In this document: one piece after another, positions 1-64,000 of the stretch | Position numbering within the stretch: the stretch's first letter is position 1 | How the letters are laid out: each line of letters opens with the position of its first letter | Origin: Amphirosellinia nigrospora | Taxonomy: Eukaryota > Ascomycota > Sordariomycetes > Xylariales > Xylariaceae | Assembly: GCA_004123355.1 (NCBI GenBank) | Contig: SCHM01000002.1 | Span: 8,839,569-8,903,568 of the forward strand | Direction of reading: 5' to 3' | DNA length: 64,000 nucleotides | Translations under genes and position numbers: made by a program | Notes under the pieces: generated by a model | What the model saw: only the letters and a program-made list of their open reading frames with translations | Databases searched by the model: none | What the model was told of the DNA's origin: nothing

Positions 1-1799
1 CGACTACCGAGAACGTGCTATGGACAGGCAGTAACAGGAGGATGCTAGAGTAGGAGGCGTTTTCATATGGTTATTGGGGGCTAATTAGCCGATACTCGTC
101 ATCGCAGAGCTGAGGTGCTCTTGGTTGTGCGGCAACGATATCTGACATTCCCTATCGAGTTTTTGCTGAGTGTTTGGGTCAGCTATTTAGAATTGTTTTC
201 ACTGTGTAAATTAGGTACCAATTGCTAGTCTGGACGAATCAAACCACCGATCCTGCTAATTCCAATGACTTCTGTTGGGGGTGACTGCATGTACATGGAT
301 TTGGTGTTAATACGAACATTGCCGACTCCGCAGAGCGAATCATGGCGGAGTATTACCGAATCAGCAAGGGATCTGCCCTTTAGCAGAAATGTGGCTCAGA
401 CCTTGAGAATTTTTGAGCTGAATTCATAACCTGATCAAATCAGAGCCCAATCATAGGCCTCGACAGCAGCCCGATTATAAGCCGACTATTCCGGCGGTCA
501 GCAGCATGGGCCGGGGGAGATGAGCAAACCAATAAGGCGGGCGAGACACATATGCACGCAAGCCTGCTATTAACGAAATAAATTAGTTAAATAAAAGACC
601 GCCGAAACTTTATCGAATACCTTAAAAATGACTTGTGTTACAAGGCAAGTGAGTCTAAACATTTGTTGCATTATGAACTCTGCCATTATAAAACCACCGA
701 CAACCGTTGAAATATTGCGTATCAATTGTTTCAGGAGTGAAGTAAGTCTTGCATTGTGTTAAGCTATAATCCACCTTAATATTTCTACGGCCTAGTAGGA
801 AAACGACACGTTACTGCCTTTTACGAAGAAAGAAAAAGCCGACTAGGGAGCTCTAGCAAGAGCATATCAAGCAGGCGTGGCCGCTGGCTCGCAAAACCTC
901 ATCAACAAATGCGGTGTGTATAGATATTGGAGGCAAAGAGACCGGATAGAACACTCAGCTGTATACTTGCTCACTTCCACAGCGTATAGATCTTGGGTTC
1001 AGTGATGAATGGGATTTTCAGTGCGTTAGTGGATCGGTCGGCAATCGGTCCGAAAACTTGTCATGATAGGCGGAGATAGGGCACACCGATGACTGTAGTA
1101 ATCTGCTATATTGATATACCTAAGGCAAGGTTCAAAAGCGAAGTTTTATGATTGGAAATATATAAATTCGTGCTTACGTAATACAGACCATGAAGATTTC
1201 CTGGATACGGATAGCTACCAAGCTCATGATTCGTATTTCCTCGGGATCAAACTGTTGGGTAAGTAGGTTTTACTGGTTCGTTCGTACATGCTGACAGCAT
1301 GGGGTTAGAGCCGCATTTGTCGTATTACCCGATTCGGCTATGTCTGACTTATCAGGTGCACCTCATAGGGCAAGGAACTCCTGAATTGATTGGCCCCAGT
1401 CTACTGGGAGCTGAACGCGTGTCGAACCCCCCAGCGTCATATCCATCGTAGATGCAGACGAGTGCCGCAACGCTAAGGCAGGCCATGAATATTGATCTCG
1501 GTGCTCTGGCGGGGTGCCGATAGCAGCGCTTCATTCGGAACAGGCGCAAACAAGTTCTCTTTCTCCGTCCTGCTTTCCCGATTGTAAAAGTTTTTATTTT
1601 GCTGTATTGCATTAAATTTCGTACAAACTTTCCTCCTGTGCCAGGGAGTAGGTCATCGATCCCGCTTGTTGCCCGAGAGTCCCAAAAATCACCTTCATGG
1701 GTTAGTCTTCCTATATACAGCGTATAACCACAGGATCCATCATGTTCAACCCAGCAAGTCCTCGAGCAACCGAGTTCTGGTTGGTTCTGCATACGTTTA
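1..1799. other. Gene-free stretch at left edge
   Basis: I see no supported gene here. The sequence is moderately AT-rich, stops are frequent in all frames, and there is no intron-like or domain-like signal. The long minus-strand frame that enters it from the hydrolase at 1800-2610 loses all similarity below about 1800 and is probably read-through into non-coding DNA. Confidence 0.5.
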
Positions 1800-2610
1800 T
1801 AAGGGGGATCATTCATTCCCACGACGGTGTCAATCCACTCCCTCATAAGAGCGTTAAACTTCTCAGCCTGGAGCACATGCATCCAATGCCCAGCGCCCTC
1901 AAAGACCACAATGCGATCCTTGTTGGCCATACCAAGACTTCTCTCCTTCTCCGAGTTTGTCTCATCTCTTAACACGACCAACCTCGGGCCTTTCCGCTCC
2001 TTCATCCAGACCTTCGCAGACTCCCAACAGGAAATCGAGTCAATATTTTCAGACTTAACCCGCTTCGACTGGTGAATAACATGGGGTGGCGTCCTCAAGA
2101 TACGATACCGATGCCACGTCTTCAACCACTCCGGCGTGGTCTTCGAATACGACCGCGATAGCGTTCGTGTGACAGCCCCGTGCGCATCCGCTTCAAGAGC
2201 CGCGATGAACCCGCCGCTGGCATCGTATTCGCGGTAGTGCTCCGGATCAATCATGATGTTGGCTTGCACAACAGACGTGTGACGCGCTGCGATGATAGAC
2301 GCGACTAAAGCACCCGCAGAGTGACTGAGTAGGATCGCCGATGCTATTCCTAGGTGCGCTAGTAACGCGACGGCATCGTCGGCTGTGACTTCGGGCCTGA
2401 GTTGCTCTGAACAGTCTTCGGGAGGCACCGAGGATGCGCCGTGGCCACGCATATCAAAGGCGATGGTTTGTAGCCGAGGGCATGTAAAAATGGTATCTGG
2501 TATTGCCAGTCCATCAAGTCACAGGTCCAGCCATGCAGTAGCAGGACTGCGGGCCCCGTACCTTCGGCTATATAGAAGAGTGATGCTTGATCACGCTGGA
2601 AAAACGGCAT
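1800..2610 (-). CDS. Alpha/beta-hydrolase fold protein, one frame break
   Basis: This is a probable serine hydrolase of the alpha/beta-hydrolase superfamily (epoxide hydrolase/esterase-like); the substrate is unknown. Visible in order are the oxyanion-region motif LLLHGWTCDLMDW near residue 25, FDMRGHGASS after strand 4, the nucleophile elbow SHSAG (the first Gly of the usual GxSxG is Ser), and the catalytic His in GAGHWMH close to the end. The ATG at 2610 is followed at once by a normal beta-strand start. The frame changes near 2470-2480, between HALGY and LQTIAFDMRGHG, and one missing base would explain it. The C-terminal end is not clear: similarity stops around 1800 although the frame stays open to 1352. 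It could be a pseudogene or a sequence error; the same kind of break recurs across the window. Confidence 0.7.
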
Positions 2611-4767
2611 AATGAAACAAATTATGGAACTTGTTGTCAGGTCTAATGATTCGACTGAGGAGATGAATTATAGAACTGGTGGGTTGAGAAAGGTAACGGC
2701 TTAAGTAATTATGCTGTAGTGTAACCTTGGAATCTTCACGTCGTTGCGCTAGCTCTCTTCGATCTTTTTCGGAGACCATTTCGTGGTGGCTCGGGTAATT
2801 CTTGTCGGCCGAGTCGTTCCCTTACATACGGAGGTTGTGGGGCTCTTGTCGCCACCAGGCGGCTTAAGTTACCCGAAACCCGGCGTCAACTTATTACGTA
2901 GCTCCTAATGTTGAAAACTTGGGCCTGGTTCCATATATAGTTACAAGTAGTTGAAATTTCATAACAAAGAGCATTATATATATAGACTAGCTCACGAATG
3001 TAGTTAAGACGCCTTCTATGACAAAAGGTGTCCGTAGCGTAGGTGCTTCAAGTATAGGGCCCTTGGTATTGGAAGAACTTTCAACGCACACAACCTTGAG
3101 AGCTAGTCTAAAATTAAAATCTAGGAATGTGATTAGTGAGTGAGTGACTCTCTAAAGGGTGAAAAAAGAGGAGCATTACTTATTGAATATGGTAACCATT
3201 GAGTGTTACATTACTACTATTGATTGTAGTACTATCGGTCTCCCTCTCCCCTCCTTTCTCTGTGTGTAGCCGGTTTATCCTTGATATTTTGATAAAGCAC
3301 CTCTCTTAACTGTAGGCAGTAGTTTTGCAGACGAAGTACTTAGTGGTCTGCATAGCCGAGAAGTCAAAAGCAAGCAAAGGATCGTAGATGTTGTGTGATT
3401 TCAGCTCCGAAGTCACATTTGGGATTTGAGGAATAATTGTTACACGGTTCCCTCATGGAGCTCGCTAAATACTACCCACGAGCCTGGAGAAGTCGTACGA
3501 AGTTATCTTGAGTCTCAGTCACTCACTTACAACTGAGATAGATCACCGAGACACACAAAACTCGGCTACGCGAGTCTACGGAGGTCTGTGAAGCTATAGC
3601 AAGGATACGACGAAGGATTCAATTATATAAAGCTCAGAATCCTCCTGCCTATAGAAATTGGGAAAATAGATTTTCATTGCATCTGTAGCACCTTAGTTGA
3701 TTATTACTCATTGAACTAATCCAAGCTCTCTATCTGAGCCCTTGGGATAATAACTCGCTCGGTAAGTTCAAACAAGACTTCAATTACATGCTCCAAGTTG
3801 ACCCAACACGTAGCTTCGCATCTCGGGGCACATTACTGCAAGCATACTTATTGGAGGAGGACACTATACCTGGAACTGGAACCAAGGCGTTGAATTACAC
3901 ACAGGCATCGGAATGCAGGGAATATAGAATTGGTAAAACTAATAACATAGAAGGAGTGGCGTTGCTAGAAAGGTTGTCCTTGTCTTTCCGAGTAGCACAA
4001 TATGCATCTATTTGTTGAGTGCTCGTGGAAGTTACCAATAAAGTATATGTTGATAAATGGGAGCCTATTTCCTACTACGCAACGTTTTTAAGGTTACCTA
4101 GGTAGTACCTAGACCATTCTTTGGCAAGGCTCATGACATATATACCTACATAAGGTTTACCCCACTGGCACTTGCGATTTAGACATAGACGTGCCTCCGC
4201 ATCGCCGCCTGGAGCGCGCCCTATCTTATTTTGTGACTAGGAGAACACCCAGGCGTCAGAGTATGTGGCGGTCGAGGCCTACAATTTCTGAGAATCTTCT
4301 CAGGTCATCGATGTACTTCATATAAGGAATGACTATTATCACCTATATGACGGTCCAAATGGTCCCACGAGCCCAGGGGAAAGTTCTCCGTGACCGGAGA
4401 ATGTCAGCAAAGAATGATTAGTTAACGAAGCCAGTGCCCAATATAAACTTTCGCATAGATGAGCTGGGAGTGAAAGACCGGTGTCGGCGTCATTCATCCC
4501 TGGAAGGACACATCGATCATACATTTATTGCCTGATACTTCAACCTAAAATGGAGGGTAGATACCCGTGTCTACACCTAAAATACAAATTTACGTGCCAC
4601 GATGTATCATCTGTAAGGTTTGCTCTTATTTTGAACGTGGATATCACCTGGCGTCGAACAGCGGAGTACTCTGCCTAGACCTTACACAGGATGCAATTGC
4701 CGTCGTCATCATGAAAACTATAACATCAATGATCGGTGAAAGCAGGAGATGCGATGTAATATTGGGG
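2611..4767. other. Intergenic, nothing recognised
   Basis: There is no supported gene. The sequence is AT-rich with several pyrimidine runs (about 3238-3262) and a TACCTAGGTAG-type word at 4096-4112. Short open frames such as 3788-4018 show no domain or signal peptide. It may hold degraded repeats, but I could not identify any. Confidence 0.5.
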
Positions 4768-4775
4768 TATAAATA
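4768..4775 (+). promoter_or_regulatory. Putative TATA box of the small secreted protein gene
   Basis: TATAAATA lies about 190 bp upstream of the ATG at 4966. It is followed by a C/A-rich stretch of CAATC and CAACA words that looks like a fungal 5' untranslated leader. The placement fits one long leader without introns. Confidence 0.45.
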
Positions 4776-4965
4776 AGGCCCATGGCCCCCGTCCGAATGT
4801 AAAGCCTTAGTCCTCCCCAATCTTCACAACACTATGAAAAAGAGAAGTCAACATCAATCAATCACACTTTTACTATCAAGCATATCATTTTCAACACTAT
4901 CTAGCCGAACATTCTTTCTTATATAACGTCACATCATTTCTAACACGAACCGATCTGAATTCGAC

Positions 4966-5444
4966 ATGCTGTTCGCTCGCCTTTTCTTCGTGGTGGCTAT
5001 GGCTCTCTGTGCTACTGGGCTAGCTACCAAGAAGAAGAAGAAGCAATGCCACGTAGGTAGTTATTACTGCGGTAGATACTTGCAAAAGAAGGGTAAGACA
5101 TCTCCCCTATCACCCTCGAAAACATAACATTCAGTTCATGGCAAACCAAGCAATAGCATCGCAAGCTACCTGGGAGACACGAACAGCTTCTAACGTTCTT
5201 GACAGGAGACTACACGATGAGGATTATAACCCACCTCCAAGCCCACAACGTGTCCACCGAAGACTATAATATTCGAAACTCATTATGGATATGTCTAAAT
5301 CATGGCGACATCGCTTACGAGGGGTTGTGCACCACCGGTTGCATCGGTGACGACAAGAGGGATGACTACTGCGACGCGAGGGGTGGTTCCGCGGCACAGG
5401 ACGGGGAATATGACGATGAAGAGGATTTGGTTAAGACTACATGA
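4966..5444 (+). CDS. Small cysteine-rich secreted protein (effector-like), two exons
   Basis: The exons are 4966-5092 and 5206-5444, giving 121 aa. The intron 5093-5205 has donor GTAAGA, a TAAC branch site and acceptor ACAG. The N-terminus MLFARLFFVVAMALCATGLA is a clear signal peptide. It is followed at once by five lysines, and the mature part has six cysteines (QCH, YYC, ICL, LCTTGC, YCD) and an acidic C-terminal tail. No catalytic motif is present. Length, secretion and cysteine content fit the broad class of fungal small secreted or effector proteins, but I cannot name a family. The frame is intact. It sits alone with its own promoter, upstream of the oxygenase gene. Confidence 0.75.
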
Positions 5445-6273
5445 CCAGCTTGCTGTCGCTCTTTGGAAACCGTTGCAGTATACTACGACTTGTTTAGACC
5501 GGCTGGCATGATCACGAAGGCATAAATGGTATGCTATGATACCCAGGTCATGGAGTTACCAGTCTTGTTTTGTATTTTGTCTCGGGCGTGTATACCCCAT
5601 TATCAATCACATTAGATTTATTACATAATACCCATATATATCACTTAACATGAGCGCCGAGTAAAAATGGTGAGCAACATAATATTCAAGTACTCCGCCC
5701 GTTGAATATTCTCATAGGGTTCATGTTTTTTGTTGAGTGCTGTACGGTATTTAAAACTTGCTTGGCGCCACGCTAGATAGCTTTCTCAAGGTCTGGCCAG
5801 CGGCCCCCTGCCTAACTCTATTTTAGCGCGTAGTCTAGAATCATCTATCGAAAAGAGAAAATAACAGTGACACATTAAAGAGGTATATAAACATTGAAGA
5901 AATATGCACAAATAGTAATCACGTGGAAGTGAACAGAGAGGTTGACTATCTGTTTGACAGGGAAGTTAATACCTACTATTGTCCCATCTGAAAGGGGTAA
6001 ATTGTTGATCTTTTATAGATCCTTGCCAAGGTAGATTCACATATCTACAGGCCTCGCCCTTATCTGACCATTAATCAACATGAATTTAGCCTTACATATC
6101 GCGTATCAGACGCGTTTGCTAGGTTGCTCGACCGCCGCCGCACACGTCTGTTTTCTACACCTGTGCGTCACGGCGTTATATTTACATTTGCGTGCTGCTG
6201 TCAACGTCAAAATTAGTTCATAAATATATTCGATTCAAAATGCAGTGAAAGGATAGCCAGACTCTCCATAGGA
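5445..6273. other. Intergenic between secreted protein and oxygenase
   Basis: This is AT-rich sequence holding the 3' region of the small secreted protein gene and the upstream region of the oxygenase gene. I see no further gene. Confidence 0.5.
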
Positions 6274-8153
6274 ATGATGAGGACGCCTAGTTCCAGGCAG
6301 CCCGGGCCTTCAGGTTCTCCTTCGGACACCGAGGGGTGGAAAACCAGGCTGAAGAAGACAATCGACGCGATCAAGACATACGGCGAGTTCGCGACACGCA
6401 AGCAGTACTCCCAATACGCAAACCCAGGCCTACAAATCGGTGGCGCCCTCATCGCGTTACCATTGGATCCGGCCCAGGTGAACCTTATCCGCAATGCATC
6501 TCGACAAGCGCCCTTTGGCCGCGGCGGCGCAACTGTCATCGACACATCCGTGAGGAACACATGGGAAATCGATGCCTCTGGGTTTTCAATTACCAACCCG
6601 GCATGGAGCGTGTTTGTTGATCAGGCTCTTCAATCTATATCACAAGGACTGGGCATGTCCGGTGTCAAGGCTGAGCTTCACAAGCTCCTCCTTTACGAGA
6701 AAGATTCCTTTTTCAAACGCCACAAGGATTCAGAGAAGGCAGCGGGTATGGTTGCAACACTGAGCATATGTTTGCCGTCGAGATATCAAGGCGGTGAGGT
6801 GCACTTATCGCACGCCGGGGAATCTCGTCTTCGACACTAGTCAGAGCATATTCGATGTCTCCGTCCTAGCATGGTATGCCGACGTAACACACGAGATCAA
6901 ACCGATCGTGGAAGGTCACCGCCTCGTCCTTATATACAATATCATTCGGACAAGCGGCGGTGCACAGTCCGCCGACTACTTCGCAAACCAAGGCCAGAAG
7001 ATGCATAGTGCCATTGCCAGATTAAACCTGCATTCTCCTGTCCCACAACGCCTACTTTACCTCCTAGATCACAAATACTCCCAAGCTAGTCTAGGGCTAG
7101 ATCATCTCAAAGGCCGAGATCGCGCTGTTGGTTTGACGCTAAGGGAGGCATGTTCGAGAAATGGGTGGTACTTGTTTTTGTGCAACGTCACAAAAAGTCG
7201 CTCGGATGCCGGTTACGGCTCTTACGATGATGATGACGACGACGATGAGGACGAGGGCCCGGCGCTAGACATAGATAATATCGCGACGTGCAGTGGGCAA
7301 ATATTTGCCTCGAATATTGAGCTAGACGAGGAAGACATTCTAGGAACTGACCCGTATAGTAAGCGCAAAGCAGACAGCGAGTCGGAGGGCGAAGAGACAG
7401 GAAACGAGGGTGCGCCCATAGAATATAGGTATCATGACTCGGTAGGTTGTCACCTATATCATGCATGGACGAATCCCCATCGCCGGGGTCGCTTTAGCAC
7501 AAGAGAGTGGTATGCTGACAATAGTAGGCTATTATCATCGTTCCCAAAGACCAGCTTGACCAATTCTTCCCTTTTGATGTCGAAATGAAGGTGCTCCATG
7601 ACCTGGTTATGGATGACTTCGAGGCTTGTCCCAACGATCCTGCCACTCGTAAAATGGTCATCGGCTTTTTGACAAAGGTAATAGACGATACCTCGTCTAT
7701 GTCGCCGCTCGTATTGATGTCCGCTTGGCGCATGAAAGTTGATAGTTTGTTTGGCGCTGCCATCTGCGCCGGATTCAAGAACGGTGTACCCCAAGCTGCA
7801 ATCATCGATGTTCTGGTTAGAATAGTCAAGAATACTCCGGCGGGGACGGTTGAATGGGACAAGAGGTGCGTTCCGCGTGAGAAAGCAACTGTGTCGAGAT
7901 GCAGAAATGGAACTGACGGTCATTTAGCTTCGGCGAGTTTGTGTCTAACCATCGTAGCTTCGCGCTACTGTCTAAGTCTCTGAATATTGTCGAAAAATTG
8001 CTTGATGAAGGTGACTTGCTACATTCATTCCAAAAGTGGCGATTTACGATAAAATCACAGGATTTTGGACCGAAGAATGGGGGGAGGTCACAGGCAGGGT
8101 GGAAACGAGAGGCTCAGGGGGGTATTGAACAACCTGCTGCTAAGAGATCGTAG
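6274..8153 (+). CDS. 2-oxoglutarate/Fe(II) oxygenase, prolyl-4-hydroxylase-like
   Basis: This is a non-haem iron dioxygenase of the prolyl 4-hydroxylase superfamily; its substrate is unknown. The exons are 6274-7441, 7528-7865 and 7928-8153. The introns are 86 bp (GTAGGT...GTAG) and 62 bp (GTGCGT...TTTAG), and both restore a good frame. The iron-binding HxD is in FFKRHKDSEK (near 6720), the distal His is in DVTHEIKP, and the 2-oxoglutarate-binding Arg is in GHRLVLIYNI. A long C-terminal region follows, with an acidic insert (aspartate run at 7226-7255). The frame shifts by one near 6820-6830, between the core SHAG and VFDTSQ strands. No intron fits there, so an indel is needed. The protein resembles large fungal proteins of this type with an extended C-terminal half. 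Confidence 0.75.
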
Positions 8154-8315
8154 TCCACGAAGGGGTATATAGGACGATGAAGACATATTTGATCAGTGAC
8201 CTTCGAGGAATTTCGGTCAAAGTCTACGTGCCGGAAGCCATCGAGGACCCATCATGGAGCATATTTATCCAAGCCTTAAGTATACTAAGATTGGCATACG
8301 GTACCAATGATTAAA

Positions 8316-9482
8316 TCACTTCACCCCTGCTCTCCTAACGCGCTCCCACAGATTTTCCACAAGGGGGAGAATATGATTGGGCAATGGCCCTTTTTGAATG
8401 AAATCTACATTCTCAATGACTTGCTCAACCTTGCTTGCACCAAGCAACACGCAATCATCATCAGTTAACCTCGAATGATGAAAAATCCAGCGAACTGACA
8501 CTTCTAGTGGCGTCAAGCCCAGAGCTTTAGTCTCCTTGTCAAAGTTCTTCATGGCACTGAATACATCTTCGCTCCCATACATCTGCTGTATATACTTCCC
8601 CAGGGGATTGTCGTCTCCCATTCGAGTACCAGCATGCTGCCCGTTCACGAACTTTCCAGTCAGGAAGCCGGCAGCCAACGCCCTATTAGAGCATGTTCTG
8701 TTAACGAAAGCTGTATTTGGCGCGAGAATGCGCGAGTCGCAGGAGGCGGGCACACTGACCAAAACGCGACGAACTTCATATTGTGAGTCTGTAGAATCGG
8801 CCAGAGCTTCGTCTCCATACCGCGGGAAATCACATTGTAAGTGCCCTGGTAATAACTAGGCTTAGGCCACCCGTTCTGTTCGCAGAGTCGGAGAATATTC
8901 TCGAGCATCTCGGGTTGTACATTCGACACCCCCACTACAACACGAGGCATCTTTTAGCTAGGTGCAGCATGATAGACATTAAGTACTTACGGCCTTGCAA
9001 TGACCTTCCGCTATCTGCGCCATGAATCCTTGGATTTGCTCCTCGAGCGGCGTGGCGGGTCGCCACGATGCACATAGAGCACATTAACCTGTTGAGAGTG
9101 TTAAGACTTTGCATAAAATTTCAACGGGATGCTAAATGCCTCTGTAAATTAACGCACTTACACCCTCAGGCCGCTGAAGACGCTGCAAGCTCGCGTCGGC
9201 GGATTTAGAGATGGCCTCAGGCGTTAGGTCACCACTTCCATCTGTCGCCGTATCTGTATAGACCTTCGTATCGATCACGAAATCACGGCTCAGCTCTCTT
9301 GCCTCGCCCAGGAGCTGTTCCGACCGCCCGGGATTGCGGGGAGGGTACCGGGCTCCCGTGTCGAGACGTGAGATCCCGAGATCCTGAAGTGTTCGCAGGA
9401 GGTGTTTGACGGAGTCAACATCTTGGAATGCAGTCCCGTCCAGCCCCAGTCCACTAGTCCCAAAGATGATTTGAGGTGCCAT
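8316..9482 (-). CDS. Aldo-keto reductase, AKR7 / aflatoxin-aldehyde-reductase type
   Basis: This is an NADPH-dependent aldehyde/ketone reductase with a TIM-barrel fold. Exons on the minus strand are 9482-9162, 9088-8991, about 8934-8760 and 8682-8316. The introns are 73, about 56 and 77 bp. The start MAPQIIFGTSGLG is the usual strand 1. SRLDTGARYP carries the catalytic Asp region (Asp then Tyr), and DTKVYTD, YVHR, GVSNVQPEML and LAAGFLTGK follow in family order. Exon 2 needs one extra base near 9055 to join HRGDP to ATPLEEQIQGFMAQIAEGHCKA, and the start of exon 3 (WGVSNV) probably lacks a G in a G run. Between an oxygenase and a MATE pump, a role in secondary or detoxifying metabolism is possible but unproven. 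Confidence 0.85.
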
Positions 9483-9977
9483 TAGAAGCGACTAGATTTA
9501 CTCGATAGTGGTTTAATGTGATGTTCATGTTCACGGACCGTGCAGCGAAAAACGGCGCATCCAAGCGGTTTAAGTAGTTGTATAAAGTCACGAAGAGCTA
9601 CATATTTCTTGTCGTTTAACATGCTTACAAAGGTGCATATTTGTAAGCAGTTGCGCCGTGTCTTTTCATCTATCAACGACGCTGCCTCTGTAATATCCCG
9701 CTAGCGATGGTATCGCGGAGGGTGCGACGGAGCATGCGACGGAGGGTCGCAATTCTATAAATAAATCACTCTAGGGTCGGCCTCTAACTCCGCTCTCCGC
9801 TGCAACGACCTCAAATCCCGACAACAAAGGGTAGCCAATCTACCCTATATGTCAACCAACAAGTTTTTATAGCTTTCCAGGCTTTACACTAGCATTGTAT
9901 CATTTCATTTCGCTTGCTCTTCTATATAATTTCCTTTTGTCTGCCTCGAAAAATTCTAAGTCATTCCGTCATTACCT

Positions 9978-11897
9978 CTAAGCTTCTTGCAGCTTGACGC
10001 CATCTACGCAGTCTTGCCACCTTAAGATCTTCATATAACAACATTCAACGGCTGCGATGACAACCATGCCGCGCCAATGCCTATCCACACTCCATTCAGC
10101 TGCAGACCAGAAGGTCCCAATTCCAACCAAATGGCAAGCGGAACGGCAGCGAAATAATTCACAACTGTGACTACCCATGCAGCAACAGATTGTCGTCCAA
10201 GACCGCGCAGCACCCCGTTCGTGAAGCAAATAAAGGCGTCTATCACTTGGAACGCGCTGACAGCTAGCATGGTCTTGCCGGCCATAGCGCAGACAGTGGG
10301 ATCATCCGAGAAGAATGGTGGTAGGTGATGCCGTAGGGAAAAAATGACGAGCCCGTCAAAGCAGCCTATCACTGCAAAAACGCACCCATACAGGATAGCT
10401 GCCCGGCGAGCTGGAGCTAACAATCCAGCTCCGATGAGATGGCCGATGCGCGTGCTGATCCCAACGCTCACAGAAAACGGAATGTGCCACGATACAACAG
10501 AAATCGTTGTTAGTACCGTTTGAGCTGCGAGACTGTGGGATATAAGAGTTAGAAGCTGCTAACAAAACTCTTTTGAGGGAAATTTCACGCCTAAGCTAGT
10601 ACATAGGCCATGTTAAATAGGAAGGGAAAACGTACTGTTTCGTGCTCAAGTACGACGTACTAAAAGCTACAATCTCAAAGGCGCCCCACTAGAAGAACAG
10701 TCAGGGTCAGTTACCTATCTCACTTGGAGCATGATTAGGTTTCAGACGCATCAGGGCACTATTTTGGTCAAAAAGAGAAACCTCGTGCTCAAAAAGATTG
10801 TAAAACAAGGGGGGGGTGGATTCGGAGACGTACTTCCGCTAAGTTTACAAGAGATCCTGCAACAGACAACTTGATCATTGGGCCCCATTTAGAAACCAAT
10901 AAGGCGGCGCGAGAGAATCCTCCCAGCATTGATGTGACCACCGCCCAGCGGGACTCGCGATGTATAGCAACAGCAAGGTCGGACGAAGGTTATTAGTGAG
11001 TGCAGTGCCAAGAGCGGCGCCTGCCAGGCCCATTTCAAACCTGAAAGCAAATAACCAGCTAAGTATGGCATTTACTGGAGTGCACACGATGAGAATGCAC
11101 ACTATGTTGGAGTTAGTACTCATCTTTTGAAAAATCATATTATTTTTCGGGGTATGGCACAACAGCTAAAACGTGATCTCGGCCAAGACGAGAGCATGTT
11201 TCACTCTCAAGGACGCTTTAATGAAGAGCATGATAATATTGGGTTACTTACTGGCCGCTTTGAAGTCGCCTTGGGCCTGAAGGAAGCGTTTCAGAGCTTC
11301 AAATGACGCGTAGCCCGGCATACCGATTATACTAACACGTAAAAAGGTTCCAGCCATAACGGCCAGGTGATGCTGCTTTACGAATAACGATAACATCCAG
11401 GGTGAGACAGCCCAGATGGCTCCAATTGGCACCGCAGCAAATGCCATGATAATCAACATACGCTGGACATGCACGCCGACACCAGTAAGACTTCCAGAGC
11501 CGTAAGATTGGGCGCACAAGGTATCGAGGGCAGTAGCCATTCCCTCGAACACGGAGAATCCAACAATGTTCATGGTAGTCATACCAATACTAGCAGCTGC
11601 CAGGTCATCGGCACTTAGGTGTCCTGAAATGTAGGTGACGATGATGCACCATGAGTATTGGAGAAGATAGGTGGCAATCAGTGGTACGGAGTACCGCAGA
11701 AGCAGCCATAGTTCTGACCAACTGTCATCTGTCGTCGACAAAGCTATTGCTTGGGATGACGAATCAGCCAAAAGTGGTGTCTACAATAATTAGAGTCAAT
11801 GAACAGTATAAGAAGATGGATCTGAGGGTCCTTACCGATTCCGAGGCGGAAGGTGTTCAGTCACCTCATCGTGCGCCTCTGTAGAATGGTGCACCAT
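9978..11897 (-). CDS. MATE family multidrug/toxin efflux transporter
   Basis: This is a membrane antiporter of the multi antimicrobial extrusion family, likely with 12 membrane helices. A short first exon (11897-11836) is followed by a large exon from 11780 with RYSVPLIATYLLQYSW, the family N-terminal helix. Later exons carry FEMGLAGAALGTALTNN, WGPMIKLSVAGSL, WGAFEIVAFSTSYLS, then GISTRIGHLIGAG and GLGRQSVAAW near the end. The C-terminus is VIAAVECCYMKILRW and the stop is at 9978. The family hallmarks, STRIGHLIGAG and the GLGRQ loop, are in order. Frame changes that introns do not explain occur near 11836/11780, in the middle exons around 10.9-11.1 kb and near 10075. It lies head-to-tail with the aldo-keto reductase. 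Confidence 0.8.
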
Positions 11898-13967
11898 GTT
11901 TGCGATGGATTTCGGCTCCTGTCCCGACTCACACAGGGCCTTTAATGTTGATGATAGTAGGTAGTAGTAATAAGACTGTTAGATGCCAAGGTGCAAAGAA
12001 AAAACCTACCCTGAGAGCAACTGACGCCCCACAAAACATGTCAATATTGCTAGCCACAAACTAGCCGCATTTCATTATCCTTTCCGGGACTGGTGAGGAT
12101 CTTCAACGTCTTCAAACTATTGGACCCATACAAATGAATAGTCTGGTTCACTTACATCCATAGGGTAATCAAGATGAGGCTGGAACATGAGCCTAAAGAT
12201 CTGCCAGCCACACGGTCTGGCAAATATGATCGATAGTAAGTAAGCCCGACGTGACCATCGTTGATGGAGAAAAGTATCGATCAAATTGAGCCACAGCAAA
12301 GCTACAAGGCCCACCGTCGACTGTGATGGGTGCTTCAGGACTATACACTTAGCTCAATTGGTATTTCACTTGCTATCAACTGCGTGGCAAGCCCCTTCCC
12401 TGCTCCAGTCAATTGATTCCTGCAGGTTTCCGTACTATATGACGCCATGTAGATAGTATGATATCATTAAGGACTGAGATGCCCTCATCAGATAGTAGGC
12501 AGCGCGAAGCAACAAGATAGAAAAGTCGCACATCCTCCTCCAGGGAGAACTGTAAATATCGTGGAGCTGTCCATCTTGTGATTTACACCATATGCGCACA
12601 GAGATTCCTATTCGGTGGACAAGTTCACAGCCGCTCCAGATGCTCGCCTTTTTTAGAAAGTTTGTTTCTCATTCTATTAATACGACGAAAATAATTTCTC
12701 AGACGAGAAGATTGGGCTCGAATTTTAACTCCTAGAAGTGTCTTCATATTCGAAACGGGTTTTAGTACCTGTGGTTTAATCATAACGATATCTCAACATG
12801 GTTCATTAGTGAATGACTTACACATTATTTTAACTGTCTAGCCCAGACATCCGACGAGATCTTAGATCACTCTATCTATCGTGTTACGATGTAGTGATAT
12901 CTCTCCCAGCATTCTCTAGAGTGAGTGCCCTATACTTGCTCCTTAGTATCTACGTATATATTAACTCGCGCATGTTTTTCATCACCCAATGCCCTACTTA
13001 TATAATACTTTCACAGAGAAACCCCCATAAGCCAATGCAAGCTCACAATTTCGACGCACAGACTCGAATGTAGTCGAATTCTTGCGAATGATAAGTATCT
13101 TCATACCAAGATATCTCAGTCTTGTGTAGAAACCGGCCCGCCTCCTCATTTCCGCCATTGCAGTGCTTGTCTTCCTCATAGTCTAGTCGAGGTTCTTCCT
13201 GCTATCCTCAGTGACCATATTAAAAGCGAAGGTAACACATAAACCGGCGCAATATACACGCTGAGCTGCCCTCAGGATGTCAACCACCACGAAATCATTG
13301 TGAATTATAATATCGAGGCTCCGTGAATGCTCTGATGACGAGAAGTGTAGGTGCACGCGGCTTATCCTCATCGCAGCATTGCATAAGCCTGCGTCCCTGC
13401 TCTTCGTCATCACCATCCTTACTCATATTGTTTTCCCGCTACTTCTGCATATAACGCTACAGCAGCCGGCACGGGTGAATGAATATCTACCCAGTCCTTC
13501 TTTTCATTCTTCATATGGTCCTGTATGGCGACGAGAGACGAGACTAGGTGTATTAAACCTGTTTTCATACTTAGCCCTCAACCTAATGAGGGGTGGAGGT
13601 TCGCATGCAACGACGGACAAAGATTATAAGAAGCTGAATATCTCACAGTTGACGTAAATTGAGCTCCTATTCTGGGAATAAATGCGATGATTGGCATGCG
13701 TTTGTCGACATATTAGGTGCAAAACGGTTCATAGATGTAGGCCAGCGAATGAGCTGACCGTGACGGCTGCCAAGCCTTCAACCGTCACACCGAGGCTGGC
13801 GGCGGGCGGTTGCCGACATCTGGAGTTTGGACTTACACTTACACCCCTTTCCTTACTGATGTTTTTTTACTTTTCCCCCGGCATCATAATCGTCTTTGAG
13901 TACTACATACAAGAACGAGGACGGGAACGAGAACAAACGCAACACTGTCGGTACGAACACATTGAGA
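11898..13967. other. Intergenic, no gene recognised
   Basis: I see no supported gene. Small open frames (12117-12314, 12994-13416, 13379-13657) have no family match and no intron context. The last 130 bp are pyrimidine-rich and serve the downstream dehydrogenase. Confidence 0.45.
13841..13889 (+). promoter_or_regulatory. Pyrimidine-rich leader before the dehydrogenase
   Basis: This is a CT-rich block (CCCCTTTCC, a T7 run, CCCCC) ending about 80 bp before the ATG at 13968. Such blocks are common just upstream of transcription starts in well-expressed filamentous fungal genes. Confidence 0.3.
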
Positions 13968-15116
13968 ATGAAGCTTGCCGTCTTCTCCGCCAAGCCTTAT
14001 GACAAGGTCTACCTGACCCAGGCACGGGCAGCTGCCTCACTCAACCATGACAACCCTGATAACCCCGACCTCGACACCAGCATCGAGATCGCATACCACG
14101 AGTTCGCGCTGAATGCCGAGACGGCGTCCCTCGCCGCGGGTGCCTCTGCCGTCTGCGTCTTCGTGAACGACACACTGTCCGGGCCGGTGCTCACGTCTCT
14201 GCACTCGCTGGGCGTGCGCGCCATCCTTCTGCGCTGCGCCGGCTACAACAACGTGGACCTCGAGACGGCCGCACGCCTGGCCTTGTTCGTCGCCAACGTG
14301 CCCTCGTATAGCCCTGAGGCCGTCGCCGAGTTCGCCGTCGCTCTGGTCCAGACTTTGAATCGCAATACCCACCGCGCCTACAACCGCGTGCGCGAGGCCA
14401 ACTTCTCCCTCGATGGCCTCCTCGGCCGCACGTTACATGGCAAGACCGTAGGCATCATCGGTACGGGCAAGATCGGCGTGGCCTTTGGACGCATCATGCG
14501 AGGTTTTGGATGCGAGTTGCTTGCGTACGACCCCTTCCGCAACGACGAGTTCAACAAGTACGGAGAGTACACCACGCTGGAGCATCTGCTCTCCTGCGCC
14601 GATATCGTCAGCCTACACTGTCCGCTGATGGATAGCACACGCCATATCATAAACGAAACCACGCTGGGCCAGATGAAGAAGGGAGCGATGCTGGTGAACA
14701 CGTCGCGTGGAGGCTTGGTCAACACGAAGGCCGTCATCGCCGCGCTGAAAAAGAAACAGCTTGGCGGCTTGGCACTCGACGTATACGAGCACGAAAGCGC
14801 CTTTTTCTATGACGACCACTCTGGCACCATCATAGATGACGACGACTTGATGAGGCTCACCACATTCCACAATGTCCTAGTCTGTGGACACCAGGCTTTT
14901 TTCACTGAGGAGGCCATGCGGGAGATCGCTGACGCTACTCTCAAGAACCTGGCAGATTTTGTACATGGACGGGAATGCCAAAATTCGCTGGTCCAACCCA
15001 GCCCGGAACAGGGTGCAGCGCCAACAAGCGCGCCCGAAGTGACACTATCCCATTCGGATTTAGATATCCTAGGTCCCTGGCCGCTAGCCAGTATGGGACA
15101 GGTAGAGATGGATTAG
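13968..15116 (+). CDS. D-lactate dehydrogenase-type 2-hydroxyacid dehydrogenase
   Basis: This is a 382-aa NAD-dependent D-2-hydroxyacid dehydrogenase, reducing pyruvate-like 2-oxoacids. I chose the ATG at 13968 because MKLAVFSAKPYD is the usual family start; the frame is open upstream without similarity. It has the Rossmann motif GIIGTGKIG (residues about 162-170), the catalytic Arg in NTSRGGLV, the Glu in ALDVYEHE and the catalytic His in CGHQAFF. The insert DDHSGTIIDDDDL before the His is typical of this LDH branch. A C-terminal tail of about 45 residues rich in Ser, Pro and Ala follows the fold. There are no introns and no frame breaks. The coding sequence is clearly richer in G and C than its flanks. 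Fungal members of this branch resemble bacterial enzymes. Confidence 0.92.
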   Translation: MKLAVFSAKPYDKVYLTQARAAASLNHDNPDNPDLDTSIEIAYHEFALNAETASLAAGASAVCVFVNDTLSGPVLTSLHSLGVRAILLRCAGYNNVDLETAARLALFVANVPSYSPEAVAEFAVALVQTLNRNTHRAYNRVREANFSLDGLLGRTLHGKTVGIIGTGKIGVAFGRIMRGFGCELLAYDPFRNDEFNKYGEYTTLEHLLSCADIVSLHCPLMDSTRHIINETTLGQMKKGAMLVNTSRGGLVNTKAVIAALKKKQLGGLALDVYEHESAFFYDDHSGTIIDDDDLMRLTTFHNVLVCGHQAFFTEEAMREIADATLKNLADFVHGRECQNSLVQPSPEQGAAPTSAPEVTLSHSDLDILGPWPLASMGQVEMD

Positions 15117-15499
15117 TCACGAAGAATACAAGGAGGATCATGAAGACGGCGGTGCTGAGATAGAGTAGACCGGGCTAGAAGATTACCGGCTTCTGGTTCC
15201 TCGCAGCAGTTGGATCGCGAACCTAGCAGACGAAAAATACGCCTTACGAACAGACGGTAGACGTGCTCTTTCATGGTAAACTACACGGGTCGTAACTACA
15301 AGTTGACAGTAATTATATCCCTGCGGATTCGTGCTAGGACTATTCAATATGCTTGAAACAAACACAGCTCACACGTATTGGAAAAGCCTGTGCCTGCTAT
15401 TTAGAGGCCTGGCGTGAAGAACAGGACGCGCATAGGCCATACCATACCCTATCCGTCTCCCTTGTCATTCGGTGAGCTCTCTGCCTAGTAGGTGCTTCT

Positions 15500-17678
15500 T
15501 TACGCGACCACAAATCTGTCCTTCTCTACTAGTACGCCATCCTTATCAACACGAATTTGCTCAGACCAAAACCTGACCTCTACCCCGAACTCCGTGACGT
15601 CAGGCGCAAGAACCGCGCTGGTGCTATTGCTCCACTGTTCCAAAGGAACGTCCTCGTCGGCACCGTACCATAGAATTGTGTACGCTTCCTGGTGCGGGAT
15701 AGGGATCTCCCTAAATTCCGCTAGTGGGAGGAGGTCAAGGCTGACCTTTGTTGAGCCATCCGGCTGGGCCGTCTGTGTGACATTATCGAGAAGAGAGAGT
15801 GGCTCTAAGTATTCACAAGTCAGTAACTTTCCACTCGTATCAGAGCTCTACCTTATTTCTAGAGACTCGAGGGCATGCAAGCGCAAATAGAAGTAAAGGC
15901 TTTGTTAAAAGTGACAATCTACAGCACTGAAGTGCGTACTGAGGAGCGCTAGCCAGAGGCCTTCTAAGCAGGCGTAACAATAGTTCGGCGAGTAAATACT
16001 ACGCATCGTGCAATAATCATTCGTAGGGCGATAACTCGTCTCGTTGGTCTCGGAGAATCTAAGCAGCATTGTGAACACATAAGGGCTATCCAGAGGATCA
16101 TTATGGCACTGCAATACTCACGTGGGATATAATCCGTGGTACGTTAGCTCGAAATTAAACCTAACGGACGCAGTATGGTTTAGATGTCTCCAAGATACTT
16201 GAAACACGGCAAGGCGGTCGGGAACTTACTCTTCCTCGGCGACGCCGTATTCTAGTACCTCGAGGTTGCACAGCTGAGCGGTGCCTTGTATCTCCTCGTT
16301 CAACAACGTGAACGATAGCTCGTGTTCACCGGACTCAGTGCCGAGTCTATCTTCATGTTGTATATGTACCGGCCACTCCTAGTTCAGGGTTAATCTCCCA
16401 TCCCACGTCCTCTCCGTCGACTTCGACGCGCAAGTCGCTGCTTGCCGTCATGCCACTATTAGGACCCTAGAGTTAGTCCATCACTACCGAGGCATAGAAC
16501 ACCAAGGGCATTGATAGATTGAAGGCATGATCGGAGAATGAGATATCTCAATGGACAACTCAGGCGGCCGAGATGGGCCGAAAAGGGGTATTATGAACTC
16601 TGGAGCACTAACGAGACGCTAAATTGAAGGAGGTACGTGTCGTATGTTCCCGCGGAAGTGAAGGTGTCACTCCACTTTTGTGATGTGTTTAACAGCGTCC
16701 ATGGGTACGCCTGTATCGGCATGTTGGTACGCTGGATCTTAGGCTCGCTCGGGGGGTCGGTGTACCACTGCGTCCACGGTACGGAGCTCGGGGACTGAGC
16801 AGCGTTGACGCCGAAGTAGGCGTACCCTCCCTCGTATTCCTCGCCGACGTCGATGATAGAATGGCCAAGCTCGTGACGGAGGACAGCGGGACCGTTGACG
16901 GGCGAAGCGGTGACGACGCTAAGGACAAAGGCTCAGCGGCCAGAACGTCAAGATGAGAAAGGGGGCAGGGCCCACGTAAACTCGCCACCTAATCCTCCGT
17001 ATAATGGATCATTTCCCAGAAGAATAGGGTAATCACAAGCTTCCGTTGACTGGCAGGCTGCGTGGGCTACGTCCGGTTTATCGTAGTAGACACCACGGAG
17101 CTCGGTGCCATCTCGATAGAGGCCGTAGACGGTGCTTTTTTCAGACGTGACATTAGCTTTGAAGCAAGATAACCCTTTTTTTAACAGGCGTATACGAACT
17201 CTAAGGGCTTCCCACCGACACCAACGCCGAATGTAGATATAGACGTGTTTCACCTATACCATAACATGCAAGCATGGCGCACCTCGGCACTGGGGGAAAA
17301 TCCAGCCCAGAAGTTCATTAAAGGAACGACATCTGCGAATGTCTGTCCGTCCGTGACGTTCGTAGCGAGGGCCAACGCGTCAGCGAAGAGTCCTTCTCAT
17401 CCTCTGTATCTACAGCGTTCTATCAGTTGGGAGAGTCCACGCTAGCCTAGCTTGTAGAGCATCGCCTTACACCCGTCGCCAAAGAAGATGAGATCGATGC
17501 GATTGCTTGAAGGTCCAGTTACGATGAGGGGTTGAATCTCAAGAGGGGGCGGAGCGACATCCTGTCTCGGCTGGGTGGTACCAGCCCTGCGACTTGCGAA
17601 GCTGCCTTCCCACTGATGCTCGCAGAACTGCGCCAGAGCAACGCTCGCGGAACTAGCTAGTAAGATGAGGCTCTTCAT
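15500..17678 (-). CDS. Secreted peptidase M64 (IgA-peptidase-like metalloprotease)
   Basis: This is a secreted zinc metallopeptidase. The signal peptide is MKSLILLASSASVALA, and exon 1 is 17678-17471. Introns are seen at 17470-17410 (61 bp) and 16975-16919 (57 bp), and others are likely near 17.2 kb and downstream. The zinc motif HELGH is encoded at 16861-16875, followed by SIIDVGEEYEGGYAYFGVN, the M64 signature. Upstream are FFGDG and YGLYRDGTELRGVYYDKP, and downstream are SSVPWTQWYTDPP and ETNETSYRPTNDYCTMRS. The last exon ends in KDRFVVA with stop TAA at 15500-15502. At least one single-base break lies near 17385 (a missing C before LFADALALATNVT). The order and spacing of all blocks match fungal M64 proteins. 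Confidence 0.88.
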
Positions 17679-17740
17679 GGTGAGAATCCGTGGCGTCTAC
17701 AGGGAAACAAGAGGAGCCACTCGCCGGCCAATCTTCACCG

Positions 17741-17750
17741 ATTTTATACA
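17741..17750 (-). promoter_or_regulatory. Putative TATA box of the M64 peptidase gene
   Basis: On the minus strand this reads TATAAAAT, about 65 bp upstream of the start codon at 17678. This is a usual distance for a fungal core promoter. Confidence 0.45.
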
Positions 17751-18280
17751 AACCAACTCAACTCATGAAAGATCGTCATACGTGGTGATACACTGAAGAA
17801 TCGTTCTTGGCTTACCCCAAGAATTGTCATCTGCCCAGCTTACCTTCCAGAAGAGGCATGCCGTTGATCTTGGTACGCCTAGTCAATTGGTGGATATTCA
17901 GTGCGATTCTCCAACTCGTATCTTTTCTATCTGAGTCGCTACGTATTGAGATGTATCGAATGTCTACAATAATCAACACTTGCATCTTCGCTTGCTAGAG
18001 TATGATGATAGTAGAAGAAGAACCTACCAAGGGAACAGAGACCGCAAATGTCGACACCTCGACGATAACCCGTTACATCCGAGCTCATACAGCATACATT
18101 CAATCCGCGTAATGATCAATGAGAACCAAATGGATTATGTATTGGAACTGCATATCCTACGCCCAGAACAGTTTATACAACAATAAACCCGCCAAGTTGC
18201 ACCCGAAGTAGGAAACAGTAATTTTGATTAAGGCCATAGACATTATAAATAACCTAGTTCATGACTGACGTATAGGCTCA

Positions 18281-18874
18281 TCACGTCTCATACTTCTCCA
18301 TCTCACGGGCCACCCCTAAATCCCACAAGCGCTCGTGGCACCTGAACGGCGGTAGATCAATCCTGCCTAGCGCAACAGCCTGCCCGTTGGTCAGATCGTT
18401 CATCGCCTAGCGCGATATTGTACCCCGCGCCCGCGTGGTCTATGGCCAGGACGTGATGCTCCGGCCGTTGTAAGTGAGCTTCCAGCACGTGCCGCAGGAG
18501 GCCGAATTCCAACCCGCGACGCGCGGCGGCCGCCCCGATATACGGGAATTTCGGGATCGTCCCTGCGTCTGCCACCCGTATCGTGTATAAGCCGCGCCGC
18601 CGTCGGAGCACGACACTGCCGTCATGCTGCTCCGGCATCATCGTAGCCTTGGTCATAGGCCACTAGTTTTGCATGTGTTAGTTGGTAGTCTCTCTAAGGG
18701 TCCCGCAGATAGGTACGGATGTGTATATCTATTCGAGAATAACGGATAGAGAGGGGGTAAGCGGCCGAGAAAAGGGGTTCAGGGGCGGGAAAGTAACAAA
18801 CATGTAAACCTACCTGTCACAGCTGAGGTGGCAACGGCCAACGTGAGGAAGCTGAAGATATTGGAGAGCTGCAT
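18281..18874 (-). pseudogene. Cerato-platanin family gene, reading frame broken
   Basis: Cerato-platanins are small secreted fungal proteins with an expansin-like double-psi beta-barrel that act at the cell wall and are sensed by plants. Exon 1 (18874-18814) encodes a signal peptide starting MQLSNIFSFLTLAVATSAVT. A 151-bp intron follows (donor GTAGGT, acceptor CTAG at 18663). The rest holds recognisable family blocks in order: VAYDQGYDDA, TAVSCSDGG, a KFPYIG segment, WNSASCGTCWKLTYNG, LAIDHAGAGYNIAL and NDLTNGQAVALGRID. The reading frame is interrupted about five times, and the last 20 or so residues diverge from the usual C-terminus. All family blocks survive, so decay is recent or the breaks are sequence errors. 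Confidence 0.75.
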
Positions 18875-19031
18875 CTTGTGTTTCGGTTCGTCTGGCTTGG
18901 CGATGAGATTGAAGCTGTGGAGTGTTCGTCGAATCGAGACTACGAAGGGCGATTAGGAAGAATGGCTGGAGATTGCTGATGCTCTGTCTGGTCTCTGATA
19001 TATGAGACAAGATTCGCATTCGACGCGGCCC

Positions 19032-19040
19032 TTATATACA
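19032..19040 (-). promoter_or_regulatory. Putative TATA box of the cerato-platanin gene
   Basis: On the minus strand this reads TATATAAG, about 160 bp upstream of the ATG at 18874, followed by a CT/CA-rich leader. Confidence 0.35.
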
Positions 19041-20347
19041 TATACGACTTCCATCTCCTCCCTTGCCTTGCGAGCCCCGTGTTCGGCAGGTCTCATACGT
19101 GTATCTGTCTTAACCATCTTTGTAGTATCGTGCCATGGCTCTTCGTATTAGACGATTGAAGCGGGTAGATCGGGCACAAGTCAAGTTAGGCAACGTGATG
19201 TAACGCCGCAGCACATCCCTGCTGCCACCTTCACTGGAGAACCCGTTGAATCACTACTGGCTTCCGGCTATCGCTGTAGCAATCCGTGCGGTGTAAGTCT
19301 AATTAAGCTTACATTTGTACATGAAGCTATACGGGACGATACGAATTACAACCACGTTAGGCTATGCGTCTAGAATATGCGGGACACGCATGACTAGGTA
19401 TTCTTTTTTTTTTGGGCTTCTCCGACTGGTCCTATTAGAACAAAAAGCCAAGCAGCCAAATGTTTACAAACACAACATAACCGGCCGTAAGACATGCTTG
19501 AGCTCTCACATCCCCCGTACAGCATACCTTCAGCCCTCCCCTATCCACACAAAAACAAGAACTAGACCTATTCCATAAGCATCGTGGGCCGCTATAAATC
19601 TCGTATTAGGCCAGCTGACTTGTGGGTGAGGCCTATGCGCACCGCCGATCCACGTTGGAGGCGTTCGTATTGGCGGTCATTGCCCCGCGACCCTGAAAGG
19701 ACCCAAGCGCTTAGCTTCTAATTTACTACCTTTCCAAGGGTCTGGAACAGGCCTCCAAGTTGCACTACAGCCAGATATGTTTTGTAGGTTAGGTGAATCG
19801 GGGCGTGTTTTGGGTTGTTGCAATGCTGGCGAATGAATAGATAGTACTACTATTGCTTCGTGCCTTTTCCACGGCTCAATAGTACCTATAAGGCATATAT
19901 CTACACCAACATTCATCATTCGACTTGGGTGTTTTATTGGGCTACGAAGCATACTCGGGAGGAAGCGAGATAGGGTAAAGGATTATTACTATATATCTGT
20001 CTCTTTAGGTACCTCCCATTAAACTTCTCATCTTGCTCTGTTATATGCACGCCAGGTCTCGCCTGTCGTTATGAGAGCACGCCAGCCTCCTAACCCACAG
20101 GCTATGCAAAGTACAAAGGAAAAATAAATTGCTTCATCTTCTGGACCAATCCGAAGATGTCGCATATGTGATCAGTGAAAAGATCGAGTATGTAGGTAGG
20201 TATCATTAAGTTTCTCGTGACAAGCACCAAAATATTTGGGTATGGGTATCAATCTAGAGTGATGCAAAGAAACAGCAAACAATATCAAAGCAGATTCAAC
20301 GGCCGCAACAGTCTAGGATGCACCTCCTCGATCGGCAGCTCCCGCGT
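19041..20347. other. Intergenic between cerato-platanin and the large coiled-coil gene
   Basis: I see no supported gene. It contains a T run at about 19404-19413 and TAGGTACC/GTAGGTAGGTA words near 20007 and 20190. The last 100 bp are the 3' region of the large coiled-coil gene. Confidence 0.45.
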
Positions 20348-23300
20348 TTAGTCGTCAAAGAAGGACGCATCATCAAATTCTTCCATGCGAGCGTCATCAT
20401 CATATGAATTAGACTGCATCATGGGCGGTGTACGAGGCTCTGTGCGTTCTTGTCGAGGAGGAGGAGTGCTTGCGAGGGGCATCTTCTCAGCCTGTCGAGC
20501 CGTTACTGATGGCCCCCGAGTCCTATTTGCAAACTGCTCAGCAGTGTAGCGGCGACCGGTGTTCCCAAATGCTGTAGGTTGCGGCTCGCTTGGCTCTGCC
20601 AGAGGGGCATTACGAATCCCCGAAGCAGGTGGGGTCATTAGACCGGAGAGGAGACCGTTGCGAGACGTCACTAAATTGGATTTCGAGGGAGTAGCGGTCC
20701 TTCCCACAATGGGCGACGACATGGCGCCGGACAAGTTCAGCGAAGACTGATTTGATCGGCGCCAACTACCCCAAGCAGCAGCGAGCGGACCTACTGCTTG
20801 AGCGACTCGGGGGTTGCTGCTTTCGATATTGTCGCCGCGATGTTGGGTAAATTCAGAGCGGAACCACCGTTCATGGCACGCTCACGTTCTTGCTCCTCCA
20901 TTTGAAGATTCGCTTTTAGACGAATGGCCGCATCCTTGACTGCTTCACGGTCGTATCTGTCCGCAGAAAGAGCCGCAATGATATCCTGGAGATCGCCGTG
21001 TCTCACGCCTAATAGTTCGCGCAACCACGTAATTTCATCATCTCGCTTGGAAATCTTGGCGGCGGCTTCAGGATCGAGATCAGCAACTTCCTGTTCAAGC
21101 TCTTCGATCCGTTGTTCGCGAGCTTGCAGTTGTTCTTGTAGAACCATAATGGACTCGCGAAGTGCCTGGGGTGAAATCTTCTCTGGAAGTTGCATGGCTT
21201 GTGCCAGCTGCTTGGTCTGGCCAGCAGGACCAGTGTGGGCTGAAGGTTCGGGCATAGCAACAGCCTTCGAAGCTTGCGCTGCGGCTTGAGCGGCAGCTCT
21301 GGCTGCCTCTTGGGCTACTTGCACCTTATCTTCCAGATGGGCGACACGGTCTTGTAGGTGCTCAGTCTTAGATGCTGATAGACTGAGTCGTTCTAGTAGA
21401 TTTTGCTCTGTGCGCTGGGCATCTTCAGCTGCGTTGTTGATTTGGCGCTCATACCGGGCCTGAAGATCTTCCAGCTCATTCTGGTGCTTGCGGGACATGT
21501 CTTCAAGCTCGCTGGTTTTGGCACTCTTAATAGCCTGAAGCTCGGTTTCTTTGGTTTTCTTTGGTATACTGTGCTTCTTCAAGCATCATTTCGTGATGCT
21601 CGTGTTGCAGAGTGACTGCATCCAGTTCTGACCTGGTCCAATTCAGCCCGAAGCTTAGTAGTTCCTCTTCGTAATCGGTCTTGACCTGATCACGAGCGCT
21701 TCTAGTTCAATGGACACAAACTCCTCGCCTCAATAACTTCTTGCTGAGCACGGGCCACGGCGGCGGCCCGGCATTCTTACCGTCTTGGATTTCGAGTTCC
21801 CGCTGAATCTCAGCCTCTGCAGAATCCTTGGTTTCTCGAGTTTCAAATTGACTCGCTGGACTTCGCAGCGGCACAGTTCTTGACTTCCTCAATCTCAAGT
21901 TCGGCGTTTTGCTTGTCGATTATTGCTTTATCCTGTGCTTCTTGTGCTTCTCTTTTGAGCACGAAGGACTTGTTGGTGAAGATCGTGATTGTCATTACGG
22001 AGGTCGGTGAGCAGTCCTTCGAGGCGCTTACACTCGCTAACAGCTCTCATGCCAGCACGCTCTCCACTTTCAAGTCTCTCGACTTCAACCTCAAGCCTCT
22101 CACGAGTTCGTGCCTCTGCCTGGAGCCGGGCATCCAGAACTTCATGGGCGAGCTATGAGGGCTTGTTCCTTCTTAGACCGTCGGGAGTTTTCTTCGGTGA
22201 TTCCTGAGCTGCATGTGCCATATCATCCTGAAGGAAACGAACTTGGCTCTCCAGTTGTTCCTAATCCGTTCATTCTCCTCAAGCTGGACACCAAGGGTGT
22301 CAATGAGCTATGGAGATGTTTGTTTTAGTAACAGACTCAACAAAGTCGTCGGCTTGCCGAGTCGCCGAGTCTCTTGCTTGTTCAGCTTCAGAGCGCCAAT
22401 GGCGCGCCTCTTTTCGTGACTCGCGAAGCTCTGCATCTGCAATATTTAGACGATTCTTGAGCTCCGCCTGGGTTTGTTCTGCATTCGCCTGGGCCGCATC
22501 AAGAAGAGCAAGACGCATAGATGTCTTCCCGGAGGCTTGCTCAATGCTCTTGATCTTCTGGTCACGCTCTTCAACGACAGCTCTGAGACGATCTTCCTCT
22601 TCAGAGGAAATTCGGAGCAGCCGCTGAATCTCCGAAAGTCTGTCCTCCGCTTCTCGACGAGCAGAAAGCTCCAGTTCTGTTTTACCTTCTTGTGCCTTCA
22701 ATCTGTCCTCCAAATCATGTATTCGCTGATCAAAGATGCTGCGGTTCATGATCTCGACCTCGACCTTGGTCTCGGCTTGTTCTAGTTGTCGGCGAAGCTC
22801 AGCAAAACGGTCTTCCGCAGAACGTCGGGTAGCTATCTCGGATTCAACTCTCGCTTCACTGGCACGGAGTTTTTCTTCGAGTTCTTGAACCCGTGATCGT
22901 TCCGCGTTGTGTCTTGACTCTTCTGTATGTAGCCGGTCCTCGAGAGCATTCATCTTTAGCTGCATCTCGTTGAATTTCTTGTTCACTTCCTCATCATCCT
23001 CGACAACTAGTGGCGGCGTTGGAGGAATGCGGTTCTTGATTGCTTCCTCGACAATGTTCTTGAGATCTTCGCCACGAAAGTTGGGTAAGCTCTCGGTAAT
23101 GTGAACCCTCATATCCTCAAGAGCCTTAATAACAGTTGACTCCTCCTTCGACTGGTGGTCCTCGATCGACGTAAACTGAGTTGACTCTAGAGCACGAGCA
23201 GTCTGATGCTGGCTCATAGCATCGATGACAGCAAAGCGAATTTGCTCTAGCCTTCTATCTCTCCTTGGGCTCATGGACCGATGGATTGGAAGTTCCTCGT

Positions 23301-26300
23301 CCTCGTCATCGGCATCGCTTTCCTGAGCCTCTGCCGAAAAGCTGCGTCTATCACGCTGGCTCGAGGGTGCTCTTCGAGAAAGTTTACCTAGCGTTTGCTG
23401 TATAGTACTCAACGTGTTGTCCAAAGGATCAAGACGAGATGCTAGTAGCTTGCCTACTAGGTCATTAACATGCCCGTCGAAGTAATGAACACGTTGCTCG
23501 AGTTTGCCTTGCTCACTTGCGCTAAAGGCGTCGTCCCACTCGCTTTCTGGAAGGTCTTCCCCAGTATTGAGGCGTTGCACTGGCGCGTCGAAAGACTGAG
23601 AGAGTACACTACGGGGTGGATCAATAAAAGGATCCTCCAGCTCAGTCGATGCTCTAGGTTGCATATTCTCTTCAGGCAGAGACCGATATTGCCGAGGGCT
23701 CGGGCTACGAGTATCGTTTCGGAAAGGCAGCTGCGATGGCAAGTGGACTGTCGACGAGTCGGTAACGGTAGTACTGGGTATTTTCCGTACTGGACTAGGC
23801 TGACGCCATTTGGGCGACTCCACGGTTCTCTTAACTCCATGGTAGGGTCGTTTTCGTTGATTTGCTGCATCACGGCGTCAATCTCTTCAAACGTAAGCTC
23901 ATGCGTTCCATCGTGTTGGGGTTGGGCGCCAGCGTCTGAAGGCGGGCTAACTGGAAGCGGCTCATAACCAGAGACCTTCGATGCATCTTCTGCACCAACA
24001 ATTGGTGATGTGAGTTGTCCTTCGGATACTGGAGAGGGAGAAAGACCATTTGGAGGGGCTGCTGCCTTGATCGATTGGGGGATGCCGAAGGGCTGGAAGC
24101 GTATCGCGATGCTTTCAGTCCCTTGGGAGGCGGAGGCGGTGATGCAAACCGGGAGGAGAGCAATCCCCTCGTCGATACAGATGTTGGTTCTGCAGATAGC
24201 TCACGCTCTTGCGGTATCTCTTGCGTTTTAGTAACGCCAGCGGCTAGAGGGAAATCCGGACCAGGTGTGGGTGAACCGGCACGATCTTCTTCCGACTCGT
24301 ACAAAGGCTTGGCCAAAGGTTCTGGTTGCGTTGTAAAGTCAGGTTCGAATGGGGTGTTGACGACCTCCGGAGTTCCAAACATGAAACTTCCAGGAACGAA
24401 GGGTTTCGCAGTGGCAGAAAAGTGTGCCTGCTGTAGCTCGTCGAATGCTGGCTGTTGATCACCAAATGGTCTCGCATTATTGAAGTCGTGTATATCCGTC
24501 TCGTTGGTAAACTCAATCGGTCTCCAATTAGCTTTATCAGGATCGGGAGATGTTGCTGATGGGCTCGTTGTAGCCTTTGTATCATTAGACTCGGACGGAA
24601 GTTTGCCGTCTGTGGATTCGGAAACAACGGTAGACGCCAATGTGATATCAGCTACATTTACAGCCTCGTCCTCGTCATCTTTCATGCCGGCATTGGCATC
24701 CATGGCTATGGACTCAGTGTTATCGTCAGGTTCATAGTCATTTGAGACAGAAAGCTCTGATTCAGTCTTTTGCAGTGCTTCAGGCTCTGGTGTAGGTTCC
24801 GCAAATCGTGGGATATCGTCACCATCTTCGTTATCCCCGTTTCTGAATTGAAGCTTCTTCGCACGGCCATCAACCCGCTCCTCACTCCCTGATACCACAT
24901 CAGCAGCAGTATTGGAAGTTGGATCCGGCGAATGTTGACTGAGAGGCCGTACGATGGGAATAGCCTTCGATTTTGTGCTTGATACACCATACTCGGAACT
25001 GTTGAGATCAATGTTGCCAAAAATCGACTTCGGCCGGGTTTCAGTATTTTCATTACCAGAGGCACCAACACTAGCAAGCGACGGAGCGAACGAACGCATA
25101 GGCTGGAATGCCTTAGCATCTGGATTGAACTTCGGGCCAGACGTTGAAAAGCTGAAATCGCTCTTGTGGGCGAGAACACTGGAGCAGTGGGATTGATCTT
25201 GGCCATGGTAGACGATCCGGTGGATGGCACACTGAAGTGGCTCGACGTTGCTGATTGAGGAACGGCAGGCACGAAAGCCGGAGCATGTGATGATACTGGT
25301 GTGAAAGATGGCGCCTGCGGATTCCTACCGCCAAACACAAACTGACCTGGCGTGAAATTGTTTTTAGGATTGAATTTAAATTCAGCTGCGCCTGCATTAA
25401 GTTTTGATAGAGATGGCTTGCTGTTATGACTGCCTTCGCGAGAATGTAACTTGCTGGGAGGGAATGATTCTGACTCTGCCCAAGGGTTGCTGGCAATGGA
25501 TAGTGATCGTTGATGGAGCTGATTTGCAAAATCAAAGGCCTGCGCCGGTGTGCCAAAATTGCTTACGTTTGTCTCCGTCTCATAGGCGTTGTCAGCTTTC
25601 ATAACATCCGTGATATTGGATTGGGGTTTCGGAATGCTGCCTTCATCTGTGCTGTCACGTATTTCGTCATTCTCAAAAAAGGGTTTTTGAGATAACGAAT
25701 GTCCTCGACTGTGAGGTTGTGGGTGATGCAACCTGGGACCTTCATCAGAGTCTACACCGATACCACTGAAATGCACCGATGGACCTCGTGCGTGGAGCGG
25801 TTCAGTTGGAACAAATTTGTCAATAGGCAGATTAGTATTCGAAGGCTCAGCCTCATTATGTGGGCTATAATCCTCATGCTCGAGCTGTGAGCGGAATTGT
25901 TCCTCCAAATGATATTCAGCCTCGTCAATTTCCTTCTGTAGGCTATTGCTAGCATTGTGTTGTATGAATGGCCTTGGTTCCGGAGTTTTGGAAGGGCTCT
26001 TATCATAGGGATTCGTCTGGGTCTCTTCATCTTCGTCGTCTTCTCGCACTTCTTGCAACCGTGGTGAGGCCCTCGCAGAATCTTGTCTCTGAAGAAACTG
26101 GTGGGGTAACATCGGATACTGCAAAGACTGGTGTCTTTGGTGGGCGCCTATTGGCTGTGTCATGCCATCGGGTGAGAACGGCGAGGCTGGAGATATGAGA
26201 TTAAATGGCGAACCACTACGACCTAGCTGTTGCTGCTGGAGCATCATTTGGGGAGACCATCCTAGCGGCGATGGCTGACCTGAAAGGTGGAACGGAAGCT

Positions 26301-28025
26301 CATGCGGCGATATGGAGATCGATGCCCGAGAATTGAACCTTCGGGGACGGGTGGGTTGAAAGAAACAGGGGAGGCGACAGCAGGAATTGCTGGGCTCTGG
26401 GAATTAGACAGTCCCCCTGGGAAGAATGGCGTAGGGAATGGGAAACCCTGCGGGCCATTGCTCGCAGCAGACGATGTAGGCAACGGCGGCGAGAATGGGA
26501 AAGGCGGAAACTGGTTTGAAGGTTGCCGACTCATATTCGAACCGACAGGGGACACTGACGGTTGAGGTGCCGGCTCTTCCTCGGCAAACGTCACACCAAG
26601 CGCCCTAAGCTTAGCTTCTGCGAGCTCATTAACGTAGTCCCTCCATGCTGCAGCTTCATTAGCTTTTGTTTCAGAATCAAGATAAAGGTAAGAAGAGCCA
26701 ACCATTGAGATCAGGGAGGGCGACGTGATATTGCCGAAGCGATCGCTCCTTTATCACATCATCCGCCAGAGGCCATTCATCACGGCTGCGAGAATCATTC
26801 GCCAGCGCTTCATCCTGGTAATGAGAATCTAGGTCAAAACCTCTTATACTATATCCTAACTGCTCCAAGAACGAAACATGGACTGAGTACTTGCTGCGTC
26901 AAGAGGCATGGGGGCCTTGCCAGGCCGGCCACGCTCTTCATCGCGAGGAAGCAAGACCAGAATATTCTTCCCTTTCCATGGTACTTTTTTCTTTAACCTT
27001 GGAGTCTGTGATATGATAGGTTTGGTGGGCTTCGCGGGTGTTGCAGGGTGTGCAGATTCAGTACCCGTCCCATGAGCTGACCCATTCACAGCTGCCTGCT
27101 CGTGTTTAACTGGAGTGGCTGGCCTGGGCGTAACATCCGAATTGGACTCAACGGTATGAATGCTGGCAACGTCGTGAACCATCCATTGTTCTACACCTAA
27201 AGAATCCATATTGCTGAACGTGTCAACAGTGCGATAATCCAAACCCGCCTCTCGAAGAGTTTCGTTACTCGAACGATTTCGAGGATGTCGGAGCGCCGAG
27301 CCCGAAACTCGGGCAAGATGAACAGCAGGACGAGGTGTACGGGGATCAGCTTCCTCAAACCAGCCTGCCTCGTTGCTTGCAATGGAGCCGCTCAATGAAG
27401 AGTGCTCACTTTCGTCTGTTCCGTCGCTAAGCCAGTGACGCTGTTCTGAGCTCAGGTCCTCGGTTGTGTGCTGGCGAATCCACTCCTCCGTAATACCACC
27501 CAGTGGTCGTCTAGCACGATTCGCAAGCACTGCTGCACTGCCAGAGAGCGAAGGATTCGGTGGTAGAAGGGTTGGGTGGACACCAGAGGGAACCGGGCGC
27601 AAGAACGGCGTACCGATTTCAAGCTGATGCAAGGGTGACTCGTCGGACGTCCCACTACTAAAACTCAATCGCCGTAGGTGGTGGCTGTCGGCCTCAGCGT
27701 ATGGCGAACCCCAGCTCGTAGTTACGTATTGAGTGACCTCGGTCCCGCGATTCGAGTGCGGTGGCGTCCTCAAGTAGCCCAACGCTCTTTCTGGCAATTG
27801 GGGAGCTGACAGCGGCGGGAGTATGGGCGAGGACAGTTCTTCGTCGTCTATCGTCGAAGCGCTCGAGAGAGGTGAGGACAGGGGTGACGCCTGACGAGGA
27901 GTAGGGGCTTGGGTGCCGCCCGGTACCAACGCACGAGGCGGAGAAGCCGGCGACCTTGGGGAAGACGTTTTCGGCCAACCTGGATGTTGAACAACAATCT
28001 CCATTAGCTTCAGACCAGTCGACAT
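20348..28025 (-). CDS. Large disordered and coiled-coil protein, 'myosin class II heavy chain-like'
   Basis: This very large filamentous-fungal protein (about 2,400 residues) is conserved in this lineage and often annotated as myosin class II heavy chain-like, although I see no motor domain. The start MSTGLKLMEIVVQHPGWP at 28025 begins a Pro/Ser-rich disordered region. The conserved block PWKGKNILVLLPRDEERG is at about 26.9-27.0 kb, followed by SWEQLGYSIRGFDL and WRDYVNELAEAKLRALGV after an intron at about 26.7 kb. Disordered Ser/Pro-rich sequence continues to about 23.4 kb. Long heptad-rich coiled coil fills roughly 22.9-20.8 kb. The C-terminus ends EEFDDASFFDD with the stop at 20348. At least eight single-base frame breaks occur, including a missing G near 26865. 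Cytoskeletal or polarity roles have been guessed for the family; none is shown here. Confidence 0.75.
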
Positions 28026-29460
28026 GCGGTGCGGAGGATTTGCATTGGATGCGCATACAGGAAAGGGATCAAAACAGCAGACGAAGAACAGCTCGCCTGC
28101 TACCCTGATCTCTAACAGATTATAATGTCGCGTCGTCTTCAAAATGCACTCATGGACGGCAAGAAAAGGCCAGGTCGCCGTGAGAGACGGATTATTACGC
28201 GTGTGCGGATTCCCGAGGGCAAACGGCAGATGGCAGACACGGCGAGTCGTTAGGCCCGCTCAAAAAATGGCTAGGTTAAACAGACAGAAAAGGGAATTAA
28301 AAAAGGAGAGGACTTGATGCATGCATCGGGTAGAGGAGGCTATCGCTTCTCAGTGCGTTGCAGGGGAAACAAGCAAGCACAGGCTGGCGAGACAGGAGAT
28401 GGGTGGTGGCAACGGACAACGAGGACGAAGCGCGTCGTTGGAGGTCGTGAAGGAGAAGAAAACCGGCGGCAGCTTTCCCCGGGCCAGAAGTCAGAAGTCA
28501 GAAGTAGGTAAGGAAAAGGGTCAATCCGTCGTGGGAAAAAAACCACTATCGCCCACCTCTCACTAGGATGTGGCCTGCAGGCACGAAAATGGACGGGAAG
28601 TCAATAGAGAATGAGCCCGATGGATAATACATGGCAACCATCCCCTGCTGGGCGTGCTCGCTATGGGCGCCCGGCACGACGGAAGTACCCCGTATCGGCT
28701 CGTGCTAGCAACTACGAGGCCCACCCGCTCCAAATTGGTGGGAGTGGGCCACCCGAATGCCGACTAAGCCCATCACGGGTGTCATACTTGCGTTCTGTCT
28801 GCAATTTCCTGCTGCCAATGCTGTCACTGGAATAGGTAAGGTTTGAGCTACCCAATTAACACCCAGATAGCAAAGATTTAGATCCAAGGTCCCTCCATTA
28901 TGTTTGGCTTCGCTTCGACCACAGAACGGCGACGAAGGGGGGACAAGGGGACAACTCACTCGAGCAGCGACTATGACCACGTGTAGTGTAGTGATTGCAG
29001 CATTGATTGGCCATGACAACAACACGAACACACAATACACCCGTAAGAATCGACTAACCCGATGCAACAATCGAAAGAACTATTCATCGCCCTGCAGCAT
29101 CCACCCAGCTGCTGCACCCTTTATGCTTATTAGTGCCGGCCCGTAATCTCTCTAGACGCCAACCATATTAGATCCAAGATGGTCTACTGTAAAATACCCG
29201 CTAACCTTGCACAAGTATGTTTATTCATCGCCAGGGCCTCTATCATGCATCTTTGGCTGTAAGGTATAGGAAGTAGAGGGCATGCTGATGATCTTCAAAA
29301 TCAACAAATGAATCAAGTATTTTAGAAGTTACTTGTTCATGAATAAGACGCAGGAACAGCCAGCAAATTACAGTGGTTTTATCCGCATTTCATAGTCAAC
29401 AACAGTTTTCCTACTGTCGCCTCCAAAGACGGTGTAAATAAGAACTATGATAAACGGGAG
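28026..29460. other. Upstream region of the coiled-coil gene, intergenic
   Basis: Purine-rich sequence (about 28290-28540, CT-rich on the minus strand) forms a likely long leader and promoter for the large minus-strand gene. The rest, including open frames at 28611-28835 and 28904-29146, shows no gene signature. Confidence 0.4.
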
Positions 29461-30331
29461 CTAATTCTCGCAGATAAAATCAAACTCGTCGTTTCCGGCC
29501 ACCGTAACCATGGATAAGAACGCTGTCTGCGTCGCCGAGGCCTTTAGGGAGCTTTTGCATTGAGCTATATCCTCGTCAGTGTTCGCTTCTCGCCGGATCA
29601 GTGAATCTATAGAGAAACAGAGGACGATCGAGATATTGGGCGAGCCAGTCATAGAGCAGAAGCCTCAAACGAACCCGACAGCAGGCAAGACATAGATTAA
29701 AAAGATCAGCACAAAACACATGCTTACTTGATTGATCATCACAATCAGCCACGGAAAATTGGCCTTTCTGAGCACCATTCGCCAGTTTACCACAGTCGTT
29801 TTTTTGGAAATCGCAAGTCTTGTCAATTGCCGTATTGAAATCCGACTATCGCGCGTTAGTTCCATCAGTCACCCGTATCTCTCTAGGCTCGAGATACATA
29901 ATGCCTACGCATCACACCACCAAGATAGGGGTCAGAAAACCTACCACTACCTCGCCGTTTATTTCGTACGGGTGCTGGGGGTCGGTTGAAAGCGTGATCT
30001 AACCGCATCGTCGATACCTCGTCAGCCCCTCCACGCAAAATCATCTATTTTCTCAGACGATCAGACTTACAGGCGGCGCTGTAACGCCTCCCAATGCCTG
30101 GGTAAAAATCTACTCGAGGGTCAATGGACCAGCCATTAGATACAGTTGGGGGTGTGCAGATACATTTAAGTTCGCAAGTCCTACTTGGGATCCCTGCTGG
30201 TCCTGACGTGCAAACAGGCCCATGTGCGAGTTGTGTTGAATCTGGTAGATGAGGTCCGGCTCACCAGCCCACGCGCCCAGGATGAGGACCGCTGCCATTA
30301 CGGCTATAGACTTGGTTGCCGTGTGCAACAT
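29461..30331 (-). CDS. Possible small secreted protein, gene model uncertain
   Basis: A minus-strand ATG at 30331 starts MLHTATKSIAVMAAVLILGAWA, a good signal-peptide-like hydrophobic stretch. It is followed by about 50 residues to a stop at 30110. A GTAAGT donor lies at about 30071 on the same strand, and a further open stretch at 29652-29461 could be a last exon. I recognise no family and cannot prove the exon joins. It may be a small secreted protein with introns or a chance frame. Confidence 0.25.
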
Positions 30332-31729
30332 CGCTTTTGTATAGGGCCGTGGTAGAATGCAAGGCTTTGTAGGAACTGTTGTAACACTCTGGTATCTGTC
30401 CTCCAGATTCTGCGAACTCGCTTAGCTTGTAAAAGCAAATTCGCTCTTGTCGTTTGTTTATGTAAGAAGTTGTTCTGATTATCAGGACTTTAGTTAGAGC
30501 GTACGAGAAGAATCCTAACTTCTAGGGATATCATTCATAGGGAAAAGGAGGGTGAAAGGATCAGAAACCCGCCTCGGAGAAAGGAGACGGAGAGACAAGA
30601 AATGAGACAACGAACTTCCTATGTATGTTCTCGACCCCGCGTCCCAGATTCATTCTCACACATTCTGGATCTGGATCAACACACGGCTATAAGATGTGGG
30701 TAGGGAAAAGAGGAGGCGGCGCAACGCTGAAACCATTCCGAAACACAACCTCACCCACCATCAACATCACCACAACAAATGCCATTCCATACACGCATGC
30801 ACGGATACAAGACGCCAAGTTCAGGCGGTACCGTATGGAGAAGGATGCCTCTATGCCACATTCCATTGATCGTGGCAATGGAGACTTCGTCACAAGCTAA
30901 TATGATTCCTTGGCTATTTTGTTAGTGACGGATACAAAAAATGCAAGTGATAAAATGATATTGCTGGACTCTGTAGGCAAAAAGAATGGTCACTGGCACC
31001 CCTTCTACCTAATCTGATACGCAGGTTTTCATTATCGTTACAGAGTAGGTTAACACTTCCCTGTCCCTATAATCAATACCACTGGTCATGAATTTGCACT
31101 CCTACTCCAACCCTGATTGCATGACTAGATTATTCAGCGAAAAGAAAGGTGAATGTTTAGTATGCAATAGTTAGCTAGAAATTTTGTGTAAATTAAAGCC
31201 CAGTCTCAGCAATATCATTTTAGTTCCAAGAGTTTGCAGCTAAGCAAAATTTATTCCTAACGAACGCCTGCTCTAGTATGGGCCAAATACGAATGAAAGG
31301 GTATAGTATTAGAAGAGCTTTATACAAAGTACTCCCTGGCGCCACTGGGAGGTTTGGCTAACGAATTGATGTTACTTGTAAGCCATTGAGAATAGCATCA
31401 TGCTGATGTTTTTCGTATCCATTTAAGCTAGTTCAACGACCAGATGAATCTGGTCGGATCAAGTACTGTGGGCATGCCAACTTTTCTCATCATCCCCTTA
31501 TCATTCCCCAGCTGAGGCTATGCCGCTCTCCGTCGGTGAGCAGTATCCAGTGTAGTAATACGAGGGCCTTCTATCTATGAGCCAGTCTGTGAATGGGCGC
31601 CCGAAAAACAGACTGGCTTATGTCATGCCATGCAATTCCTTCCAACTCCAACGCCGGTTCGATGAATCGCGCCGCAGATTGCGGTACTAAAGAGCGCACC
31701 GCTTGTACAAACAATGGAAACAGGTGCGT
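30332..31729. other. Intergenic, nothing recognised
   Basis: There is no supported gene. AT content is higher from about 30.9 to 31.5 kb. The pair of overlapping open frames at 30625-30900 on both strands has no family signature. Confidence 0.45.
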
Positions 31730-32631
31730 TTAAAAATTGGAAGCGGCGTTGGTTTGCGTTGGAGCATGGTAGTTTTCGAGGGTGCTCTGGAAGGGGCTAC
31801 GAGTGCTGGCAGATGGTCCGCTGGTTTCACTTTTCTCCGCTGTTCCAGGTCCACCGAAGCCGGCGCCATAGCTGATCAGTTCTTCGTTCTCCTCTTGGTT
31901 CCTTCTTTTGTTGCGAAGCCTCCAGTAGAGAATACCGGCGGCAGCAAGAAGAATAGCGCCGCCAACACCAACGGTTACACCGATGATTACGCTCTTCTCC
32001 ATCGCAGTAACCCCGCCGCCGCCGCTGCTGCCGGATCCACTACCACCAGAAAACCCTGGTGTCGATACAACGACGGATTCAGAGCTGCCAACATGTGTTT
32101 GTCCACTTCCGTCAGTGCTCGTATAGAAGATAGTCTTGGTCTTAGTGACAGGGGGCTCTGTAGTTGATTTTGTATCGCCCGAAGTCTCCGTGTTTGAGCC
32201 ATGGTCGCTATTGGAAGTAGACGGCGCGGCAGAGTTAGTAGGCTTTGAAGTCGGCGGGGTAGTGATTGGGCCGGTGCTGGTAGATGTGGCAGGCGCAGAC
32301 TGCGATGACGACGATGATGATGATGAGGTGCTGTCGGTTGGGGTCGGGTCGGGGTCGGAGTGTTTTCTGTACTCGAGGGCGTGTCGCTAGTTGAAGTAGG
32401 TTGTTCCGAGGATGTGGACGAGGCACCCGTGTCACTGCTGCTCATAGTTGGAGTAGGCGAGTCGCTGGGAGTCGCAGCTGCGCTGCTCTTCTCTGCTTGA
32501 CTAGAGTCGGTATTGCCTAGATCGACTGAGAGTTGGCGGGCGGCTACATCATGATGGAACCAGGAAGCCTGTGTTGCGATCACGATGGAGAGGGCAACCA
32601 TCAATATCTGAACCAAGCGTGTGGAATACAT
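31730..32631 (-). CDS. Mid2-like cell-wall stress sensor, single-pass membrane protein
   Basis: This is a predicted plasma-membrane sensor with a signal peptide (MYSTRLVQILMVALSIVIATQA), a long Ser/Thr/Pro-rich ectodomain likely heavily O-mannosylated, and the juxtamembrane segment TKTIFYTSTDGSGQTHVG. A single transmembrane helix (IIGVTVGVGGAILLAAAGILYW) is followed by a basic stop-transfer RLRNKRR and a short cytoplasmic tail ending near 31730. This layout matches fungal Mid2/Wsc-type sensors that feed the cell-wall integrity MAPK pathway. I prefer the ATG at 32631 because the signal peptide starts there; an in-frame ATG at 32655 exists. One frame break lies near 32357 in a C-rich Thr-Pro repeat. 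No WSC cysteine domain is visible. Confidence 0.75.
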
Positions 32632-32655
32632 GATGCTCGGATTATCGAGGGGCAA

Positions 32656-34900
32656 ATAACCCAGAAATTAATGCACCCAGTTGGCAGAGGGCGAAATGGT
32701 AGTCGTGCCGAAGACCTAAGATATATCCACGTGCCGTCCCAAGGTACCTTTGTATTTGTGGTTGACTCGCAAGAGAATCAATCAATGGAAGATGGTTGTT
32801 GAGAAATCAGCGGTGTGAATGAACGTGAGGGCAGGGGGAAATGGCAATCCCAGCGAGTCGCGACCGGTTGTAGAAACGTTGTTAAAATCGAAGAAAGGAA
32901 AGGCAAGGAACGATTTGATGGAAACGAGCGGCAAAACAGGCTTATGCCCTGGAGACAGTGAGATGGGGACGGGGACAGGGACGGGATGGGATGGGATGAG
33001 AAGAAGCAGACATTGGCGCGAGATTGTACTGGCAGATGGTCAGGTCGCCTGGTCGCATGGTCGCACACACTAGACTTTCACGTAATAGGGAAGTGGGCCA
33101 GGACCAGGCGGTCCTTTGACCAGTGGGGCCGGCGCGGCGTCACCTCGTATTTCTGTGTTAGCCATATAGGTACCTCTCTGAGTGGGATTCGCAGAGAAGG
33201 TACATATAGCATTAATAAAAAGGCCGCCTGCACAGCCAGGCACTCTCTTTCCAAATTAGTAGAGTGCCTAGATACTTAGGTACCTACCTAGTTACGGCTT
33301 AGTCCTCCTTTGTAGGTTGAAGGTTGAAAGCCGCCATCAACCCCCTTTTCACATTTTACTCAGCCTACGATAATGGGCCTGCTATGCTCTGGCACCAAAG
33401 TCTGAAGACCCTGACGATCAACAGCCCCCAGTTTTGCAATTTCCTTAGCTCCCTGCTCGCAGTATGCAGTAGGTAGCGGCAACACTCCAGGCAGCAAGCA
33501 ATATTCATACAGTAGGTCATTTTTTGACTAGCCTTAACCACCTTGACGTACGGCTGGCTTCTCAGTAGGTTGATATTTAGATAGAAACCTGCCATTTGGG
33601 TTTGCATACTCTCACTTTATCCATCTTGTTAGAGACATTAGTCCTGTGTACATAGAATAACTTCAAAGGGATAAAATCCAACAGCTTGGATGAGGTAGCA
33701 CTAGGAAGAGAACCACAACTCATCAACTGGTTGTCGTCAGGTACCTACATGTAGTACTGACAGTACATCCATACCTGCATACATATATGTATGGATGTAA
33801 CCTTGCTAGGTAGGCATGTACCGTACAACCTTCTGTGAAGAATTAAAAATAGGCATGTCAAACTCAGATACGGTAGTTACTATTGCTGGCCGTTTTCTAT
33901 TGTGCAACTCCTTGGATCTTGTAACCTTGGAGTGGCGCAGAGGTGATTGGGTATCGTTCTGCCTATTCCATTCAGTGGTGGCAAAAAAGCCGAAAAATCA
34001 AGCTGAAATAAGACATGATCACCTACCAACAAGAATCTGCAGTACAAAATGACGTATGACATAAGGCGGGTAGACATGGAACAGCTGCATAAGTACCTAT
34101 ACCTTAATGTTACATGCATTCTTCTGACAATAGATTGACATGTCATGGAACTGCTAGTGAACCATGGTAGATCACATAAGAAGAGAAAGGAACACTATTT
34201 CACAGTCTGCATTTCAACCAGCCGATTCATCTTGCTGCTGGCAAGAATCCAAGCATCCTGAAACCCTCCTACAATGAGGCATTACCAGTGAGTTGGCATG
34301 GCGAAGAGTCTCCGTCTGGTCTAACTAACATAGGCCTGAGCAGTCTATGATCCTTAAACGAGGGGCGAATTAGAACCCAATTAATACAAAACAATGGACA
34401 GCACACAGAAGTGATAGGAACGGTTGTTCATCATGATTAATGTTTTGCCTAACTCCTTGTCTAGTCCTCGACATGCACATAGAGGCTGACGGCTAAAGTT
34501 TGTGCCAATGCCCAGATCTCAGACTCCTACCGGTATAAGTAGAATATACGTCAATGCCCCGAACAACGCCGGCCACGGCCTTGGACAATGCTGTGCAGTA
34601 ACGATCCCCTCTAGGGCCATTAAAGAAACGCCACATCGTCGCATCCTTTCCCATTGACATCAAGAGGAAAACAAACACAATCTAGCACGGCGTTTTAATC
34701 GACGATGCTCATGCATGTACTCATAACGCCAACCCGAAACCAAGTGATCTAGAACCTTTTAGGTAGGTGTCCATTTCATCACCTCCGTGACAACCAATGC
34801 AAAGTATGGTCGTGATAATGCTTCCTTTCTCATCTCCTATCCCCCATCAACCACCTACGCCCCATCTTAATCACCTCGTTCACATTCTCTTCATGTGATA
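32656..34900. other. Intergenic, no gene recognised
   Basis: This holds the upstream region of the wall-sensor gene, then AT-rich DNA. The palindrome-like word TAGGTACCTA recurs (33168, 33271-33285 and 33739), as do GTAGGTAG words. No coding signature is seen. The downstream end of the NIMA kinase gene begins at 34901. Confidence 0.45.
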
Positions 34901-37114
34901 TCATGTTCGAGACAAAGGCTTTTGACGTGGTAGAAAAGGGCTGGGCATGTCATCTTTGTCTGGGTCCCAAATGGCCGCAGGCTCGAGTAACCTGTCCACT
35001 GCACGATCCTTGGATGCGCGTTTATTGTTACTATTCCCATTTTCGGTCGGGCGGCCTCCGGCCCGTGCCTGTTGAAGCTCGACAAGGGTTCGGCCCCGGA
35101 CGAATTTTGCCGTCGGCTTGGTGAAGGACGCGTCGGGGTCCTTTTTAGTAAGCGAGGGCTTACTCTGTAGGCTATTCTCTCCGGTTGGCGCAGTGAGGTT
35201 TGCCACGGAAGGAATCTTGCTCAGCCGTCGGTTGGGGGAGTTGCCTTTCTCGCGCAAGGCTCCATTGCTGGGCTGATGTCGCAGCTGCAAGCTTGGAGCA
35301 GAGTGACCACCGGGCAAGTTTGCCATATGCTTGTTGAGGGCTGATGAAGGGAAATGAGCTTGGGTCTTCACGTGTTCGACTGGTGTCGATTTTGTAGCAG
35401 TCAGCACAGGCCGATGAGCAAATGGGTTCTTGCCAGTCCGTGGACCCCGGGTGGGCGACGGAATGATGGGGTGTCGTCATCTTCCGACTCAGATAGAACA
35501 GGATCCGAGTCTCGAGCCTTCTTCCATCGAGCTTCTTCATCTGTCTCGTCAAAAATGGTGGGCTGGTGGGCTGGTGGAGCTTTAGTAGAGTTCGCTCGTC
35601 GGGGCGATAGGGACAGCGATGCAATTGCAATTGGTGACGGAGAGGCCATGTCAACATCCATTGGTGTACCCACATGACGCTCGAACATAGTTTGAGCACG
35701 CCCAAACGGGGCACGAGAGTCCTTCTTAAGGTTCGTCTCGTCGGGCGACTCAACAGACAGTTCCGTAATGTCTGTGGTAGAGGGGAACTCTCCATCGGTG
35801 GTACTGGTAATAGATCCGGTCTCTATGTTTGTGAAGGGTGCAGGCTTCTTCTGTAGTTCTTCTTGGACACGTGCCTGTACTTCGGCTTCAAAACGTCTTT
35901 GGAGTTCTTGAAGCTCAATCCTGACAAGTCTGTCAATTTCAAGCCGTGCTTTGACTTCCCATTCTCTTCGCAGCGATGACTCGATCTCTTGTCGAGCTAG
36001 CGCTTTATCTGCTTCGAAATGTGCTAATCTCCTCTCCGCCTCTTTCAGCTTTATGTCGAGAGCTGTCTCCTTCATCGATAATCTGCTCCTCGTATCCACG
36101 GCCTCACGCTGGGTGCGCATAAGTCGCACGACGGGGAGATTCAGCAATGCCGCCGTGTCGGGTCTCAGATCCGGATTTACCCTAAGGCAATCTCTAATTA
36201 CCGCCATCAACTCGGCAGAGTAAATTCTAGGTAATGTCGCAACTTTGCCCTCCTTAATTTTCTGCACGAGCTGAAAGTGGGTCTTGGCGTTGAAAGGAGG
36301 TTCTCTTGCGCAAAGTTCATATATGACGCAACCCAGAGACCAAATGTCTGACTTGAGAGTATATCGCTCTGCCGCGCAGATCTCGGGAGACATGTAGAAC
36401 GGAGTGCCGACGTATGTTGACGCAAAATCATGCGATTGAATCATCTTAGACAGGCCGAAGTCGCCAAGTTTGACGGAGTTGTTCTCCCCGAGGAATACTA
36501 CATGCTGTTAGCAGTGCTATAGAAAACTACGAGCAGGACTCACCATTCTCCGGTTTTAGGTCACGGTGCAAGATTGTGACAGCCCCGGGCGGGATCCTCG
36601 CTTCGTCTTGGCGTGAACGAGAACGTTGTTGCCCACCTCTGGGGGATCGATACCATAATGACAACGGTAAAGGGCTGTGACGAGTTGGGAAAACACAATC
36701 CATACAAACTCCTCCTCGGCAAATTTCTGACTACGCTGGAGATCCCTAATCACTCGGCCCAAGTCTCCACCGCCACAATACTCCATGTATAGATGTAGGT
36801 CTTGGCTCTGTTTGAGGTGTTCTCGGTGAAAGTAGCCGACGATGTTAGGGTGTCGAAGCGAAGAAAGAATCTGGAACTCGGCGTGTAGCTGCTCGCGCTC
36901 TTTCTGGGACATCTTCAAGTAGCTGATCTCTTTTCGACATAGGACCATGCCGTCGACTTTTCGCTTGACCTTTCGGATCACTCCGAAGGAGCCATGTCCT
37001 ACAATCCAACACTAGGTTAGCGACTATGTGGAAGGCAACAAGGTGCTGATGCAGGAGGAGATGAAGGGGCTTACCAATCTTCTCCAACACCTCGTACTTG
37101 TCTGACTCTACCAT
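34901..37114 (-). CDS. nimA: NIMA-family mitotic Ser/Thr protein kinase
   Basis: This is the NIMA (Nek) kinase that drives mitotic entry in filamentous fungi. Exons are 37114-37075, 36998-36544 and 36497-34901; the introns are 76 and 46 bp and phase-correct. The ATP loop GHGSFGVIRKVKRK straddles intron 1. LCRKEI holds the catalytic Lys, HRDLKPEN the catalytic loop (split from VFLGENN by intron 2) and LGDFGLSK the DFG. GTPFYMSPE and SDIWSLGCVIYELC follow. After the kinase domain come a coiled coil (about 35.9-36.1 kb), a disordered Ser/Pro-rich tail, and the conserved end AIWDPDKDDMPSPFL. Two single-base breaks occur: one in a G4/C4 run at 36583-36586 and one near 35420. Both flanks are otherwise fully conserved. 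Confidence 0.92.
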
Positions 37115-37848
37115 GGTGAATTGAATAACAGCAACACAGACAAGGGAAATTCAAGTACTATGCCATAAGGTAAAGAAACGAAGCATGCAAAGAAAGGTAG
37201 CGCTGAAGGAGAGGCCTGTTAGTCTGCTGCGGAATATTAAACTTTGAAAAGTTGTTTTGGGGACGGAAGCCAAAATAACAATGCTGGCCAAACAAGTGAT
37301 TAAGACAGGCGAAGGGATGCTGTGCACGCTACTTGGTAGGTTTAGAGGTTACGTCGTGCAGCTGAACCCACCTGGTTCCAACAGTGAATCAACAAACTTT
37401 AGCTCCCTGACTCGTGGGCACGGCAACAGCTTTAGCAAACCTGTGGGTGGGTCGCCGGATGTTAATCAATCCAATGGCCGTTAATGGTGCCTGCCCACAT
37501 GAGATTCGTCTGGACCTGTAGTGGCCCGAGCGTGGCAGACTAGCGTGGACACGCCGTCTTAACCAGATAAGGTTAGCGTGTCATTTGTGAACTGAATTCA
37601 CGTCAAACCTTGACTTAATTGGTATCCTAATTCAGCTAGAATACTTCGTTCCCTTGTCGCTTATCAGTTGCCACTATAGATTTGAGCGTTTGGTTTGCCT
37701 CTGATGACATATCTAGTAAAGTGTCATCGGAGTTATCGGGACTCGTCTTTTCACCTATCCCAATCGTCTAACTTTTTGTTCTTTGGTGGCGGTCTCTTGG
37801 TATTGTTTATGTCGGTTCACCCATTGTGTCTAATACTACCTATCGAAG
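37115..37848. other. Divergent promoter region, NIMA kinase and ankyrin/BTB gene
   Basis: This 734-bp spacer lies between head-to-head genes, with the kinase reading left and the ankyrin/BTB gene reading right. It must hold both promoters. I see no clear TATA box, and no further gene. Confidence 0.5.
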
Positions 37849-39978
37849 ATGGTTATCCGTAAATACGAGTTGGAAGCAAAGCTTAAACATGATCTGGAAC
37901 TGGTGCAGAGTGGTGTTTTGAGAGACGAGAATCCACTTGATTCAAGCGAGGCATTCAATGAGCTTCTAGAAGCCTGCCGGAGAGGGGATTTGAAGCGAAC
38001 ACAGGAACTCATATCAGCCGGTGTGAATCTGAACGGAAAAGACAAGTTCGACTATACCCCCTGATTATTGTAAGCTTGAACTGTGTTTGAGGAGACGCCG
38101 GTACCCTTCGACAGAGTACATAGTATCGGGATTAGCTGACCTTGCCGACAGGCGAGTTTGTGTGGCCATTACGAATTAGTTGAACTCTTACTCGAGTCGG
38201 GGGCATTAGCGGAGCGTGACACCTGTATTCTTGGAGCCATTTCCTTGACGTTTTGGTACTTCCATTTTGGGACGTGATGATGTCTAGAAACTTCTAAAAT
38301 CCCTACAATTCACGTTCTCAACGGCAATCACTAACTCTGAGTATTGTAGTTCAGGGCGAAAGATGCATCTACAATGCACTAAATGACAGGATTCGAAATC
38401 TACTCTTGAAATATGACTATTCTAAGTCTACTGATCCTTTGCAACCTTGGGCTGCCCATATCACCTCCTTGTTTGCAAAAATGGTACCTAAGACTTCGGA
38501 TATTACACTCACGGAGGGTACTGAGGCCTTTGAGCTTCACAAATTCATCCTTTCTGCCAGATCACCATACTTCTACGACAAATTTAGAGAAGACCCAGAG
38601 TCGGCCACGTGGAGACTGCCTCTATCAAAGCCCGTTGAGTCTTTTCGAATTGTTCTACGTTATCTGTACCTCGGCGATGTCCCAAGAGAGGTGGTGGATG
38701 CCCGTAGCAATCATACAGAAGAAGAAGTACTCACCGGCATTGACAAGATTAGCAAGCAACTTGAAATACCCAAGTTGTGGGAGGTTATCTTGTCTGGGAA
38801 CGATCGACGGCTGGCAAGGCAGCGCCACCAGGACGAAGTGAACCGAGCTCAGCAGCAAATCAGTAGCTTCTTCGATCAGAAGGTGATCGGTCACAAAGTG
38901 ACTGTCGACACACGGAAAGCGTCCGAGGTGAAATGGCCACATGGTAACTCAATATTCGCAGATTGTCTACTCCGAGCAGACGAAGTTGGGGATATTCCTC
39001 AGGAAGAGGACCAAGAATTGAATTCTATTCCCATCGGCCCAGGCTCGAACTCGAAACCACTAAACGGAACCCCAAACAGGGGAAATCCATCCTCTATCCT
39101 GTGCACAAAGCAATGCTAATTCGAAGTCCTTATTTTGAAACCATGTTTTCCAGCGAATTTATAGAAGCCCAAGAATCCGACCATCTTCACATCATCAAGG
39201 TCGACTGCTCGCCCGCAGTTCTAGAGATCATCCTTCGGTTTCTCTATACGGAGCAGGTGGAATGCCCCTTGGATCTCGCGCTCGATCTACTTTATGCATC
39301 CGACATGCTACTCCTCGAGAAGTTAAAAAGTAAAGCCGCGGTTCTGATCAGCTCGCTCGGCAGCGGGAACAACAACTTGTTGGTTGATCGGACACATAGT
39401 AGCAGTGAAACTGGTGTCGAAGTTGAACCCATCAACGTGTACGATGTTATCCACGCGGCATGGGATTTGCGGGTTCAACGTCTCGAGACGTTCGCGGCCC
39501 GGTACCTCGCCTACCGACTCGAGGACTACATCGATGAGGGAGAATTTGCCGAGCTCATACAAGAAAGCGCGGCAAAGGTCAAAAACAGAGAAGAGACGGA
39601 TACCATCGAGCTGCTTGATGATATTAGATATTACCTAGGAGACCGATTTAGACTGAGGTTCGAGGGGTTCGAGGATGGGGGGTTGGACGAGATGCTAGAT
39701 GAAAGCGGCGAGATAGACGCCGAGGCAGTCGAAGCCTTGTCATCACAGCTTCAGGCCGTAAATGGCGCTGGCGACTTACCAGACCCCTTAACCCTAAGAA
39801 GGCCGCAGCAGCGGCTCCTCCGGAGAGTTTAACAGCTGGCCAAGTCAAGGTTGGCACGGGCGTAAGAACGCTTGACGGGGAACTTGTCGAAGACGAGTTT
39901 GCATCAGATGCCATCAACTATCAAGTATTGTTGCGAAAGATTGACATCATGCTCGAAACGCTCAAATTAGACGCATAG
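37849..39978 (+). CDS. Ankyrin and double BTB/POZ protein, ABTB1-like
   Basis: This is a likely substrate adaptor for a cullin-3 ubiquitin ligase, of the ABTB1/BPOZ type (relative of yeast YIL001W). Exons are 37849-38069, 38152-38224 and 38350-39978, with introns of 82 and 125 bp. Ankyrin repeats run from FNELLEACRRGDLKRTQELI through ASLCGHYELVELLLESGA to IYNALNDRIRNLLL. The first BTB is at AFELHKFILSARSPYFYDKFR, and the second at PVHKAMLIRSPYFETMFSSEF with FLYTEQVE. The C-terminal helix ends LRKIDIMLETLKLDA. Three single-base breaks occur: a C5 run at 38057-38061 where six are expected, one near 39030-39090 between the BTBs, and one near 39800. Confidence 0.85.
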
Positions 39979-40890
39979 GCGAACCTAGACTAGGAAGACA
40001 GGTTCGCTCGGTTTTGTTTATTATCCAACACCTGGTCCACCCCCCAACGAGCATTCCACGTACGGGTCTATTTAGAATATTATGATAGATGGAATTGGAG
40101 TCGTGGAAAGAAAGAGGATGACATGCCATGGTAAATATACACTACCTATCATAATGACTACTTACAGAACAGAGTTTCTTATTGGATTACACCAAGTATC
40201 AGGTACATAGTGCAGTACATACCCAGTATCGTGTGTTGTAGGCCCGCCCATCATAATATCGTAACAGTCGTGGCGGTCTTGGCGCCTCGCTTACCTCGTT
40301 CCTTCGTTTTATGTCTCGCTCTCACCAATGAACACCCGCAAGCCTGATGCCAGCCGTCTTGGTCAGATAACTACCTCTTAGGCATAAGGTAGGTACATAC
40401 AGGTAGGTAAGGCAGGTAGGTCTTGTCGGTTCAGTGTTGACGAGGCTAGCAGTTCTGAGTTACATAACTCGGCTTATACTGATCAGGTGGGTTTCCCCTG
40501 AATATTAGCCCCGGCTGGCGGCCTAGGGCCATCTGGCTGTCGGAACTTTGAACTGCAGCGATGAAAGGACGCCGCGTAAGCTCCAAACGCGCCCCACCCC
40601 CACTCCCACTCCCACTCGCAGCCCCTACATTGAAGTGCCGCCGCCAAAATGCCGTCATTGCCGACCGCCAAGGAGCCTGCGATGCTCTACCGTGTAAATT
40701 TTGTAGGTGTCGTGTACATAGTACAACAGTCAACGGATACATCCATGGATTGGGTGTAATGGGGAAATGGGGGAATGCAACCTACCGTTGTAACTACATT
40801 ACCAGGCTGGCGGCTTGAGGAAACCATGGAACTTTTCGATTCTCCCGAACCAACCCTCCCATTGCAAGCAATGCGACCGTGTCCGGTAAT
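39979..40890. other. Intergenic between BTB gene and SGNH hydrolase
   Basis: This contains repeated AGGTAGGTA words at about 40388-40420. I see no gene; the 85-residue open frame from 40561 is Pro/Arg low complexity. Confidence 0.45.
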
Positions 40891-42061
40891 ATGAAGGTGC
40901 TCTCGGTACTCGGGCGCTGCTCGCAGCTCCCAGCTTTCTACAAGTTCACTCTATTTGGTGTTCTGGCGCTGATTCTCATCGGTGAGTCGGCTCCCTCTCC
41001 ATCTCTCTTGGCCTGGTCACGCACGCGACACGACACAACACAACACATGGATGGACCTCGTTCGTGCCAGTATCTAGCTAACACAAGTGACGCCCCTTAT
41101 AGCTTCACTTCAGACCGGCCCCGTCGACTTTCGGGATCACTGGGATAAGCTCCGGCGTCCCAAGAAGAACGGTCTGGGCCGATGGCATCCCGCTGCGCGT
41201 CATGTTCATCGGCGCCTCGATGACCCTCGGCGAGCACTCGACGGGCGAAAGGGGCTACCGCAAGCAGATCCGGGACTGGCTGGTGTCGCAAGGCAACGAG
41301 GTAAACTTCGTCGGCCAGGTGAGTCTCCCTGTATCCGTGTCCATGTGCATGGAGGTGACGGGTGCTGATTTGGTTGTTGTCCCCCCTTACAGAACCGGTT
41401 CGGTGATTTTCTCGACAACGATGTCCAAGCCTTCGGCGCCCAACCCATCAAGCCAACCCTCGACCGCTGCAAGGAGATCGTGCCCCAGACCCAGCCAAAT
41501 CTGATCCTGATCAACGCCGGCTCGAGCGACTGCTTCCAGCAAAACCACTGGGGGCCCGCCTTCGTCCTGCAGAAGATGCGCGCCCTCGTCGACTACCTTT
41601 TCGAGGCCTCGCCGCGCGCCACCATCATCATGTCGACCATCATCACGAGCCCCTGGGACAATGTCGAGGACTGCGTCACGTCGGCGAACGCGCAGATCCG
41701 ACAGGTTGCCACTGATTTGATCCGCGACGGTAAACCCGTTGTCATGGCCGAGATGCACTACGACCAGGGGCTCCCGAACCGTGTCGAGAGGAAGCATATC
41801 GGCAAGGACGACATGCATCCGATCGACGCCGGCTACTTCCTCATGGGCGATATATTCATCGAGAGTATTCAAGACGTCGAAGAGAAGGGATGGCTTCAGG
41901 CCCCCATCAACAACGGCATCCCGTATGATGGCGAGGCCGAGCGACACGCCGAGGAGGCCAAGAGCGAGAAGCAGATTGCGGAAACGCCACCAGAAGCGGC
42001 CAAAGTCGAGGAGGTGAAGCCCGACGCCCGGAGAAGAAGGCATAATCCATTACCGGAATAA
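40891..42061 (+). CDS. SGNH/GDSL-type hydrolase, membrane-anchored or secreted
   Basis: This is an esterase/lipase-like SGNH hydrolase. Exons are 40891-40981, about 41103-41318 and 41393-42061, with introns of 121 and 74 bp. A hydrophobic helix (FYKFTLFGVLALILI) near residue 20 is a signal anchor. Block I is FIGASMTLGEHS, where the usual GDS is GAS but the nucleophile Ser is kept. Block III is LINAGSSDC (GxxD in place of GxND). Block V is KDDMHPIDAGY with the catalytic Asp and His. The acidic/basic C-terminal tail from about 41.93 kb is disordered. A one-base discrepancy lies near 41120, just after intron 1, or a different acceptor is used. The substrate is unknown; carbohydrate esterase family 3 members look similar. 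Confidence 0.8.
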
Positions 42062-42713
42062 ACATATGGCTTCTTTCGCAGTCTCTCCAAGTCGTAGCCC
42101 CCGCCGCAGGAAGTATCATTGGTCTCGACTGGATGGCGATTGACCTCAGCGTGATATTCGGAAGGCATCTAGCATTGGATGCTCAGGGGGACGGCTGAAG
42201 ATTGCCGAGAGGGAGGCAGATTAGCAGACAGAATGTTCTGTTGCACCAATTCTTGCTCAGAATAGGTGCTATGCTGTCTACGGACATCGTGTATAAATTT
42301 TGATCACCCAGCGATCAATTAGCCTCTGTATATGTATCCTTCTAATTGGGGGGTCCCCTATTATTTTCCTCGTTCTCCTCCAACTCGGGTGTTGCTGCTT
42401 CGTGTTAGCCAGCTTGTTCACTTGTGTCCGATGGTTAATGCAATTCTTAGACACCAAGATCATTATATTTCATTAGATGGGTGGACGCAACGGCTGGAGT
42501 GCTGTGCCTTTGTATTATTTTGTTCCCTCCTATCAGCAATGTCTATAAATCAAACCAGTGAAAAGAATAAAGATGTTACGCATTCTCCAAAACACACTTC
42601 ATGAAGACCACAATCAACTCCTCATCATCACATCCCTTATACGTTTCTATGCCCAAACAAGCGACTTCAAAAAGGGCTGCGATACTTGGGCAGGGCGATG
42701 TGAATCTGGGAGA
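42062..42713. other. Intergenic between convergent genes
   Basis: This is 3' sequence shared by the SGNH hydrolase gene and the convergent repeat-protein gene. No gene is seen. Confidence 0.5.
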
Positions 42714-42775
42714 ACGAGAACTGCTCCGTTATACATGGGAAACGACGAGAACTGCTCCGTTATACATGGGAAACG
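42714..42775. repeat. Perfect 31-bp tandem duplication at a stop codon
   Basis: The copies 42714-42744 and 42745-42775 are identical 31-bp direct repeats. The minus-strand stop codon of the twin-CX3C gene (TAA at 42762-42760) lies in the copy nearer the gene, and the second copy lies in its 3' region. Confidence 0.9.
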
Positions 42776-45672
42776 CCTGCCCCATTGGAAGAATAGCGGG
42801 CACACCTGGTCGCACATTCAGTGTCACCCTGCTCGACCTCGAACGCGATGTCGGCGCTCTGTAGTTTGACACCGCAGCCGTGCACTGCAACATTCGAGGT
42901 CAGTAACAATTATTTCTAGATCTATTGTCTAGTGGGAGGGAAGAAGGGTTCGAGGTTCACTTACTGCACGCCTCGTAGGTACTGGTCGATGCACCGGCGA
43001 CGGTGTCCGGGTCTTGGTGAAGGGGCCTTCTTTGGGGTTCTTCTCGAAAGGATCTTCGCCTTCGAATGGGAAATCGCGGGTCACCTTCTCGGTGGCCTGG
43101 GCGGCTTCTCTCGTGACAACGACGCCGGAGCCATTGGATTCGTAAGAAGCACATGCAGCCTTGCAGCTCTTCTTGCCCTGAGCGACATCGAAGACGATGT
43201 TCGCAGATTGCCATCTACCGTTGCAATCCTTCATGCAGGCCTCGTAGCTGACATAACCGGCTCCAGTGGTGACGCCGGTGCGGCAGGTCGGAGGGCACCC
43301 GCGACTGGCTCGACGGCTCTCTTGGTCGTGATGAGACCGCCTGCATTCTTGGTGTATTGCGCGCACGATTTCTTGCAGCTCTCCTTGCCCTGGGAGATGT
43401 CGAAGACGATGTTGGTGGACTGAAACTTGCTATGGCAATCCTTCATGCAGGCCTCGAAGCTAGCATAGCCGGCTCCTGTGACGAGTGCCGGTGCCGCGGG
43501 TTGAAGAGCACCAGCGACTGGCTCAACGGCTCTCTTGGCCGTGATGCCCGCTCCTTCAGAAGCGTATGCGGCGCAGGCCTCCGCACAGTCTGATTTGCCC
43601 TGTGAGATGGGGAAGACGATGTCCGCCTGCTGGAACTTTCCCTTGCAGGACTTCACGCACGCCTCAAAGCTCTTGAATCCGGTGCCCGCGGCGAAAGCAG
43701 GGGCATCTTTGGCCGGCTTTCCAGCGACCTTGGCATGGGCGACGGCTTCCTTGTCGTCGTGGGCCTCGCCGTCTTTGTTGTTGTTCAGTAGTTTCCCGGA
43801 GGTGCCATGGCCATCGGTGCTAAGCATTTTGGCGGCATGGCATTTCTCGAGGCATGCTGCCATGCATTGCTTATCGCCCTTCTGGCACTGCGGGTGGCAT
43901 TTCCCGACGCACTCGGTCTTCTTCGGCGGGCCAGTGGCATCGGGTGTCGTGGCGGGCACGGCATGTTCGACAGGCGCAGTTTCGACGGCGTAGACAGCCT
44001 CCACTGGTGACGATGAGATAGCAGAGGAAGGAAGAGCAGAAGCGTGAACCGCTGGCTCTTCGGCGCCATATGCTGCAGCGGAAGTGGCTGCGTGAGACTG
44101 AGCAGGAGCAGTAGCAGAGGCATGGACTAATGGTTCCTCACCAAATGCTGCAACGGAAGTGGCGGCATGAGACTGGGCTGGAGCAGCAGCAGAAGCATGG
44201 ACCAAGGGTTCCTCACCATATGCTGCAACGGAAGTGACGGCGTGGGCCTGGGCGGGAGCAGCAGCAGAGGCATGGACCAATGGTTCCTCGCCATATGCCT
44301 GGACTGGCGATGCAACGGGAGCAACAGCGTGAGAGTAGGCTGACGCATCGGCAACGCGGTACTGTTGGCTGGGACTGATGTTGCGACAGCCTCAACAACG
44401 TGGGAAAAGGCTGGTGTCTCCTCAACGGCATATTCATGTTGCGCCGGCATTGATGTGGTAACAGCTTCAACAACATGAGAGTATACAGGCGTCTCCGCGA
44501 CGGCATACTCATGTTGTGCCGGCATGGACGAAGCCTTGGACGGGATAGCATGAGCATATGCTGGCATCGATGATGTGACGGCTTCAATGAAATGAGAATA
44601 CACTGGCGTCTCTGCGACGGCATATTCATGTTGTGCCGGCATAGACGGGGCCTTAGACGGCATAGCATGAGCGTATGCTGGCATCGACGATGTGACGGCT
44701 TCAATAACATGGGAGTATACCGGCGTCTCCGCGACGGCATACTCATGCTGTGCCGGCATGGACGGGGCCTTGGACGGGATAGCATGAGTGTATACTGGCA
44801 TCGATGATGTGACAGCTTCAACTACATGAGAATACACCGGCGTCTCTGCGACGGCGTACTCATGTTGTGCCGCCGGATGGATGGTGTCACGGACGTGAAA
44901 GCATGTGAAACATGGGCTGGCGGCGTGTGAACGTGGCTTACAGATGAGTGAGTATGAGAAACATGGATTGCAGACGAGGGAACCTTGGAAACGGTGGACA
45001 CGGTATGAGAGATCGGGACTTCGGATGGGATAGCATGGGTGATCACCGGTCGGCTCTTGACCCAGTACTCATCGTTCTTTCCTGGAGCCACGGATGGGAC
45101 GACAACAGGAACAATTGGTGTGTTCTCAACGTGGTGTTCAATCTCTACCGCCGCCGATGGGACAGTAGCAGGATATGCCGGAGGAGTCGCGACGGCATAC
45201 TCGGCGGCTGGCGCCACGGACTGAATTTTCGGTGGCGGTGCGACTGGGAACGTCGAGATCGGGGTCAAAAGAGTCGCTGGCTTCGTAGAGAAGACAGCCG
45301 GAGTAGTCGTGGGACCAAGAGAGGGCAAAGGAGAGACAGCTTCTTCCGAGATGGGCAAGGGTTTCACCCTGTAATCTATGTCAAAGTTAGCATAAGAGAA
45401 AACCAAAAGGCTTGGGCCTTGAGTGGACTCTTGCGATAAGCATTCACTCCTCCCCCTGATAGCGAGAATTGGTGTGCTCGAAATATGTGTGCAAGGCGTA
45501 GGACTTACAATCCCCATTTTCAAGTCCTCTTTTTCCATATTCGCGCCGTGTCGTGGCCTAGCAGCGATGGTAAGTTCATAGTACGTCCGATATTGGGTTT
45601 TCGGGAGACTTACGCGATGGGCTTTGCCATCATCCCCGGGATGAGCCCGGCAAGGATGAATTTGGTCAACAT
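42760..45672 (-). CDS. Secreted repeat protein with four twin-CX3C modules
   Basis: I recognise no family. Exon 1 (45672-45614) encodes the signal peptide MLTKFILAGLIPGMMAKPIA. After a short exon 2 the main exon runs from near 45377 to 42965, an 80-bp intron follows (42964-42885), and the last exon ends at 42760, giving roughly 870 residues. In order come a Pro/Thr/Val-rich region, 39-residue repeats (44487-44837), 25-residue repeats (44050-44277), a CX3CX3C-X6-CX3CX3C element (43911-43840), then four modules of CX3C-X19-CX3C near 43659-43573, 43449-43363, 43237-43151 and 42968-42797. Modules are preceded by (F/Y)EAC and contain (D/N)I(V/A)F and QG. Lys-Arg sits after modules 1 and 2, a possible Kex2 site. 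Frame breaks lie near 43300 and 43000, and exon 2 has one uncertain base. No catalytic residues are visible. Confidence 0.7.
44050..44277 (-). repeat. Intragenic 25-residue (75-bp) repeats, three copies
   Basis: There are three tandem units of 25-26 residues with consensus VHASAxAPAQxHAxTS followed by xAAxGxEEP. A partial unit precedes them near 44300. They lie inside the secreted twin-CX3C gene, in frame with it. Confidence 0.85.
44487..44837 (-). repeat. Intragenic 39-residue (117-bp) repeats, three copies
   Basis: There are three tandem 39-residue units at 44837-44721, 44720-44604 and 44603-44487. Each begins VYSHxxEAVTSSMP, continues with AYAHAxPSKAPSMPA and ends QHEYAVAETP. A shortened fourth unit follows to about 44410 and a partial one precedes. 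The copies differ at only a few residues, suggesting recent expansion. Confidence 0.9.
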
Positions 45673-45846
45673 CGTGAATAGAGAGTGGTGGAGATGCGAT
45701 TCCAAGAATTGAAAGTAATGAACGACTGTAGTAACGAATGACTGGAGTAATGAATGACTATAGCTTGAGTAATTATGCGGCTTCTTCACTCACCTGCTTC
45801 CTTGCCGATGCTGGATGATTCTGACTCTTTGGGTCCCAACCCGTCA

Positions 45847-45854
45847 TCCTTTAT
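45847..45854 (-). promoter_or_regulatory. Putative TATA box of the twin-CX3C gene
   Basis: On the minus strand this reads TATAAAGG, about 180 bp upstream of the start codon at 45672. Confidence 0.4.
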
Positions 45855-47073
45855 ACAAAACGCAATTGCTTAGCTCAGCAGCGAAAGCAACATATGCAAA
45901 TATTTTACATTGTCGATCTCGTGGCCGCGCTTGGAACATACCATAGCCTGATTGTTTGTAGGGGTGAGTAGTAGATCCTCAAGACAAAGGGGCCATGGGA
46001 TTGGTCTATCCAACTGTTGTGTCTGAGACACTCACCTTCTACCGCAACATCAAGCCAATATACCAAGACTTCAATTTAAACCCATTCCCTTGGTATCGAT
46101 CGGCGAGCTTCCCCGGGTAAAATGATGTTTTGGTTCGTTTTAGATGCATTCTCTAGCCAAACCACATCCTAATGTCAATCAATACGTGGCCAACTTCAGG
46201 GACCATTGTGCCTCGGCCAAATACAAGCTAGTCAAAGTTTAGAGTATGGAACATCGCCAAATACATCTTAGGTATAGGAATTTTATGTTGGTACAATCGT
46301 GGAAGCACCTATATGTCCTTTGGAAAGGCGCTGATGTTTCACGTGTCTCTTCGAGCCCCCTGCGATATGTGACGTATCTCTCAAGATTACTTGTCTAGTA
46401 TGTTAACCCTGTATTACTTACCTCACAATATCTTGCGCTCCATCCACCGATAAGTCAAGTGTCATCAATCACCTCAACAGTTATCTATCCCTTTCTTACA
46501 CTCCGAGGTCATGTTGAGGGTGACTTTATCATAAGGCCTTTAACACATCCACAGCGTGCAGCTTCTATCCTAGACATATGAGTATGGTGTTTCAGAAGGC
46601 GAGTGAAGCGTCTTGTTCAGTAAATATGTAATTTAGCGTTCAACCTATATAAGCCATCCTCCTCGTAGCCTAAAATAAATCAAAGTGCGATTCTTTTATC
46701 TACTTCCTACTTAAAACCCCTTGCGATTCTGTTTACCCCTTCACCGCTTATGCTGGAACCTTGACACGACCACATAAAGCAAGGTTCGAGCATTAGTAGA
46801 ATTAGTCGTTCTTTTCCAAAGGAATCTCTTTTCCCTCAGACCCTTCAGCTGAACTCAATAATTTGAGGCCCCCGACTTATCTATTGCTACAGCATGCCCT
46901 GGTCTCCTAGTGAGCGTATTTATAGCCTACACCGCCACTGGCTACTTGGAATCTGCCAAAGTTAGCACTTCTATCCGCGATTTCGCTAAGCTGTAGGTCC
47001 ATAACAGATATACCTGCTAACTACTATATTACCCTGCTGGTTCGTTCTGTCGGTAGGGTGACATAAAATGTTT
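45855..47073. other. AT-rich intergenic stretch
   Basis: I see no gene. The sequence is AT-rich with many stops. It separates the secreted repeat protein gene from the kinase gene. Confidence 0.5.
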
Positions 47074-48620
47074 CTATATGAGTAATGATTGTGCGAAATC
47101 ACATTGTCCTCGACGCTGAAAAGCGGTCGTGTCATGGAGAATCGCAATTGAGAATATAACTATTATTATTTCCAATTGGTTAGCCCAGACGACAATTACT
47201 AGGCGGCCGGGTACGCACTCTTGCACGAATTGCTTGATTGCATCATCTGTTTCCTCGTGCGGCTCAGGAAATGCATCAGCAGTTTTATTCAAGACGGCAT
47301 TACTCGCTCTGTCTAACGCTTGCTGCAAAGTAGGTCGTTTGCTCCAGTCAGCGTACATGCATTCCGCAATGAGACCGGCTAGATCTGGGTCCAGCCACGG
47401 ATAAGGGTCCCCCCAGGACTGGGGCAGGAGTTGCCCTGCCCGGGTTTCGAAACCTTTGTAGTTCACCATCTGACGTTGGCTAATATCGGCCATGTTGATG
47501 AGAAATGCAAGAACCTATTTTACGCCAAGTATAATCAGCAAAACGGGATAAACTAGGGCATTGGGACTAAGGTTGTTTATCATTACCACGGAGATGGCAC
47601 GTAGGTTTTCCGGCGGCCCCATGCGTGGGTGGGTGTTGGTGTCCGCTTCACCAAAGTCTATCAATTTAAATATGTTTCCTTGGCTATGCTCGACAAGTCC
47701 ATCTCCTATCCCCAACATGATGTTTCTGATTGCAATATCATTATGTGTGATGCGTTCTGGGGAGTGCCATCGTTTGGGATTGTCTCAATGATTGATGGTG
47801 TACCAATCGGGGCATTAATGGGATATGCCATTCCAATACACGCTCGTATCACTTTAATGAGTATCAGTAGATGTATCTGCATATTAAGCATAGACGGCGT
47901 GGCGCTACATAGAAGACAGATGGAAGACTTACAGCAGAGGTATAAGGACCAGAGCATTCTGTTAGGCAGATGTACATCGTCGTTGAACATTTTTGTGAAA
48001 AGAGTCAACAAATCTCCATTTTCGAGATACTCTAGCGCAATTACTGGTCCCTTGATCCCGGCAAGTGAGTCGAGTGCTGTTTGTTCGATGAACCCGGACG
48101 GAGAGTCACCAGTGATGCTAATCGATAGATGCTGCAATTTTGAAAGTAGTCCCTGATCTGGTCGAACTAGTTTATCAGAGAAAGCGAGTATCTTGACGAT
48201 ATGCCTTGCACCATGTAGTCTCTTTAATTTTATCTTGTTAGCAACTCTCTCAAAATCCGTGTTGTTTGGTAGGTCGAACCTTTAACCACATGATTTCGGA
48301 TTGCAATTCCTCCGTGGATGAATCCAATGCGACCTTCACCGCCACTATCATTACCATGGTTAGCCGCTACGATTGGAAGCGTGGTTTGTGAGTGCTTCGG
48401 TAGCTTATAGGCACGAGTTGGCCCGAAAGAAAACTATATATTTTGAAGACTCTGAGTTTTCCTTACTTCGATGTCCGGGAACCCCCTTCCGCCTCAGAAG
48501 GACCGCTAAGCCAAATGCGCCATTGCCTAACAATCTCTCATACTCCCAGTGGCTCGAGGCCTCAAAATAACCCCGAATTTGATCGGCAAGTAAAAGTACT
48601 TGTTCCGACATTGATAACAA
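47074..48620 (-). CDS. Divergent protein kinase with HND catalytic loop
   Basis: This is a protein-kinase-fold gene of the divergent fungal type. In order on the minus strand come the glycine-rich loop YERLLGNGAFGLAVLLRRKG (near 48.5 kb), VAVKVALDS with the ATP-anchoring Lys (near 48.33 kb), and an N-lobe/hinge segment VIALEYLENGDLLTLF (near 48.03 kb). The catalytic loop is HNDIAIRNIMLG (His-Asn-Asp at 47745-47737 instead of HRD), followed by KLIDFGEAD with DFG at 47658-47650. The C-lobe block LAGLIAECMYADWSKRPTLQQAL is near 47.3 kb and holds the conserved Arg. Segments lie in different frames, joined by introns (a GTTCGA or nearby donor follows MWLK) and probably some single-base breaks; I cannot place every join. 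The key Lys, Asp and DFG are kept, so activity is possible. Confidence 0.7.
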
Positions 48621-51047
48621 CTTATTCCGAACATCTGTTGTAATGAATTGGATGTGAAACCAGCTAACAGAATGCTACGCAAGCCACAAAGCTCAATCTG
48701 CGATAGAACACGGCTTAGAAAAATCATCGCTTTGTTGGTTTGTGGGACAAACATAGTTTTGTTAAATTTGTTTGCTTTATGTGCAGTAGTACATTCACCC
48801 CTTTCTTTTGGTGAACAAAAAGATATACGGATTCGGTGGAAGATACGTTGCTTAAAAATGAAAAATCAATTATTGTTGCATCAAAAACACCTCTTTCTAG
48901 GGAAATTAGATCAAGATTCCGCATCCATCATGTTAAATAACGTAGATAGTGTGAATTGTTTGCCAAACCCTGAGGCCATCACCTCCCCTGTAGCTAGGCT
49001 ATAACGGGTATGTTTTTCGAAGTTGCCACTGTATGAGGAGTCGTAATTAATATAGCGGTTGGAGTAGGAGCTCTGTCGCCCGTGTTAATGCGTCGCTAAA
49101 AGAATACACTATGTCAGTTCGAAAGAATGTTGAAAGTTCTTCATTGCGTTTCTGTAATTTGGCTAAACAGGAAGGAATATGACAAGTGTGCTATAAGTAA
49201 CAGTTTATATATGTTATTGGAATGTCAACTCTACATAGTGCACGTTTTGATAATAAAGCTGGGTTTTATTTCCGTTGGGAATAACTTAATAAAATTTACT
49301 GAATACATCTTGTGAATGATAAGTTATCGACAATCTAGCTTTCGAAGACGAGGGCATCTTGTATATGAAAGACAAGGACTAGAGCCCCCATATCTCTCTG
49401 CAATATACTATGTGGCGCCATGGTGGCTACTAGCTCTACATAGTAAGCCTATTTACAATAATTTCTATAAAACAATATTAAGGATAGGGGGAATGGGTTA
49501 TCTGTCTCTTTTGACTATGTTAGTCAACTGTTTACATTCCATTATAGTTTAATATTTAACGAGCTACACGCTGTTCTGACTTAGAAGTAAGGAACTGGAA
49601 GCTAAAACTGCCCTACATATCGTATGGTCACTACGGATCAGACCTCGTGAAGGCTTTCGACTGATTGGTAGGTAGTAAGGGTTATTCCCCTTAATTGCGA
49701 GCTAAGCTAGTGATCAAATATCATTTAGAACTAAGGCGGACTTGTTATACAACAGAACGATAAGGATCACCTTATGGGTACAGAGTTACACTGTAGCTAT
49801 GACTAAAAACCTTCTCCCTTACCTTCTCTTAGGCAAACATTGGATTCCCGTTAGTGCGAACCGATTTCAGGTGTGGCACAACCTAGATGAGTACCATGGC
49901 TAGAGTTCACTACTATCACGTCTCCGATTGACGACGGAACTGTTATGAGTACGTTTGGGTATACACTTGTAGCCCAAACTACACTCCCGATAATTATGAA
50001 ATGCGTTTCGACGCCAAGGATTTCGATAGGGGCTGGACGACATATTCACGCGGAGGGGCCTCTGCAGCCTCACCGACGAGAAAAGTTATAGACTTATCAC
50101 GGTTCGAGCACCCTCCTTCGGCTGATATCCTACACAGCCTCACAGTGTAACTCTTTCACGGATGATGTGGACTTGACTTCCCCATGTTCCCCAATTGGTA
50201 TCCTTAGTCAGATGTCCCATAACGTATCATTATGAATGCCTGTGCTATCAGCTGCGGCTCTACTACTACGCGCAAATCACCCATTAATGACTACCTGTAT
50301 CCACTCATTAGGTGGTGGGGCTATTATGATGAAACCGATTTCCAGGGACGAGGGAGGGGAAGCGGAAAACCCGGCTACTCGGTGGAAGAAAATCGAAATT
50401 GTAGCTGTTAATCTAAAGGGGCTGCATAGTATAATGTAGGAGGTATGCTATGGCAATTGGTTTCGATGATGAGAGGGGTTACAGTAATTCGGTGAATAGA
50501 TGAAGAATTTCCGATATTCTGGGAATCGAATCTAAAACATCTCGGAGTTAATTTGACTAACTGACGATTCAGTCGTCCTTTCTTTATTGGCTCTTTTTGA
50601 CTTTACGTAAGTTTGCTGTCACATTAGGGATGAGGGTTACCCTGTAACGGGACTACTACAGTTAGGTTTGGGTGTTTAGGTTCTTAAGCAGGGCGCTCTT
50701 GACGTATTTTCATGCTTTGAAGTTAGCTAATATGTAATTTTATTCAGGGGCTAATTTATAAGTGTTGGTTCAAGTAATCTATTGCCTTTCCGGTGTCTCG
50801 GCTAGGTGGAGCACCCTGGAAGAGTGTGATCTTCAGATTTGCAGTCGCAGACCAAAGACTTTATGTGCGCATTGAGATGTAGCGGCGTTTTATAGTTAAG
50901 AATTAAGCCACATTATTTAGGCATAACTACCGCGTTAGGTTTCACCTACGGCTTTAGCCTCTCACGAGATCTATAACATCGTGTTGTCGTAGTGATTATG
51001 ATGGATGTGATGCAAGCTCGTCTTCATACAAGTGCAGCTATACTGGC
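48621..51047. other. Gene-poor AT-rich stretch
   Basis: I see no supported gene over about 2.4 kb. Short open frames (48648-49004, 49127-49552, 50236-50439) have AT-rich composition, Leu/Ile-rich translations and no domain. The stretch could be a decayed repeat altered by C-to-T mutation, but I found no terminal repeats or transposase motif. Confidence 0.45.
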
Positions 51048-51056
51048 ATAAATATC
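51048..51056 (+). promoter_or_regulatory. Putative TATA-like element of the GH131 gene
   Basis: CATAAATAT lies about 75-80 bp upstream of the start codon at 51130. Confidence 0.3.
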
Positions 51057-51129
51057 CAACCTAGGTATCTTGTTGGGGATCGATCGCTCCTTTGAACAAT
51101 CGCCACGTTCACAGTGTTTTTTATTGACT

Positions 51130-52231
51130 ATGGCTGGCCGCTACTCATTATTTTCTTTTCTTGCGACATTTCCTACGCTGGTGGTGTCCCAGCTGTGTGA
51201 TCTTCTATTTGACGGTCGGGTGCCATCTAATTTCGTTGCTACTACATTCAACGGTAACAACGGCGTTTTCGACCCCAATAATGTTTTCGGGCAAGGTATT
51301 TCATCTAGTCGATCTATCAGATAGCAGAAATACTAATCGGAGCAGGGTTAAATCTCGGCTCGGTGGTTCAATTACAGAACTCACTCTCATCGCTGGTAGG
51401 GGAGCAGACCCTCTGCTCACTCACACACGCTTACGTGGTTCCAGTTCGATATTGGTACCATTCCCGTGGGAGTCACCATTAGGCAAGATCAACGATAGAA
51501 GAAGTGCATGGAGAAAGCCTGCTAACACAAAAGCAGCGACGACTCGATATTTGCGCCGAGTGCGGATAATGTGCAAACGGGATTCCGGAGAGCAGAGTTG
51601 CTCATAGCTAGTAACGATGGGACTGATGCATCGACGACGGGAGTCAAAACGCTCCACTTCAGTGTTATGAAAGACCCGAAGCGGTCTCTTAATCTCACTC
51701 ACGAGTACCAGCTCGTGTTTCTGGAGAGCAATGATTTCAGCACCAACCAGTTTGTTTTGAAGACGGGGACGATCCTGGGTGCGAATACAGCCGACCCAGA
51801 CACTCTGCAGCTGTTTGGCAACGTGAACGATGACCCAGCCCAGACTTTATTTAGCGTACCATTCGCCGAGGATGTGTTTCACAACTTCGCTGTCGCGCTG
51901 GACTTCAACGCACTGTGAGTGTTCTAGAACAATTGATCCCAAGCCTACATACTTAAGCAGCGTACTTACTGACGAGCTCCGTACCTACACCAGGACCACC
52001 CAAGTGTTCTATTCGCAGGGGGCCGACCCGCTCATCGCACAGACTCAGGCACTCGCCAACGATGTCAGCGGACAAGGACAATTCCATTTTGGGGTTTTGA
52101 AAAAGGGTCTTAATGGCGGCGATGATATCGTAAAGAACGGAGAACAAGAACCCGGCATCGACGAAGGCATCATCTTCGGCGGCATTTTCGAAGAAGATAG
52201 TTCTGCTGGGTGTATCAGCTTGTCAGCTTAG
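51130..52231 (+). CDS. GH131 secreted beta-glucanase, five exons, one GC-AG intron
   Basis: This is a secreted glycoside hydrolase family 131 enzyme, acting on beta-1,3/1,4/1,6-glucans. The exons are 51130-51295, 51346-51395, 51445-51482, 51537-51914 and 51994-52231, giving 289 aa with the frame intact throughout. The introns are 50, 49, 54 and 79 bp. The third uses a GC donor (GCAAGA at 51483) with branch GCTAAC and acceptor GCAG. The first has a perfect TACTAAT branch site. The signal peptide is MAGRYSLFSFLATFPTLVVSQ, then LLFDGRVPSNF, TISDDSIFAPSADNVQTGFRRAELL and HEYQLVFLESNDFSTNQFV, which hold the conserved acidic residues, and DEGIIFGGIFEEDSSAGCISL at the end. The start at 51130 opens the signal peptide. 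Confidence 0.93.
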
Positions 52232-52926
52232 GTAGATACATATAGATGTTCCTGATGATAGTATCTGCATTCAGTGATGTGAGGGCTTAAAGTATATTCT
52301 ATTTTCTGAACCTGGCTTGTCCACGCTAGCCTGCAACTGGACTAATGCTACTTGGCAGACAAGGGACACCCTGACACCCCCACCTTACCCTACCTATCTG
52401 AGCTCATTGGCCCCCCGCAGCCATATGCTATAGCTCCTCTAACATCGAAATGTTCGCAGCCGATTAGAGGAAAAGCTTATAAATTATTAAGTCATGTAGG
52501 GTTATAGGACTCAATAAGGGTAAAGAGCCAGAACCAGTTTCTCGTACAAGCAGTCGGCACTCGTCCCGTGTGGTTCCAACGAGTCGCGTTGTCGCGTTGT
52601 CGCGTTTCGGCGGCGGTGGCTGGTGGCTGGTGAGGCCCTGTTGAAGCCCAACCACCCAGCATCGTCACTGTCACTGTTACCCGAACGAACACCCGCCTCG
52701 CGCATTTATGTCATTGGTCTTAAAAAAACCTCTGCGCGCCTGGTGCGCTGCCGCAGAGTGCACCTGCATCTACATTTGCATCTGTAGGCTGTACAGTTTA
52801 TTTTATTTTATTCCATTCTTCTCGTACAACTAATTAATAAATTATTAATTGGTTCAGTCGTTGGAAGCGGAGGAGAAGACGGTCATCGAGTCGAGCGTTG
52901 TAGTTCCAACGCATCACACATCAATC
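52232..52926. other. Intergenic between GH131 and DUF3433 genes
   Basis: No gene is seen. An AT-rich tract at 52797-52853 lies just upstream of the DUF3433 gene and probably belongs to its promoter or leader. Confidence 0.5.
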
Positions 52927-55690
52927 ATGAGTCCCGGCTTCGACCATCTCGAGCCCAACCGTACGTCTCGAAAGAAACCGCTCCAGTGTGTGCAACAGTA
53001 GAAGCACCCAAGAAACTGACATTCTTTATGCTTCTACAGAAACATACAGGAATGACAGAGTCACGTCGTCGTCGACGACGACGAACGATCCGCCGCCCAC
53101 AGCCTCACCGGCGACAGTTGTTCACCACCGTCAGCCTGAGCCCAGCGCTCGAGAGAGACAGCTTGATTTACAAATGACCGCGATACCCCACGCTCCATCA
53201 CCTCCAGAGGCGCCGACTTTCCCCTCCAGTCCCTCGGAAGACGAGATCTATGGGCCAGAGAGATATGCCGGTTACGGTACTGATTTTCCTCAAGATGCCT
53301 CCTCAACTCCCAGGCCACCGCCTTTTATTATGGGAGGCATGCAGGCGGATTCTCTTACGGCCAGAGACTTCAAGATGAGCTTACGAGGGCGGCGGGTTGT
53401 CACGCCGGGGGTCAGCGATTCACCGTATATTCGCTATGCTATCGAAGCTATTACGCGGCGCGCAACGAGGATGTGGTAACTGCGTCTGGGAATAGTAATG
53501 CACAATCGGCTAGCGACGAAATGTCCTTGCCAAAGACTCAAATCATTCCTCAGTTCAGTATCCAAGTCTCTCAACCCCCACCTGTTCATCGGTCTATGCT
53601 TGTTTCACTGAACGATGATGGGCCCGCCTCAGATGGCTGGCCGACGCCGCTCTCTGCTCATACCAACCCAGATACACATCAAACGCCCATGGACAGGCCG
53701 CAACCAGCGGCGAGCCAGTGAGGCAGCCGGAGCGAACCCGCCTCGACGAATTAACAGACCAGTTCTACCGTGCTAAAGCGTTCGTCGAGCAGAGTAACAC
53801 TCCCGCTCCGAAGAATAATAGTCCACCGCGGACGGTAGACCTCTGGCGAGCTCAGCCGGACTCATTTTCCAAACACGACTTGGAAGCAATCGGGTACCGG
53901 CGTCCGACACCTCCCCCACTTACACACAAACCATCTTGCGGCCGCTGTCGCTGCTGCTGCTTATTATCCTCTGCATGATAATGGTAGCGGCCCTCATTTT
54001 CTCCGCCGTCTATTCTATCGGCCGCAACGGCTTAACAACCTATGCCGGCACCATTTACGGGGCCAATATTTCCTCTTTCGCGTGCTCCCGCAGCTCATCG
54101 GTGCCATCGCCCTTGTATACGCGCAATGTGTCATCGCGGCCGTGTTACGCGTCTTTCCCTTTTCTGCCATGGCGTCCGATGACCGTCGCGACGCGAACGA
54201 CCAACGCCGTCTTCCTATCCTCTATCCGAAGTCTTTGTTGTGGCCGCAACTCTTTGGTCCCTGGCAAGTCTGGGTACCTACGCTTGTTGTCTGGCTAACA
54301 AACTTTACGATACCCCTGTTGAGCAGCTTGTATACTGTTGTACTTGTTGATGGCGTGACGTGGTCGACTGTTCAGGTGTGGCCTGGACTTTGGTCGCCGT
54401 GTATGTGTCCTTGCTATTGTCGATGGTGTGTTGTTTGTCTACTGGCGATGGCGGAGAACCGGCATGATAGAGAAATGGGATGTTCGGAGCATCGCAGACG
54501 TCATTTTTCTCGTGTCGCAGAGTAACTCACTACTCAATACCGAGGACTCGAAACGGCAGCCACGCGGGAAAGATGGAGAAAGTTCTCGACGGTACGGTAA
54601 AGAAAAGATACTGGACGACGCCTGAGGTTCCCGAGAACTTCATATTCTGGGGATTCGGCGTCCCTACAACGAAGGATGACCTCGAGCTAGAGAAGTGGGA
54701 TAGGAAGAACTGGGCCGTGAAACGAGATTCGTCTCGCCCCGCCACATTATCAGACGTCGAGGACCAGAAGGAGCCCTGGGCGGTGCGTTACCGCTATTTG
54801 CCATGGTGCTTCCGCGACAGCCAGATCATTTGCTCCGTTGTGACTGGGATAATTCTCTTCATCGCCCTGGTCGTTGTTTCCTTCCTCCCTTCTACCGATA
54901 TACGAAATGGGTTCCTCCCTCACTTAAGTGCCGCTCCCTTGCCTGGCGCATTCTCCCCGCCGATTTCCTCTATTCCTTCATCCCTTCCCTCGTAGGACTC
55001 GCTCTATTCCTTGGGTTTCAGTCCCTCGAACTCACACTGCGCATCCTGGCGCCGTGGGGAGAGCTGGCACGCAAGGAAGGATCGCGCGCAGAGACGTCTC
55101 TATTCCTAGATTACGCAGCATGCCTACCGTGGCAGTCGACCTTCAAAGCCCTGAAGCTCAAACATTGGCGTGTGGCCTTCGTTACATTCTCTCGCCTTAT
55201 TCGTGCTGATCCCCGTGCTCAGCGGCGGGCTGTTCATGGCTTTGACTCCACCATCTGGCCCTGTCAATGTATATCCTAATATACCGATCTTCGCGCTCAT
55301 TCTCGCCCTCCTATTCTTTTATCTCGTAGGCTTGGCGTCTCTAGTCCCCGACCGGAAGAAGTTTCGCCTCCCCATGCTGTTACCTGCCTAGCCGAAATCA
55401 TGAGTTTCTGCTGCAATGAACAGTTGCGCACTGATGACGCGTTCGATCAGACCATGGTTACTGAGCGGTCTAAGCTCAGAGCAGCGCTTGACTGCGGCCA
55501 GGACTGGCATCGTCAAGGTCGCTGGACGTTCGGCGCCGGGATGAATAATGAAGAGCGCCTTGGCATCAAGCGCTGCAGCAAGTTTACCGTCCACCCGTCG
55601 AGAGTGCGACACTATGATAAACACGTACGAGGAAAGCCTATCTCGGGACCCTTACCCCAAGGTAGTGGGCCGTTGTTCGGGCATTATTGA
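52927..55690 (+). CDS. DUF3433 fungal multi-pass membrane protein
   Basis: This membrane protein of unknown function belongs to the fungal DUF3433 family. Exon 1 is 52927-52960 (MSPGFDHLEPN), the intron 52961-53039 has donor GTACGT, and the main part starts at 53040. A Ser/Pro-rich N-terminal region is followed by helix LLLLIILCMIMVAALIFSAVY and the DUF block LPQLIGAIALVYAQCVIAAV, MASDDRRDAND, and YPKSLLWPQLFGPWQVWVP. A second half repeats the topology: FRDSQIICSVVTGIILFIALVVVSFLP, APWGELARKEGSRAETSLFLDYA, and GGLFMALTPPSGPV. The C-terminus holds MSFCCNEQLRTDDAF and GRWTFGAGMNNEERLGIKR. Several frame changes occur (about 53.47, 53.7, 53.93, 54.4-54.55, 54.95, 55.2 and 55.46 kb), some of them introns and others single-base breaks. 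Confidence 0.8.
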
Positions 55691-57655
55691 GCTTTATCTA
55701 CGTATGGGGCGTGTTCAGGCGTTGTGTTTTGGTGGGAATTGGATTTTGTTTTGGAGTGAATTTCCACCTGCCATCAAACCTCAAAAGGGATTCTGTGTAT
55801 TACTTTTTTTCTTAATGGCACAAGTCATCAGCGGACATAATAGGTTTAGGCATTATCATGGTCACGCGAGTTTGGATTTATGAATGGACGAAGCATGAGG
55901 GTTATGGCGTTTTTGAGATCGGACTTGGTTGATCATAGGATTGGGAATCTTAGATCATAGATGGCGATATCATGGGAAAAGGTCAATAATTGAACTTACT
56001 TTTTGGAGTGACTATATGATCCTTCTTCATCTCCGAGTTTTTACTGCCTGCTAATGAGTTCTGTGTTTAAATTACCATCATCTATCAGAACTGGTCTCTT
56101 CAAATAATCCTCGTGAGTATTATTGAGGTGCTCTCGATCCAGTGCTGAGAGATAGCCGGTTATTGCTGAAGCAGCTTCCGACCCCTAGTACTACATGATA
56201 GCAGAGCTAAGTTTAGGCATATTTAAGTTCTAAGTGTATTAGGGTCTTTTAAGCAAGAGTGTAACAGACTATAAACTCTAAGACACTATTCTATCTATTT
56301 GCTAGATGAGTTAGCGTGATCGAGTCAGCCCAGACAAGGCAGAGGGTTACGTTCACCAAAGCTACCTATATAGAATTTCCAACCTCACAGTTGGTCCAAG
56401 GTAACCGAAGGCATTTGGCAGACCACCCAAACGACAACACTTGGTAATGAATAGACTGTAATAGAATTCCACGACTAATTTTCATTTCCGACGGATTGGA
56501 CGGAAGTCCTCCGCGCTAAACCATTGATCATAACATTCTCACTTGTGCTTTTTTTTTTGTCTTATTCCGATCACCCTGATCGTTTTTCTTATCTGTAGGG
56601 AGTGCGTAGCGTAGGATCCGGCATGAGACTATTTTGTCCTTGAATTGTAAGCATGATGGAGCTCGTCGGCGTCGGGGCGGCGGCGTGTCGTTCCGCACAA
56701 CATCCCGTCCCCGGTTGATCTTTGCTACAATCGATTCTCGTCATCAATCACGGCTGGTAGTGAGGGGTTAGCGATTCCTTTCAAGATGAGCGTGGCAGCT
56801 CACATGACCAAGCGCCGCTACCCAGCTGGGCGAATATACGGACTCCGATTGGCGAAGTCTGGATACGCTATTTGCTGCAACATCTAGATATGTACGTAGA
56901 TAATTGCTCGCTTATCTAGATCCCGGGTTGATCTTTTCCATCTGGTGGCAATGTCGATCATTGCAGCCTCACGATAACTATCTGGATCATGATTCCAAGA
57001 AATTTGCCAATAGCTATGGTATACTATGTAAAATCGGCAACTAACATGGATCCAATTAGACGGCGCGGTCTGAGGACAGATTATTATGATGATTTCTTTT
57101 TCTTTGTCTCTATTTTCTTTTCCACGTCGCCCCGTCCGGCATATCTTAGCGTGCTGACAAAAGATACAACAGCGAGATGCACTTGAAGAACGATCACAGC
57201 TGTCACCAACGACAAAATGGCGAGAGCCAAGTTTAGATTCAGTCCTATGGCCATTGATGTTCGTCCTGCAATGATAACATCATTACAGCTGGTTTGGTAA
57301 ACCATATCCCTCCCCGTCTGATTTACAGCCCTAATTTTCAATCCTCCGGAGCCTGAGTCTGTATTTTGTCTAGTGATGCACCTGTTTCCTTCTCGACACC
57401 AACTCGTACACAAGTAAAGAAAAGAGAATAGTTCAATGATTCTGGTAGCGACACGAGAGTACCGTTGCCGAGTGAAACGCTGATCTCGGCGTGCTTGGTG
57501 ATCTACGATACATAGGGAATAGGAAATAAAAAAGTAAAACAAGTCCGTCCATTGCGTTATTTCGACCATAATACAAATAATTCGTTCGTTTCATAGGCGG
57601 GGAAAAGAGCCGTGTCATAGCGAACGTCAAACATGGTACACGTAAAAGAGAGTAC
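55691..57655. other. Gene-poor intergenic stretch
   Basis: I see no supported gene. A T run at 56551-56560 and minus-strand frames at 57084-57657 show no family or signal. The region is AT-rich at 56.0-56.6 kb. Confidence 0.45.
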
Positions 57656-57701
57656 AAGAAAGAAAGAAAAGTGGGAAAAAAGAAAAAGAAAAAAAGGAAG
57701 C
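57656..57701. repeat. Purine-rich low-complexity tract
   Basis: This is a tract of AAGAAAG and GAAAAA words with almost no pyrimidines. On the minus strand it is a pyrimidine tract just past the stop codon of the gene ending at 57771, probably in its 3' untranslated region. Confidence 0.8.
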
Positions 57702-57770
57702 GACACAGCCCTATAAACGAGAGCTAGTAGCTGTCATGCATACAAGGCGCGGAGACAGTAGCACCCGCGA

Positions 57771-59004
57771 TCACCTCCCCATCAGCCCAAAAATTCGGCC
57801 CAAGCTACCTCCACGTTTGCGGCTGAGGCTATCGCCACTTCTTGGTCTCTCACGATGATCTTTGCTCGAAGCACCAGCATCCAAAGATCCGAGCCTAGCA
57901 GTAACCACCTTTCGCTCAGCGACGCCTCGTTTCCCGCCTCCGCTCCTCTTCAGCCCCCTAGTAATACGCTTGGCGAAGCTTTTGCCTTCGTCAACGTCTG
58001 CCTCCGAGTCTGAGTCGAACTCGAAGACGGAGACAAAGCGCTCGACCTGGGGTCGCGTAGTAGGTAGTGGCTCCGGGAGTGGAGAGGGAAGTAGTGGTGC
58101 TAGCGGGGCCGTCACGTTGTGCGAAGCCAACTTCTGATTATTGCTGGGAATCCGGGCCATGTCTCGTAGGCTAAACGCTGAAGCACTAGCTCGGAGAGTC
58201 TTGGGCGGAGGTGGCGGAGGATACGCTGGGGAGACTGGGACGGATGCTGCCGTCTTCGCTGTAGTCGCTGATCGTTGCCGTGATGCTGGCCTGTTGCTTG
58301 ATGCGAGTGATGGTGCAATAAAGAGACGATTGATATTGTGGCTCGATTTACTCGAATGCAAAGCTGCGCTTGACCTACTGCCTCTCAGGAATAGTGGTCG
58401 CTGCGGTGGTGAAGGCGGTTCAAGCTCAGAGATGAAGTGCGTGGAGGATGCGGAAGTCTCTGCACACTTATTTCCGGTATTTTAGGATATATCGAGTATG
58501 TCGGGGTGCTTTTCTTCGGCGTATACTGTGACGGTGGGGACTGAAAAGTAAGACTTGGGGTGGCGAGTGCCTCGACCTTCCGATTGTCACTATCTGCGTC
58601 AAATGATTGTTTACCGCTTGCTAGGTTAACCATGAAGCCATCTCCACGATGTCTTGATTGTAGCAGAGCCAGGTGTTGTTCTTGGGACAGTCGAGTTGTT
58701 GGTGATATATTGCTCTCTGGCCAGAAACTATCCACAGCTCACCAGCCGAAGAATTGTAAATGCCGTCGTCATCAAAGGATATATCAGAGTCTGATGTATC
58801 TGTCATTCCTGGTACTGAGCCATCAGATGATCGGCTCTCATTCGACTCATGCCGACTTAGTCTAGGATATGAGAAGTTGTCTCTTGAAATAGGTCTTCTC
58901 GAAAATCTCGTGACGGCTTTAGTTGTAGGATCTGGATCCATTATCCTGGTGCTGGATAAGGATATCTCCCGTCGAGAAGGTGCGAAGGGGTTGGTGAACT
59001 CCAT
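57771..59004 (-). CDS. Disordered Ser/Pro-rich protein of unknown function
   Basis: I recognise no named domain. The start at 59004 reads MEFTNPFAPSRREISLSS. A Ser/Arg-rich, then Ser/Asp-rich region follows, and GELWDSFWPESN near 58.74 kb is probably a conserved core because it continues well after correcting one missing base. Downstream are a QSPPSQYTPKKSTPTYS segment, an Ala/Pro-rich segment with PPPPPPKTLRASASAFSLRD, the acidic patch FDSDSEADVDEG, and a basic C-terminus ending RKRGGSLGRIFGLMGR. A second break lies near 58.38 kb. The amphipathic basic C-terminus could bind membrane or protein partners, which is only a guess. There are no signal peptide or membrane segments. Confidence 0.6.
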
Positions 59005-62000
59005 TGTATGATGGCAGAATGTGAGCTGGTCGATTGGACTGTGGCCAAAATATGGTGTCGTCACCCAGGTGTAACGAAATACGGTAGGTTTATACAATAG
59101 CTCCCCTAGGAAAATGTGTGATACAGTATGGCGTTGGGAAAACCCTATCGGGCCCGTCGATCTGGGTTCTCAAGGGCGAACGGGGCTGTCTGTCTATCTA
59201 GACCCAGCTCAGAAAGGAGTGGAAACCGGGAAGGTGGTTCAGAAGGGTGGTGATACAAGTCAACGAGGGGGGCTAGGGAGGGATAATAAAGGTGCGATAT
59301 TGACGAGACCTTTTTCGAGTCGCGCTTGTGTCGAGGGGCCACCAATGTTCAATGTTTGTGCATATGGCATATGCGAGTGCAAAAACAGCAGGGAGATTCC
59401 AGTGGCACACCCTCGTCGACTTCCGATGGGATGGGCTGTGTGAGATCTGACATTCTACATTTCGATCCGATTCGTCCGATGCGTCCCTGGCCACCGACGG
59501 AACACGACGCCACGGGGGTGCGGCAGCGGAATGGCACCCACCCAAACAACTACCATCAAACCATCTCGGGAAGCTGTACTATATGACATCACAGCACAGT
59601 AGTCGGTATTCAAATCCAAACTACTTGTTGGTGCGCGGCGTTCAAAAGCAATGCATTCACCTATACCAGCCGGGGAAAGAATGCTTTCCTGTCCCCTCCC
59701 ACTTACACCATCTTCAGCTGCACGAGTAGTCCTGATACAGTAAAGCCCTGCGTCTTTGAATAAGAGTTTATGGAAGGGTAATGCCACATAAAGAATGTAT
59801 CGGGAGATCGTATTCTGGTGCCATTCCAGCCACGCACAATGCAGCTTGCAGCTTCGGGCCTATTCCAAGCTAGCAGAAACCGACTCTGCTGAAATGATGG
59901 ATCGATTAGAAGCGTTGGGGAAAGGGGAGACGCACCAGGGAGACGGCACTATTTGTCTCCCGCTTTCCGCCTCTTGTCCGCCTCTTGTCCCAGTGTGCCG
60001 CCAGTGTGCTGTTGCACAGCCAGTACTACTACCAAGTTGGTTTAGCAGCGGATGGATGTATTAGATTCAAGTCATGTCTATTGATGCCTCCGAGACATCG
60101 TAGAGCACCGAAGTCATCTCATTAAAGGGGGCGTCTTTGGAGGTTTGGAGGCGCAATAGCAGGAGAATTGAATGAGTGATCCAGCAGCATGGATGATCGG
60201 CCTTGTGGCTGTTGTGTCGCAGATGCATATTCAGGCACATGCATGTACCCGGATATCCCAGGCCAAAATTTAATTTTTTTTGAAAGCCCCTTCTCGTGCC
60301 TGATTCAGATAACGTAATGTCTCTCACCATCCGTCGTAATAACCAACTGCAAAATTCGAAACGATCTAGACCACTCGTAAAATATCGGAAGAGATATTCA
60401 CTATTCACATACTCAAATTGTTTCTTTCATGTAATAGAGTTTGAGAGATAATTTGAGCACAGTCTGTCTATTCACGTCGATCATAGAAGACAGTCTAAAT
60501 AAGTAGATAACGTTATCTTGTCCGACTAGTCTCGCTGCAATGGTTCTTAATATTGAATGAAGCAGGGAGGCAAACCCTAGGTAAATATATAGCCGCAGAG
60601 CCTATGGCAATATCTTTGAGGGTAGGTGATATATGCACAATCTCATGATGAATCTAGGCTTGGATTAAATATATATTATACTCTCATATCCAGTGCTCTT
60701 TAGCAGTAAAGTCACGGTATCACTTAGGTATCAAATTCAAAATTTTCTTCTTCAAACTGTGTCTCGGTAACGCCTCCGCGTTATGGGCCAGTTCGAAAGG
60801 GCGGTGGCCGACACCAGTAGCATTGAATGGACGTCCCTTATTATTGCTACAGCAAGTTGGAATAATTCTTCGAGTTTGACTATGCGGAGAAAGGTGGATT
60901 GTGATGCGTGCCCTCCCTTGCCTGACTACCCATTCCAACTAGTATGAACATGATATGATTGCAAATATGGAGACGATTGCCTGACATTCCGGGTTGGATC
61001 ACATCTCGCCGTCATAAGCCTACCGCTGGATAGCAAATTTGCTAGACATTCGGTCCTCGCTCGGTCGCTCGCTAGTGGGTTTTCGTGAGCTTATAAGTTT
61101 CGCAGCCGTTACTAGCATGGAAGAATGTAATATCTACCATGTATACGCAGCGGCTGCCGATCCTACTTATACCGAACATAACATTCAGAAATTGGTGTGA
61201 CGGGAGGGTGTTATCTATCGTGTCATGGAATGGGGGAGAATAAGAAGGCTGTAGGATTTACATGGGCTGAAGATGTGCTATGTCGGCTCCTAATCGCATA
61301 AATAAATAAAGAAGTTTATTGCCTACCATTACATGAGCTGGATAGGAGAGCTTTTGGGGCACGTTCTTCTGTATTTCTTTTCCTGCTATATGAAGTGCAA
61401 GATGGCGTGCAGCAGTAGCGTGGCCAAAGCCACAGAGTATCTTGCAGGCTGCCAACAAAATCGAACTGTTCAGCATACGTCGGCGGATACTTAGTATATC
61501 AATAATCGACAAGCCACAGAAGAGCATAGTCAAATCTAGAATAGAAGGCTGCATTTGGCTTGCATATGATTAATTCGAGGGCTGTCATGGCTGCATGATG
61601 GGACTATGTTCGTGTAGTGGTTGGTGCCCCACACTGGCGACTGGGCTGAATTTGCTGAATTTCCATCTAGGGTCAGAGAACGGGCAATCAAAGCTTTTCA
61701 TTGGCCAATGGCTTCCTTGTCTGGGATGTGCGATCGTTGGAGTTCCGAATGGACGAGCCGTCCCCCAAGCTCCGCATCAGTCATTTTTGAGGAGTGAGAA
61801 GGGTATGTGAACAAATCGAGGCATTGAGCTCTTGTTGAATCATTTTACCTCATAGCGTAGAGGACGTATGCTAAATGTATCAATGTAGCAAGTGAGACGG
61901 TTTTGCTCGATTGCAGCTGAGTGGTCCGACCAACACGGTGATCTGTCTTTGACTGCCGCGACCTTTAATCTCAGACAGAGAGGGTGCTGAGACTCAAACG

Positions 62001-63443
62001 GTAACACTATACAGACAATCCTTGACGATACCTTGCTGGTGATGAGAAGACCTAATACGACGTTCCAATGTCACGTCAGTTCAGGCTTGGAGACGATGAT
62101 GGAACCCGAAGCAACCGGCTCAGAGAATCTACACTGCGTTCATTGCTCCCCTCTCTCCGCATTATATCCCATGTAGGGTCCAAGCCACGAGTGCACATCC
62201 AAGCTGTTGGTGCCGACCGTGGAGTATCGGCTCTAGACTAGGTCAGTACGTGCTCAGCCCACCGACTGGTATCCTATACTACTTTATAAGTATAGTATAC
62301 ACGTAAACTATAACATGTCCTAGCTTACCATTTATAAATTTGTTTAATCGCGCAGTGTTTAAGAAACAATTTACCTAGAGTGGTGTACCTAATGTAGCAT
62401 TCTAAACTGACACATGGAGACATGCCCGTAAGTCTAAGAAACTATTCTTTCTTTTTTAACACAGTTGATAACATGCCATATTCTGTCTAGCCTTTTGTCA
62501 CGGCTAATAATTAAGCAGTAGATGCGATGACTAACTATATATACCCTATATTCTAGAAGAATAATATACTTGAAGAAAGGAAAGGGAAACTTAACTGATA
62601 CCTAGCTAGCTGAACCAAGCCTGAGAAAAAGTGGCAAGTGCGCTAAGCCTAGTTCGCTGCATACTTGGCATTTGGTAAAACATTGGAACCGTTTGCCAAC
62701 GCACCACTCTAGTTCTGCAGTAGATATTGGCGGTCATGATAAGGTTGAGCCCTGTTTTCTGCGGGCAATGTTGTCATCGAGCTCCCCATTTCTCAGACCG
62801 ACAGAATCGGCCAAGATGAGATCATTGTCGCTTCTTACCTCAGGTAGGTAGACTTCGGCACATATTCTTAACGCTCCCCAATACTAAGAGCCAACGTCAT
62901 GACATTATCGCGCTATGCTGGAAATAGTCTGGCATTGTGTCGCACTTTGTCCGGGCCTCCTTAACCTATCTGGGGAGCGGACAGACACTTGAGACATAAG
63001 ACTGATCAGCTTACAAGGCTGGCCAGAACCGTACTTCAATGTGCAGTTTGTGGCCGATGCGATAGGCGCCCGTTGCAAATTGACGACACCACAATAGGCT
63101 GGGGGATACTACTTATATGTACAGTTGGTAGAACTTCACAATTGGGCCCGACCTAATGGAGAGAGAGGACGGTAGAACTGGAAGCCGTTAGATTGTGGTG
63201 GATACGTTTATACTATGTATAGCATCCATACAGATGTCCGTGGTGTTGCTGCATGGAACTATATGGGTACCCGCCTACTCAGAGACAGGTAGGTGCGGTA
63301 AGCTGTACCTATGTATAGCACATAGTAGATTTAGTAGCTGCTTCCTTCATATGCGCCGTCTCCCTCGTCGTGTCGACGCCTGTCTCTTCTACTAATACTA
63401 TCAACCTCTACCTATGCTTCGCAACCCGAACACCCGACGGCCT
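59005..63443. other. Long gene-free stretch
   Basis: About 4.4 kb holds no gene I can support. Small frames (59114-59787, 59795-60408, 60720-60938, 61258-61554, 61595-61810) have no domain, signal peptide or intron structure. Composition alternates between AT-rich blocks (60.4-60.7 kb, 62.3-62.6 kb) and ordinary ones. Confidence 0.45.
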
Positions 63444-63495
63444 GAACAACCTGAAGACCTGACAACCTGACAACCTGACACCCTGACAACCTGAC
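63444..63495. repeat. Short tandem repeat, 8-bp unit GACAACCT
   Basis: About six copies of an 8-bp unit close to GACAACCT occur with small variations (GAAGACCT, GACACCCT). A shorter TGACA repeat follows at 63583-63597. The long minus-strand frames here come from the repeat. Confidence 0.85.
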
Positions 63496-63597
63496 GAGAG
63501 AATTGACCTAACTGTCCCCTTTTACAACCCAAGTGCAAGTGCAGTGCCACTGATGACCTGCGAGACTGCCCGCGATGCACCTGACATGACATGACAT

Positions 63598-64000
63598 TGA
63601 ACCAAAGGCTTCGTGACACGCAGCTCCTGGTGCCCAAAGTTTTATTGCCAGACCACAGCAGAGCGGCTGGCCCAGTAGCGCAGGACCGGGACTGGCGGCG
63701 GTGGAAAGGCCGTGGTGTTTGGTGCCTTGGGTGCCTTGGGCATCGCGCTGCTGTACAACACGCGTACGTACATGTAGCATACTATAGCACTGGGGTATGC
63801 TGTAGGGTACGGAGTAGGTGTAGGTACGTACTAGCGGTCGGTGCTATTCAGTGTTGGGTGTTGCGTTGAGCGCTATCTACGAGCAAACACCACGAACGAA
63901 TACCATAACCATACCACGGCCGCGCAACTAACCCAGTTCTATTATTATCATCTCGTTCGCGACTTCAAATAGTTGTTTCACCGTATTGGCAAGGTGCGGC
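63598..64000. other. Right edge, nothing recognised
   Basis: I see no supported gene. CCATACCA-like words near 63900-63920 and a short CA-rich stretch could be a promoter for a gene beyond the window, but there is no direct evidence. Confidence 0.35.

Follow-up and report, generated by a model that had tools for sequence, protein, structure and literature searches.

The window analyzed here, a stretch of 64,000 nucleotides from Amphirosellinia nigrospora, carries on its minus strand (45672..42760) a gene that encodes a likely signal peptide, a repeat stalk, and four modules of the form CX3C-X19-CX3C, referred to below as M1 to M4 (Table 1). The gene runs from a Met codon at 45672 to a stop codon at 42760-42762, in agreement with the extent assigned to it by a first-pass annotation made from the letters alone, and the order of signal peptide and repeats described there is likewise borne out. 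The signal peptide is considered likely on the basis of a hydrophobic N-terminus that the window gene has in common with four relatives (P0004, P0005, P0006, and P0010). The stalk is rich in Pro, Ala, Val, and Ser and free of Cys; in the same four relatives, in which it was measured, the Cys-free stretch comprises 307 to 492 residues. All three introns obey the GT-AG rule, with intact splice sites. The last of them, as had been claimed, is a phase-1 intron (GTAAGT..TTGCAG, 42964-42885) that interrupts the first CX3C of M4 one base into a codon, and this splice is supported because the corresponding CMHGC is uninterrupted in five relatives (P0001 and P0003-P0006). The gene models P0002 and P0009 terminate in EACSK and EACSKLS, respectively, which is an apparent read-through into the last intron, so its position looks conserved between the window gene and its relatives. 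Absent from the first-pass annotation were a fifth, six-Cys module and several changes of reading frame.

Table 1. Features of the hairpin gene in the window (positions are those of the whole stretch)
Feature	Position	Strand	Support
Exon 1: start Met and likely signal peptide MLTKFILAGLIPGMMAKPI	45614..45672	-	near-identical N-termini in P0004, P0005, P0006, P0010
Intron 1, 56 bases, GTAAGT..TGCTAG	45558..45613	-	flanking residues resemble P0004, P0005 (by eye)
Exon 2; one internal frame change suspected by eye	45509..45557	-	
Intron 2, 133 bases, GTAAGT..ACATAG	45376..45508	-	
Exon 3: repeat stalk, six-Cys module, M1-M3, start of M4	42965..45375	-	intact relatives
Stalk tandem repeat, 117-base unit (39 codons), 3.6 copies	44446..44872	-	
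Stalk tandem repeat, 75-base unit (25 codons), 3.1 copies	44066..44298	-	
Six-Cys module CX3CX3C-X6-CX3CX3C, upstream of M1	43840..43911	-	
Module 1 (M1), CX3C-X19-CX3C	43573..43659	-	
Lys-Arg after M1, from residue 13 past last Cys	43531..43536	-	
Module 2 (M2), CX3C-X19-CX3C	43363..43449	-	
Lys-Arg after M2, from residue 14 past last Cys	43318..43323	-	
Module 3 (M3), CX3C-X19-CX3C; followed by Thr-Arg, no dibasic pair	43151..43237	-	
Module 4 (M4), CX3C-X19-CX3C, first CX3C split by last intron	42802..42968	-	uninterrupted in P0001, P0003-P0006
Last intron, 80 bases, phase 1, GTAAGT..TTGCAG	42885..42964	-	
Last exon: remainder of M4, C-terminus GAGVSHV, stop	42760..42884	-	P0003, P0004 end alike

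At the 3' end of the gene, an exact 31-base tandem duplication (window 42714-42775) extends into the coding end and the stop codon. A gene oriented convergently with it encodes a GDSL-like lipase (41103-42061, plus strand), with an intron placed by eye near 41400 and a second open stretch that scores 31.2 bits, just under the Pfam cutoff of 32.9.

The reading frame of the hairpin gene shifts near 44880, 44350, 43280, and 43030, and probably once more within exon 2 (by eye), and a by-eye comparison with P0001 and P0003 left no space for an intron at the four named places. M1 and M2 lie in one frame and M3 in a second, while M4 starts in the third and continues after the intron in the first; the frame-broken pieces were analyzed unmended and unjoined. 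Two explanations can be considered: (i) uncorrected single-base indels in the assembly and (ii) real mutations in a dying gene. The second is suggested by the presence of at least four frame changes that no intron explains and by long conserved genes that are unbroken in the same assembly, such as the TCP-1 matches at C6:4018175-4019656 and C6:181474-182850. Against it, other HSP70 and TCP-1 genes of this assembly break without intron gaps: at about 10 places (by eye), two matches in different frames meet end to end or share a few bases while profile coverage stays continuous, for example in HSP70 at C7:1399436-1399439 and C8:855846-855849 (within C7:1398639-1400274 and C8:855379-857197) and in TCP-1 at C4:2902675-2902684 and C1:3159471-3159483. 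The intact splice sites also speak against decay, as does an intermodule dN below dS in the two pairs computed (0.42/1.25 and 0.27/1.70), to which little weight attaches with dS saturated. Since conserved genes are broken in this way elsewhere in the assembly, indels are the likelier and simplest cause of the frame changes, and a dying gene is, in our judgment, highly improbable. A two-BTB gene at 38298-39832 (plus strand) of the window seemingly enters its second domain via a frame change near 38950-39119 (by eye).

Protein searches covering about 5.8 billion proteins returned 10 relatives (P0001 to P0010), nine of which come from seven Xylaria species (X. longipes, X. castorea, X. acuta, X. 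polymorpha, X. telfairii, X. nigripes, and X. multiplex), Astrocystis sublimbata, and Nemania diffusa; this range is a lower bound, as the searches were length-bound and partly scored only the best-sharing candidates. X. longipes belongs to the Xylariaceae according to a taxonomy look-up, and we take the other genera to belong there as well. Within the extent of their gene models, all 10 relatives keep the plan of the window gene, whose M1, M2, and M3 find their best cross-species matches in X. acuta, X. longipes, and X. acuta, respectively. None of the 10 contains a Pfam family above the cutoff, which supports a conserved family lacking a Pfam model, and searches of Pfam, NCBIfam, and PDB sequences gave subthreshold matches or none. 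The X. multiplex protein P0010 is named "WSC domain-containing protein" in UniRef, a name that no Pfam WSC match supports. Prokaryote genomes scanned with window M2 yielded no relative, and three queries (window M1-M2, P0008, and P0009) brought up no second copy in the organism's own genome (48.1 Mb, 11 contigs). No description of the family was found in the freely readable literature searched.

The spacing of 19 residues between the two CX3C motifs, reported as exact, is indeed so in M1 to M4 and recurs in 39 of the 43 complete four-Cys modules counted; it is not universal in the family, as three modules of N. diffusa have X16 and one of X. multiplex has X10. The 43 comprise 40 modules from relatives and 3 from the window; the intron-split M4 of the window was left out, as were two incomplete modules, the first of P0002 (truncated) and the last of P0009 (cut off), an off-frame CPPTC row in one window piece was dropped, and six-Cys modules were counted separately. 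When the residues of P0004 were shuffled, at least one CX3C-X19-CX3C module arose in 6 of 20,000 trials, so that the pattern exceeds chance. Nearly all Cys residues of the 10 relatives (214 of 222) sit inside complete modules; of the other eight, four are in the P0002 fragment, two are in P0009 (one being the start of the cutoff module), and P0003 and P0007 each have a single one close to the N-terminus.

The alignment of 40 modules has four Cys and one Gln as invariant residues, and a loop consensus, Q-x-A-x-I-A-F-D-I-S-Q-G, is recognizable in most of them. Such a loop could bind one shared target, which would make the gene a protease-inhibitor or ligand-binding cassette in which any cutting is incidental. 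Some of the alpha-hairpinins of plants inhibit trypsin, their reactive bond lying between the two CX3C motifs (PMC7191063). The fungal loop, however, has no invariant basic residue, the place after its Gly being Lys or Arg in 28 of 40 rows, and the trypsin-inhibitor-like TIL family of Pfam matches only below its cutoff (P0008, 18.3 bits against 24.5; 1 of 40 modules, E = 0.029). We therefore regard this explanation as quite unlikely.

The six-Cys module is found in 9 of the 10 relatives, the exception, P0002, being a fragment. P0007-P0010 have a central spacing of X11, and the window, P0001, and P0003-P0006 have one of X6. The second and fifth Cys of the X11 form are again separated by 19 residues, and therefore the four-Cys module looks like a six-Cys module lacking its inner pair, or the reverse. 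All ten six-Cys modules carry the inner pair, which none of the 43 four-Cys modules has; its members never occur singly. In the module alignment, the X16 deletions and the change from X11 to X6 fall between the inner Cys positions, while the X10 module is shortened beyond them, right up to the third Cys. An inner pair that is never single and the X16 and X6 changes between its positions are as expected of an antiparallel hairpin and its loop, and this comparative evidence suggests nested disulfides.

The predicted structures are in weak accord with such a fold. AlphaFold modeled a single module as two helices, as had been supposed, at a mean pLDDT of only 54; in a longer model M1 and M2 each have three helices, the middle one short, rather than two. 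The six-Cys hairpin came out better in the longer model, with blocks of 72 to 79 pLDDT, and the linkers were disordered (block pLDDT of 26 to 39) between helical module regions. Fold searches with the module models, PDB included, returned no significant match; given the low confidence of the models, no new fold is claimed.

The Lys-Arg pairs described after M1 and M2 are present (Table 1), and they belong to a wider pattern. A dibasic pair starts 13 to 16 residues past the last Cys after 35 of 38 nonterminal modules, at exactly 13 in 29 of them, while 5,000 shuffles of the linkers gave a mean of 2.75 such hits and a maximum of 10; the modules are of common ancestry, so their counts are not independent and shared descent inflates the total. 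The exceptions are M3 of the window and M2 of both P0004 and P0005, the two relatives having a KR further along; the truncated first module of P0002, outside the count, is followed by NR. All five terminal modules (P0001 and P0003-P0006) lack the pair, and the 69 to 607 residues upstream of the first counted module hold zero to four dibasic pairs in each relative. Even proteins with no more than 31 to 37% identity to P0001 in this region keep the position. That such a site follows almost all nonterminal modules favors release by Kex2 over chance occurrence of KR, and the genome has one match to the proprotein-convertase P domain. The 35 pairs consist of 17 KR, 1 RR, 2 RK, and 15 KK, so that the strong KR or RR type follows 18 of 38 modules, and window M3 is followed by Thr-Arg. 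KK is a lesser Kex2 site (PMC6339444). The 15 KK and 2 RK pairs and the three modules without a pair count against release by Kex2, and M3 and M4 of the window might stay joined.

The anatomy of the gene, the family, the Cys pattern, and the dibasic sites are observed, and from them we infer secretion, disulfides, cutting, and activity. On the best reading, which we judge as likely to be right as wrong, the gene product is a secreted precursor from which Kex2 would release helical hairpins tied by disulfides. Its steps would be as follows: (i) the signal peptide would route the precursor into the secretory pathway, with the Cys-free, Pro/Ala/Val/Ser-rich stalk serving as a disordered pro-region; (ii) each four- or six-Cys module would fold into an antiparallel helical hairpin with nested disulfides (outer to outer and inner to inner); (iii) Kex2 of the Golgi would cleave at the dibasic pair 13 to 16 residues past each module, releasing hairpins of about 60 to 75 residues, of which the last may leave joined; and (iv) outside the cell, the hairpins would act as small stable binding peptides. 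The net charge of the four-Cys modules is near neutral, from -4 to +3, and therefore an inhibitory, ligand-binding, or signaling role fits better than membrane lysis, which is not favored. The low fold confidence, the three helices of M1 and M2, and the X10 module shortened to its third Cys count against a hairpin precursor.

The same protein could instead remain uncut at the cell surface or in the matrix, its long stalk displaying a string of hairpins and its dibasic pairs being structural or exposed but unused. The length of the Cys-free stalk in the four relatives and its tandem repeats in the window would suit such a design, and KR or RR is absent from the dibasic place after 20 of 38 nonterminal modules. 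The modules are, moreover, conserved position by position, with 22 of 23 best cross-species matches at the same position, which suggests that each module has its own role; different modules may thus do different jobs within one uncut protein, and this counts against release by Kex2. The seven four-Cys modules of P0007 (X. nigripes) have a mean identity of 0.69, against 0.53 in P0008 and P0010, as if the array arose by recent tandem expansion. Display of uncut hairpins is opposed by the C-termini, which do not look anchor-like by eye: P0001 and P0003-P0006 end 13 residues past the last Cys, in THV, SHV, SHL, or THL. A near-fixed dibasic position in proteins so diverged would also need another cause. 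We consider the uncut surface protein doubtful and retain the Kex2-cut precursor as the working reading.

Among known systems, small Tim proteins have a twin CX3C helical hairpin; they are small, single-hairpin proteins of the mitochondrial intermembrane space without a signal peptide. The arrangement found here, four modules and a six-Cys module behind a stalk, with a likely signal peptide and dibasic linkers, argues against that identity. Precursors of ustiloxin-type RiPPs share repeats of the Kex2 type; this candidate was set aside, as UstYa has no match in the window and 53 in the genome, the nearest on the contig (C4:8064998-8065483) lying about 774 kb from the window, which starts at 8839569. 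The family fits in outline the class of KEPs (KEX2-processed repeat proteins of fungi), which have a signal peptide and repeats parted by KR, RR, or KK (PMC6339444). By inspection, at least three repeats so spaced seem to be present in P0007 and P0008, and in P0009 if RK is allowed; M1 and M2 are the only window modules with such a pair behind them. By arithmetic, the repeat share reaches the 15% minimum of that class, with seven modules, each about 55 residues long, in the 1,023 residues of P0007, or four modules in 614 to 910 residues (P0001 and P0003-P0006). Unlike KEPs, the modules here are Cys rich, domain sized, and position specific, and the window copy has only two that carry a dibasic pair.

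The closest likeness in plan is to the alpha-hairpinins of plants, helix-loop-helix peptides with two or three nested disulfides and with antimicrobial, trypsin-inhibiting, or ribosome-inactivating activity. Their motifs, given in Table 1 of PMC11591084 as CX3C-X4-20-CX3C (4C) and CX3CX3C-X4-20-CX3CX3C (6C), describe all 43 four-Cys modules (X10, X16, and X19) and all 10 six-Cys modules (X6 and X11), and the plant precursors (EcAMP, Tk-AMP-X, Sm-AMP-X, and MiAMP2) likewise join a signal peptide to a cassette of linkered modules, with 5 to 12 modules in one of two precursor types (PMC7191063). The plant peptides of demonstrated activity have loops of 11 to 13 residues (PMC11591084), whereas those of the fungal modules mostly have 19; the fungal family is further set apart by its loop consensus, by the length of its Pro/Ala-rich stalk, and by dibasic sites, whereas the plant precursors are cut by plant proteases. 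A comparison of the module profile with PDB sequences gave two matches (E = 1.5 and 1.8), neither of them a hairpinin. With the plan alike and no kinship detected in that comparison, the family is not filed among the alpha-hairpinins, and the likeness is probably convergent.

To conclude, the gene seems to be a counterpart, in fungi, of the multipeptide defense precursors of plants. Xylaria-like fungi live in wood, plants, and termite nests, and we tentatively suggest, as something that may well prove wrong, that they evolved an alpha-hairpinin cassette independently, whose four- and six-Cys hairpins are cut by Kex2 and used against or towards neighbors in these habitats. If this is true, fungi would encode in their genes a hairpin cassette of the plant kind, which would be a clear case of convergence, and its scaffold would accommodate loops of quite different length and from four to seven four-Cys modules in each precursor. 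Such a precursor would link two literatures, that on Kex2 repeat precursors and that on cysteine hairpins.
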